Source: Deltaproteobacteria bacterium (GTDB taxonomy: Bacteria > Myxococcota_A > JAADFL01). From it: DNA of 44,294 nucleotides. The stretch is from positions 1 through 44,294 of the forward strand of contig JAADFL010000192.1 in assembly GCA_013152945.1 (NCBI GenBank), given 5' to 3'. The notes below the pieces were generated by a model. It ran no database searches. It had not been told where the DNA came from and worked only from the letters and a program-made list of their open reading frames with translations. The first letter of the stretch is position 1. Every line of letters begins with the position of its first letter. The translations under genes and the position numbers were made by a program. Below are positions 1 to 44,294 of the stretch, in pieces.

Positions 1-1738
1 GAGGTTCACCCGGTATGGTGGAAAGGAAAAGATCTTGATCTATTTCGCCCGGGCCGATTCTAAGCACACTCAAGGTGGCCTTTCCGAATTGGGGAATTGA
101 GCGGAATTGATTAATGAGTTCCACGCTTAGCAGACAACCCAGGTTTCCATCCTCGGCCTTTGTGCTTTGATCTTCGTCCAAAGGAACGCTCATAGTGCAC
201 TGGAATGCCCCGAGCCTGTACACCAGGAGCCCGCCGCTAACCAGGCTTTTTTTGTCATAGTATTCTCCTGTGTCGTTTTTCATGTCATACTTGTAACCGA
301 GGTCAAAGTAACTTACCGGGACTTTTTCCCATCCTACCTGGAGCCTGACATCATGAGATGTCTTGCCATCCAGGCTGTTGAAAAGGGGCACTGTATAATC
401 GAGGGAGTTGATGCCGGCATAACCGGCTGCTCCCGGATAGTCTTCGGAAACATCAAACATTCCGGCTGAAGGAGAGGTGTCTCCACCACAGGTATTATCA
501 TGAAACACAACCACCGGCACGCCTGTTTCCTCTTCTATTGCACGCCTGGTGAACTTGACCACGCCGTAAGGAGAGTCCCCGCTGATGTATTCCCCGGTCA
601 GAATTGTTCCATGATCGCTGAAACCGAGTATCACGGCCATCGGCTTGCCGGCCGAATCTCCCTGGTCATAGTCCACCCTGATCATAAGGAGATGCTTGTC
701 TACAGTGGCGGCTCTGCCGTCCGGCAACTTGGTGTATACGCTTCTCCGCCTGTGGTGTACCCTGCCGTCAGGATCGAAGTTGTCATCCACTGCAAATCCG
801 AAACGGGCAGGCACCATGTTGTCCAGGGCCTGTTCGACGACATCGGCCCATCGCTTGACCCTACGCTCGGAGATTACTCCATCATAGTCGCCGTGACCGA
901 ATGCACCCAGACCCGCCTCGGGAACCACATCCCAAAAACGCCCAGGCCAGGAATGACTATGATTGGACATGGTGATGATATTATCTATGTAATTTTCTCC
1001 AAGCCGGTCTTGGAGTTCCTGCGCCAAGAGTGTTCTCATCAGGTCCGAGGACCAACCCATGGGCACCTGCATTATGACTACGCGCTCGTACCCGTCATCC
1101 AGGGCCAGGGCCTGCACCTTAGGATAATCGAACCAGCCCCTGGAGCCGCCCAATGATTTATTGAAAGGTGTCTTTTGCCCCGACCTGGCGCCAAAGCCAG
1201 CCATTGATATTCCTACCGGAACATCATCTATTGCCTCGGCGACTCCTGCCATCAATCCAGCTCTATCCGAAGGATGCCGGCCGGTTAGCGGAGTCTTCTC
1301 ACTCCACTTGATGGGATAAGGAGCACAAAGCCCATAATAACATTGGCCGTCGGCCGGGCAATCCAGGTCTGTGAGACATGTCTTCAGACAACGCCGGTCA
1401 GCAGCTTTACCGGTAGGTTCGTTCGAACAGAAAAACCACGGTGGGCAAGGTCTACTGGAACTGCATTTCTGAGCCGGTACGCATCTCCCGTTTTCGCAGG
1501 ATTTACCGATGCAATCTATATCGTAGGTGCATTCCGTGTCCGTATCGGTATCAGTATCAGTATCAACATCCGTATCCGTATCGACATCTGTATCGCCTGT
1601 ATTATTTCCTGTGCCTTGTACACATGCCGTAAACAACAACACCGGCACCAGAGCCGAAAAAAGGATTGAAATCCTGAAAAAGCCCTTAGTTGTTTCCAGT
1701 GTTTCCATTGCTTTTTGGAAATATCGAAAAACAGCCAT
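1..1738 (-). CDS. Neutral/alkaline ceramidase-like lipoprotein (C-terminus cut by window edge)
   Basis: The frame is open from an ATG at 1738, preceded by GGAGG with a 7-nt gap, to the window edge: about 579 codons with no stop. The N-terminus is a lipoprotein signal (LLFTAC, Cys39), followed by a D-T/D-V repeat spacer at about residues 48-66 and a Cys-rich linker. The body matches the neutral ceramidase family in order: an N-terminal segment resembling 'GVGKADIT..MMGY', NHSHS near residue 259 (metal-binding HTHS motif), SDHGT near 375 (second metal His), ISGD near 384-387 (family nucleophile Ser, here Ser386), NTCGGDTSPS (NAGDVSPN motif), and IPGE close to the edge. Such enzymes hydrolyse the amide bond of ceramide, but the true substrate here is unknown. 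It would be tethered to the outer membrane or cell surface. The family call comes from motif order only. Confidence 0.72.
   Translation of the reverse strand, partial: MAVFRYFQKAMETLETTKGFFRISILFSALVPVLLFTACVQGTGNNTGDTDVDTDTDVDTDTDTDTDTECTYDIDCIGKSCENGRCVPAQKCSSSRPCPPWFFCSNEPTGKAADRRCLKTCLTDLDCPADGQCYYGLCAPYPIKWSEKTPLTGRHPSDRAGLMAGVAEAIDDVPVGISMAGFGARSGQKTPFNKSLGGSRGWFDYPKVQALALDDGYERVVIMQVPMGWSSDLMRTLLAQELQDRLGENYIDNIITMSNHSHSWPGRFWDVVPEAGLGAFGHGDYDGVISERRVKRWADVVEQALDNMVPARFGFAVDDNFDPDGRVHHRRRSVYTKLPDGRAATVDKHLLMIRVDYDQGDSAGKPMAVILGFSDHGTILTGEYISGDSPYGVVKFTRRAIEEETGVPVVVFHDNTCGGDTSPSAGMFDVSEDYPGAAGYAGINSLDYTVPLFNSLDGKTSHDVRLQVGWEKVPVSYFDLGYKYDMKNDTGEYYDKKSLVSGGLLVYRLGAFQCTMSVPLDEDQSTKAEDGNLGCLLSVELINQFRSIPQFGKATLSVLRIGPGEIDQDLFLSTIPGEP
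1535..1596 (-). repeat. GATACN-type tandem repeat encoding an Asp-Thr/Asp-Val spacer
   Basis: Imperfect 6-nt repeats (GATACG, GATACT, GATGTT on the minus strand) encode alternating D-T and D-V just after the lipidated Cys of the ceramidase-like protein. A near-identical spacer occurs at 32035-32088 in the metallophosphoesterase lipoprotein. Such spacers are common in surface lipoproteins of delta-type bacteria. Confidence 0.85.
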
Positions 1739-1949
1739 TTCCCTACCTCCATCCCCCTTTTTATTTTCACATAATCTTTCATAATCGTTACAAAGTCAAT
1801 CAGGCATCCACGATATATCATTGCAAATCCAACGGTAATGGCATCCGTCCAAACGACCGCCGGTCAGTACTCGATTTTCTCTCGAAATATCACGTGCACC
1901 CCGAGCTTTGCCTTTTCGATAAGCTGTTATTGAGGCTATTATAGGATAA

Positions 1950-3152
1950 TTACGGAACTTCGACCTGGAGGACGAGCCCTGCCTGCCAGTCATCAGGCTT
2001 TGATGAACCTTCATGCATGAGCCAATCCAGGTTCAAGAGAACATAGTTGTGCCTATAAAAATGAAATGCAAACCCGCCTATCACCCTGTCTGTAATCTCT
2101 TTGTCCCACCTGAAGTGATCGTACCGGGCTATGAGGCTTGACATGATCCACGGCAGCTTGACCTCCAGAAAGCCGGAGTAACCGAATGAAGACACGGCAT
2201 CACCATTTGCATCCACTTGGCTTCCCTTCTGATTGCCTTTTCCAAAAAGGACCTGTCCGGTCAGGACAAAGTACTCGTGTTCCACGGCCAGCATGGCGCT
2301 ATTCAATAACCATTCAGGCTCTCCAGCAATACAATGGCCCTGGTCATCACAAACTTTGCGCCGTGTATTACCCTTGCCGTAAATGAAGAAGTGAGAAAGA
2401 GAAAGGTTTGGAAAGATCCAGCCCAGGGGCCTCAACGTCACCCTGGATTCGAACACCTTGTTCTGGTTTTCTTCGCTTGCGTGGTAACCTCCCCCATTGT
2501 AAACGCCGAATGAAATGCTGCCCCATTTTCCGGGGTACTTGGAACTGATCTTTTCTTGGTAATCCCGTGGAAGCCTGCGACCCAGCAGTGCATTGAACGT
2601 AAGGCCGAGATCGGCCGAGTTGAGAATTCCATTGCGTTCTATGAACATGGTTCCCTGTGCCCTGTATCGGTTTACGTGCTCCTCGTAGTCGAACCAGGGC
2701 CCGTGCACCAGCCCGAACTCGAGTGCAGGCTCGGTTATCCATGATGTCTCTACCGGTATCACGAACTTGCCGTACAAATATTTCATGCGCACCTTGAAAT
2801 CACCTTTTTCGTCCTGGTGCACGTCCATGGTGACCCGCGGCTCGAACCATGATACAGGCTGGAATTTCACGGTCAGATACCCGCGTGTAATAGATTCCTT
2901 GTTGTAAGACTTGCCGTCCTTGTTCCCCCAAATATACGAAAGAAACCACTGTGTGGACGGTTTCATTATGTCCGAAGGGCGCCCGGAAATTGTTTTCCCG
3001 GTTTTGCCTGATGGCTCTGACTTATCCGAATCCAAAACAATATTCGAGTCTCCCGGCTTTTCGGCAAAGGATCCCGGGCTAACGAGAAGCACGGTCATGG
3101 CGATCATAAAGGAATAGATAACAAGCCCGAATCTTTTTTTTCGATCTTTCAT
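1950..3152 (-). CDS. Porin-like outer-membrane beta-barrel protein
   Basis: The protein has 400 residues with a classical signal peptide (KKR, hydrophobic core, then SFAEKPG near residue 30). The mature part is rich in alternating aromatic and polar strands, glycine turns and charged loops, as expected for a beta-barrel. A stretch around NGGGYHASEENQNKV followed by SRVTLRPLG recalls phosphate-selective porins of the OprO/OprP type, in which a similar strand pattern recurs. The chain ends in ...VEVP rather than the usual terminal Phe. The gene stands alone, 116 nt from glpK and about 210 nt from the ceramidase-like gene, all on the minus strand. A role as a substrate channel is inferred from fold alone. 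It could instead be a non-porin barrel. Confidence 0.6.
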   Translation of the reverse strand: MKDRKKRFGLVIYSFMIAMTVLLVSPGSFAEKPGDSNIVLDSDKSEPSGKTGKTISGRPSDIMKPSTQWFLSYIWGNKDGKSYNKESITRGYLTVKFQPVSWFEPRVTMDVHQDEKGDFKVRMKYLYGKFVIPVETSWITEPALEFGLVHGPWFDYEEHVNRYRAQGTMFIERNGILNSADLGLTFNALLGRRLPRDYQEKISSKYPGKWGSISFGVYNGGGYHASEENQNKVFESRVTLRPLGWIFPNLSLSHFFIYGKGNTRRKVCDDQGHCIAGEPEWLLNSAMLAVEHEYFVLTGQVLFGKGNQKGSQVDANGDAVSSFGYSGFLEVKLPWIMSSLIARYDHFRWDKEITDRVIGGFAFHFYRHNYVLLNLDWLMHEGSSKPDDWQAGLVLQVEVP

Positions 3153-3268
3153 ATTTTTCCATCCTTTTTTTCATCCTTTTATGTTTCGATGGTTATATCA
3201 GCTACATGTTTCACCCGTGTCAACAAATAGCTATATTCTTGCTAATTTCAGCAAAGGAAATAACCGGA

Positions 3269-4747
3269 TTATGCCATTTGTAAGGCTTCTCTCCAGGCTT
3301 TAAGCATTGCATCCACTTCGGATTGGCGCATCTCGGGCCTGAATCGCCTTTCCTCCCGCCAAATAGCCTTTATCTCGTCCCTGCTGGCCCACACCCTGGT
3401 GGCAAGACCTGCAAGAAAGGCGGCACCAAACGCAGTGGTCTCCAGCATACCGGGTCTTGAAATATCAGCGTTGACCACGTCTGCCTGTATCTGCATAAGC
3501 AGATCGTTTGCAGCAGCGCCGCCGTCTACCTTCAGTATCCTGACCTTTTCGCCGGCATCCTTTTCCATGGCATCCAGGACATCCTTGACCTGCAATGCTA
3601 TTCCATCCAGTGTAGCCCTCGCCAGGTGAGCCGCGGTCGTACCCCTGGTTATTCCCCTTATTATTCCCCGTGCCTCAGGTTTCCAGAAAGGTGCACCCAG
3701 GCCGACCATTGCAGGTACGAACACCAGGCCTTCGCTGGACTTTACCTTGCGGGCCAAGGGCTCGATGTCCGGAGCCGACTTGATGAGCCCCAGTCCGTCG
3801 CGAAGCCATTGAACGGCAGCGCCGGCAATAAACGTGCTGCCTTCGAGCGCATAGTTGACCTCTTTATCGAGTTTCCATGCAACAGTCGTCAGCAACCCGC
3901 TGGTGGACAGCACGGGCTTGCCGCCCGTGTTCATGAGAACGAAAGCCCCTGTGCCAAAGGTACACTTTGCATCTCCGGGTGAATAGCATGCCTGGCCGAA
4001 CAGGGCTGCCTGCTGGTCTCCTGCCATGCCGGCAATGGGTATGCCGTCGGGAAGGCAGTCCAGTCCCTTTGTCACTCCATATATCTCCGAGCAACCTGCT
4101 ACTTTTGGAAGCACTGATCCCGGGACCTCCAGGATATCCAGGAGCTCAGGATCCCAGTCCAAGCTCTCAAGATCCATCATCAGTGTCCTGGATGCATTGC
4201 TGGCATCGGTTACGTGGACTTTTCCCCCGGTCAGCCTGTACACCAGGAACGAGTCCACGGTTCCAAAGGCCAGGCCCCCTGCATGGGCCCGCTTTCTTGT
4301 ATCCTCATTTTCTCTCAGCATCCAAGAGAGCTTTGTGCCCGAGAAATATGGGTCCAGGACAAGGCCGGTCCTTTGCCTGAATTTTTCTTCCAGGCCCTTG
4401 GCCTTGAGTTCCCTGCATATGCCGGAGGTGCGCCTGCATTGCCAGACAATGGCATTGTGCACGGGCTTGCCTGTTTCCCGGTCCCACAGCAAGGTGGTCT
4501 CCCTTTGGTTGGTTATTCCGATTGCAGAGATTTGCCCGGAGTCTATATCGGATTCGGCCAGGGCATCCTTGATCGTATCAAGGGTGCTCCGCCAGATGTC
4601 CTCTGGATCATGTTCTACCCAGCCCGGCTTGGGATATATCTGGGGAAACTCCTTGTTTCTCCGGGACAGGACCTTCAGGTCCTGGTCCAGTATGACTATT
4701 GTCGTACCTGTGGTTCCCTGATCTATTGCGAGGACGTACCTAGACAT
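3269..4747 (-). CDS. glpK: Glycerol kinase
   Basis: This enzyme phosphorylates glycerol with ATP to sn-glycerol 3-phosphate in the cytoplasm. At 492 residues it is close to the usual 495-505. The FGGY-family N-terminus MSRYVLAIDQGTTGTT carries the phosphate-binding loop. Other family hallmarks are PGWVEHDPEDIW, TNQRETT, AIVWQCRRT, the GMAGDQQAALFGQ loop, FGTGAFVLMNTG, and the C-terminal KVDGGAAANDLLMQ segment. The ATG at 4747 is chosen because GGAGG lies just upstream and the protein then begins where the family does. A longer frame reaching 4957 runs into the preceding gene. It lies 16 nt downstream of a carboxylesterase gene, so the two are probably co-transcribed, which fits using glycerol released from acylglycerols. 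Confidence 0.95.
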   Translation of the reverse strand: MSRYVLAIDQGTTGTTIVILDQDLKVLSRRNKEFPQIYPKPGWVEHDPEDIWRSTLDTIKDALAESDIDSGQISAIGITNQRETTLLWDRETGKPVHNAIVWQCRRTSGICRELKAKGLEEKFRQRTGLVLDPYFSGTKLSWMLRENEDTRKRAHAGGLAFGTVDSFLVYRLTGGKVHVTDASNASRTLMMDLESLDWDPELLDILEVPGSVLPKVAGCSEIYGVTKGLDCLPDGIPIAGMAGDQQAALFGQACYSPGDAKCTFGTGAFVLMNTGGKPVLSTSGLLTTVAWKLDKEVNYALEGSTFIAGAAVQWLRDGLGLIKSAPDIEPLARKVKSSEGLVFVPAMVGLGAPFWKPEARGIIRGITRGTTAAHLARATLDGIALQVKDVLDAMEKDAGEKVRILKVDGGAAANDLLMQIQADVVNADISRPGMLETTAFGAAFLAGLATRVWASRDEIKAIWREERRFRPEMRQSEVDAMLKAWREALQMA

Positions 4748-4763
4748 GATCCGCCTCCTCTCG

Positions 4764-5528
4764 TTAGGAGTCCCTGAAAAAATCCGATATCTTATGGAAC
4801 AGCATTTCTCTTTCCGTGTCCAGTGTAATGAGATGCAGTGACCTGTCCAATACAAGCCATTCTTTATGCCCGGATCCAAGTTTGTCAAAGGCCAGCCTGC
4901 CTCCTTCAAGCAGGGCCGTGGGATCCAGCCTGCCATGGGCCACCAGTGCAGGTGCAATCACCTGCGGAAGGATTGCCCCGACCTTGGAAATGTTGTCGAC
5001 AAGCTCCACCAATGCCCTTGACGGCATTACGTCGTAACTCGGATTCTTGAGTCTCAGGTCGTCCAGGGCCTCGTCATCCCTGTTTTTTCTCGGAAGGTGA
5101 AGAAAGGGCCTAAGCGGAGAATACTTAAACAATCTCGCTATCCATAGAATCCTTGAGCTTGGCTTCAGGGGCACAGACAACGCTGCCAGGGCACTGACCC
5201 GTTCCTGTCTCTTTGCAGCAAGCTGCATGACAAGCAAGGCGCCCAGGGAAATTCCTGCCAGGAAAACAGGACTTCCAGTCTTTTCCAGGAGTGACTGTTG
5301 TTCGGATTCCACGGCCCGGAACCAGTCGCTCCATTTCCTTTTGTCCAGGTCCTTTGGCGTTGTGCCATGGCCGGGAAGGAGCATGCCGCGGCAAAAATAA
5401 CCTTTTTCAGCCAGGTGCTCGGCCAGCGGTCTCATCTCAAAGGGTGTCCCTGTCAGGCCGTGGACCAGGAGAACCGCTTGATTGCCGGTCCCGAGTTCAT
5501 ATGGTTTTGCTCCCCTTATTATGGCCAT
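4764..5528 (-). CDS. Est30-type carboxylesterase / monoacylglycerol lipase-like hydrolase
   Basis: This is a 254-residue alpha/beta hydrolase with no signal peptide, so cytoplasmic. The oxyanion region is HGLTGTP (23-29), the nucleophile elbow GISLG has Ser94, the acid is probably Asp202 in GRLDP, and the His is 232 in SLHLITLD. That ending closely resembles the HVITLD segment of Geobacillus Est30. The family hydrolyses short-chain esters or monoacylglycerols. Because glpK follows after 16 nt, a monoglyceride-lipase role supplying glycerol is a reasonable inference. The ATG at 5528 is preferred over an in-frame start at 5609. The extra 27 residues (MRPLRHCHCH...) are unlike the family, and a purine-rich ribosome-binding sequence (GAGAGAAGG) precedes 5528. 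Confidence 0.85.
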   Translation of the reverse strand: MAIIRGAKPYELGTGNQAVLLVHGLTGTPFEMRPLAEHLAEKGYFCRGMLLPGHGTTPKDLDKRKWSDWFRAVESEQQSLLEKTGSPVFLAGISLGALLVMQLAAKRQERVSALAALSVPLKPSSRILWIARLFKYSPLRPFLHLPRKNRDDEALDDLRLKNPSYDVMPSRALVELVDNISKVGAILPQVIAPALVAHGRLDPTALLEGGRLAFDKLGSGHKEWLVLDRSLHLITLDTEREMLFHKISDFFRDS

Positions 5529-5856
5529 ACCGCGCCTTCTCTCTCGTTTATTTTCATGCTTCGAATTCGGGCATATAGCATGACAGTGGCAGTGGCGCAA
5601 CGGCCTCAATGTGAAGGTGTTGTTGGTGCGTGAAGCGGCCCACTGTCTTTATTCATTGGAAATTCGTGTAACTCTCAATAATTACCAAAAAGAAAAAAAA
5701 CCGATATCAAACCCGGGCGGGTGCCAATTGCTTTAAGCCTTAAGCCTCAAGCTTTGAGCTTTGAGCTTTAAGCACTGCTCATTCCTCTTGTTAATCCTGG
5801 TTTTTAATGATTAAGATCAGTTAAATGCTTTTTGAAAACAATGGACGGAGGACCAC
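5529..5856. other. Divergent intergenic region between esterase and alcohol dehydrogenase
   Basis: These 328 nt hold no convincing gene. The region should contain the promoters for the esterase-glpK pair (minus) and the dehydrogenase (plus). It includes an A-rich tract near 5685-5700 and a run of six 7-nt repeats at 5731-5772. No clear sigma-70 boxes could be assigned. Confidence 0.7.
5731..5772. repeat. Six tandem heptamers (CTTTAAG-type)
   Basis: Six contiguous 7-nt units read CTTTAAG, CCTTAAG, CCTCAAG, CTTTGAG, CTTTGAG, CTTTAAG. They are near-copies and partly self-complementary, because CTTAAG and CTCAAG/CTTGAG pair, so the array could also fold as a hairpin. It lies 85 nt upstream of the alcohol dehydrogenase start. 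Confidence 0.85.
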
Positions 5857-6858
5857 ATGAAGGCATTATTGCTCACCAACCCGGGTCCAATCGAGATTGC
5901 AGACAGGTTGGAACTCGTAACAATGGATACACCCGAACCAGGGCCGAACCAGGTAAGAATCAAGGTAAGCGCGTGTGGAGCATGTCACACGGATTTGCAC
6001 GAGGTGGAAGGCGACCTGGAGGCAAAGAAGCTTCCGGTCATTCCTGGTCACCAGATCGTTGGAACCGTGGATGCCCTTGGGCAAGGTGCAAATGAAGAAC
6101 TGCTCGGAAAGAAAGTCGGACTCGCCTGGCTTTATTCATCCTGCGGAAAGTGCAATTACTGCGAAAAAGGCATGGAAAACCTGTGCAGTCAGGGAAGGTA
6201 CACGGGTTGGCACGTGGACGGAGGTTACGCAGAGTACACTATTGCAGAGGCAGACTTCGTGTACCCCATACCGGACGGGTTCGGCGACCTGGACGCAGCA
6301 CCCCTTCTTTGCGGCGGAGTGGTCGGATTCAGGGCACTCGAGCTTGCGGGAATCGGCAACATAAAGAAGCTCGGGATGTACGGCTTTGGAAACTCCGCGC
6401 ACGTGGCAATACAGATTGCAAACCATCTCAAAGCCGAATGTTACGTTTTTACCAGGAGCAAGGAACATCAGGCGCATGCCATCTCCCTTGGCGCAAAATG
6501 GTCGGGCACAGCCGAAGACGATCCCGGAACAACCATGGATTCCTCCATAGTGTTTGCACCTGCAGGCAGGCTCGTTCACCTCGGATTACAGGCACTAAAA
6601 AAGGGGGGGACCCTGATTCTTGCCGGTATTCACATGACTCCGATTCCACAAATGGATTATTCTATGATATATAATGAAAAATGCGTAAAAAGCGTTGCCA
6701 ATGCAACAAGGGAGGATGCAAGGAAATTATTGAATTTTGCCGCAAGTATACCGATAAGGACGGACATAGAGATCTTCGAACTTGCACAGGGAAACGAGGT
6801 GATGCGCAGGATGAAAAAGGCGGACTTACGGGGAGGAGCGGTCTTCAAAATAGCATGA
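5857..6858 (+). CDS. Zinc-dependent alcohol dehydrogenase (MDR superfamily)
   Basis: This 333-residue medium-chain dehydrogenase probably oxidises alcohols with NAD(P)+ in the cytoplasm. The catalytic zinc site is CGACHTD (Cys43) and PGHQ (His65). Most relatives have GHE, so Gln replaces the usual Glu next to the His. Structural zinc ligands are Cys96, Cys99, Cys102 and Cys110 in the pattern CGKCNYCEKGMENLC. The Rossmann glycine motif is GFGNSAH rather than GxGxxG. The C-terminal part (ATREDARKLLNFA) matches zinc ADHs of the AdhA/AdhP kind. GGAGG lies about 6 nt before the ATG. It appears monocistronic or co-transcribed with the small gene that follows 56 nt later. Substrate cannot be assigned. 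Confidence 0.9.
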   Translation: MKALLLTNPGPIEIADRLELVTMDTPEPGPNQVRIKVSACGACHTDLHEVEGDLEAKKLPVIPGHQIVGTVDALGQGANEELLGKKVGLAWLYSSCGKCNYCEKGMENLCSQGRYTGWHVDGGYAEYTIAEADFVYPIPDGFGDLDAAPLLCGGVVGFRALELAGIGNIKKLGMYGFGNSAHVAIQIANHLKAECYVFTRSKEHQAHAISLGAKWSGTAEDDPGTTMDSSIVFAPAGRLVHLGLQALKKGGTLILAGIHMTPIPQMDYSMIYNEKCVKSVANATREDARKLLNFAASIPIRTDIEIFELAQGNEVMRRMKKADLRGGAVFKIA

Positions 6859-6914
6859 GCACAATGTAATTACATGGTCCGGGGTCAAACTTGAGGGAAG
6901 AGGAGATATCACGA

Positions 6915-7211
6915 ATGAGTAAGGACGAAGAACTTTCGGCAGAGGAAAGGGAAATCGTCGAGGCAATTGCATCAAGGGTGGTCGATCTTCGCATGAGCGT
7001 TCCTGCTGTTGTCTTTCTGGAAGCAACAGCTCCGCTTGGCTTTTTGGCCAGCCAGGCCATGCTGTTCCTAAAGCCTGTTCTCGAACCATTTTGGTTTGCA
7101 GGCGACTATTCCAAGCTCCAGAACATGCTGGAAAGAAGAGAAGCGATCCAATCCCTCGTGTCGGCCATAGAAGATGCGGAGAAAACACACAGGATAAGCA
7201 GAATACGGTGA
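6915..7211 (+). CDS. Small conserved-looking hypothetical protein (98 aa)
   Basis: The product has no signal peptide. It has an acidic start (SKDEELSAEEREIVE), a hydrophobic middle (PAVVFLEATAPLGFLASQ and AMLFLKPVLEPF) and a charged helical tail. The mid-section could be an amphipathic or membrane-associated hairpin, but no catalytic motif is visible. The ATG at 6915 is chosen because AGGAG lies about 9 nt upstream. A TTG at 6891 would add eight residues. It follows the alcohol dehydrogenase and ends 8 nt before a convergent gene. No function is proposed. Confidence 0.7.
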   Translation: MSKDEELSAEEREIVEAIASRVVDLRMSVPAVVFLEATAPLGFLASQAMLFLKPVLEPFWFAGDYSKLQNMLERREAIQSLVSAIEDAEKTHRISRIR

Positions 7212-7219
7212 TAAAGCCC

Positions 7220-8461
7220 CTAATTTTTTATTGCTCTTGAAACCCTGTTCCTGATGCATTCGAACAGCAATGATGATACCAGGGCCGCGCCCTTTTCATT
7301 GAAATGACATTCATCGTACATGTAGTCGAACGATGGAGGCACATCGGCATCCAAGTCACAAGACCACTGTTCGTGATTCTTTGCAAAAGAGAGCAGGAAG
7401 GAATTGTACATCCTTGCCAGGTGCACCAGGGAGTCGAATGTAAGGGTGTAATCTTCCTGCGGCGGCGTCATCCAGAAGCCGGCCCTGAAATCCTTACTCG
7501 ATTTTGGTTTGTAACCATTCGGTTGGGTCAGGAATATGCAATCTATATGTTCTTGTTTGCACTTACCGGAAATCTTTTGAAGGTAGTAATAATACTCTGT
7601 ATCCACCCTGTTTGGTTCGAACTCGATCTTGTGAGGCCGGAAAAGTGAGCCTCTTTTTTTTGCATAGTACTCTCCCCTTGTTGTTTCAGGCGATGCATTA
7701 ATTTCATGCATCCCGAATAATTTCCGCCTTAGTTTATTTCCAGCCATTCCAAGCAAGGTCCTCTTTAGAAAGAACATTGACGACAAGATCAGCCTGGTTC
7801 TACCAAAAGCTCCCATGAAGCTCTTTATCACGTGGTGATTCCAATCGTTTATTCCAGGCAGGAACAGTGCCATGTCCGCTTTCAGCGAGCTTACCTTTTT
7901 GAGTGTTGCAAAATAATGCCTTGCCCGCAGCCCTGATACACCCGTATTTATCACCTCGATTTTCCTGCCACGTATGTACGATCGTAGTTTCTCCTGTAGA
8001 AGATTGGTCCATGTCTTGTGGTCATCCAGATAAATTTCCTCGGTGGTGGAGGCTCCTATGGCAAAAATCCTGAAAGGCTTGTCCGACGAATAATCCACTC
8101 TCGCCGTTGTTCGGAAGCCCATGTGGTCGGTTGAAATGACTTGCCTGCCCGATATGCCGGGTATGCCCGACTCGACTATCACCACCTTTTTCAAATCAGG
8201 TTCCAGGGTGATATAATCCTGGTTGGTCACAAGAGGAGATAGTAAGGCCTGGAATACGAGGAATGCCGATATCCACAACGCCCAGTATCGCATGGACCAT
8301 CTTCTTACAAGCCACATTATGAGAGGAATCGAAGATAAAAACAGGGAACACACGGACCATTTGGGACTAAGCGGATCGAGGACAATTATACTGACTGCCA
8401 AAGGAAAAAGGATCCAGGCAAGCTCGATTGATTTTCCCACCCTCTTTCCTAAAGGCTTCAT
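7220..8461 (-). CDS. Membrane-anchored SGNH/GDSL-type hydrolase
   Basis: The protein has 413 residues. Three N-terminal hydrophobic helices (about 15-29, 37-52, 60-77) precede a hydrolase domain. SGNH blocks are present in order: AIGASTTEE (block I, Ser138, with GAS replacing GDS), NTGVSG (Gly block), GINDW (Asn205) and DECHFNEKG (Asp383/His386). Family members remove or transfer acyl groups on polysaccharides, lipids or peptidoglycan. The domain probably faces the periplasm. The gene is convergent with the 98-aa gene and divergent from glmL. It shares its overall plan with the SGNH protein at 11529-12668, though that one has a single TM helix. Substrate unknown. Confidence 0.8.
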   Translation of the reverse strand: MKPLGKRVGKSIELAWILFPLAVSIIVLDPLSPKWSVCSLFLSSIPLIMWLVRRWSMRYWALWISAFLVFQALLSPLVTNQDYITLEPDLKKVVIVESGIPGISGRQVISTDHMGFRTTARVDYSSDKPFRIFAIGASTTEEIYLDDHKTWTNLLQEKLRSYIRGRKIEVINTGVSGLRARHYFATLKKVSSLKADMALFLPGINDWNHHVIKSFMGAFGRTRLILSSMFFLKRTLLGMAGNKLRRKLFGMHEINASPETTRGEYYAKKRGSLFRPHKIEFEPNRVDTEYYYYLQKISGKCKQEHIDCIFLTQPNGYKPKSSKDFRAGFWMTPPQEDYTLTFDSLVHLARMYNSFLLSFAKNHEQWSCDLDADVPPSFDYMYDECHFNEKGAALVSSLLFECIRNRVSRAIKN

Positions 8462-8549
8462 GGAGAAACAGGTAACATATCGACCGGAAATGGGCCAGAC
8501 CGGAAATATTGTTGATTCACATTCCCATGGGCTGTACCTTTAACCGGCC

Positions 8550-10400
8550 ATGAAGATGCATAATGACCGGGATAGCGAGCAGGGATTGACCCGTGTCCTA
8601 TTGACCGATTGCGGATCAACTACAACCAAGGCCGTTTTACTGGAAGACAAGGGAAAAGGGTTACGCCTCTCGGCCAGGGGGCAAGCCCCGACTACGGTTG
8701 AAAATCCGGTCGAGGACGTTACTGTCGGCGTGTTGAATGCAACAAGGGAAGTGGAAGAGCTGTCAGGCAGGAAACTGCTCGATGATTCCGGAAAAATTAT
8801 CAGGCCCGGCAGGCAAGACATCGGGGTTGACAAGTACATGTCAACGTCTTCAGCCGGTGGGGGACTCCAGATGATCGTGGCAGGCGTTGTCGGCTCCATG
8901 ACCGGTGAAAGCGCCTTGCGCGCCGCGCTCGGCGCAGGTGCAATAGTCATGGAACTCCTTGCCTACGATGATAAAAGATCCCCACATGAAAAAGTGGAAC
9001 TCGTGCGCAGGTTGAAACCGGACATGATCCTATTGGCAGGTGGAACAGATGGGGGGACGAAATCACATGTGGTGGAGATAGCCGAATTGCTGGCCGCTGC
9101 CGCTCCAAGGCCGAGACTCGGCGAGGGGTACTCCTTGCCCTTGATCTATGCAGGAAACAAGGATGCCCGCAGGGAAGTCGAGTCCGCCCTGAAAGGGGTT
9201 TTCGAGTTCAAGGCGGTTGAAAACTTGAGACCCACATTGGAGGAAGAAAACCTCGAACCGGCAAGGGAGGAGATACATAGGCTTTTCCTGGATCACGTAA
9301 TGGCGCATGCCCCTGGTTACAATAAACTCATGAAATGGACCGATGGTCCGCTCATGCCCACACCCGCGGCTGTTGGCGCAATGATTCAAAGTTATGCGGA
9401 CAAAAAGAAAATAGGCGTGTTGGCCGTGGACATCGGCGGCGCAACGACGGATATCTTTTCTCTTGTCTGGACCGGGGAGGAGCGGGAAAAACCGGTATAC
9501 AACAGGACCGTGTCGGCCAATCTGGGTATGAGCTATTCCATCGGCAATGTCTTGGATTCAGTAGGCCTTGAGGAAGTATTAAAGTGGCTGCCTGTCGAAA
9601 TGGACTCAAAAGAGGCCCTCGACAAGCTGGGAAACAAAATGATCAGGCCGACCACAATTCCGGACCACGTTACCGGCCTCATGTTGGAGCAGGCCGTGGC
9701 AAGGGAGGCTCTTTCCTCGTCCATGGCACAGCACATGGAGTTTGCCCGGGGTTTAAGCGGCCTGAAAAGGACCAGGACTGTTGCAGAGGCTTTCAGGCAG
9801 AAAGAAGGCGGGGCTCATCTCCTGAACATGTCGGGTATCGACCTGATAATAGGAAGTGGAGGTGTTCTGTCCAATGCTCCAAGCAGGGTCCAGGCGGCCA
9901 TGATGTTAATAGACGCCTTTCAGCCTGCGGGTATAACCAGGTTGGCGGTGGATTCCATATTCATGCTCCCGCACCTTGGCGTTCTTTCAAGTATAGACCC
10001 TGGATCTGCTGCAAACGTGCTTGAAAAGGACTGCCTCGTCAACCTCGGAACATGTATCGCCCCGATTGGAAGAGGAAGGCACGGCTCTCATTGCCTTACG
10101 GCGGAAATCAGGTTTGAAAACGGAAAGGTGCAGGCCCTTGATATCCCCTTCGGCTCCATCAAAAGATTGGACTTACCGTCCAGCTCCAAGGCCGGGATCG
10201 AACTTGAAGTGAGCAAAGGTTTTTTCCTGGGGCAGGGACGGGAACGAAAGATCAGCACAAGGATCCGTGGTGGTGAGGTCGGGCTGATACTAGATTGTCG
10301 CGGGAGGCCGCTGGTGTTGGGATCAGGGGATTCGTCCCGGCGTGAATTGGTTAATGGATGGGCTGTCGAAACCGGTCTATATGACCTTGTGGACAATTGA
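8550..10400 (+). CDS. glmL: GlmL/MutL-family actin-like ATPase (glutamate mutase accessory protein)
   Basis: This 616-residue protein matches the methylaspartate (glutamate) mutase accessory GlmL, also called MutL. That family is proposed to act as an ATP-dependent repair or chaperone factor for the B12-dependent mutase. ASKHA nucleotide-fold motifs are present: TDCGSTTTKAVLL near residue 18 (phosphate 1), AVDIGGATTDIFS near 291 (phosphate 2), and GSGGVLS (adenosine). The segments STSSAGGGLQM and LAGGTDGG are typical of the family. No glutamate mutase GlmE/GlmS or other B12 mutase gene is in the window, so the partner is unknown. Translation appears coupled to the following KOW gene, whose ATG sits 1 nt after this stop. 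Confidence 0.85.
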   Translation: MKMHNDRDSEQGLTRVLLTDCGSTTTKAVLLEDKGKGLRLSARGQAPTTVENPVEDVTVGVLNATREVEELSGRKLLDDSGKIIRPGRQDIGVDKYMSTSSAGGGLQMIVAGVVGSMTGESALRAALGAGAIVMELLAYDDKRSPHEKVELVRRLKPDMILLAGGTDGGTKSHVVEIAELLAAAAPRPRLGEGYSLPLIYAGNKDARREVESALKGVFEFKAVENLRPTLEEENLEPAREEIHRLFLDHVMAHAPGYNKLMKWTDGPLMPTPAAVGAMIQSYADKKKIGVLAVDIGGATTDIFSLVWTGEEREKPVYNRTVSANLGMSYSIGNVLDSVGLEEVLKWLPVEMDSKEALDKLGNKMIRPTTIPDHVTGLMLEQAVAREALSSSMAQHMEFARGLSGLKRTRTVAEAFRQKEGGAHLLNMSGIDLIIGSGGVLSNAPSRVQAAMMLIDAFQPAGITRLAVDSIFMLPHLGVLSSIDPGSAANVLEKDCLVNLGTCIAPIGRGRHGSHCLTAEIRFENGKVQALDIPFGSIKRLDLPSSSKAGIELEVSKGFFLGQGRERKISTRIRGGEVGLILDCRGRPLVLGSGDSSRRELVNGWAVETGLYDLVDN

Positions 10401-10401
10401 C

Positions 10402-11526
10402 ATGAGAAACCAGTACGCTCCTTCACTTGCGGTTAAGGCGATTACGCTTTTGAGACGTGAACGCCGATTGCCTCTTAAAGGAGATGTATTATGCCAGCCT
10501 GGTGACCGGGTGATGCCAAATCAGGTGATTGCCAGGGCCAGACTGCCCGGCAGGATAATACCCTTCAGTATTTCACGCAGCCTTGGGGTGGCGCCGTCCA
10601 GGCTGGCGGAATACCTATTGAAAAAAAAAGGTGACAAGGTTGATGCAGGCGAAGTGATCGCAAAACGAAGCAGCTTTTTAAAAGTATTCTCGGCACAGGC
10701 CGTGTCCCCGGCAAAGGGCACCTTGCTGTCCGTGTCGCCCCTGACCGGACAGGCACTTATACAAGCTCCTTTCAAACCAGTGGAGGTCATGGCCTTTCTT
10801 CGAGGCACGGTTATTGAAGTGATTCCGGAGAGAGGCGCGCTTATCGAAGGATATGCCGGACTGGTGCAGGGCGCCTTCGGACTGGGCAAGGAGACATACG
10901 GAGAACTCTTGCCCATTGTAGATTCCCCGGAACAGGTTTTGAATGAAACACCGGGTATCGACGATATCCGCGCCAAGGTGGTAATGGCCGGAGCCATGGT
11001 TTCAAAAAATGTATTTATCGATTTGATAGAGGCAGGAGCCAGTGCTGTAATAACAGGAGGTTTCAGGTTCGGCGATGCCATGGATCTTGGGAAGGAAATT
11101 AACGCCAAAGACAGAAAGTCCGCCGGTGGTTTTCAGGGAGTTCTGGTTGTAACCGAGGGCTTCGGCCGCATTGAAATGGCGCGAAAAACCTTCGAGTTGC
11201 TTTGTGAATCCGCTGGACGAATGGTCTCGGTCAGCGGCATTACCCAGGTCAGGGCCGGCGTTGTCAGACCGGAGATCCTTATACACAGGGATGTGACCAT
11301 GGATCCGCCGAGAGCAACAGATTTGAACGAAACAATTGGATTCCTTGAGCCCGGCAGAATGGTTAGGGTGATTTCAGGAAAGAGGTTTGGAAAGACAGGC
11401 AAGTTGGTATCCCTTCCAAAGGATCCCCAGCGTATCGAAACAGGAGCGTTTGTCAGGGCTGCGAAGATCGAGTTCGACAACGGCAGGGAAGAACTGGTGC
11501 CAAGGGCCAATCTGGAGCTGGAATAA
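10402..11526 (+). CDS. KOW-domain protein partnered with GlmL
   Basis: This 374-residue protein starts at ATG 10402, one base after the glmL stop, which suggests translational coupling. An upstream in-frame start at 10342 lies inside glmL and is disfavoured. The N-terminal third (PGDRVMPNQVIARARLPG, then DKVDAGEVIAKR) reads like a barrel-sandwich/biotinyl-lipoyl-like beta domain but shows no clear modifiable Lys motif. The middle (KVVMAGAMVSKNVFIDLIEAG, then ITGGFRFGD) looks alpha/beta. The C-terminus (GRMVRVISGKRFGKTGKLVSL, then PRANLEL) is a KOW/NusG-like SH3 barrel. The close pairing with GlmL implies a shared job, perhaps in B12-mutase maintenance, but the biochemical role is not known to me. 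Confidence 0.75.
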   Translation: MRNQYAPSLAVKAITLLRRERRLPLKGDVLCQPGDRVMPNQVIARARLPGRIIPFSISRSLGVAPSRLAEYLLKKKGDKVDAGEVIAKRSSFLKVFSAQAVSPAKGTLLSVSPLTGQALIQAPFKPVEVMAFLRGTVIEVIPERGALIEGYAGLVQGAFGLGKETYGELLPIVDSPEQVLNETPGIDDIRAKVVMAGAMVSKNVFIDLIEAGASAVITGGFRFGDAMDLGKEINAKDRKSAGGFQGVLVVTEGFGRIEMARKTFELLCESAGRMVSVSGITQVRAGVVRPEILIHRDVTMDPPRATDLNETIGFLEPGRMVRVISGKRFGKTGKLVSLPKDPQRIETGAFVRAAKIEFDNGREELVPRANLELE

Positions 11527-11528
11527 AT

Positions 11529-12668
11529 TCATGGAGACTTGGCACCGTGGTCGAGCCGGTTGGAAACGATATCAGCCAGTTTTTCTCCAATGATTAGAGC
11601 ACCGAAACGATTGAGGTGGCATCGATCCGGAAAGAAAAACAACAATCCGGATTTTTTTTCAATGGTCATGTTTTTATACCAACCAAGGACTTTACCCTTT
11701 GCTTGTTGCAGGATCGGTTCGAAACGGCTGTCGCTTTTTGCAGCTTCAAGCAATTTTCTTGCATCAATGATCCGTATGCCTCCGGATCCTGCAACTTTGG
11801 CCAGAGCCTGATCATAATCTCCAAGACAGCAACATATCTTTAAAAACAAGGCATCCGCCCCGGCCCTTCGGATTTTCCGAAACATGTAAAACAGGTTTCT
11901 CTCGTAACTTCCGGGCGTAACCCTCCTGGTCAAGTGAACGTGAACCGGAAAAAATTTCCTCAATAAGGAGACCAATTCAAGCCTTCCTGTGAAAAATCGT
12001 AAACGGGCCAGCAATCCTTTTTCCCTGTCGGCAAATTCAGCATCAGTGCAGGCCATCTCTTGTGGATCGTTGGCACCGCACGAGACGATGACGAGATCGG
12101 GCTCAAGGCGATCCATCCATTGATCGAGCAATACCCTCGTTGAATAAGATGTATAGCCTCCAACTCCAAGGTTTATTACCTCATAGTGACGACCCGATTT
12201 TCTATTCAATGCATTTTGAAGGCGTGCAGGATAGGTGTCCTTGTCGTCGAGAAGCCACCCCATGGTGTTCGAATCGCCGAGCAAAACGATACGCTTCCCG
12301 CCTTGTTCCTTTTTCCAATCGAACAAAGGAGAGCGAAAACCACTCCTGTTGGTGGTAATATGCCAATAGGCATCCGGTCCCAGTTTTCGATCGAGAAAAA
12401 AGTTTCGGGCCACGATGTCCACGTTCGGCTTGAGTCTCCATCTCAATTGAGGATCGAATTCCCAGGCGTCGGTATCGGTCATCGACGAAAGCCGAACACC
12501 TTGCGTTTTCGCCCATGCGGCCCATAGTCTGTATGCATCATGGTCCATCCAGGGAGGAGAATCCGGCAGTCCGGCGCTTGTCGTGCAGATTCTCAAGTAC
12601 AGCTCGATCATCAACAGTATTATCGTTCCTATTGAAAAAGAGATGCCCAGCCCTTTCAGGGTTTTCAA
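11529..12668 (-). CDS. SGNH/GDSL hydrolase with N-terminal membrane anchor
   Basis: This 379-residue protein has one N-terminal TM helix (about 8-26) and an extracytoplasmic SGNH hydrolase domain. Block I is LLGDSNTMG (Ser133), followed by NLGVGGYTS (Gly168/170), SCGANDP (Asn200) and DRCHLN (Asp348/His351). The TTG start at 12668 immediately follows the pilI stop, so it is probably the last gene of the pilG-H-I transcript. It occupies the place where M. xanthus has further pil genes. Its stop lies 2 nt from the convergent KOW gene. It might modify pilus-associated glycan, lipopolysaccharide or exopolysaccharide, but nothing in the sequence identifies the substrate. Confidence 0.8.
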   Translation of the reverse strand: MKTLKGLGISFSIGTIILLMIELYLRICTTSAGLPDSPPWMDHDAYRLWAAWAKTQGVRLSSMTDTDAWEFDPQLRWRLKPNVDIVARNFFLDRKLGPDAYWHITTNRSGFRSPLFDWKKEQGGKRIVLLGDSNTMGWLLDDKDTYPARLQNALNRKSGRHYEVINLGVGGYTSYSTRVLLDQWMDRLEPDLVIVSCGANDPQEMACTDAEFADREKGLLARLRFFTGRLELVSLLRKFFPVHVHLTRRVTPGSYERNLFYMFRKIRRAGADALFLKICCCLGDYDQALAKVAGSGGIRIIDARKLLEAAKSDSRFEPILQQAKGKVLGWYKNMTIEKKSGLLFFFPDRCHLNRFGALIIGEKLADIVSNRLDHGAKSP

Positions 12669-13454
12669 TTATAAAAAGTCCCTCTTGGAAAAGGCCCTGA
12701 CCGCAGCCAGCAAGAGTACCGCGGAATAGGTGATGCTGTAACCCGCCAGAAGCAGCAGGTAGCCGTTGGGAAGAGCGATTTGATGAACCAATTCTCCATC
12801 GATATCGAATATTGCAAAATTCGGAAGCGCCAGGTACAACCCCTTGAGAGGCCATGTCATGTAGTGAGCGAAGGCACTATCCATCCGGGACAGTTGAAGG
12901 ATAAGGTATTTCATTTCGTGTAGCCATCGGCCTGCCAGGAAAAAGCCTGTTGTAAACAGTCCTGCCATGAAGGGTGATGCCACGGATGAAAAGAAAGTTG
13001 CAACAGAGGCCAAAATCATAACCATTAATAAATCCGCCAGCACGCCGATGAGCAGCCTGGGTTCAAATGTGCCGGTTGATTCCAGCATCAGGCCTTGATG
13101 TACGATCGCCATTATTAAAATGGATGCCACAGCCACCGACATGGTGCCAAGGTATTTGCCGAATAAGAAATGGCTCCTCGAAACAGGCTTTGCGAGAACA
13201 TTGTACAGGGTTTTTTTATCGATCTCCTTATGTATTTGCTGAATTCCAACCACTATAGTGATTATTACACCGAAAAGGGAGGTACAAAACAATCCCCAAT
13301 CAGCTGTAATCTTTCTTTCCTCGCCGAAAGATAGTGCGCCAAGCACCAGAGATGACACTATCATGACTATGGCCAGGAAAAACACGCCAAGCATCACCCG
13401 GCTTCTTACTGAATCTTTGAAACTATTCCCTGCAATGGCCAGGATTTGCCCCAT
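12669..13454 (-). CDS. pilI: ABC transporter permease, PilI-like
   Basis: This 261-residue integral membrane protein has about six hydrophobic helices and the ABC-2 permease pattern. The first cytoplasmic stretch is followed by EIDKKTLYNVLAKPVSRSHF, the coupling-helix region typical of ABC-2/NosY-like permeases. It starts one base after the pilH stop. Gene order pilA-pilG-pilH-pilI matches M. xanthus, where PilH/PilI form an ABC transporter needed for pilus biogenesis. The symbol is therefore given mainly by synteny. The transported substrate is not established. Confidence 0.75.
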   Translation of the reverse strand: MGQILAIAGNSFKDSVRSRVMLGVFFLAIVMIVSSLVLGALSFGEERKITADWGLFCTSLFGVIITIVVGIQQIHKEIDKKTLYNVLAKPVSRSHFLFGKYLGTMSVAVASILIMAIVHQGLMLESTGTFEPRLLIGVLADLLMVMILASVATFFSSVASPFMAGLFTTGFFLAGRWLHEMKYLILQLSRMDSAFAHYMTWPLKGLYLALPNFAIFDIDGELVHQIALPNGYLLLLAGYSITYSAVLLLAAVRAFSKRDFL

Positions 13455-13455
13455 G

Positions 13456-14421
13456 TCACACTCCTTCAGCTTTTTCTCCGACCTCTTTCATGAACACATC
13501 TTCAAGAGATGGCCTCAATGGAACCAGGCTGTGCAAATTGCCTCCGGCACCGTGTATTTCCTCGATGACCACGTCCTGCATTTTCGGATCCGCCAGCCTG
13601 ATGGAAAGGACCCCGCCTGCCTCGGAGACCACGCAACCTTTTGCCTCGAGTCTGTCTTTTAGACCTTGAGGTGGGCGTTCAACGGTTATCTCCACCTTTG
13701 TTTCATTGCGCGATACCAGGTCGGACAACAAACCCTGCGCTGCGACCTGACCATGGTTTATGATTATGACCCTGTCGCAAATGGCTTCCACATCGGAAAG
13801 GACATGGGAAGAAAACAGTACAGAACGGCCCCGGACATTGGAATTCCTGATTAGCTCCCTGACCTGGCGCCTTCCTAACGGATCCAAACCGGACATGGGT
13901 TCGTCGAGTATTAAAAGGTCCGGAGAATTGATAAGCGCTTGAGCCAATCCAAGCCGCTGAAGCATTCCTTTTGAAAATTTTCTCAAGTACTTGCCCTCTG
14001 CCCCGGTGAGTCCCACCACCTCCAACAGATAGTTGATTGCTTTTTGTGTCTCATTCTTTTCCATGCCGCAAAGCCTGGCAGCCAGCGACATGTATTCCCT
14101 TGCAGTGAGGTAATCATAAAAATAAGGGTTTTCCGGAAGAAATCCGACTTTCTTTCTGGAAGCGGGATCTGCAGGATTTTCTCCGAAAAGCCTTACTTTC
14201 CCTGATGAGGGAAAAAGCAATCCAAGGAGAAGCTTGATGGTCGTGGTCTTTCCGGCACCATTGGGACCGAGCAGTCCGAGAATCTCTCCCTGCCTTACTT
14301 CAAGTGAAATATTTTTCAGTGCATGGACGGTTTTCTTTCCGACCCCGGGCCGAAACACCTTGTTCACTGATTTGAGTTCGGCCAGGAATATTGTATTGTC
14401 CTTGTTTGCTGTTGGTTTCAT
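13456..14421 (-). CDS. pilH: ABC transporter ATP-binding protein, PilH-like
   Basis: This 321-residue ABC ATPase powers the PilI permease. Walker A is GPNGAGKTT (52-60), the Q-loop is near FLPENPY (94-100), the signature is FSKGM (149-153, a variant of LSGGQ), and Walker B is LLILDEP (169-175) followed by MSGLD. The H-loop is SSHVLSD. A C-terminal accessory domain (from about residue 225, EITVERP...) is like that of export-type ABC-2 ATPases. Its ATG overlaps the pilG stop by one base (TAATG), indicating coupling. Assignment as PilH rests on the ABC family plus the conserved pil gene order. Confidence 0.82.
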   Translation of the reverse strand: MKPTANKDNTIFLAELKSVNKVFRPGVGKKTVHALKNISLEVRQGEILGLLGPNGAGKTTTIKLLLGLLFPSSGKVRLFGENPADPASRKKVGFLPENPYFYDYLTAREYMSLAARLCGMEKNETQKAINYLLEVVGLTGAEGKYLRKFSKGMLQRLGLAQALINSPDLLILDEPMSGLDPLGRRQVRELIRNSNVRGRSVLFSSHVLSDVEAICDRVIIINHGQVAAQGLLSDLVSRNETKVEITVERPPQGLKDRLEAKGCVVSEAGGVLSIRLADPKMQDVVIEEIHGAGGNLHSLVPLRPSLEDVFMKEVGEKAEGV

Positions 14422-15152
14422 TAGGGAATATCTCTCCTTGAAGACTGATTAGCTCTTTTTTCCTTGGCTTTCTTTTTCAATCTCCTCTTGAATGCCTCGA
14501 TCCTCAATACGATTTCCTCTTTAAGTTTCGGCTCGGTCACGACGTGAAGTAGATCCTCGAGTCTTTGAATCGCCTTTTCCAGCTCACCCAGCCTGCGATG
14601 AACCGTGCCGAGTCTCTCGAGGATTAATGGATCGGCACCAGGTAATTTTGCAGCGATCTCCCAGTAGTATTTTGTTTTGATCAGATTATCCCTGTCATAG
14701 TACCAGTTTGAACCAAGCAGGTAGGGAAAACGCCAGTCATTGGGCAACCTCCGCATTCCAAGCATTGCATAGTAATTTTCAAGCCACAGGTTTTCATCCG
14801 CAACGTAAGAACGCCGCCTGGTTCTCCAGGTGGCGGTCGATGTTGCCCAACTGTACAGCCCTGCGAATCTCGGATCAAGGCTGATCGCAGTCTCTGTCAT
14901 GCGATCCATGTAATCGAATCGTTCATCATGAAGGATATGGGCACCGTAGTATAGGAGAATTTGTATCCATACTAGATCCGAGGCGATCTCGGTGTAACCG
15001 AAGCAAAGAGGCTTCATTCTTTCAGCGTCCGGGTAATGGGTTTTTTGAAGAAGGACTTTTTCAGGAGGCCTTGCCTGATCGATTTGGTAGGCTGTACCAA
15101 TAATGCCTGAAAAAAGCGTGATAAAGATTATTCTTGGTATACTTGTCCTCAT
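14421..15152 (-). CDS. pilG: PilG-position protein: signal anchor plus helical (TPR-like) repeats
   Basis: This 243-residue protein has one N-terminal hydrophobic helix (IPRIIFITLFSGIIGTAY) and then a periplasmic-looking region rich in Trp and Tyr. The C-terminal half is helical and TPR-like (PLILERLGTVHRRLGELEKA), ending in a very basic tail (KRRLKKKAKEKR). The ATG at 15152 is preferred. An upstream TTG at 15161 would add three residues. It sits between pilA and pilH exactly where pilG lies in M. xanthus, in which PilG is required with PilH/PilI for T4P function. The gene name is by position. I could not confirm sequence homology. Confidence 0.55.
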   Translation of the reverse strand: MRTSIPRIIFITLFSGIIGTAYQIDQARPPEKVLLQKTHYPDAERMKPLCFGYTEIASDLVWIQILLYYGAHILHDERFDYMDRMTETAISLDPRFAGLYSWATSTATWRTRRRSYVADENLWLENYYAMLGMRRLPNDWRFPYLLGSNWYYDRDNLIKTKYYWEIAAKLPGADPLILERLGTVHRRLGELEKAIQRLEDLLHVVTEPKLKEEIVLRIEAFKRRLKKKAKEKRANQSSRRDIP

Positions 15153-15238
15153 GCTCGCCAATATTGCTAACGAAATACGCCTTGATATTCAAGAAAATAA
15201 ACCGGCTAACCTTTGCAGGACAGCCTTCCTATGCCCCC

Positions 15239-15278
15239 AAAAAGGAGAAGATCCTACCCGGGAGATTCCCGGGCAGGA
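15239..15278 (-). terminator. Rho-independent terminator (or attenuator) after pilA
   Basis: A 12-bp stem (left arm 15252-15263, right arm 15267-15278, one G-U pair, loop GAT) has a CCCGGG core. On the minus strand it is followed by a T-rich tract ending in TTTTT. It lies 27 nt beyond the pilA stop and about 100 nt before pilG, so it would stop most pilA transcripts and limit pilGHI expression. Confidence 0.85.
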
Positions 15279-15304
15279 CTCCCCAAGAACCAACAGAGAG
15301 CAAT

Positions 15305-15901
15305 TTAGTAAATATCGTCAACCTTGTTTGCGTTTACACCGGTCGACTTGGTGGCCATTTTACCACCGGCATACGTGCCGCCCGGTCGGATTGAAGCGTT
15401 GACGTACCAATACGCCACATTGGTATCATTGTCCAAGTCGGCGATAGCCCATGCCCAGGCATAGTCACCTACATCACCGTCACCGGTACATGCCCAATGA
15501 TAGTCATAATAGATCGGTTCCTCTATCGAAAAATTAATGAGGAACCAGCAGGATGCCGCCCATGCGGCTGCGTCGGGGATATAGTTGTTGCCCTGCCTGA
15601 CCGCGTATGTCGGGTAGTTTGCCTGGTCGACTCCGGCAGTACAACAAGCACCGGTGGGATCTCCAGGCCACTTGTTGGAAAACTCGATGTGGTTGCTGTT
15701 GACGTGGTCCGACTGGTAGTAGTCCTTCACGTCCTTGAATATCTTGGCCAGGTTCTCCTTGGCCTCGGACTCCCTGGACCTGCGCAGGTACTTGATGAAC
15801 GCGGGGATGGCGACAGCAGCCAATATGCCGATGATGGCAACAACGATCATCAGCTCGATTAGCGTAAAACCTTTGTCCTTCTTTCTCAGACTTTGAATCA
15901 T
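15305..15901 (-). CDS. pilA: Type IV major prepilin PilA
   Basis: This 198-residue prepilin has an 11-residue positively charged leader ending KKDKG, then [24 protein letters not shown]. Cleavage falls between Gly and Phe, and Glu5 of the mature chain is present. The mature pilin of about 187 residues has paired Cys residues (GACCTAG, plus later single Cys) that could form disulphides. A GGAGGAG ribosome-binding site lies 4 nt before the ATG. The gene is followed by a strong terminator, consistent with a highly expressed major subunit. It lies downstream of pilR and a second prepilin gene. PilR with sigma-54 is the expected regulator. Its place directly before pilG matches M. xanthus pilA. 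Confidence 0.93.
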
Positions 15902-16031
15902 TTCTCCTCCTTTTTTCTCTCGGTCTTGCTCTGCCTGCCTGACCGAATTACCCTGATTGTAATTCTTTTACCTCCTTTCATCCAACAGGGGATCAATCGG
16001 TCCATCCGCAAGCGCGGTTAGTTACTCGAGA

Positions 16032-16046
16032 GCTTGTAAAAAACCA
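16032..16046 (-). promoter_or_regulatory. Weak sigma-54-like promoter candidate for pilA
   Basis: On the minus strand TGGTTTTTTACAAGC has the required GG-N10-GC spacing of a -24/-12 promoter but matches poorly at the other consensus positions. It is the only GG-N10-GC in the 186-nt leader between the two prepilin genes and lies about 130 nt before the pilA ATG. It is supported mainly by the nearby pilR. Confidence 0.25.
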
Positions 16047-16087
16047 CGAAAGCCCGAATGATATCCTATTACCGTCGATTTTCCTTT

Positions 16088-16672
16088 TCATAGCGAGTCC
16101 TGTCCCTGCCAATCACTGTTCACAATCACAGGGGTGGTTGCCTGTGACGTGGCGCAGTAATGACCAATATTTCCATCGTTGTTCAGGTCGCCCCTGGCCT
16201 CCAACACGAATCCCGGGCCTTTGTACCCTGCCGGGAAATCCGTTCCGCAAGGAACACCGCTACACGGGGCCTGGCTCACGTCGTTGCATGCAGTCACCCT
16301 GTACTGGTTCCAGACAGAACCTGTGTCCGGAGTGAACCCTATTTGCTCAAACCCTACTATCAAGGCATTGCCCGTATTCGGCCAGGGCTGCGATCCCTGG
16401 CCGGAAATTGCCGCCGGAACCCAAGGGTTGGAGACATAACGGTGGAACTCGGCGTAGAACGCCTCCTCCTTGGCTATAATACCATTGAACATTGCCGGAA
16501 CCTCGGATGCCCTGGACCTCCAGAGCATCTTTTGCACGATAGAATAACCTATGGCAGCCAACACTCCGATGATTGCCACTACCACCATGGCCTCGACCAA
16601 GGTGAACCCTTTTTTTCCTCTCAAGCCTGTCCTTTTCATACCGGAATAAGTTTTAAGCAAATTATGTGCCAT
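16088..16672 (-). CDS. Second type IV prepilin / pseudopilin-like protein
   Basis: This 194-residue protein has a long 22-residue leader ending RGKKG, then FTLVEAMVVVAIIGVLAAIGY. The prepilin peptidase site and Glu5 are intact. The ATG at 16672 has GGGAGG 6 nt upstream, so the long leader seems genuine. An internal ATG at 16639 would give an 11-residue leader. The mature domain has four to five Cys residues and little similarity to PilA after the N-terminal helix. It lies between pilR and pilA, with a 186-nt gap to pilA. It could be a minor pilin, an alternative major pilin or a duplicated and diverged pilA. Confidence 0.88.
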   Translation of the reverse strand: MAHNLLKTYSGMKRTGLRGKKGFTLVEAMVVVAIIGVLAAIGYSIVQKMLWRSRASEVPAMFNGIIAKEEAFYAEFHRYVSNPWVPAAISGQGSQPWPNTGNALIVGFEQIGFTPDTGSVWNQYRVTACNDVSQAPCSGVPCGTDFPAGYKGPGFVLEARGDLNNDGNIGHYCATSQATTPVIVNSDWQGQDSL

Positions 16673-16726
16673 AACATCCTCCCGACCTGTTGCTTTTTCT
16701 TTAAAAATTTCCGGTAATTATGTAAT

Positions 16727-16740
16727 AGGCAACATTGCCT
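16727..16740. promoter_or_regulatory. Perfect inverted repeat upstream of second prepilin
   Basis: AGGCAA-CA-TTGCCT is a perfect 6-bp dyad with a 2-nt spacer. It lies 55 nt before the ATG at 16672, between pilR and the prepilin gene. It may be a regulator-binding site or an RNA hairpin in the leader. There is no T-tract, so it is not a terminator. Confidence 0.4.
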
Positions 16741-16835
16741 CTTCGAGATGCATTCCCCTGAAAACATATAAAGTGTCCAATGTCGTCTGCAAATGACCAT
16801 TTTTGTCACTTATCGCTGCCTGCTTCAATTTCCTC

Positions 16836-18215
16836 CTACTTGTCCAGCCCGTACTTTGCAAGCCTGTATCTGAATGACCTGAAGGTTATTCCAAGAAGCT
16901 TCGCAGCCTCGGTCTTGTTCCATCTTGTGCGTTCCAGGGCTTTTTGTAAAGCTTGTTTTTCGAGTCGCGATATCAACGAATCTAGATTAATCATGTCTTG
17001 GCTTTCAAGGGGAATTGTCATGTCTTCAGTGATCAAGGATTTTTCCACCCGTTTCGGCAGAGAAGACATGGTTACCAGTTCACCCTGTTCCAGGGTCACC
17101 GCCCTCTCTATCATGTTTTCCAGTTCCCTGACGTTTCCCGGGTAACCGTATGCCTCAAGCGCATTCAGTGCTTCCTTTGAAAATCCCTTTACAGGTTTGC
17201 CGAGTTCCAGGGAAAAATGTTTCAGAAAGTGCATTGCCAGGAGAAAAATATCCTCTTTCCTGTTTCTCAAAGGAGGGAGCCTTACCTGGATGACGTTCAA
17301 CCGATAAAAGAGGTCTTCCCTGAACCTGCTTTTTTGGACTTCCTGTTCGAGATCCTTGTTGGTTGCAGCAAGTATTCTAACGTCCACCTTGATGTCATGG
17401 GTTCCGCCCACTCTTCTGAAGGTCTTATGTTGTATGGCTCTCAACAGCTTTACCTGCAACGGGGGAGGAAGCTCTCCCACCTCGTCCAGGAACAGAGTTC
17501 CACCGTCGGCCTCTTCAAACATCCCGGGTTTTGAGTGATCGGCGCCGGTGAACGATCCTTTCTCGTGGCCGAAGAGCTCACTTTCGAGTAATTGTTCGGG
17601 AATGGCTCCGCAATTAACAAGGACAAAGGGCCTGTCCTTCCTGGGACTGTTGTAATGCACAGCCCTTGCTACAAGTTCCTTTCCTGTCCCACTCTCGCCC
17701 AGGATGAGCAGGCTTGTCTTTGTGGGTGATACCTTGCGTAATAAATCAAATACTTCTTGCATGGCCGGACTTGTTCCCACGAGTTCATTGAAATCGAAGC
17801 GATCCGACAGGGCTGACTTCAACCTCGAGTTTTCTTCGGCAAGGCGCCTTTTTTCAATAGCCCTTCGCACAACAACTCTTACTTCCTCGTTTTTAAAGGG
17901 TTTTTTCATAAAGTCATAGGCACCCAGACGAAGTGCTTCAAATGCTTTTTCATCCGTGCCGAATGCGGTTATCACAATGACCTCGCATAAAGGATCCACT
18001 GATTTGGCCTTTACCAAGACATCGATTCCATTTATTTTGGGCATTTTCAGGTCAGTCAACACCAAACTGTACCGGTCTTTTTCGAGTTCCTTGAATGCAT
18101 CTTGCCCGTTACGCGCGGTTTGAACCTCCAGGCCGGCTTTGGTAAGCAGGATTTTAAGGAAATCCAGCATGCTCTGCTCATCGTCTACAACAAGCACTTT
18201 GGTGTTCTGCTTCAA
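16836..18215 (-). CDS. pilR: Sigma-54-dependent response regulator PilR
   Basis: This 459-residue NtrC-family regulator activates pilA-type sigma-54 promoters. The receiver domain (1-120) has the acidic pair DD (11-12), phospho-acceptor Asp55 (VLTDLKMP) and Lys near 104-105. The AAA+ domain has Walker A GESGTGKE (173-180), sigma-54 contact loop GSFTGA (220-225, Ser replacing Ala of GAFTGA) and Walker [10 protein letters not shown]. The C-terminal Fis-type helix-turn-helix is [23 protein letters not shown]. The start overlaps pilS by 4 nt (18212-18215), indicating a coupled two-component pair. It lies just upstream of the two prepilin genes that it probably controls. Confidence 0.95.
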
Positions 18216-19894
18216 GAAATAACCTCCGATACATCATCTTCCAGATCTTTGACAGGTGGTAATTCCACCGTCACCCTGCAACCTCCCTGCAATCGGTTTT
18301 CAATAGACACTCCACCTCCATGGTTCTCGATTATACTGTGTACGACTGATAACCCCAAGCCCGTGCCGCTTTCTTTTGTCGTAAAAAATGGATCAAAGGC
18401 CCTTGAGATGTTTTCCTTGGTCAGTCCCGGGCCCTGGTCTTCGATAACGACCCTTATCTTCCCTCTTTCTGTTTCAACCTTGATTGTAACTTCTCCGCCT
18501 TGCTTGGTTGCTTCCAAGGCATTATAGAGCAGGTTTAAAAAAACCTGCGTGAGTTGGTTTGGATCTCCGCGGACCACAAGCCTGCCGGGTGCGCTTAAAG
18601 ACAAGGGTGCCTTTTTTGAAAACTTGGAATCATTGCCCACAAGCTTGACCGTGTCCGACAGCAATCCGGCAAGGTCTACATGCTGAAAGACAGGAGCGGC
18701 GGGCCGTGCAAAGGAAAGGAAGTCCTGTACAAGGTTGTCCAACCTGTCGGCTTCTTTGACCACTATTTCCATGAGCTTCTTGTATTCGCCTTCCATTTTG
18801 AGTTCAGACTTGAGTAATTGAATGGAGCCGCTCATCGATGCCAGGGGATTCCGAAGTTCATGGGCCAGTGATGCGGACAATTCTCCCAGGGCCGCGAGCT
18901 TTTCGCTTCTCATGAGATTTCTTTCCATGGACTTGATCTCGGTAAGATCCCTTACCACTACCAGGGAACCGGCTATTTCGCCTGCAGTATCGAAAAGTGG
19001 GTTGACAGTCATTTCCAGGTGCCTTTCATCATCTCCGGGTGGCTTTAGTATCACCTCTTTGGTGTTCGAAAATGGTGTGACCTGAAGTCTGCCGGGTGGT
19101 GACATGCCTTCAATAACCTTTTCCAGTTCAACTCCAATCAATTTCGAACTCGGCTGTTTCAAGATCCTGAAGGCTGCCGGGTTGGCGAGCGTTATTCTTC
19201 CCTGATTGTCCAGGGCCAGGATTCCACTGTCGATACTTTGAACGATGCACTTGTGAAGTTCCTCGAGTTTTGTAAGATCTTTCAATCTCTTTTCAGCTGT
19301 TTCGTCCGCCTGTCTCTTTGCCTCGGCAAGATAACTGGCCAGGTAGGCAACAAGAAAAAAGGCGAAAGAGTTAACCAGCAAGGTAGACATGAATGCCGAC
19401 AATGGTCTTGAATGGCTGATGGAACCGGACAAGTCGGGAAGCAGTCCCTCTCTCACCAAGATCGATTCAGTGGCAAAAACCACGATAGTCAGTACCGTAG
19501 TAATTAAAGCGCCTTTTCTATGGCCGATAATCGCCGCATTAATGACTGCCAGGGAAAAAAGGAAAGTAAAGGCGGACTCTTCCGCACCGGTTGCATATAC
19601 CAAGCCTGCTGCCAGGAAAAGGTCTACCCCGATGGTGGCAGTGCTCAACATCCTGTTCCTGCCCGGATGACGGGCAAGAAGTGCAAGCGGGATAGTGACG
19701 CCGTAAACCAGGATGACCAGGCCTATTAAAAACAGTTGCAACGGGTCTTCGAGTAAACGGATGGAATTGAAGTTAATCAAGATGGTGGCGGCAAGAAGTA
19801 CGGTTACGATTATTACCCGCACAAACAACATCCACAACGCCTTACGGGTAATTTCGAGACGCTCGTCCGCCATGCTTGCAGAAGAGTTATTCAT
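18212..19894 (-). CDS. pilS: Sensor histidine kinase PilS
   Basis: This 560-residue inner-membrane sensor has six predicted TM helices in the first ~190 residues, a coiled segment (AEAKRQADETAEKRLKDL) and a PAS domain (about 215-325: SIDSGILALDNQGRITLANPA). A HisKA domain follows with phospho-acceptor His345 in LAHELRNPLA, then a HATPase domain with N-box (LLYNALEATKQGG), DQGPGL, and GTGLGLSVVHSI. It phosphorylates PilR. Six TM helices plus PAS is the known PilS architecture. It lies 17 nt after pilC and overlaps pilR by 4 nt. Confidence 0.93.
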   Translation of the reverse strand: MNNSSASMADERLEITRKALWMLFVRVIIVTVLLAATILINFNSIRLLEDPLQLFLIGLVILVYGVTIPLALLARHPGRNRMLSTATIGVDLFLAAGLVYATGAEESAFTFLFSLAVINAAIIGHRKGALITTVLTIVVFATESILVREGLLPDLSGSISHSRPLSAFMSTLLVNSFAFFLVAYLASYLAEAKRQADETAEKRLKDLTKLEELHKCIVQSIDSGILALDNQGRITLANPAAFRILKQPSSKLIGVELEKVIEGMSPPGRLQVTPFSNTKEVILKPPGDDERHLEMTVNPLFDTAGEIAGSLVVVRDLTEIKSMERNLMRSEKLAALGELSASLAHELRNPLASMSGSIQLLKSELKMEGEYKKLMEIVVKEADRLDNLVQDFLSFARPAAPVFQHVDLAGLLSDTVKLVGNDSKFSKKAPLSLSAPGRLVVRGDPNQLTQVFLNLLYNALEATKQGGEVTIKVETERGKIRVVIEDQGPGLTKENISRAFDPFFTTKESGTGLGLSVVHSIIENHGGGVSIENRLQGGCRVTVELPPVKDLEDDVSEVIS

Positions 19895-19910
19895 CTATTT
19901 GGAGATAGGC

Positions 19911-21119
19911 CTAGCCTCCTCCGATTGCTCCTGCCATGTCGAAAATGGGCAAGTACATGGCAATGAGAAAGAATCCCACGATACCGCCCAGGAGGACCAT
20001 CATCAGCGGCTCCAGTACGCTTGTGAATGCCGATACCGCAACATCGACCTCGTCATCGTAGAAGTCGGCTATCTTGTTGAGCATTGCATCCATGGCACCG
20101 GTGGATTCGCCGACTGCTATCATCTGTACCACCATGGCCGGGAATATCTTGGTCTCCATCAACGGGTCTGCAATGTTCTTGCCTTCGGAGATCTTTTCCC
20201 TCGTGTACATGACTCCATCTTCTATAACCCTGTTGCCGGCGGTCTTTGCGGTAATCTGCAGTGCATCGAGTATCGGCACCCCGGAAGACACCATTGTTCC
20301 CAAGGTACGAGTGAACTTTGCGACTGCGACTTTGCGAATCAAGGGGCCGAATATCGGAGTCTTGAGCACGAATGCGTCCCATAGTTTCTTGGTTTTCGGA
20401 TGTTTTTTGAATGTCTTGATACCATAAATTATACCGAACAAGACTCCGGCATAAATATACCAGCTTCCCCTGAAAGCATTCGACATGTTGATGACAAGCT
20501 GTGTGGGCCCTGGTAACGCCTTACCTCCGAAGTCTTTGAACATCTTGGCAAAGACCGGCATGACCCAGCCGAGGAGCACCACAACGGCGCCGATTGCAAC
20601 GCACAACACCACTGCCGGGTAAATCATGGCGCCCTTTACCTGGCGTGCCAGTTTCTGGTTCTTTTCCATGTATTCGGCAAGCCTGTTGAGGATCGTATCG
20701 AGGATACCGCCTATTTCACCTGCAGCTACGAGGTTTACATAGAGATCGTCGAACACCTTGGGATGTTTTTTCAGTGCATCCGCCAACGTAGAACCGGATT
20801 CCACGTCGGATTTGATATCGAAGATTATCTTTTGGACCGTGCGTTTTTCCGATTGAGAACCGAGGATATCAAGGCATTGTACCAAGGGAAGACCTGCATC
20901 GATCATGCTTGCGAATTGACGGGTGAACACGACCAGGTCCTTTGTCGAAAATCCACCGCCCAGATTGATGCTCGGAAGCTTGATGGCCCGCTGCACCTTT
21001 GAAGGCTGTATTTTCTGTTGCCGCAGCCGTTCGATGACAGCCTCGGCGCTCGGGGCCTCCATAGTCCCTTTTTTCTTCTCTCCGGAAGCCGTGGTACCTA
21101 CCCAGACAAAGCTTGGCAT
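19911..21119 (-). CDS. pilC: Type IV pilus inner-membrane platform protein PilC
   Basis: This 402-residue platform protein couples PilB/PilT to pilin assembly. An N-terminal segment (PSFVWVGTTASGEKKKGTM) is followed by two T2SSF/GspF repeats. The first (about 70-190) includes FTRQFASMIDAGLPLVQCL and GGILDTILNRLAEY. The second (about 270-390) includes KFTRTLGTMVSSGVPILDAL, TGAMDAMLNKIADFYDDEVD and the hydrophobic end LLGGIVGFFLIAMYLPIF. Three main TM segments are visible. The length matches PilC homologues. It is followed closely by pilS (17 nt). Confidence 0.95.
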   Translation of the reverse strand: MPSFVWVGTTASGEKKKGTMEAPSAEAVIERLRQQKIQPSKVQRAIKLPSINLGGGFSTKDLVVFTRQFASMIDAGLPLVQCLDILGSQSEKRTVQKIIFDIKSDVESGSTLADALKKHPKVFDDLYVNLVAAGEIGGILDTILNRLAEYMEKNQKLARQVKGAMIYPAVVLCVAIGAVVVLLGWVMPVFAKMFKDFGGKALPGPTQLVINMSNAFRGSWYIYAGVLFGIIYGIKTFKKHPKTKKLWDAFVLKTPIFGPLIRKVAVAKFTRTLGTMVSSGVPILDALQITAKTAGNRVIEDGVMYTREKISEGKNIADPLMETKIFPAMVVQMIAVGESTGAMDAMLNKIADFYDDEVDVAVSAFTSVLEPLMMVLLGGIVGFFLIAMYLPIFDMAGAIGGG

Positions 21120-21166
21120 GGTTTAGCGCCTCCCCAGCGACTTATTGACGAAAGCCGCTTTTAATC

Positions 21167-22285
21167 TCAACGTCCGACCCTGGGCGAACCGCCACTACCT
21201 CTTTCAGGATGTGTCACGGAACCGCCTGATGCGATCAGGTTCTTCAATTCTTCCTGGTCCGAGCTTCGTCCGAGAGCCTCGTCGAGTGTTATTTCTCCAC
21301 GCAGGTAGAGCTGGCCGAGGGCCTGATTCAGCGTTTGCATGCCCCATTTGCTTTGTCCTACCTGCATAACCGAGTATATCTGGTGCACCTTGTCTTCTCT
21401 GACAAGGTTGCGAATGGCAGGGTTCGGTATCATAACCTCTACAGCCAAGGTCCTTCCGCGGCCGGACGCCTTGGGCATAAGCTGTTGGCAAAGTACGCCT
21501 TCCAGCACAAAAGAGAGTTGGGCCCTGACCTGGGGTTGTTGGTACGGTGGAAATACATCTATGATACGGTTGATGGTTTGAACCGCGGAGTTCGTGTGCA
21601 GGGTCGCGAATGCCAGGTGCCCTGTCTCACTAATAGTCAACGCGGCTTCAATGGTTTCGAGATCTCTCATCTCGCCAATGAGCACAACGTCGGGGTCCTG
21701 GCGCAACACGTATTTCAATGCCCTTTTAAAGGACTCGGTGTCCGAGCCGACCTCACGCTGATTCACTATGCAATTCTTGTGCGGATGAAGGTATTCAATA
21801 GGATCTTCAATCGTTAGAATGTGTTGATTTCGCTCCGTGTTTATCTTGTCGATTATAGAGGCCAGCGTGGTCGATTTTCCGGATCCAGTAGGTCCTGTTA
21901 CCAGTACCAGCCCTCTTGGTTTTCTTGCCAGCTCATTAACGACCTGAGGCAGGCCGAGTTCCTGAAAAGTCATAATCTTGAAAGGAATCGTCCTGAAGGC
22001 GCCCGAAACAGCGCCTCTTTGCATGAAGATGTTGGCCCTGAACCTTGATAGGTTTTTTACTCCGAAAGACAGGTCGAGCTCGTTTTCCTCTTCAAACCTG
22101 TGTTTTTGCGCGTCAGTAAGGATGGAGTAACAGAGCTGTTTCGTCTCGACCGGTGTCAACGGAGGAGTTTTTAAAGGAATCAACTGTCCGTCTATCCTAA
22201 GTTGTGGAGGGGAACCGGTGGTGATGTGAAGATCGCTGGCTCCCTTCTCTATCATGGCTTTCAGCAATTGGTGTAGATTCGGCAT
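21167..22285 (-). CDS. pilT: Type IV pilus retraction ATPase PilT
   Basis: This 372-residue hexameric AAA-like ATPase drives pilus depolymerisation at the inner membrane. The N-terminal PAS-like domain contains GASDLHITTGSPP. Walker A is GPTGSGKST (131-139), the Asp box TIEDPIE, Walker B DVVLIGEMRDLET, and the His box TGHLAFATLHTNS. The PilT-specific AIRNLIRE motif is nearly intact as AIRNLVRE (290-297), which supports true retraction function. It sits between pilB and pilC as in M. xanthus. Two further PilT-like genes at 26022 and 28789 lack this motif. Confidence 0.95.
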   Translation of the reverse strand: MPNLHQLLKAMIEKGASDLHITTGSPPQLRIDGQLIPLKTPPLTPVETKQLCYSILTDAQKHRFEEENELDLSFGVKNLSRFRANIFMQRGAVSGAFRTIPFKIMTFQELGLPQVVNELARKPRGLVLVTGPTGSGKSTTLASIIDKINTERNQHILTIEDPIEYLHPHKNCIVNQREVGSDTESFKRALKYVLRQDPDVVLIGEMRDLETIEAALTISETGHLAFATLHTNSAVQTINRIIDVFPPYQQPQVRAQLSFVLEGVLCQQLMPKASGRGRTLAVEVMIPNPAIRNLVREDKVHQIYSVMQVGQSKWGMQTLNQALGQLYLRGEITLDEALGRSSDQEELKNLIASGGSVTHPERGSGGSPRVGR

Positions 22286-22331
22286 TTAATGACCTATTCC
22301 TTTTTCAATCCGCCTGCTACTGTTGGCTTCC

Positions 22332-24053
22332 TTAGTCCGCAGCCGAAGCCCGTACGACTTCTTCCACGGTGGTTATACCAGCCTTCAACTTTTTCAGGGC
22401 CGCCTGCCTAAGTGTTTGCATACCCATGCGGATAGCTTCAGCTTTTAGCTCGGCGGTCGATGCCCCATTGAGCACCATTTCTTTCAATTCATCATGAAAC
22501 GGCATGACTTCGTAACAGGCGACCCTTCCCTTGTACCCCGTACCGTTACAGGTCTTGCAGCCTTCGCCTTTCATGCATTTGTAATCATCGACTTCCTCGG
22601 GTTTGGCTCCCAGCTCTATCAAATGCTCGGGCGTAATTTCTATCGGGACCGCACATTCACTGCAGACCCTACGGGCCAATCGCTGGGCCATGATAAGGTT
22701 GACCGATGCAGTGACCAGAAAGGGTTCGATCCCCATGTTAAGGAGCCGGTTGACCGTGCTGGGGGCATCGTTCGTATGCAGGGTCGAGAGAACCATGTGC
22801 CCGGTAAGAGCAGCCTTGATGCCTATCTCGGCTGTCTCGAAATCTCTAATTTCTCCGACCATGATTATATCCGGGTCTTGTCTTAAGAAAGCGCGCAACG
22901 ACGCGGCAAAATTGAGACCAATCTCGTCATGCATCTGCACCTGGTTGATACCCGGGAAGTTGAACTCCACAGGATCCTCTGCCGTTGATATGTTGTCGGT
23001 AGTTTTGTTCAGTTCCGCCAATGCCGAGTACAACGTAGTTGTCTTTCCTGAACCTGTAGGGCCTGTGACCAGAACCATGCCGTACGGTTGGTGTATTGCA
23101 TTCTTGAAGTCTTTCAGAGGCTCGGGATCGAAACCGAGTTTGGTCATGTCAAGCTGGAGATTGGACTTGTCCAGGAGTCTCAAGACTACCTTTTCGCCGA
23201 ACAGGGTTGGAAGGACGGATACACGAAAATCCATCTCTCTTCCCTTGCCCAACTTGAGTTTTATCCTGCCGTCTTGTGGAAGACGCCTTTCCGCAATGTC
23301 CAGTGCGCTCATGATCTTCAGGCGTGAGGTTATGGCGTTCTTTAGCTTGTTGGGGGGCTTCATCACCTCGTATAAAACCCCGTCTATCCTGAATCTCACC
23401 CTGAATTCCTTTTCGTACGGCTCGATGTGTATGTCGCTTGCCCCCTTCTTGATTGCATCCAGAAGAATGAGGTTCACAAGCTTGACTACCGGCGCATCTT
23501 CCGAAGATTTTTTTAATTCCACTATGTCTACGGAATCATCGTCATCGCTCACTTCAATTTCGTCCGGGTCGAAGTCTTCGAGAACATCGTCGTATGTCAA
23601 GCCGGTTTCTTCCTCGTAGTACTTTTCAATAGCTCTCTTGATTGCTGCATCACTGGCCACAACGACTTCGATGTTGTACCCGGTGAGAAACTTGATATCA
23701 TCGATGGCATAGATGTTCGAAGGATCGGACATGGCTATTATGAGAGATGACCCAACCCTGCTCACAGGAATGACCTGGTGTCTTTCAGCCACGTCCTTTG
23801 GAATGAGTTTCAAGACTTCCGAATCAACTTCGAATTCCTCGAGGTCTATCGACGGAACCCCGTATTGCTTGGACAGAAAATCGGCAAGGTCCGATTCCTT
23901 GATGTACCCGAGCTTGGTGAGGGCATAGCCTATTCGTTCGCCGCTCTTCTTTTGTTCGCCCTGGGCCTTGTGCAGTTGCGAGAGAGAAATTTTTTTCTCC
24001 CGGACGAGTAATTCGCCGATTCTATTGGACCCGGTGCTTCGAGACTCGGCCAT
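22332..24053 (-). CDS. pilB: Type IV pilus extension ATPase PilB with MshEN domain
   Basis: This 573-residue GspE/PilB-family ATPase powers pilin polymerisation. The N-terminal region (about 10-140) is an MshEN (GSPII_E N) domain with two tandem motifs, RIGELLVREKKIS (11-23) and RIGYALTKLGYIK (40-52), the type that binds c-di-GMP. An acidic linker (about 155-185, rich in D/E) leads to the ATPase domain. Walker A is GPTGSGKTTTL (331-341). Asp box and Walker B (DPDIIMVGEIRDFET) are intact. The tetra-Cys zinc site of PilB/GspE is present (CSEC, then CKTC about 40 residues on). It is the first gene of the pil operon, divergent from the flippase gene. Confidence 0.95.
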   Translation of the reverse strand: MAESRSTGSNRIGELLVREKKISLSQLHKAQGEQKKSGERIGYALTKLGYIKESDLADFLSKQYGVPSIDLEEFEVDSEVLKLIPKDVAERHQVIPVSRVGSSLIIAMSDPSNIYAIDDIKFLTGYNIEVVVASDAAIKRAIEKYYEEETGLTYDDVLEDFDPDEIEVSDDDDSVDIVELKKSSEDAPVVKLVNLILLDAIKKGASDIHIEPYEKEFRVRFRIDGVLYEVMKPPNKLKNAITSRLKIMSALDIAERRLPQDGRIKLKLGKGREMDFRVSVLPTLFGEKVVLRLLDKSNLQLDMTKLGFDPEPLKDFKNAIHQPYGMVLVTGPTGSGKTTTLYSALAELNKTTDNISTAEDPVEFNFPGINQVQMHDEIGLNFAASLRAFLRQDPDIIMVGEIRDFETAEIGIKAALTGHMVLSTLHTNDAPSTVNRLLNMGIEPFLVTASVNLIMAQRLARRVCSECAVPIEITPEHLIELGAKPEEVDDYKCMKGEGCKTCNGTGYKGRVACYEVMPFHDELKEMVLNGASTAELKAEAIRMGMQTLRQAALKKLKAGITTVEEVVRASAAD

Positions 24054-24207
24054 TCTTTTATGCTACCTCCCGGACATACAGCAATGCACGTCATCGTCAG
24101 TATACATTTTCTCTAAATACGGATAGCATAGTGTGTCGAATTGGGCAAGTTTTCTTGACCACCCGGCTTTGAACCCGTTACGGTTGTATCTTGATGAGAA
24201 GGAATTG

Positions 24208-25695
24208 ATGCCCAACGGACCAAACCTCGAGAAAAATGAGCATGCAGCCACCGGGGCGGGACGCGGCGTGCTATTTCTGACCGCGTCAAAGCTCTATTTC
24301 ATGGTGGCCGGGTACGCGGTGGCCTTCGGCCTGCCGAGACTTTTGGACTCTGCCGGGGAATACGGAGACTATGGCCTTGTAAACAGAGCCGTATCTGTTT
24401 TAAACATGGTGATAATAGGAGGTACGGTGCAGACCGTATCCAGGTTCGTATCACTTCATCCGGCCCATGCACAGGCAATAACGAAAAAAGCCTTCAAATT
24501 GCAGGCCGTAATCGGCTTGGTAATGGCCTCGGCTTATTTTGGTGCAGCCCCTTTCTTGGCTCATGCCCTCGGTGATTCGAGTCTTTCCGGATTGATGCAA
24601 TTTTCTTCATTAATCGTATTTTGCTATTCATTATACGCTGTTTTCATTGGCTCTTTGAACGGACGGAGGCTGTTCAACCGCCAGGCCATGCTGGATGCAG
24701 GTTATTCAACAATAAAGGCGTCTTTGATCCTCGGCGCAGCATATGCCGGATTCGGCGTGCAGGGCGCTGTTATTGGTTTTGCATCCGCTTCGGCGTTGAT
24801 TCTCTTGCCTGCATATATCGCCTCTGGTCACATGAAATCTTCCGGCATGATTTCAAACAGGAGAATTCTCGAGTTTCAGGCGCCGATGTTTGCCTACAAC
24901 CTGGCCTTGTACCTACTTTTGGGGCTTGATCTATTTGCCGTAAAGGCATTGTGTGATCCGTCCGTATCAGGAGAATTGGCGGGTTTGTACACTGCGGCCC
25001 AGTACTTGGGACAGTTGCCTTACACCTTGGTGGTGGCCTCGACCCTTGTATTGTTCCCTTTGGTCTCCAGGGCGTCCTCAATAAAAAACAGGCCCATGGC
25101 AGCAAATTACATAACAACCTCATTGAGATATGCCGCCATCGTACTGGTCCCCTTGGCTGTTTTGCTTTCCGCAGACTCTACCCGCGCGGTCTTGTTTTTC
25201 TATCCTGGAAAGTACGCTGATGCAGGGCCTGCATTGGAGATCCTGGCATTTGGAGGCCTATTGCTGGCATTGTCGGCGTTGTCATGCGCTGCCATATCGG
25301 GTTACGGCAGGCCTGGTATCGCCACGGGCATTCTTTTTTTCGGTCTCTTGGTGTCAGGTTTCTCGAACTGGTTTCTGGTGCCCTTGATGGCAATGAAAGG
25401 TGCGGCGCTATCGACCGTTCTGGGCGGATTTGCAGCCCTGGCGGCGGCGGGAACCTTCCTGAAAGCCCGCTTCGGAGCGTTTATTTCGCTAAAAACTTTT
25501 TTCAGGCTCACCCTGGCAGGCGTTGCTCTGTGGTTTACCACTCGAATGATCGATTGGCCGGGAAGGCCGGCCCTTGCGGCCAAGTGGTGCGTTCTGGGAA
25601 TACTTTATTTTTTATTCCTTTGGATCTTGCGAGAAGTCAAGAGGGATGACATCACCAATATTTTGAAAAACAAGCGCGGTCGGGCCCCAAGATAG
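24208..25695 (+). CDS. Polysaccharide/oligosaccharide flippase (Wzx/MATE-like)
   Basis: This 495-residue protein has about 12-14 TM helices spread over its length, in the manner of MOP-superfamily lipid-linked oligosaccharide flippases. Family-like features are the first helix pair (LTASKLYFMVAGYAVAFGLP, PRLLDSAGEYGDYGLV), the central QYLGQLPYTLVVASTLVLFP and the later MALKGAA-like segment (PLMAMKGAALSTVLGG). The ATG at 24208 is preferred because AAGGA lies 5 nt upstream. A GTG at 24133 would prepend 25 soluble residues. It likely flips an undecaprenyl-linked glycan for exopolysaccharide or O-antigen, but no glycosyltransferases are adjacent, so the glycan is unknown. Confidence 0.82.
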   Translation: MPNGPNLEKNEHAATGAGRGVLFLTASKLYFMVAGYAVAFGLPRLLDSAGEYGDYGLVNRAVSVLNMVIIGGTVQTVSRFVSLHPAHAQAITKKAFKLQAVIGLVMASAYFGAAPFLAHALGDSSLSGLMQFSSLIVFCYSLYAVFIGSLNGRRLFNRQAMLDAGYSTIKASLILGAAYAGFGVQGAVIGFASASALILLPAYIASGHMKSSGMISNRRILEFQAPMFAYNLALYLLLGLDLFAVKALCDPSVSGELAGLYTAAQYLGQLPYTLVVASTLVLFPLVSRASSIKNRPMAANYITTSLRYAAIVLVPLAVLLSADSTRAVLFFYPGKYADAGPALEILAFGGLLLALSALSCAAISGYGRPGIATGILFFGLLVSGFSNWFLVPLMAMKGAALSTVLGGFAALAAAGTFLKARFGAFISLKTFFRLTLAGVALWFTTRMIDWPGRPALAAKWCVLGILYFLFLWILREVKRDDITNILKNKRGRAPR

Positions 25696-26021
25696 AATTC
25701 CTTGCGGCAAGGACCGATTCAAGGGCATATCAGAGCCGTCGCCAATTCTATTTTCCACACCCCGTTGCTCTCGGATTGCCTGGAATCGTGATATTATTCT
25801 TGAGTAGATAACAAAAAAACCATTAATCATCCCATGCCGAGCCCAAATAGCCCTTTCCTCCGGAGCATTTAAAATATCGCATCCTATCTCACAATGTACG
25901 TACAACCACTTTCCCCACAGCCAGAACAGCTTCCGCTTGTTTCCAATTGATTTGTTACATAAATTGCGCTAGCTTAAGCATTTCACCCGTTAAGGGTTTA
26001 GTGCTAATGCGAGGGCTTCGG
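25696..26021 (+). other. Leader/promoter region of the HEAT-PilT cluster
   Basis: These 326 nt lie between the flippase and the HEAT-PilT gene and show no convincing gene. They contain a 10-bp palindrome TGTACGTACA at 25895-25904 and a weak sigma-70-like candidate (TTGTTT at 25937-25942, 17-nt gap, TAAATT at 25960-25965). A sharp terminator for the flippase gene was not seen. Confidence 0.45.
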
Positions 26022-28796
26022 ATGGTTACTGCTAAAGAGTTGGTAAAAGAGTTTACGACGGCAGGGTGGCATACAAGAGAAGAGATCGAAGAGTTTGTCA
26101 TGGCCGCATCCGGCATTGAGCCATGGGAACTCAACAAGTTCGTGGACTTACTGGCAAATCGTAAATTGTCCCAGGACCCGGGCAGACAACAACAACGTCT
26201 TCGGGCATTCCAGAGATTAGTCGAAACAAGTGGCCACAGCGGCATGTTCAGACCAATGGTCAAGGTATTGAAGACAGGAGATTTGCAGACCAAGAGATTC
26301 GTGGCGTCTTTACTGCACAAGGTCAACGACATCCAGTCACACGATGAACTCTGTTCTCTTCTTAGAAGTAAGGACAAGGATATCCGCGAGGCGGGGGCCA
26401 TGGCGCTCAAGATGGTTGGCGGAAAGACCGTGTTGAAAATCGTGGGGGACATGGTCCGTGAGCCAGCCTTTCCGGGAAGGAAAGAGGCTGCCGATGTTGC
26501 AGCCAATGTTGGAGGCCATTATTCCATCGGTATCTTGAGCGACATAGTTAAGTTCGGCACTTTGACAGAGAAGATTTCTGCATTGAGATATCTGGGTGAT
26601 CCGAAGTTTGTAGTTAAGGATCCGGAATCAGCGCGTAGTACAATAAAACCATTGCTGGCAGAGCCCGACGATAACCTTGTTGCTGCAGCGATATCATCCT
26701 ATTGCGGCATATGTGACGAGGACCAATATTTCCAGGATATCGCTTTCTTCATGGATTCAGGAAGCTTGCGGCTGGTCAAGGCGGCCTTGATGGGGCTCAA
26801 GCGCTTCACTTCGACCAGGGCCATGGCCATACTGGAAAGGAAACTGCGGACCGGTCCGAAGTCTGTGAGAATGGCTGTATTGGACGTGCTCCAGGCTATC
26901 GGCGGCGATATCATCCTCCCGCCGCTCGTACATGCGCTGGGACACAGACAGATCGCCGTTCGCAAGAAAGCCGCCGATGTTCTAACCGACTTAAGCAGTC
27001 AGGGAAAACTGGACCTGGCAAGGACCATAGTATGGCTATTGAGAAGTGAAGACGTTGAATTGCGGCGAATGGCGGCCGAGTTGGCTAATACTGTCAGAGA
27101 CCCGGACAACAGGCTTTGGCCAAAGTTGCTGTCATGCGTCCGGGACGAAGACTGGTGGGTAAGGGAGAGGGTCCTGGATGCATTATTGCATTTAGCAGGT
27201 CCGAAATTGAGCCGTTTCATGATGCCGTACTTGCAGGATCCGTCAGATGTAATACGCAGGTTCGGGGTACAGGTGCTGGCCAGGCTCAAGGATCCCAAGT
27301 CTGTCGGCGCCCTGGTCAGGTTGGCCATGTCCGATCCGGATTGGTGGGTCAGGGAGCAGGCGGTCGAGGCTGTTGCCGAGATCAACGATCCAAGGACCGT
27401 ACCACACCTGGTGCATATAATGAGTTCTTCTCCGGACATGAAGCTCGTATGTGTTCAGGCACTTGGGAAGATGGGGGCCAAGGAAGCAACGCCCCATGTT
27501 GTAGAACAACTTAGGGCTGAAGATGCGGACATCAGGCGGGCTGCCTTGAAGGCCTTGGAGGTGATAGGTACCCCATCACAGTCAGACGCAGTTAAAGAGC
27601 TGCTGGCCGACACGGATCCGAGGGTTCGCAAGGAAGCCAAGGACTTACTGCTCCGGTGGCATATTGTATTGGGAGTGCAGGAATCAGCTGCATCCGAGGG
27701 AATGTTGACTCCCCTGGAAAAATTCCTGGTGACCATGGCTGTAAAGGAAGGGGACGATTTGCTCCTTGCCTCGGATAGACGGCCTTATATTAAGAAGATG
27801 GGAAAGATGGTTCCCCTCTCGGAACGAAAATTGACAAATGGCCAGGTTCAGGCATTGATACTTCCGTTGCTCACAACATTGCAGGTACAATTATTGAAAA
27901 ACTTGGAAGATGTGGACTTCTCTTACGAGATCCCGTCCCATGACTTAAGGTTCCGGGTGAATGTCTTTTCGCAACGGACCGGTTTGTGTGCTGTTTTCAG
28001 GATCATTAAGGGTGATGTCCCTGAACTGGAAAAGCTGGGACTTCCAAAGATTCTTTTAAATGTGGGTGATCTGAAAAACGGGCTGGTGCTTGTAGGCGGG
28101 CCCACCGGTTCGGGAAAGTCGACTACCTTGGCGGCGATAATTGACCGTATCAACAAGACTTCGGCAAGACACGTTGTGACCCTCGAGGATCCGATAGAGG
28201 TCCGCCACAAGGCCGAACTGGGAGTCATTAACCAGCGCGAAATAGGCAGCCATACGCGTTCGTACGCAGATGCATTGCGTTCGACCTTGCGCCAGGATCC
28301 GAACGTCATTCTAATTGGAGAGCTTCGTGATCTTCCGACGATTTCCTTTGCCGTGAGTGCTGCTGAAACCGGTCACCTTGTGTTTGGAACAGTGCATACG
28401 GCTTCCGCCGAGACTTCCATGGACAGGATTATCAATGCATTCCCGCCCAAGCAGCAGGATCAGGTCAGGTCGATGTTGGCAGAGAGCTTGAGGGTTGTCC
28501 TTTGCCAATACTTGCTGAAAAGGAAGGATGGAAAGGGCCGTGTACTGGCTGCGGAAGTGATGATAAACAATGATGCTATTTCCAACCTTATTCGTAAAGG
28601 AACATGCTACCAGATCCCGTCAATAATAGCTACGTCCAGGGAAATGGGAATGCAGCTCATGGACTCGGACTTGATGAGGTTGTACAAGGATGGACTGGTG
28701 AGCGTGGAAGAGGCATATATCAAGGCAACGAACAAGAAGGATTTCGAAAGTATCCTGGAGTCTTTGGGATCCGGTGGGAGGAACGCTGGTGGCTAG
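26022..28796 (+). CDS. HEAT-repeat / PilT-type ATPase fusion protein
   Basis: This 924-residue protein has two parts. Residues ~1-555 are about a dozen HEAT-like helical repeats, with two units sharing DWWVRE. From about 563 on, a complete PilT-type ATPase follows: a degenerate N-terminal PAS-like domain (EGDDLLLASDRRPYIKKMG replaces ASDLHI...), Walker A GPTGSGKST (693-701), Asp box TLEDPIE, Walker B DPNVILIGELRDL, and His box TGHLVFGTVHTAS. The retraction motif AIRNLIRE is AISNLIRK (852-859). There is no zinc tetra-Cys, so it is not PilB-like. ATG 26022 has GAGG 7 nt upstream. An alternative ATG is at 26007. It is the first gene of a cluster with a PilT paralogue and a kinase. HEAT repeats suggest docking to another protein. 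Confidence 0.88.
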   Translation: MVTAKELVKEFTTAGWHTREEIEEFVMAASGIEPWELNKFVDLLANRKLSQDPGRQQQRLRAFQRLVETSGHSGMFRPMVKVLKTGDLQTKRFVASLLHKVNDIQSHDELCSLLRSKDKDIREAGAMALKMVGGKTVLKIVGDMVREPAFPGRKEAADVAANVGGHYSIGILSDIVKFGTLTEKISALRYLGDPKFVVKDPESARSTIKPLLAEPDDNLVAAAISSYCGICDEDQYFQDIAFFMDSGSLRLVKAALMGLKRFTSTRAMAILERKLRTGPKSVRMAVLDVLQAIGGDIILPPLVHALGHRQIAVRKKAADVLTDLSSQGKLDLARTIVWLLRSEDVELRRMAAELANTVRDPDNRLWPKLLSCVRDEDWWVRERVLDALLHLAGPKLSRFMMPYLQDPSDVIRRFGVQVLARLKDPKSVGALVRLAMSDPDWWVREQAVEAVAEINDPRTVPHLVHIMSSSPDMKLVCVQALGKMGAKEATPHVVEQLRAEDADIRRAALKALEVIGTPSQSDAVKELLADTDPRVRKEAKDLLLRWHIVLGVQESAASEGMLTPLEKFLVTMAVKEGDDLLLASDRRPYIKKMGKMVPLSERKLTNGQVQALILPLLTTLQVQLLKNLEDVDFSYEIPSHDLRFRVNVFSQRTGLCAVFRIIKGDVPELEKLGLPKILLNVGDLKNGLVLVGGPTGSGKSTTLAAIIDRINKTSARHVVTLEDPIEVRHKAELGVINQREIGSHTRSYADALRSTLRQDPNVILIGELRDLPTISFAVSAAETGHLVFGTVHTASAETSMDRIINAFPPKQQDQVRSMLAESLRVVLCQYLLKRKDGKGRVLAAEVMINNDAISNLIRKGTCYQIPSIIATSREMGMQLMDSDLMRLYKDGLVSVEEAYIKATNKKDFESILESLGSGGRNAGG

Positions 28797-29874
28797 ACTG
28801 GACACCTTTTTAAAACTTGTTGTAGAGCAACATGCAAGCGACCTGCATTTTCACGCAGGTAATCCTCCTATTGTCAGGCATGATGGCGATATCATCAAGT
28901 TACCGTTCAGGGTACTCTCCGATTCAGAGGCGGAACGGTTCATTTACGAAATCATGACAGATGAGCAAAAAAAGGCCTTCCTGGAGAATCATGACCTGGA
29001 TATGATTTACGTGATAGACGGCGTCGGCCGTTTCAGGGTTAACGTATTTCTCCAAAGCCATGGACCAAGTGCCGTCTTCAGGGTCATCCCTCAGAGATTG
29101 CCGACAGTGGAAGAACTGATGTTGCCCCCAATGGTAAAGAAGCTGGCCCAGTTGAACAATGGCTTGATCCTGGTCACCGGACCAACAGGAGCGGGTAAAA
29201 CAACGACTCTTGCAGCAATTGTCAACTATATCAACACATCATTTCAAAAGCATATTATTACAATCGAGGATCCCATAGAGTTTGTCCATGAGCCCATCAA
29301 CAGTGTCATAACTCAACGCCAGATTGGCTACCATGCCGAAAGTTTCGCCACAGCCCTGCGGTCTGCCCTGCGTGAATCCCCGGACGTGTTGGTGGTTGGA
29401 GAGATGAGGGATCTGGAGACCGTTCAACTGGCATTACAAGCTGCTGAAACAGGGGTGCTGGTCTTTGCCACATTGCACACAAACAGTGCGGCAAAATCCA
29501 TTGACAGGATTATCGATGTCATGCCCGAGGAAAGCCGGGACCAGACCAGGGGTGTATTGTCCGTGCTTCTTCGTGGAGTAATGGCCCAGCATCTGTGCAA
29601 ACGGGCGAGTGGAGAAGGCAGAATCGCGGTAATGGAACTACTGGTCCAGAATTGGGCTGTATCAAACATGATAAGAGAAAACAAGATACACATGCTCGAC
29701 TCCTACCTCCTGTCTGCAAGTTTGGCGGAAACAGGATGTCAGAGCCTGGATAGTTGCGCATTGCAATTTATCAGGGAGGGCCTAATCACCCTGGAAGACG
29801 GCTTGAAAATTGCCAATGATCCCCTGAGATTGAAGGAACTGGCATCCGAATTTTACGAAGTCGAGGAGGATTGA
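28789..29874 (+). CDS. PilT-like ATPase paralogue (PilT/PilU family)
   Basis: This 361-residue ATPase aligns without gaps to the window's PilT over residues 1-300. The N-terminal domain has HASDLHFHAGNPP, Walker A is GPTGAGKTT (131-139), the Asp box TIEDPIE, and Walker B DVLVVGEMRDLET. The His box is TGVLVFATLHTNS, where the usual TGH His is Val223. AIRNLVRE becomes AVSNMIRE (290-297), with Arg292 to Ser. GTG 28789 is chosen because GGAGGA lies 7 nt upstream. The gene overlaps the end of the HEAT-PilT gene by 8 nt, implying coupling. It may form homo-hexamers or mixed hexamers with the fusion. Motif loss argues for an accessory (PilU-like) or non-retraction role. Confidence 0.88.
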   Translation: MARLDTFLKLVVEQHASDLHFHAGNPPIVRHDGDIIKLPFRVLSDSEAERFIYEIMTDEQKKAFLENHDLDMIYVIDGVGRFRVNVFLQSHGPSAVFRVIPQRLPTVEELMLPPMVKKLAQLNNGLILVTGPTGAGKTTTLAAIVNYINTSFQKHIITIEDPIEFVHEPINSVITQRQIGYHAESFATALRSALRESPDVLVVGEMRDLETVQLALQAAETGVLVFATLHTNSAAKSIDRIIDVMPEESRDQTRGVLSVLLRGVMAQHLCKRASGEGRIAVMELLVQNWAVSNMIRENKIHMLDSYLLSASLAETGCQSLDSCALQFIREGLITLEDGLKIANDPLRLKELASEFYEVEED

Positions 29875-29877
29875 CCC

Positions 29878-31890
29878 TTGGCCGGAAAAGAATCCCGGCA
29901 GGAAGAATTGTTGAAACTCGCCCGAAAAGAGGAGCAGCGTGGCAAGCTTGGCGCTGCATACAAGCTTTTCCTGGATGCAGGAGCTCAAGAGGAAGCTGCT
30001 AGGATTCTCGCCTTGGCCGGCAAGCATGGAGAAGCAGGAAGGCTGTTGCTGTCATCACTTGGCGCCGAGCCTTCAAGGGCTGCTGCAAAGGATACCTGGG
30101 CGCGAAAAATAGTAATGAAAGCAGGCATCTATTTTTCCAAGGGAGGGATGAACAAAGAAGCTGCGAAGATGTTTATGGCCGCCCACGAGTGGGAACGGGC
30201 CGCAGACGCAATCGAAAAATCGGGAGACAAAGTTGCTGCAGCAAAGTTGCGGGCCAGGAGATCAGGATCGGGTTCCTTCGATGACAAGGGAATAGATCCC
30301 GGTGGAAAGGGCGGCAATGTCACCCCTGCTCAAGCCAGGAGATTGGAATTGGAAGGCAAGCATGAACTGGCGATGCAGGCTTATGTACAACTGGGATCAC
30401 CCCTGGATGCGGCAAGGGTTGCGGCTTCGGCAAAAAGGTTCAAGGACGCGGCGGAACTATTCATGGAAGCAGGCAAGCCGATCGAGTCCGCGTCATGCCG
30501 TCTGAAGGCGGGAGATGCATCCGGGTACCTCGACGCATTGACCAGGGTTCAAAAGGATGATCCGAATTACAGGAAAGCGGCCATGGCCGTGGTTAGAGCG
30601 GCAATTCAGCAAAACTTGCTCGGTTTTCAGATAGAGCATTTTCTTTCAGAATTCATAATGACCGGTCCACAAAATCCAGGGGAGCTGGAGAGTTTCTATT
30701 TAATGGGAATGCTTTACGAAAAGAGGGGATTCCTGGAAAATGCCCTGGAAATGTTCTCCAAGGTCATTGCCACGGTTCCTTCCTATCGCGATGCGAGGAC
30801 CAGACTGGAGCAAATCAATAACAGCATCAAGGGCACGGTCGAAGACTATAAGAGAATCATGGAAGAAGAAGATTCCTTTAGAAAAGGCTCCAACCGTAAC
30901 ATCAAAGATTCCGGTGAAATGGTCGGCTTACCGGATCTGCCCGAGCTACCGGATTTGCCGGATTTACCCGATTTGCCTCAAGTCAAGAATCAGCCGGCAC
31001 CCGTTCAGAAACAAAATGAGTCACAACAAGAGGTCAATAGCGTGCACCCTCCACCAAGTGGTATGATAGACGTCGGATCGACTCTGGCCGGTGGAAGATA
31101 CAGCCTGAAAAAGAAACTTGGAGAAGGCGGGGTAGCAATCGTTTTCCAGGCCAGAGATGAAGAGCTGGATGAAGATATCGCTATCAAGATATTTACGAGG
31201 ATCACGGCAAAGGACAGCTTGGTTAAGAGATTCAAGGAAGAGCTCAAGTTTTCCAGGCAACTCGTGCATCCTAATATTGTAAGATTATATGATTTCGGGA
31301 TCGACACAGGATATCGATACATTACCATGGAACTACTGCTGGGCAGACCGCTGGACGAGTTCATGAATGACGGCCCCATGGATTTCAAGACCGGAATCGG
31401 GTACTTGATGCAGGCGTGTATGGGTCTCAATGCAGCCCATGAACAGGGAGCGATTCACAGAGACATGAAACCTGCAAACCTTTTCGTGACAGACCAGGGG
31501 ACCGTAAAAGTCATGGATTTCGGAATAGCCAAGTGGCAGAGAAGCACCGGCCTCACCGAGACCGGCAGTATAGCCGGAACACCTGAGTATATAGCACCGG
31601 AACAGGTAAAAGATTTTGCAGGCGTCACTCCCAGGACAGATATCTATTCTCTCGGCGTAGTGGCCTTCGAGATGTTTACCGGAGAGTTGCCTTTCGATGA
31701 TGACGAACTCATGGCATTGTTGATGAAGCATGTCCACGACCAGCCCCCGAATCCATCTTCGCTTCGTTCGGATATGCCCCTGAATCTCGAAAATGTTATA
31801 CTTAAATGTTTGGAAAAAGAGCCAGACAAGAGATTCAACTCTTGCCTGGAAATGGTGAGGGCATTACAGGAAATATATACTACACTATAG
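29878..31890 (+). CDS. Soluble helical-repeat Ser/Thr protein kinase
   Basis: This 670-residue protein has no TM helix or signal. Residues ~1-330 are Ala-rich TPR-like helical repeats. A linker at about 348-368 has repeated LPD/LPE units. The kinase domain (about 405-665) has a Gly loop GEGGVA (third Gly replaced by Ala), Lys437 in AIKIF, catalytic HRDMKPAN (His527, Asp529), DFG (Asp547), and GTPEYIAPEQ in the activation segment. It is Hanks-type and probably active. A TTG start is used, with GAGGAGG 8 nt upstream. It lies 3 nt after the PilT paralogue, so co-translation is very likely. The repeats may bind ATPases or motor proteins. Substrates are unknown. Confidence 0.9.
   Translation: MAGKESRQEELLKLARKEEQRGKLGAAYKLFLDAGAQEEAARILALAGKHGEAGRLLLSSLGAEPSRAAAKDTWARKIVMKAGIYFSKGGMNKEAAKMFMAAHEWERAADAIEKSGDKVAAAKLRARRSGSGSFDDKGIDPGGKGGNVTPAQARRLELEGKHELAMQAYVQLGSPLDAARVAASAKRFKDAAELFMEAGKPIESASCRLKAGDASGYLDALTRVQKDDPNYRKAAMAVVRAAIQQNLLGFQIEHFLSEFIMTGPQNPGELESFYLMGMLYEKRGFLENALEMFSKVIATVPSYRDARTRLEQINNSIKGTVEDYKRIMEEEDSFRKGSNRNIKDSGEMVGLPDLPELPDLPDLPDLPQVKNQPAPVQKQNESQQEVNSVHPPPSGMIDVGSTLAGGRYSLKKKLGEGGVAIVFQARDEELDEDIAIKIFTRITAKDSLVKRFKEELKFSRQLVHPNIVRLYDFGIDTGYRYITMELLLGRPLDEFMNDGPMDFKTGIGYLMQACMGLNAAHEQGAIHRDMKPANLFVTDQGTVKVMDFGIAKWQRSTGLTETGSIAGTPEYIAPEQVKDFAGVTPRTDIYSLGVVAFEMFTGELPFDDDELMALLMKHVHDQPPNPSSLRSDMPLNLENVILKCLEKEPDKRFNSCLEMVRALQEIYTTL
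30933..30980 (+). repeat. Tandem 9-nt repeat encoding Leu-Pro-Asp/Glu linker
   Basis: Repeated 9-nt units of the type CCGGATTTG or CCCGATTTG encode PDL/PEL triplets between the helical repeats and the kinase domain. They probably form an extended flexible linker. Confidence 0.8.
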
Positions 31891-31920
31891 GATGCACCAT
31901 GGCTCATGAGGAGGAACATC

Positions 31921-33204
31921 ATGGCTCAAGGAAAGAAAAAGTTCTTATTTCCCGGTTTGGCGGCCTCGATCTTGGTGTTTTCGGCAGGCATGTGGGCCGG
32001 GGCCTGCAACAGCAACGATTCATCGCCCAGCGGGGATGTGGATTCAGACTCTGATACAGATGTGGATACTGATACCGATACTGATACCGGCTCGGAAAAT
32101 CCACTGGATAAACAGGCTGTATCGACTGCCGGTCCTTACTTGTTGAAGCCCGGCCCGGACAGCATCGAAGTTTGGTGGGAAACCGATCTTGCAGCTTCTT
32201 CAAGGGTTTCCTATGGCGAGGGAGAAAGCCTGGACCACATGGCGGTTGGAGAAATAATAAAGGATGACTACGAGGGGGCCTATCTAGTAAAGCCGCCTTC
32301 CGGCTTCAGACATAAGGTCGTTATCAGCGGTCTGGAGCAGGGGAAGTCTTATTCGTACAAGGTGATTTCAGTCAAAGAACCGCTTAAGGCCGGACATTTT
32401 TCAACAGCTCCCAAGCAAGATGAAGACGTGGAAATAGCGGTTTTCGGCGACGACAGGAGCAATGATGAAGATCATCATTTGGTTGTGCAAACAATTTTAA
32501 AGGATAGCCCTGCTCTTGTCGTCAATACCGGAGATATGGTTCCGTACGGCAAAAATGATGATGACTGGCGCAACTTTTTCAAAATCGAGGCGGACTTGGT
32601 GCGAAACACTCCCATGTATCCTGTCATGGGCAACCATGAATCAGCCCTCGAGGGCAGCTTCAAGTTCGGCTCGTACTTCGGCGGCATGTTGAAGAAAGAC
32701 CAAGCCGCTTATTACTCATTTGAATTCGGACCGGTGCATGGCGTGGTCCTGGATACCAATAGAGACCTCGAACAAGGCTCGGACCAGTTAAACTGGCTCG
32801 AGACAGATCTCGAATCTGTGTCGCATAGGAAGAAACAACCCGCGCTCTTGGCTTTTTTCCACCATCCATTGTATACCTTCAGCAACCATGACCCTGAAAA
32901 ACAACTAAGGGAAATTTTGCTTCCTATTTTTCAAAAATACGGTGTGGACGCAGTGTTCTGGGGACACAATCACTGTTATGAACGTTTTTCCATAAAAGGA
33001 GTTCCTTATATCACTACCGGAGGCGGCGGAGCGCCGCTGTACAGTGTCGGGCAGGCAACCGGTGATGATGCACAGTATTTTGTAACCGGTGAAAAGGCGT
33101 TGCACTATATCCTCTTGGATGTTTCTCCTACAGCTATTGATGGACAGGTCATACATGTACCGGACCACTCTGTAATGGACACATTCAAAATCGAAGGATA
33201 TTGA
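31921..33204 (+). CDS. Purple-acid-phosphatase-like metallophosphoesterase lipoprotein
   Basis: This 427-residue lipoprotein has a signal peptide ending WAGAC (Cys29), followed by a D-S/D-T spacer (about 39-56). A fibronectin-III-like N-domain (about 68-165: GPYLLKPGPDSIEVWWETD, GLEQGKSYSYKV) precedes a calcineurin-like phosphoesterase. Metal motifs are GDDR (176-179), NTGDM (Asp205), GNHE (237-240), HH (314-315) and GHNHCYERF (348-356). This order matches purple acid phosphatases. ATG 31921 has GAGGAGG 6 nt upstream. It follows the kinase gene by 30 nt. It would act at the cell surface or periplasm, so it is unlikely to dephosphorylate the kinase's cytoplasmic targets. Phosphate scavenging is a simpler idea. 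Confidence 0.87.
   Translation: MAQGKKKFLFPGLAASILVFSAGMWAGACNSNDSSPSGDVDSDSDTDVDTDTDTDTGSENPLDKQAVSTAGPYLLKPGPDSIEVWWETDLAASSRVSYGEGESLDHMAVGEIIKDDYEGAYLVKPPSGFRHKVVISGLEQGKSYSYKVISVKEPLKAGHFSTAPKQDEDVEIAVFGDDRSNDEDHHLVVQTILKDSPALVVNTGDMVPYGKNDDDWRNFFKIEADLVRNTPMYPVMGNHESALEGSFKFGSYFGGMLKKDQAAYYSFEFGPVHGVVLDTNRDLEQGSDQLNWLETDLESVSHRKKQPALLAFFHHPLYTFSNHDPEKQLREILLPIFQKYGVDAVFWGHNHCYERFSIKGVPYITTGGGGAPLYSVGQATGDDAQYFVTGEKALHYILLDVSPTAIDGQVIHVPDHSVMDTFKIEGY
32035..32088 (+). repeat. Asp-Ser/Asp-Thr spacer repeat
   Basis: GATACN-type 6-nt repeats encode a DVDSDSDTDVDTDTD-like spacer after the lipidated Cys. It is the counterpart of the spacer at 1535-1596 in the ceramidase-like lipoprotein. Confidence 0.85.
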
Positions 33205-33244
33205 TGTTGAAACTTGCAGGCTTCTTACTTGGTGTTTTTGGTCC

Positions 33245-34537
33245 ATGAAACACTTAAGCCTAGTTTTTATTCTTCTTCTGTTTTTTCATGGTTGTGGCAA
33301 TGAAAGTTATTGTCCGAACGGGTGGGAGCTCCAGGATGGTTACTGTGTCAAATCAGGGCATGAAACCGATCTCGATGATCAATGGGACGGCCTTGAGATA
33401 AGAGAGGTTATTGACGAAGACCGGGAGCCGGATCATGAAGAGCGGCAGATGGAACTCCTTGACATAAAATCGCATGATAGAGAGCAGGAGGATGCAGATC
33501 TATTCGAAGAGCAGGATGGCCTAATGGAATCCAGGGGTTCGGAGGGAGAAGGATTGGAAAGACGGCAAGAGTTCAAGGAAGACGGGGAAACTTGTGAAAC
33601 TTACGGCTCGTTTTGTAATCCCATAGTAATAAGCCAATTTCCTTTCGAGCATTCTTGGGATACATCCCGATCAGGATTGAGTGAGAACGATATCTATTCC
33701 TGTGCGCCCGATTTGGACGAGTCTGGACCGGAGGTGGTCTACATGATCGATGCCGGACAAACAGGCGTTTTAACAGTAAGGGTCCAGGACTCACCGGAAA
33801 ATGGAGTGGATGTGGATATTCACCTGCTTTCGTCTCCTAATCCGGGGGATTGCATCACACGGGCGAATTCTGAGTTTACGACCTGGCTGGATATCGGTGA
33901 AAAATATTTTCTTGTAGTGGATACGTACGTAAAGGATGGAGTTCCACAGGCGGGACCCTACACGTTGACTGTTGGTTTCGTGCCTGCACCGCAAGGAGAT
34001 TGCACCATGTTGCACGGTTCGGTCACCCTGAAATGGGGCACCCTGGCTCTGCCGGCAACCGGACCGGTGGTTAAAGAGGCTCACATGGTGACTACAGCCG
34101 AGAAGTTCGACGGCAATGGCTGGCCCGACAATAGTACGGACGGGTTGGCCCGGCATATTGAGCTTTCAAGCAATGTAACCGGATTCTTGGCTGACAGGAC
34201 CGAGACCTGGTGTCCATATGGCGAGGGAGGAAGCCAATGGGGGCAGGGATCATCAGTAAAACCACCCCTGGAATACGAGGCATGGTACATCTGCATGTAC
34301 TGGACAAGCGCCAGCAAGCCGGATCCAGGCACCAGGATGATAGTCACCAATCCAGTGACAGGCAGGTCGGTCGTCGCAATTGCCGGGTATGAGACCGGTC
34401 CGGGTTCTTCATCCGCCATAGCCGGAGTGGTGGAAGAAGTACACCAGGTTCTGGGAACGGCCCATCGCAGTAAACTCATGGTAGGTTTTGCCCGGGACCA
34501 GGATCTCGACCCGGGACCGGTAGATTGTGTGCAATAA
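33245..34537 (+). CDS. Acidic-linker lipoprotein of unknown function
   Basis: This 430-residue protein has a short signal peptide with lipobox-like FFHGC (Cys17). Next come a Cys-containing motif (CPNGWELQDGYC), a long D/E-rich low-complexity linker (about 38-115) and a beta-rich domain (about 125-255) that resembles a pre-peptidase C-terminal fold (DIYSCAPD, FLVVDTY, AGPYTLTVGF). The last domain (about 258-430) contains TRMIVTNPVTGRSVVAIAG and ends VGFARDQDLDPGPVDC. That stretch recalls double-psi beta-barrel (RlpA-like) motifs, but only weakly. It follows the phosphoesterase by 40 nt and probably shares its transcript. It is likely surface-exposed. No enzyme function is proposed. Confidence 0.75.
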   Translation: MKHLSLVFILLLFFHGCGNESYCPNGWELQDGYCVKSGHETDLDDQWDGLEIREVIDEDREPDHEERQMELLDIKSHDREQEDADLFEEQDGLMESRGSEGEGLERRQEFKEDGETCETYGSFCNPIVISQFPFEHSWDTSRSGLSENDIYSCAPDLDESGPEVVYMIDAGQTGVLTVRVQDSPENGVDVDIHLLSSPNPGDCITRANSEFTTWLDIGEKYFLVVDTYVKDGVPQAGPYTLTVGFVPAPQGDCTMLHGSVTLKWGTLALPATGPVVKEAHMVTTAEKFDGNGWPDNSTDGLARHIELSSNVTGFLADRTETWCPYGEGGSQWGQGSSVKPPLEYEAWYICMYWTSASKPDPGTRMIVTNPVTGRSVVAIAGYETGPGSSSAIAGVVEEVHQVLGTAHRSKLMVGFARDQDLDPGPVDCVQ

Positions 34538-34645
34538 TACAACCGGCATTTTAGCTGGCACCTTACTCGAATATTCTCCACCTTGATTGCGAAATTTCCC
34601 GCCGATATTGAGCGACCAATTATGGAATTTTTGATCGTTCTATTT

Positions 34646-34661
34646 ATGTCCTAGTGGACAT
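34646..34661. promoter_or_regulatory. Short inverted repeat upstream of zinc-ribbon gene
   Basis: ATGTCC-TAGT-GGACAT is a perfect 6-bp dyad with a 4-nt spacer, 55 nt before the ATG at 34717. It could be an operator. No T-tract follows, so a terminator for the preceding lipoprotein gene is less likely. Confidence 0.35.
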
Positions 34662-34716
34662 CCTGTTTCCATTTTTGCTACATTATTGAAATAATATGGT
34701 TGGAGTGAAAATCGTA

Positions 34717-36141
34717 ATGCGGTTCTATTGTGTCCAATGTAAAAAGAGTTTTCAGCCGGATGACCTTACCGGCAATATGGGCGGCAATGGTTTGGTTTGC
34801 CCTGTATGCGGCGGTCCGCTTCAGGAGCTGAAGACCAGGGGACAACAAGCTTGGACCAGGCGTGATCGATACCTTACACCAACTGCGCCTGGAAAGGGCA
34901 AAGAGAAACCGGATAACAGAAAATCCAGCGATGCCGGACAAGCAGAGGGTCTAACAGATACGCTGATCGCCCCGGATGGCGCGACCATATACGACGAACC
35001 GACTGTTCCAGGTGCTGAGTCGAGGCTGGAGCCGGAGAAAAAAAACAGCATGTCCCGCGCTCCGGTTTCACAACCAAAGAAAATAGAATCCGGGCCTGCT
35101 TACGGGGATGATATCTTGTCCGCGCCTCCAAGGAGTCCGGACGGCCTGCCGGGTATAGTTCCCCCTACAGCTTTGGGTGGGCCTCAAAGGGACGCGCCCA
35201 GGTTCAGAAAAGACACTGGAACCGGTTTGAGCGATGTATTTTCTCCTGTAGGCGCGTTTGATCCCAAATCGGGAAAGATCATTGCAACAAGTGAAGTCGC
35301 CAAACCCGGGGAATCGCATGTTCCAATCGGCATGAAACCGGAAATCACGAAAGGCATCAAGGCCAGGAGTGCTGCTGAAGCATACGGCGGAGAAGACAAC
35401 ATGGACTCTCTTGGGAACATAGCCTTGCCGGGTGCGCCCGACATGGGTAGTCTCGAGCTGGACATGTCCAAGACCAAGCGTATTCCTGCCAGGAAAGTCG
35501 AAACTCCTGGAGTAAAGCCACATGCCAATGTTCCGGCAATACCGGTCTCGAGGGGGCAGCCTGTAATCATTCCCGGTTGGGCTAGAATTCTGGGGTTAAT
35601 CGTAGTGCTTGGTCTGACAGCGATCCTGGTGATTGAACTGACCGGACGCAATGATGACGAAGGAGAGTTCGTACAGGCTCCTGCCGTAGACCCGCTTGAA
35701 GAAATAGCTACGGAGATGGCGAGGGCAGACAAGCTTATTAGAGGCAATAACAAGAAATTTCGCGATCTTTCAAGTACGAGAAAAAAAAGGAATGTCAAGT
35801 CAAGGTCAATTTCCAGAGGCAAAACAAAAAAAAGGGCACGATCGAAATCCACGAGGCATAATTCCAGGGTATCTTCAAGGAATCGAAAGGCTGCCTTGAA
35901 ATTTTATTCAAGTGGCAACGAAAGCTTGAAAATGGGTAAATTGCAAGAAGCTATCAGGAACTACAAAGCCGCCTTGAAAGCAGATCCAGGCTTTTACTTT
36001 GCACACAGAGGGTTGGGAGCCGTTTATGCAACCTTGAATAGAAGACAAGATGCATTGGAACAGTACAGGCTGTATGTAAAAATGGCTCCAGCCTCCCGTG
36101 ATGTCGAAAGGGTGAAGATATTGCTGCAGCAAGCCAAGTAA
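34717..36141 (+). CDS. Zinc-ribbon / TM / TPR protein
   Basis: This 474-residue protein has an N-terminal MJ0042-type zinc ribbon with Cys5, Cys8, Cys28 and Cys31. The spacing is identical to that of the large TPR protein at 39534. A low-complexity Pro/Gly-rich stretch (about 45-280) leads to one TM helix (about 287-306), a very basic segment (KKRNVKSRSISRGKTKKRAR, about 350-385) and two or three TPR units (about 390-474). The ATG at 34717 is preferred because it places the ribbon at the terminus as in its paralogue. An ATG at 34696 would add seven residues. Such proteins are typical of myxobacterial motility and envelope complexes. A scaffold role is inferred. Confidence 0.8.
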   Translation: MRFYCVQCKKSFQPDDLTGNMGGNGLVCPVCGGPLQELKTRGQQAWTRRDRYLTPTAPGKGKEKPDNRKSSDAGQAEGLTDTLIAPDGATIYDEPTVPGAESRLEPEKKNSMSRAPVSQPKKIESGPAYGDDILSAPPRSPDGLPGIVPPTALGGPQRDAPRFRKDTGTGLSDVFSPVGAFDPKSGKIIATSEVAKPGESHVPIGMKPEITKGIKARSAAEAYGGEDNMDSLGNIALPGAPDMGSLELDMSKTKRIPARKVETPGVKPHANVPAIPVSRGQPVIIPGWARILGLIVVLGLTAILVIELTGRNDDEGEFVQAPAVDPLEEIATEMARADKLIRGNNKKFRDLSSTRKKRNVKSRSISRGKTKKRARSKSTRHNSRVSSRNRKAALKFYSSGNESLKMGKLQEAIRNYKAALKADPGFYFAHRGLGAVYATLNRRQDALEQYRLYVKMAPASRDVERVKILLQQAK

Positions 36142-36396
36142 GAAAGGCAGGCAGGCAATAAGACCAATGCATTCAATAATAAGGCGGTAAGGAATTTTCT
36201 TTTTACCGTACAACCGATCTCCGGGTGATAGCGGCAAAATGAATCTTATGCAGTAAAAATTTGGGTGTCTTCAGCTTGTCTTGCGTTTGGCAAAGTCAGA
36301 AGCGTCCAAGAAGTTTACTTTGATTAATAGAGTCAATGCCCATTGATTTTCCGCATCCCGTCGACCAAATAGATTAAAAATCAGGGGGCTTCCCAC

Positions 36397-36831
36397 TCAT
36401 TCGGTCTGAAAATGAAACAGGAAGTCGGTTTCCAACCGCGATCCATCCTCTGCTTTGATGAGCGATGATTTCATGGTAAGAACGTACTTGGTAGCAGGTG
36501 ATAGATCTTCGGTTGGTTGAACCTCGATAGTCTGCCATGCGGTTGCAGAACCAGCCGTGTCCGGAAAAACTACGGAAAGTGAAGGAACATTTGCAGCTCC
36601 TGCATCGACTGCTTCGATTGTAATGGCATTATTGGATTTTACGGAAGCCAGGGTTACCGCATTGTTGAAGCTGAACACCAGTGTGGGTTTCAAGCCGTCA
36701 ACGAATCCCCCATCGTTCACAGAGGTATTGGTTACAACCAGCGGCGACGGCAAGATGACTACCGGATCACCACAAGATACGAGAGCAAGGCCCATGGCCA
36801 AAAGAGAAATATCAAGCACGAGCCTTTTCAT
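36397..36831 (-). CDS. Small lipoprotein with bacterial Ig-like (Big_5) domain
   Basis: This 144-residue protein has a good lipobox (LALVSC, Cys20). The mature part is one Ig-like beta-sandwich of the Big_5 type (TNTSVNDGGFVDGLKPTLVF, then LSPATKYVLTM, ending FLFHFQTE). Such domains are usually adhesion or spacer modules. GGAGG lies 7 nt before the ATG, and the gene starts 22 nt after the beta-barrel gene. It is the last gene of a three-gene envelope operon. Confidence 0.82.
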   Translation of the reverse strand: MKRLVLDISLLAMGLALVSCGDPVVILPSPLVVTNTSVNDGGFVDGLKPTLVFSFNNAVTLASVKSNNAITIEAVDAGAANVPSLSVVFPDTAGSATAWQTIEVQPTEDLSPATKYVLTMKSSLIKAEDGSRLETDFLFHFQTE

Positions 36832-36853
36832 GTACTAACCTCCAAACTGCATC

Positions 36854-38260
36854 TCAAAAAGTGTAAAAATAACCAGCAGCAAAACTCAAACCACCAAGGT
36901 CGGTTTTTTTAACCAGGTCTCCAAGGTCAGTCTGTGCCCACGCCCATCTGATGTCTGCGAAGATCCTTCCTGCTCTGCCAAGTGATACTTCCAGACCTGT
37001 CTTAACATCTATTCCAAAAGCAGCGTGTACGCCACTGCTCGCACCAGGCTCGATACCGGAAAAATCCGCTTCTCCCAAGTACGCACCCAAACCGGCGGAA
37101 AGCAGGGGATGAACAATATAATCCTTTAATGGAATATATGTCAGAGCAAAGGTTATAGGCACTACCCATGTATCAATGCCGAAATCCACGGTCCTTGCCT
37201 TGCCGGTGGAATGAAAGGAATAGTATTCAACTCCGAGGCCGAAATAAAGACTCTCTGCAGCCCAGGGCAGGTTCCAATCTATTTTTCCACCAATGACATA
37301 TGTCGGATCTCCACCGATTCCATGGACCGGCAATATCAGTCCGACCCGTGGCCCCAGGGAAAGATTTCCCCATGAATGCCCATTAGCTGGAAGTTTCAAC
37401 TTTACTTCCGCTTTTTCTCGGATGCTTTTTTCAGGACCGCCTTTCGTGTCGGATTTCGGGGCGTCCGGTGGCTCGAACTCTCTGGCTTCAAGCACTTCTT
37501 CAGGATGTCTTCGGCCAACACTTTTTTCGCTCTTCGTTGTTGTACTCGTTTTTCGGAAGGCGGTACCGGTTACTTTGGACTCTATTGGCACTGTCTTTGT
37601 TTTCTGTTTTGGAGGCACCGCCACAAGAGGGGGAAGTTCGGGTACGGCTGGTGTATGTACGGGCTTCGATGTTTTGACCAATGATTTTGCTCTAATCGTA
37701 CTGCCGGCCTTTTGCTTCGTAATAGGTTTGAGCGGCGCCAGGGGAACGAGTGGAACCATTCCTTCCTCACCCTGACGGGATTCTTTCGTACTCGACATGT
37801 TATGGGATTGAAAAAGCAGGGTTCCACCTGCAACCCCGGATTTTAGAAGTTTTATTGAGAGGAGATGGGGACCTGGAGGAATTTTTAGTTTGGTTCTCCT
37901 GGGCAATGAGGGCTTTAAGCCGCGAAATTTATGGATTATGAATGCTTGATCTTTTTTGAGGTGAACTTTGAATCTCTTGATCGATTTACCGTCGATACTA
38001 ACCTGGAAGGTGCACCTTGCACGCTTTGCCTTTTTGGCCAGACATCGGACCTCCAAGGGGAGGAATATAGGGCCGATGACCTCTGCCCTGAATGTCTTTC
38101 CCTGTTTCAAGAGAAATAGGGACAAACCGTTATCTTTGGAAATTACCTTTGGGCTTCCAAGGATCTTGAGGTCCCGGGCATTTGCATCTGGTAAATCAGT
38201 AGTAAGCATCTGCAAGAAGGAAAGAAGGAAAAAAATAATTTTAATCCTATTCAAAGGCAT
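36854..38260 (-). CDS. Envelope protein with C-terminal outer-membrane beta-barrel
   Basis: This 468-residue protein has a signal peptide (IKIIFFLLSFLQML, probable cleavage after DANA). The N-terminal ~130 residues are basic and beta-rich. They are followed by a low-complexity linker rich in Pro, Lys, Ser and Thr (about 150-290), then a C-terminal barrel of about 175 residues (NLSLGPRVGLILPVHGIGGD..., GVEYYSF, YIPLKDYIVHPLLSAGLGAYLG) ending in ...GYFYTF. A terminal Phe is the usual outer-membrane assembly signal. The start is ATG 38260, with GTG 38266 possible. It begins a few nt after the PKD lipoprotein stop, so the two are co-translated. Function unknown. It could link cell surface and periplasm. 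Confidence 0.75.
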   Translation of the reverse strand: MPLNRIKIIFFLLSFLQMLTTDLPDANARDLKILGSPKVISKDNGLSLFLLKQGKTFRAEVIGPIFLPLEVRCLAKKAKRARCTFQVSIDGKSIKRFKVHLKKDQAFIIHKFRGLKPSLPRRTKLKIPPGPHLLSIKLLKSGVAGGTLLFQSHNMSSTKESRQGEEGMVPLVPLAPLKPITKQKAGSTIRAKSLVKTSKPVHTPAVPELPPLVAVPPKQKTKTVPIESKVTGTAFRKTSTTTKSEKSVGRRHPEEVLEAREFEPPDAPKSDTKGGPEKSIREKAEVKLKLPANGHSWGNLSLGPRVGLILPVHGIGGDPTYVIGGKIDWNLPWAAESLYFGLGVEYYSFHSTGKARTVDFGIDTWVVPITFALTYIPLKDYIVHPLLSAGLGAYLGEADFSGIEPGASSGVHAAFGIDVKTGLEVSLGRAGRIFADIRWAWAQTDLGDLVKKTDLGGLSFAAGYFYTF

Positions 38261-38266
38261 TGTCAC

Positions 38267-39223
38267 CTACCTAACCCGTACCGCAACCAAGTCGGGTGCA
38301 GAAACTTGTCCTGCAGATTTGACATAGAGGCCCCATACGTACAAGCCACTTTCCTTTGGAACAAATTCTACACGTTTCCCGACAAGAGTTTCAACCATGC
38401 TTTGTGGGCCAAGGGCCAAATTCCACTCAAAAGCATCGAGTTCATGCGTATCTCCACCTGCCCCCAAGCTGTTTGAGGCAGAGAGCACGACCCTGTCACC
38501 CTTGTCTGCAAGAATTGGATCTGCTTGTGCTGATGCCAATGGCGGGGCAATGTCAGGCTGTTCGTTCAAGACCTGAACCGAAACGAAATCAGGAGGTCCA
38601 ACCGTATCGGTATCGACCACTTGGGCGGCCAGAGTATAATAGCCGGTAACATCCGGAATGAAAGAGACGGAATTTCCTTTTCCCGTTATTTGCAAATCTG
38701 CCTGAACGATCTTGGACAGCAACGGCACATGATAGATATTCCAAAGAATGCGCGCACTGGATGTAATTCCGGCAACGATGCCTGCATTGAAAGATACAGG
38801 TGTACCTATAAGTGCCCATGTATTCGAAGAAGATTGGGCAATCGGAACGGTCTTGCCCTGTGTAACCGAATCTCCCACCACCACATTCACCTGATCCGGG
38901 ACCGAATCCATTGTGCCATCGTCTACCACCAAGTTGAAAATATATATTCCTTTTGTATCCAGTTCCAATTGCAATCTCGGACCTATGGCCAGCTTATCTA
39001 TATCGATGGGCTGACTCTCGGTCCCCGGGGAATGATGCAAACTCCAGTGAAAAGTAATTGCATCTCCGTCAGGATCGAAACTGGCCGATCCATCCAGCAA
39101 GGCAATTTCCCCGGGTGCAATCATCTGATCGAAGCCTGCAAATGCCACGGGCCGCCGGTTCGAATGTACTTCTTCGGAGCAACCATATACCATCAGAATC
39201 ATCATGGTGAAGATCAAGTTCAT
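38267..39223 (-). CDS. PKD-domain lipoprotein
   Basis: This 318-residue protein has a lipoprotein signal (MMILMVYGC, Cys15). A first PKD domain (about 23-115) has the hallmark RPVAFAGFDQ, LLDGSASFDPDGD and IYIFNLVVDDG. Two more PKD-like beta domains follow (about 120-215 and 220-318), each ending in a 'YxLAAxVVD' or 'YVWGLYVK' strand. ATG 39223 is preferred over 39304 because the latter would place 27 charged residues before the signal peptide. First gene of the three-gene minus-strand operon. PKD domains typically mediate protein or glycan binding at the surface. No enzyme motif is seen. Confidence 0.8.
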   Translation of the reverse strand: MNLIFTMMILMVYGCSEEVHSNRRPVAFAGFDQMIAPGEIALLDGSASFDPDGDAITFHWSLHHSPGTESQPIDIDKLAIGPRLQLELDTKGIYIFNLVVDDGTMDSVPDQVNVVVGDSVTQGKTVPIAQSSSNTWALIGTPVSFNAGIVAGITSSARILWNIYHVPLLSKIVQADLQITGKGNSVSFIPDVTGYYTLAAQVVDTDTVGPPDFVSVQVLNEQPDIAPPLASAQADPILADKGDRVVLSASNSLGAGGDTHELDAFEWNLALGPQSMVETLVGKRVEFVPKESGLYVWGLYVKSAGQVSAPDLVAVRVR

Positions 39224-39533
39224 TTTTCCGACACAAAACGCCGGAAAAAGGCTGTTGAACCCAATGGATACCAAAGCATGTTGTTTCTTTTTTTCCAAAA
39301 TCATTAGACCAAATGTACAGACCCTTCCATATAGATGTCAAGGCGAAGAACGCCGTTTTCATCTTTGATGGCCCATGAGCGCCAAAATATGGAGGGATAG
39401 CCATTCACTCGGTGTTGCTTTCCGGCTCTGTTGCCACATTGATGATTTTTTTATTTCACGATATTGCAGATTAGGTATTATACTTGGAGTTCAAGTTGAA
39501 CTTCTGACTGCGTTTACAGGATGGAGCTTAAAT
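39224..39533. other. Divergent promoter region between envelope operon and large TPR gene
   Basis: These 310 nt lie between the PKD lipoprotein start and the ATG of the ZnR-GYF-TPR protein. They hold upstream in-frame extensions of both genes but no convincing separate gene. Both promoters must lie here. No strong boxes or inverted repeats were recognised. Confidence 0.5.
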
Positions 39534-42500
39534 ATGAGGGTAGTCTGTGAACGATGTAATGCCCAATACACAATCGATGACAAGAGGGTGCCGGCAAGCG
39601 GCCTGAAAATCAAGTGCCCCAAGTGTATGCATACATTTGAAGTCAAGAGGGGACAGGAGTTCTCGACTCCGCCGCTACCCCCAAGTCCCAGCCAGGTGGA
39701 GACAGCGACTTTCTCCCCCCCTGTTCCGTCCGGTGGCCGTACGGAACCTGCCGGTGATGCCGCAGACGCTGCAAAGGCCGTCTCCCGGGCCGGCCCTCCC
39801 CCTGGTCCGGCCGACCTGGACCTAGACCTGGATCTTGATCTTCCAAGCCCTGAAAGCCTGGGTGGAAAGTCAATCCCCAAGAACAAGGATCAGGCGCAGG
39901 TACCGCCGAATATCAATGACTTCGATCTCGACATGCCGCCATCTGCCCAGGCTTCGACCCCGGGCGGGGATTCCTTACCCCAAGAAGGAGGCCAAGGGGT
40001 AGCTTTGAATACCGGGGATGTTGAGCCAGGGGCCGGTGAACCTCCATCCTTCCCGGGTAAACCCAATGACACAGAGGGCGTGAACCAAGCCTTTGCAGAT
40101 GTCTTCGATGAAGCTATGGGCAAGTCAGGTGAGTTATTGCGACCTGATATCGAACCGGGAGGTAGCCAGCAGGGTCAGCAAGAGACTGCTTTGCCTGACC
40201 AGTCAAAGAGCACGCAGAAAAGTGGTGATGTAAACCTCTTCGACAATCAGGATGCAGGGGTCGACTTCGATGATTTTCTCAGTGATATGGATGCAGGCAT
40301 GGAGGTCATCGATTATGATAAGGACCAGGGGCAGGAAACCCATTACTGGATCCGGAGGGATGGAGATAAAATCTTCGGGCCATACTCTGCTGATGCTGTA
40401 AAGCGGATGATAATGGAGCAAAAGCTCAAGGGTAATGAAGAGGTCTCGGTCGATGAAGTCAATTGGGTGCCGCTTGGAAGCGATTCCGAGTTCGCCCCGG
40501 TGCTTCTCGAGATGGTTCGTAAGGGTGCCGGGGAGGTGCTAAAGGAAAAAGAGTCGGGCAAAGAAAAGAAAAAGAAAGATAGGAAAAAAAAGAAGAAGAA
40601 AGTCGTCAGCGCCAAACGCAAGTCTATTCTCGGAAAGGTAATCGCCGCCTGTATAGCCCTCTTGGTGGTGTCCGGAGTTTTATATGTAGTCTTGTTCACC
40701 GACTTGATAAAAATCGGCGGTTCCAATCAGAACCAGTTGGAATTCGAAAAACAATTAAAATCGGCTCATGCCGATATAACTTCCAGAACCGCCGATTCGA
40801 TTGAATCCGCCATAAGGCGCCTAGAAAACCTCAAGGGAAAGGTTGATGAGGATCTGGCTTTAAAGGCAAAGAGCCTCGAATTGATGGCCTTGGCCGAAAA
40901 GATGCTGGCTGGTATCGATGTGAAAAAAAGCACGAAAGCTGCAAAGAAAATCTTTGATGATCTCACTTCGGCCGAGCCGAACTTTCCTTTGTTTTTCAAA
41001 GCACAGGGCCTATACCTGGGAGCCTTGGGGAAATATCAGGATTCCAGGCAGGCCTTTGAAATGGCAATAAGCAGAAATGATAAAGATATAGAAGCATATA
41101 CGCTGAAGGCCAGATTGTTCTTGAGAGCGGGCGACAAGGAACGGGCATCCGAGGCCTTGGCCAATGCATACAAGATGGCACCCAAGCATCCTGAAATATT
41201 GAGTTTGATGGGAGATCTCGCGAGGTTGAACGGTAAACCAAAGGATGCCTTGAAAAGATATCATGATGCCCTTTTGAACGATCCCAACCACATACCATCA
41301 CTGCTTGGAATAGGTGAGATCTATTATGAGCAGGGACATTATGAAGATGCCTTGAAAATACTGGAGAGGATTACCGGTCCTTTGAAAAGAAAGGCGCTGA
41401 CATTGACCTTGGCAAAAGCCCTGGATTTGGCAGGTACGATATACACTCGTGACCGCCAATATGAAAAGGCGGTCACGGCACTTAAAGAGGCAGTAAAACT
41501 GGTCAAAGACAATATCAACTACCATCTCGATTACGGCGAGATTCTCCTCAAGACGAATCAGAGCAAGACGGCCGCTGACCAATTCAAGAAGGCAGAGGTC
41601 ATGGATCCCAAGAATGTGACCGCCACAATAGGCGTAGCACGGAGTTTGCTTCAAGCCGGAGATGCAGTGCAGGCCAACTTGAAACTCAACGATGCCAAGA
41701 GTTTTGCCGATAATAACGCCAAATTGCATTACTGGTTAGGTAAGACATCGGAGGCATTGGTCCAGGATGACAAGGCAATATTGTCATACAAGAGGGCGAT
41801 AGAATTAGACCCACATTACCTGGATCCATATGTTGCATTGGCGAGGTTGTATCTGAAACGTGAAGAGGGCCAACAGGCCCGTGACACCCTTGAGAACGTA
41901 AAGTCTTTTGCAAAGAATTCTCCCGAAGCATACAACAGCTTCGGAGAGGTCTATGCCTGGGAGAAGAACAATGACAAGGCGGAGATGTCTTTCAGAAAAG
42001 CCTTATCCATAGATCCTGATTTCATGGATGCGAGATTGAACCTCGCGAATGTCTTACGTGACACCAACAGGTTTGAAGAAGCAGAGAAAGAATACCGGGA
42101 AGTGTTTGCAAGGGATTCCAGGTCAGGAGTGGCTCATTACCATTTCGGTATTTCGTTACAGCTCCAGAAGAATTATTCCGGGGCCATAAACGAATACAAG
42201 TTGGCCTTGAAGCTTGGTTTCAAAAATACTCAATCCCTTGCAGCTCTCGGATCGGCATACTACCTGAAAGGGGATCTTGCCGAGGCTGAAAAAATTCTGC
42301 TTTCCGCCCTGGATTTAGACAGCAAGAATGTGAAAGCTCACTTTTTCCTTGGGCGTGTTTACCTGGATCATAAGGACATGGACAAGGCAATTTATCATTT
42401 CAGAGAGGCTCTTGCATGGGATCCAAAAGACTGCAATGCTCACTTTTGGTTGGGTGTTTCCTGGGAAAGGAAAGATTCGCCACGGGATGCAATCGACCAT

Positions 42501-42998
42501 TTCGAGGAGGCCATAAGGCTGTGCCCTTCAAAAATCGAGGCATACCTTCACTTGGGTTCGGTGTTCCGAAGTGAAAATGCCATTTCGCAAGCAATAAAAA
42601 ATTATCGTTATGCCCTGCGTATAGACCCTTCAAGGGCGGATATTTTGGTCCAAATAGGTCATTCATACGAGATGCTTGATGACCTTAAAAGTGCTGTCAA
42701 ATTCTACAAGAAGGCTTTAAAACTCCATCCCGAGGAATGTTCCGCCTGGAAATCAATGGCCAAGGTCTTTGTAACCTCTGAAAAGGCAAAAGATGCCATC
42801 AAGGCTTTTTCCAAGGCGATAACCTACTGCCCTGATGATGCTGAACCTTACAGGTTCCTGGGTTACCTTTACAAGGATATGAACAAGTTGAAAAAAGCGA
42901 AAATGCTGTTCGAGAAATACATAAAGTTGGCCCCCAATGCAGAAGATTTGGGACAGATCAAGGATGAGATCGAGTATTTGAAACAGGATATCAAGTGA
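39534..42998 (+). CDS. Large zinc-ribbon / GYF / TM / TPR-array protein (GltI/GltJ-like)
   Basis: This 1154-residue protein has five zones. An MJ0042 zinc ribbon comes first (Cys5, Cys8, Cys28, Cys31). An acidic, Pro/Gly-rich region follows (about 40-265). A GYF_2 domain lies at about 270-327 (YWIRRDGDKIFGPYSADAV). A Lys-rich block (about 338-366) precedes one TM helix (about 370-390). Some 18-20 TPR units then run to the C-terminus. The basic block before the TM helix predicts cytoplasmic ribbon and GYF and periplasmic TPRs. Ribbon plus GYF plus TM is the plan of the M. xanthus gliding protein GltJ (AgmX), while long TPR arrays recall GltI (AgmK). The ATG at 39534 has GGAG 7 nt upstream. The gene is probably monocistronic. 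Confidence 0.85.
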   Translation: MRVVCERCNAQYTIDDKRVPASGLKIKCPKCMHTFEVKRGQEFSTPPLPPSPSQVETATFSPPVPSGGRTEPAGDAADAAKAVSRAGPPPGPADLDLDLDLDLPSPESLGGKSIPKNKDQAQVPPNINDFDLDMPPSAQASTPGGDSLPQEGGQGVALNTGDVEPGAGEPPSFPGKPNDTEGVNQAFADVFDEAMGKSGELLRPDIEPGGSQQGQQETALPDQSKSTQKSGDVNLFDNQDAGVDFDDFLSDMDAGMEVIDYDKDQGQETHYWIRRDGDKIFGPYSADAVKRMIMEQKLKGNEEVSVDEVNWVPLGSDSEFAPVLLEMVRKGAGEVLKEKESGKEKKKKDRKKKKKKVVSAKRKSILGKVIAACIALLVVSGVLYVVLFTDLIKIGGSNQNQLEFEKQLKSAHADITSRTADSIESAIRRLENLKGKVDEDLALKAKSLELMALAEKMLAGIDVKKSTKAAKKIFDDLTSAEPNFPLFFKAQGLYLGALGKYQDSRQAFEMAISRNDKDIEAYTLKARLFLRAGDKERASEALANAYKMAPKHPEILSLMGDLARLNGKPKDALKRYHDALLNDPNHIPSLLGIGEIYYEQGHYEDALKILERITGPLKRKALTLTLAKALDLAGTIYTRDRQYEKAVTALKEAVKLVKDNINYHLDYGEILLKTNQSKTAADQFKKAEVMDPKNVTATIGVARSLLQAGDAVQANLKLNDAKSFADNNAKLHYWLGKTSEALVQDDKAILSYKRAIELDPHYLDPYVALARLYLKREEGQQARDTLENVKSFAKNSPEAYNSFGEVYAWEKNNDKAEMSFRKALSIDPDFMDARLNLANVLRDTNRFEEAEKEYREVFARDSRSGVAHYHFGISLQLQKNYSGAINEYKLALKLGFKNTQSLAALGSAYYLKGDLAEAEKILLSALDLDSKNVKAHFFLGRVYLDHKDMDKAIYHFREALAWDPKDCNAHFWLGVSWERKDSPRDAIDHFEEAIRLCPSKIEAYLHLGSVFRSENAISQAIKNYRYALRIDPSRADILVQIGHSYEMLDDLKSAVKFYKKALKLHPEECSAWKSMAKVFVTSEKAKDAIKAFSKAITYCPDDAEPYRFLGYLYKDMNKLKKAKMLFEKYIKLAPNAEDLGQIKDEIEYLKQDIK

Positions 42999-43190
42999 TT
43001 TAAGCATTGGAGAACCAAAAACAATCAGGTGGCTCCAAGCTGTACGGGCAACCAACACATACCAATTATATTTTTTCACACACGGATGGCCACGTGCACG
43101 CAAAGATCTAGCTGATCTGGACGTAGCATGAGAATCAGCAGGAGCCGCGCCCCGGCTGGTTACAGGATCCGCCCCGCCTGCCTCTGTTGC

Positions 43191-44294
43191 CTACTCTATA
43201 CAGGCGGCCTCGTATATAACCCTGATTTCGGCCCCTGCCGGGGGGATATCATCCTTGCCGAACACTATCGAGCGGATGCGTCCAATGTAGATCCAGCCCT
43301 TGTCACCGTTGCCAGGTTCCACTTGGCTGCCGTTCACCTCGACTTTGATCGTGTCCTCGATGGGTTCATGTGACAGCCTGAACTCCCTGGGCAAGGTAAA
43401 GATCTTGTCTGCTATATTCTCGAGTGTACTGGACCAGTCATCGCACAGGTTTTGGCTGGTGCCGTCAGAGGCTTTAGCCATGTCGATGTACCTCTTGCCG
43501 ATGGTTCCGCAATCCTCATCTGTTGCAACGATGGCGTGGAAGGTGAACTTCTCTCCGGCTAATGTTCCCTTGATAGGCCTGAATGACTCAGCGTAATCAT
43601 CCAGGGACATCGGCGATCCGTCATCCTCGTCGCTCACCACGATCACGGCCAACTTGGCGTCATCTCGAACAAAGCCCTTGTTGCCGCCCTCCTCGAGAGG
43701 AATCAAAAGATTCGGCCCCAGCGCCAGCCTTGCCGCTTCGAGACCTTGCTCGATGCCCGAACCGTGCGTGCCTACCTGCACGTTCTCTCCGAAGACCTTT
43801 TCCAGGTCGGGAGTATCCTGGGTGATTATCTTCGGGTTGTCATCCTTTGCCACCAAGGCGCCCTTTTCGCCTCCTTCGTCCACGTCGGTAGTGGTCACCC
43901 CTATCTGGAAGGTCACGTCGAGTGTCTCTGCACGTTTAATGAAGCTCGGGAAATTGAGGGCCAATGCCTGCTGGTCGTCGCTCATCGAGCCGGTGTTGTC
44001 CACTACGAACAGCACGTCTGCTGCACCATCCTCGAGCTGCTTGAACGTATCCACCCGTTGCGTGCCGTTGACCCCCCTGCCTTCAAGTGCGACCCGCACC
44101 TCCGGCGCATTTAGATCACTCGTGTACAACACCAGATCGTCAGCGAGCCCGCCCCGCGTCTTCGGAACGAATCTTACATCCACGATCAGCTCACTGCCCG
44201 GCGCTAAAGTCCATGGCCCTGTCCCTCCCATTACTTTGAACTGGAAACTGGACGAGAAACCTGCCGCAAGACCCACGGAGTATATCACCCCTGA
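43191..44294 (-). CDS. von Willebrand factor A protein (N-terminus cut by window edge)
   Basis: The frame is open to the window end. The GTG at 44288 is probably internal, since the codons before it (Ser, Gly) continue without a stop. The visible 367 residues begin with a Hydin/ASPM-like 'choice-of-anchor' beta domain (GPWTLAPGSELIVDVRFVP, VALEGRGVNG). They continue into a VWA domain with MIDAS motif DNTGSMSDD and later SDEDDGS and TDEDCG, then a short beta tail. Such proteins are commonly secreted or surface lipoproteins in delta-type bacteria and act in binding or adhesion. The lipobox, if any, lies outside the window. Confidence 0.82.
   Translation of the reverse strand, partial: SGVIYSVGLAAGFSSSFQFKVMGGTGPWTLAPGSELIVDVRFVPKTRGGLADDLVLYTSDLNAPEVRVALEGRGVNGTQRVDTFKQLEDGAADVLFVVDNTGSMSDDQQALALNFPSFIKRAETLDVTFQIGVTTTDVDEGGEKGALVAKDDNPKIITQDTPDLEKVFGENVQVGTHGSGIEQGLEAARLALGPNLLIPLEEGGNKGFVRDDAKLAVIVVSDEDDGSPMSLDDYAESFRPIKGTLAGEKFTFHAIVATDEDCGTIGKRYIDMAKASDGTSQNLCDDWSSTLENIADKIFTLPREFRLSHEPIEDTIKVEVNGSQVEPGNGDKGWIYIGRIRSIVFGKDDIPPAGAEIRVIYEAACIE

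Follow-up and report, generated by a model that had tools for sequence, protein, structure and literature searches.

The window analysed here is a 44,294-nucleotide stretch of contig C192 from a 4.84-Mb draft genome, which carries three co-oriented genes at positions 26022-31890 of the forward strand (which we refer to as A, B and C, Table 1). The 8-nt overlap between A and B, the 3-nt gap between B and C and the gene coordinates given in a preliminary description of this DNA were all confirmed when the open reading frames were read again. Its strong ribosome-binding site for each gene was borne out for B (GGGAGGA) and C (GAGGAGG), but not for A, where the Shine-Dalgarno-like sequence is moderate (GAGGG). 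None of the three proteins contains a transmembrane-like segment. The opposite strand holds a pil cluster, running from 24053 down to ~12.7 kb, which had been called a complete pil operon; this was an overstatement, as the cluster consists of pilB-pilT-pilC-pilS-pilR, two pilin-like genes and ABC-transporter genes, and pilM was found on a different contig of the source genome. Downstream of C, 30 nt past the kinase stop and behind a strong Shine-Dalgarno sequence, a gene at 31921-33204 (+) encodes a calcineurin-like phosphoesterase, which also has a purple-acid-phosphatase domain at its N-terminus and a lipoprotein-like signal. It may share a transcript with A-B-C, however it looks extracytoplasmic and is not a conserved neighbour across the loci of relatives, so it is probably not the phosphatase partner of the kinase.

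Table 1 Features of the A-B-C locus and the canonical pilT gene in the window.
Feature	Position	Strand	Details and basis
Gene A, HEAT-PilT fusion	26022..28796	+	ATG start, 924 aa; Pfam, TIGR01420, AlphaFold2 model, tree
PilT domain of A	27714..28742	+	Motif counts in 73 relatives: catalytic motifs all kept, ASDLH box lost
Gene B, stand-alone PilT paralogue	28789..29874	+	GTG start, 361 aa; Pfam, TIGR01420, tree
Gene C, soluble TPR-Ser/Thr kinase	29878..31890	+	TTG start, 670 aa; Pfam, AlphaFold2 model, kinase clade
TPR-like alpha-solenoid of C	29887..30897	+	Residues 4-340; AlphaFold2 model
Linker motif of C, LPDLPELPDLPDLPDLP	30928..30978	+	Residues 351-367; LPxLP enrichment
Kinase domain of C	31081..31884	+	Residues 402-669; Pfam, model, closest fold PknB
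Canonical pilT of the window	21167-22285	- (minus-strand pil cluster)	Tree

Protein A consists of a HEAT solenoid (approximately residues 1-550; Pfam HEAT_2, E 2e-46) followed by a complete PilT-type ATPase domain (residues 565-907; T2SSE, E 4e-44). It scores 406.5 bits against TIGR01420, the NCBIfam model of the PilT/PilU family (curated cut-off 319), and falls far below the cut-offs of the PilB/GspE models TIGR02538 and TIGR02533 (127 and 131 bits, cut-offs 676 and 630). The AlphaFold2 model of A, predicted like the others as a single chain, combines a HEAT solenoid of ~550 residues with a full PilT fold (pLDDT 87.4), and its best Foldseek matches are Geobacter PilT4 and P. aeruginosa PilT (PaPilT), with target TM-scores of 0.80-0.93. 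Protein B is a T2SSE protein (E 2e-49) which also passes the TIGR01420 cut-off of 319 (422.9 bits); its ASDLH box is kept and a valine replaces the first histidine of the HIS box. In C, a Pkinase domain (PF00069, E 7e-49) follows an alpha-solenoid half, and the predicted structure (pLDDT 86.5) comprises the solenoid, a low-confidence linker and the kinase domain. The VAIK-type lysine, HRD and DFG motifs of a Hanks-type Ser/Thr kinase are present in C and in its relatives, and the best Foldseek match of the domain is PknB (target TM 0.88). Its score against the PknB/Stk1 PASTA kinase model NF033483 is 297.6 bits, below the cut-off of 450, and 54 relatives of C are likewise devoid of transmembrane-like segments. 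An LPxLP motif, possibly for docking, occurs in 36 of the 54 kinase linkers, a figure inflated by close relatives within the set, against a mean of 1.0 after shuffling; among background proteins it was present in 14 of 603. In one lineage, to which the single-contig genome G218 (L179) belongs, the third gene encodes the TPR part and an LPxLP motif but no kinase domain, thus the kinase is not universally needed.

To find relatives, contigs were scanned with an alignment of A using two short patterns, both in the HEAT part, so the presence of a kinase was not selected for. The scan yielded 80 loci as best matches to A, in Myxococcota and unclassified Deltaproteobacteria, Acidobacteriota, the candidate division CSSED10-310 and under a few odd labels; as best matches to A, their counts apply to the long-HEAT family and not to PilT pairs overall. 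These loci include close relatives and some from one genome, and nearly all belong to metagenome-assembled genomes; genes in the GC-rich loci were called with a self-trained codon model. After gene calling, the A-B pair was present in 72 of these 80 best matches, and 60 of the 72 extended at least 1300 nt past B and form the denominator for the kinase. The gene after A-B was a kinase in 54 of the 60, in 50 cases with a TPR part like that of the window, and intergenic gaps were mostly -4 to +10 nt. Among the six other loci, L100 has a split B gene with a kinase after it, L121, L134 and L106 (where the contig end cuts it) carry a TPR homologue, L127 encodes a different signalling protein and L135 has nothing of the kind in the third slot. 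L136 has B next to C, with A a few genes downstream. The distribution is patchy: of the 282 genomes sampled in the phylum, full-length A was found in ~21.

Several loci differ in their surroundings or labels. The third slot of L127, which is on the same contig as L046, is occupied by a response regulator-GAF-PAS-GGDEF protein (L046:12478-14913) overlapping B by 4 nt, where the kinase has possibly been swapped for c-di-GMP signalling. In L106, an 898-aa protein with an N-terminus resembling an Hsp70-type ATPase (by eye) and a kinase domain is encoded on the same strand 31 nt upstream of A (L106:5234-7930), and in L120 and L121 an unrelated kinase gene lies just upstream of A. A kinase gene (L043:203-2940) lies ~4.4 kb from the trio of genome G005, on the other strand, and shares 4 nt with the gene of a PilB-like ATPase. 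Trio members also appear under the labels Ferroglobus (L138), Oligoflexia (L115) and Phycisphaeraceae (L099), these contigs are probably misbinned.

A tree was built from 100 PilT domains, PilU not among them. In it, the A domains form one clade and the B domains another (SH-aLRT 99 each), both apart from canonical PilT, and the ordinary pilT of the window groups with Geobacter PilT4. The depth and separation of these two clades rule out a recent PilT duplication. The third-gene kinases form a single clade (SH-aLRT 99) with the exception of those from CSSED10-310, which fall just outside it with one other kinase of the source genome; 20 further tested kinase domains of that genome are placed elsewhere. 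The unrelated kinase in the third slot of L131 (genome G008; identical to locus L047) implies that a kinase was recruited there independently. Distance matrices for HEAT, A, B and kinase are correlated (pairwise r 0.76-0.88, 52 loci), as would also be expected from shared vertical descent alone.

Kinases are frequent in the source genome (27 domain matches in 4.84 Mb) and PilT pairs are common in the phylum, so that two PilT duplicates might have come to lie beside a common kinase gene by chance. Against this stand the kinase count across phyla, the tight gaps, the near-exclusive kinase clade and the depth of the A and B clades; moreover, beside related pairs with a short HEAT part no kinase came next in any of 16 loci inspected, some of them truncated by the end of the contig, so kinase adjacency is no general tendency of PilT pairs. 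Kinase count, clades and gaps together rule out chance adjacency, which we regard as extremely improbable. The co-occurrence search proposed in the preliminary description therefore finds A-B-C together in at least three phyla, and its idea of a module withstood the comparison that might have undone it: relatives do not, as a rule, show the genes apart and in unrelated contexts, and the order is conserved, with separate A and B clades, a near-exclusive kinase clade and correlated distances. We are almost certain that A-B-C is a real, fixed and widespread unit in Myxococcota, Acidobacteriota and CSSED10-310.

In a Polyangiaceae draft genome (L124:3-2705), A and B form one continuous open-reading frame. 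We set this fusion aside as proof of a heteromer, since the coverage stated in the name of the record is 3.4 and a TAG stands shortly ahead of the usual start of B in a different reading frame, so a single indel error could produce it; no A-B fusion was seen in 12 further relatives. A separate PilT clade (SH-aLRT 99; L020, L021, L022, L024, L026, L027, L034 and L037) carries N-terminal extensions of ~120-290 residues, and its members apparently lack a partner PilT.

With P. aeruginosa PilT as the reference of the alignment, motifs were counted in 73 A and 69 B sequences. Lys136 of Walker A, the catalytic Glu204 of the atypical Walker B, the ASP box and the arginine fingers are kept in both almost without exception. 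In A, both HIS-box histidines are kept, and in the ASDLH box serine is replaced by aspartate in 66 of 73 sequences and histidine by a hydrophobic residue or tyrosine in all 73. B retains the ASDLH serine (69/69) and histidine (66/69), and none of the 69 has the first HIS-box histidine, His222, which is replaced by Val (57), Ile (5), Thr (4) or Ser (3); the second, His229, is present in every sequence. On the aligned sequences, A and B are therefore eroded at complementary positions, the ASDLH box in A and the first HIS-box histidine in B, and of the features typical of TIGR01420 proteins B lacks the full HIS-box pair and A the ASDLH box. In PilB, the HIS-box threonine lies between two histidines, of which the second coordinates the gamma-phosphate (PMC5424180), and in PilT the second histidine and Glu204 are required for twitching (PMC6858323).

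Hexamers of this family are packed so that each C-terminal domain sits on the N-terminal domain of the neighbouring subunit (PMC13142100). With such stacking, half of the packing units in an alternating A-B ring would contain both boxes and half neither, and the units with both are predicted to be those in which the C-terminal domain of A sits on the N-terminal domain of B. This would give a kinase-gated mixed ring, in which alternating A and B form an asymmetric motor with three sites, held by the HEAT arm and with its own kinase as the switch. To our knowledge, no heteromeric motor of this mixed kind has been described in pilus systems, and we consider the full scheme rather unlikely. A stronger candidate, to which we give nearly even odds, is that A and B assemble into two distinct rings, each a homohexamer, which cooperate as PilT and PilU do, with the kinase picking the ring that engages the pilus base and the motif losses reflecting specialisation of each ring. 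PilT and PilU, which are encoded in tandem, are indeed separate, interacting homohexamers (PMC6821130) and PilU is functional only together with PilT (PMC6762196); the arginine fingers and catalytic glutamate kept in both A and B are consistent with this. That A has lost the ASDLH box and B His222 is, however, the pattern which mixed packing units would permit, though separate rings could show it as well.

Gene content gives clues to the machine that the motor serves. Of the 40 trio genomes, 36 gave a real PilM match, in two cases a fragment, and all 13 tested for a PilC-type gene had one; three Acidobacteriota trio genomes gave no convincing PilM match, and have PilB/GspE- and PilC-type genes. 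As type IVa pili are common in these phyla, the PilM count favours a pilus only weakly. Across distant loci, no pilin, platform, secretin or pilM gene is a conserved neighbour of the unit, and the recurring neighbours are generic kinases and two-component proteins only. The closeness to the pil cluster, originally taken as a clue to function, is not conserved in relatives, and we dropped it as evidence. Family membership and co-occurrence thus weakly suggest an accessory role at the pilus base.

The same data bear on a non-pilus role, as a soluble PilT-type ATPase complex on another machine such as a secretion-type system, a gliding apparatus or a signalling scaffold. The missing pilus neighbours would suit this, the long HEAT and TPR solenoids suggest scaffolding, and A is patchy in the phylum though type IVa pilus genes are far more widespread. 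Yet both A and B pass the PilT/PilU cut-off, A is predicted to fold as a complete PilT and type IVa pilus genes are present in nearly all trio genomes, and we find a role away from the pilus somewhat unlikely. A defence system was also considered and rejected, as the PADLOC matches were generic (PD-T4-6 kinase models, a HEAT model and weak ATPase matches).

We favour, at a probability of about one half, an accessory motor of the PilT/PilU family with two non-equivalent ATPases, a HEAT adaptor and a dedicated kinase, which probably acts on type IVa pili. This proposal starts from what the sequences themselves establish (composition, order, conservation, co-inheritance, catalytic motifs and complementary loss) and extends it to a presumed physical complex, ring composition, phosphorylation, pilus target and direction of force. 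A would be the source of competent ATPase sites, with its solenoid most likely attaching the motor to a partner. PilB and GspE have an N-terminal anchoring domain, and we propose docking as the HEAT arm occupies the position of that domain. B would complete the motor, either as alternating subunits in the ring of A or as a second ring. C may sense an input through its TPR-like solenoid, be tethered through the LPxLP linker and, by phosphorylating the motor or a partner, switch or tune the motor. Of the possible targets, the base of the type IVa pilus at the inner membrane (PilC/PilM) is the likeliest; the unit would act there beside ordinary PilT and modulate retraction. A phosphorylation-controlled motor fits the catalytic motifs, which are intact in A and the kinase, and in B save for one HIS-box histidine; in a look for candidate phosphosites, the conserved Ser/Thr residues of A lay within the ATPase domain, where conservation would be expected in any case.

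Four PilT proteins have been reported in Myxococcus xanthus (PMC6060248), and A-B-C may account for some of the extra PilT paralogues that myxobacteria carry. If confirmed, it would offer a compact, genetically tractable unit for kinase control of a pilus-type motor, and a test bed for heteromeric PilT-type rings. Our literature search, which mostly did not extend to subscription journals, returned nothing relevant on HEAT-PilT fusions, PilT phosphorylation or a kinase co-inherited with a PilT-type motor, and searches with PADLOC and of the PDB gave no known relative sharing the three-part make-up. PilT-family motors themselves are known, the A-B-C unit is apparently undescribed.

Among known systems, PknB-type Hanks kinases share the kinase fold and motifs with C, but C lacks their transmembrane segment and PASTA repeats and has a TPR-like solenoid and an LPxLP linker. 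PilB and GspE resemble A in placing an extra N-terminal domain before a hexameric ATPase core, however in A HEAT repeats stand in place of MshEN/N1D and the core is of the PilT type. The PilT-PilU pair is similar in that two PilT-family ATPases are encoded in tandem, with the fold and motifs of A and B; it differs in that A here bears a 550-residue HEAT solenoid, that A is without the ASDLH box and B without the first HIS-box histidine, that a kinase gene is part of the unit, and that A and B stand apart from canonical PilT (in a tree without PilU). Other PilT pairs of Myxococcota (L048-L059 and L163-L178), tandem pairs being common in the phylum, likewise consist of an N-terminally extended PilT, whose extension is a short HEAT part or has no Pfam match, followed by a stand-alone PilT. 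In these pairs too, the B member is without the first HIS-box histidine (6/6 in the alignment) and is sister to the B of the trio (SH-aLRT 88), but the HEAT part is shorter or absent and as a rule no kinase comes next, the one in L048 being unrelated. There seems to be a wider, undescribed family of double PilT systems.
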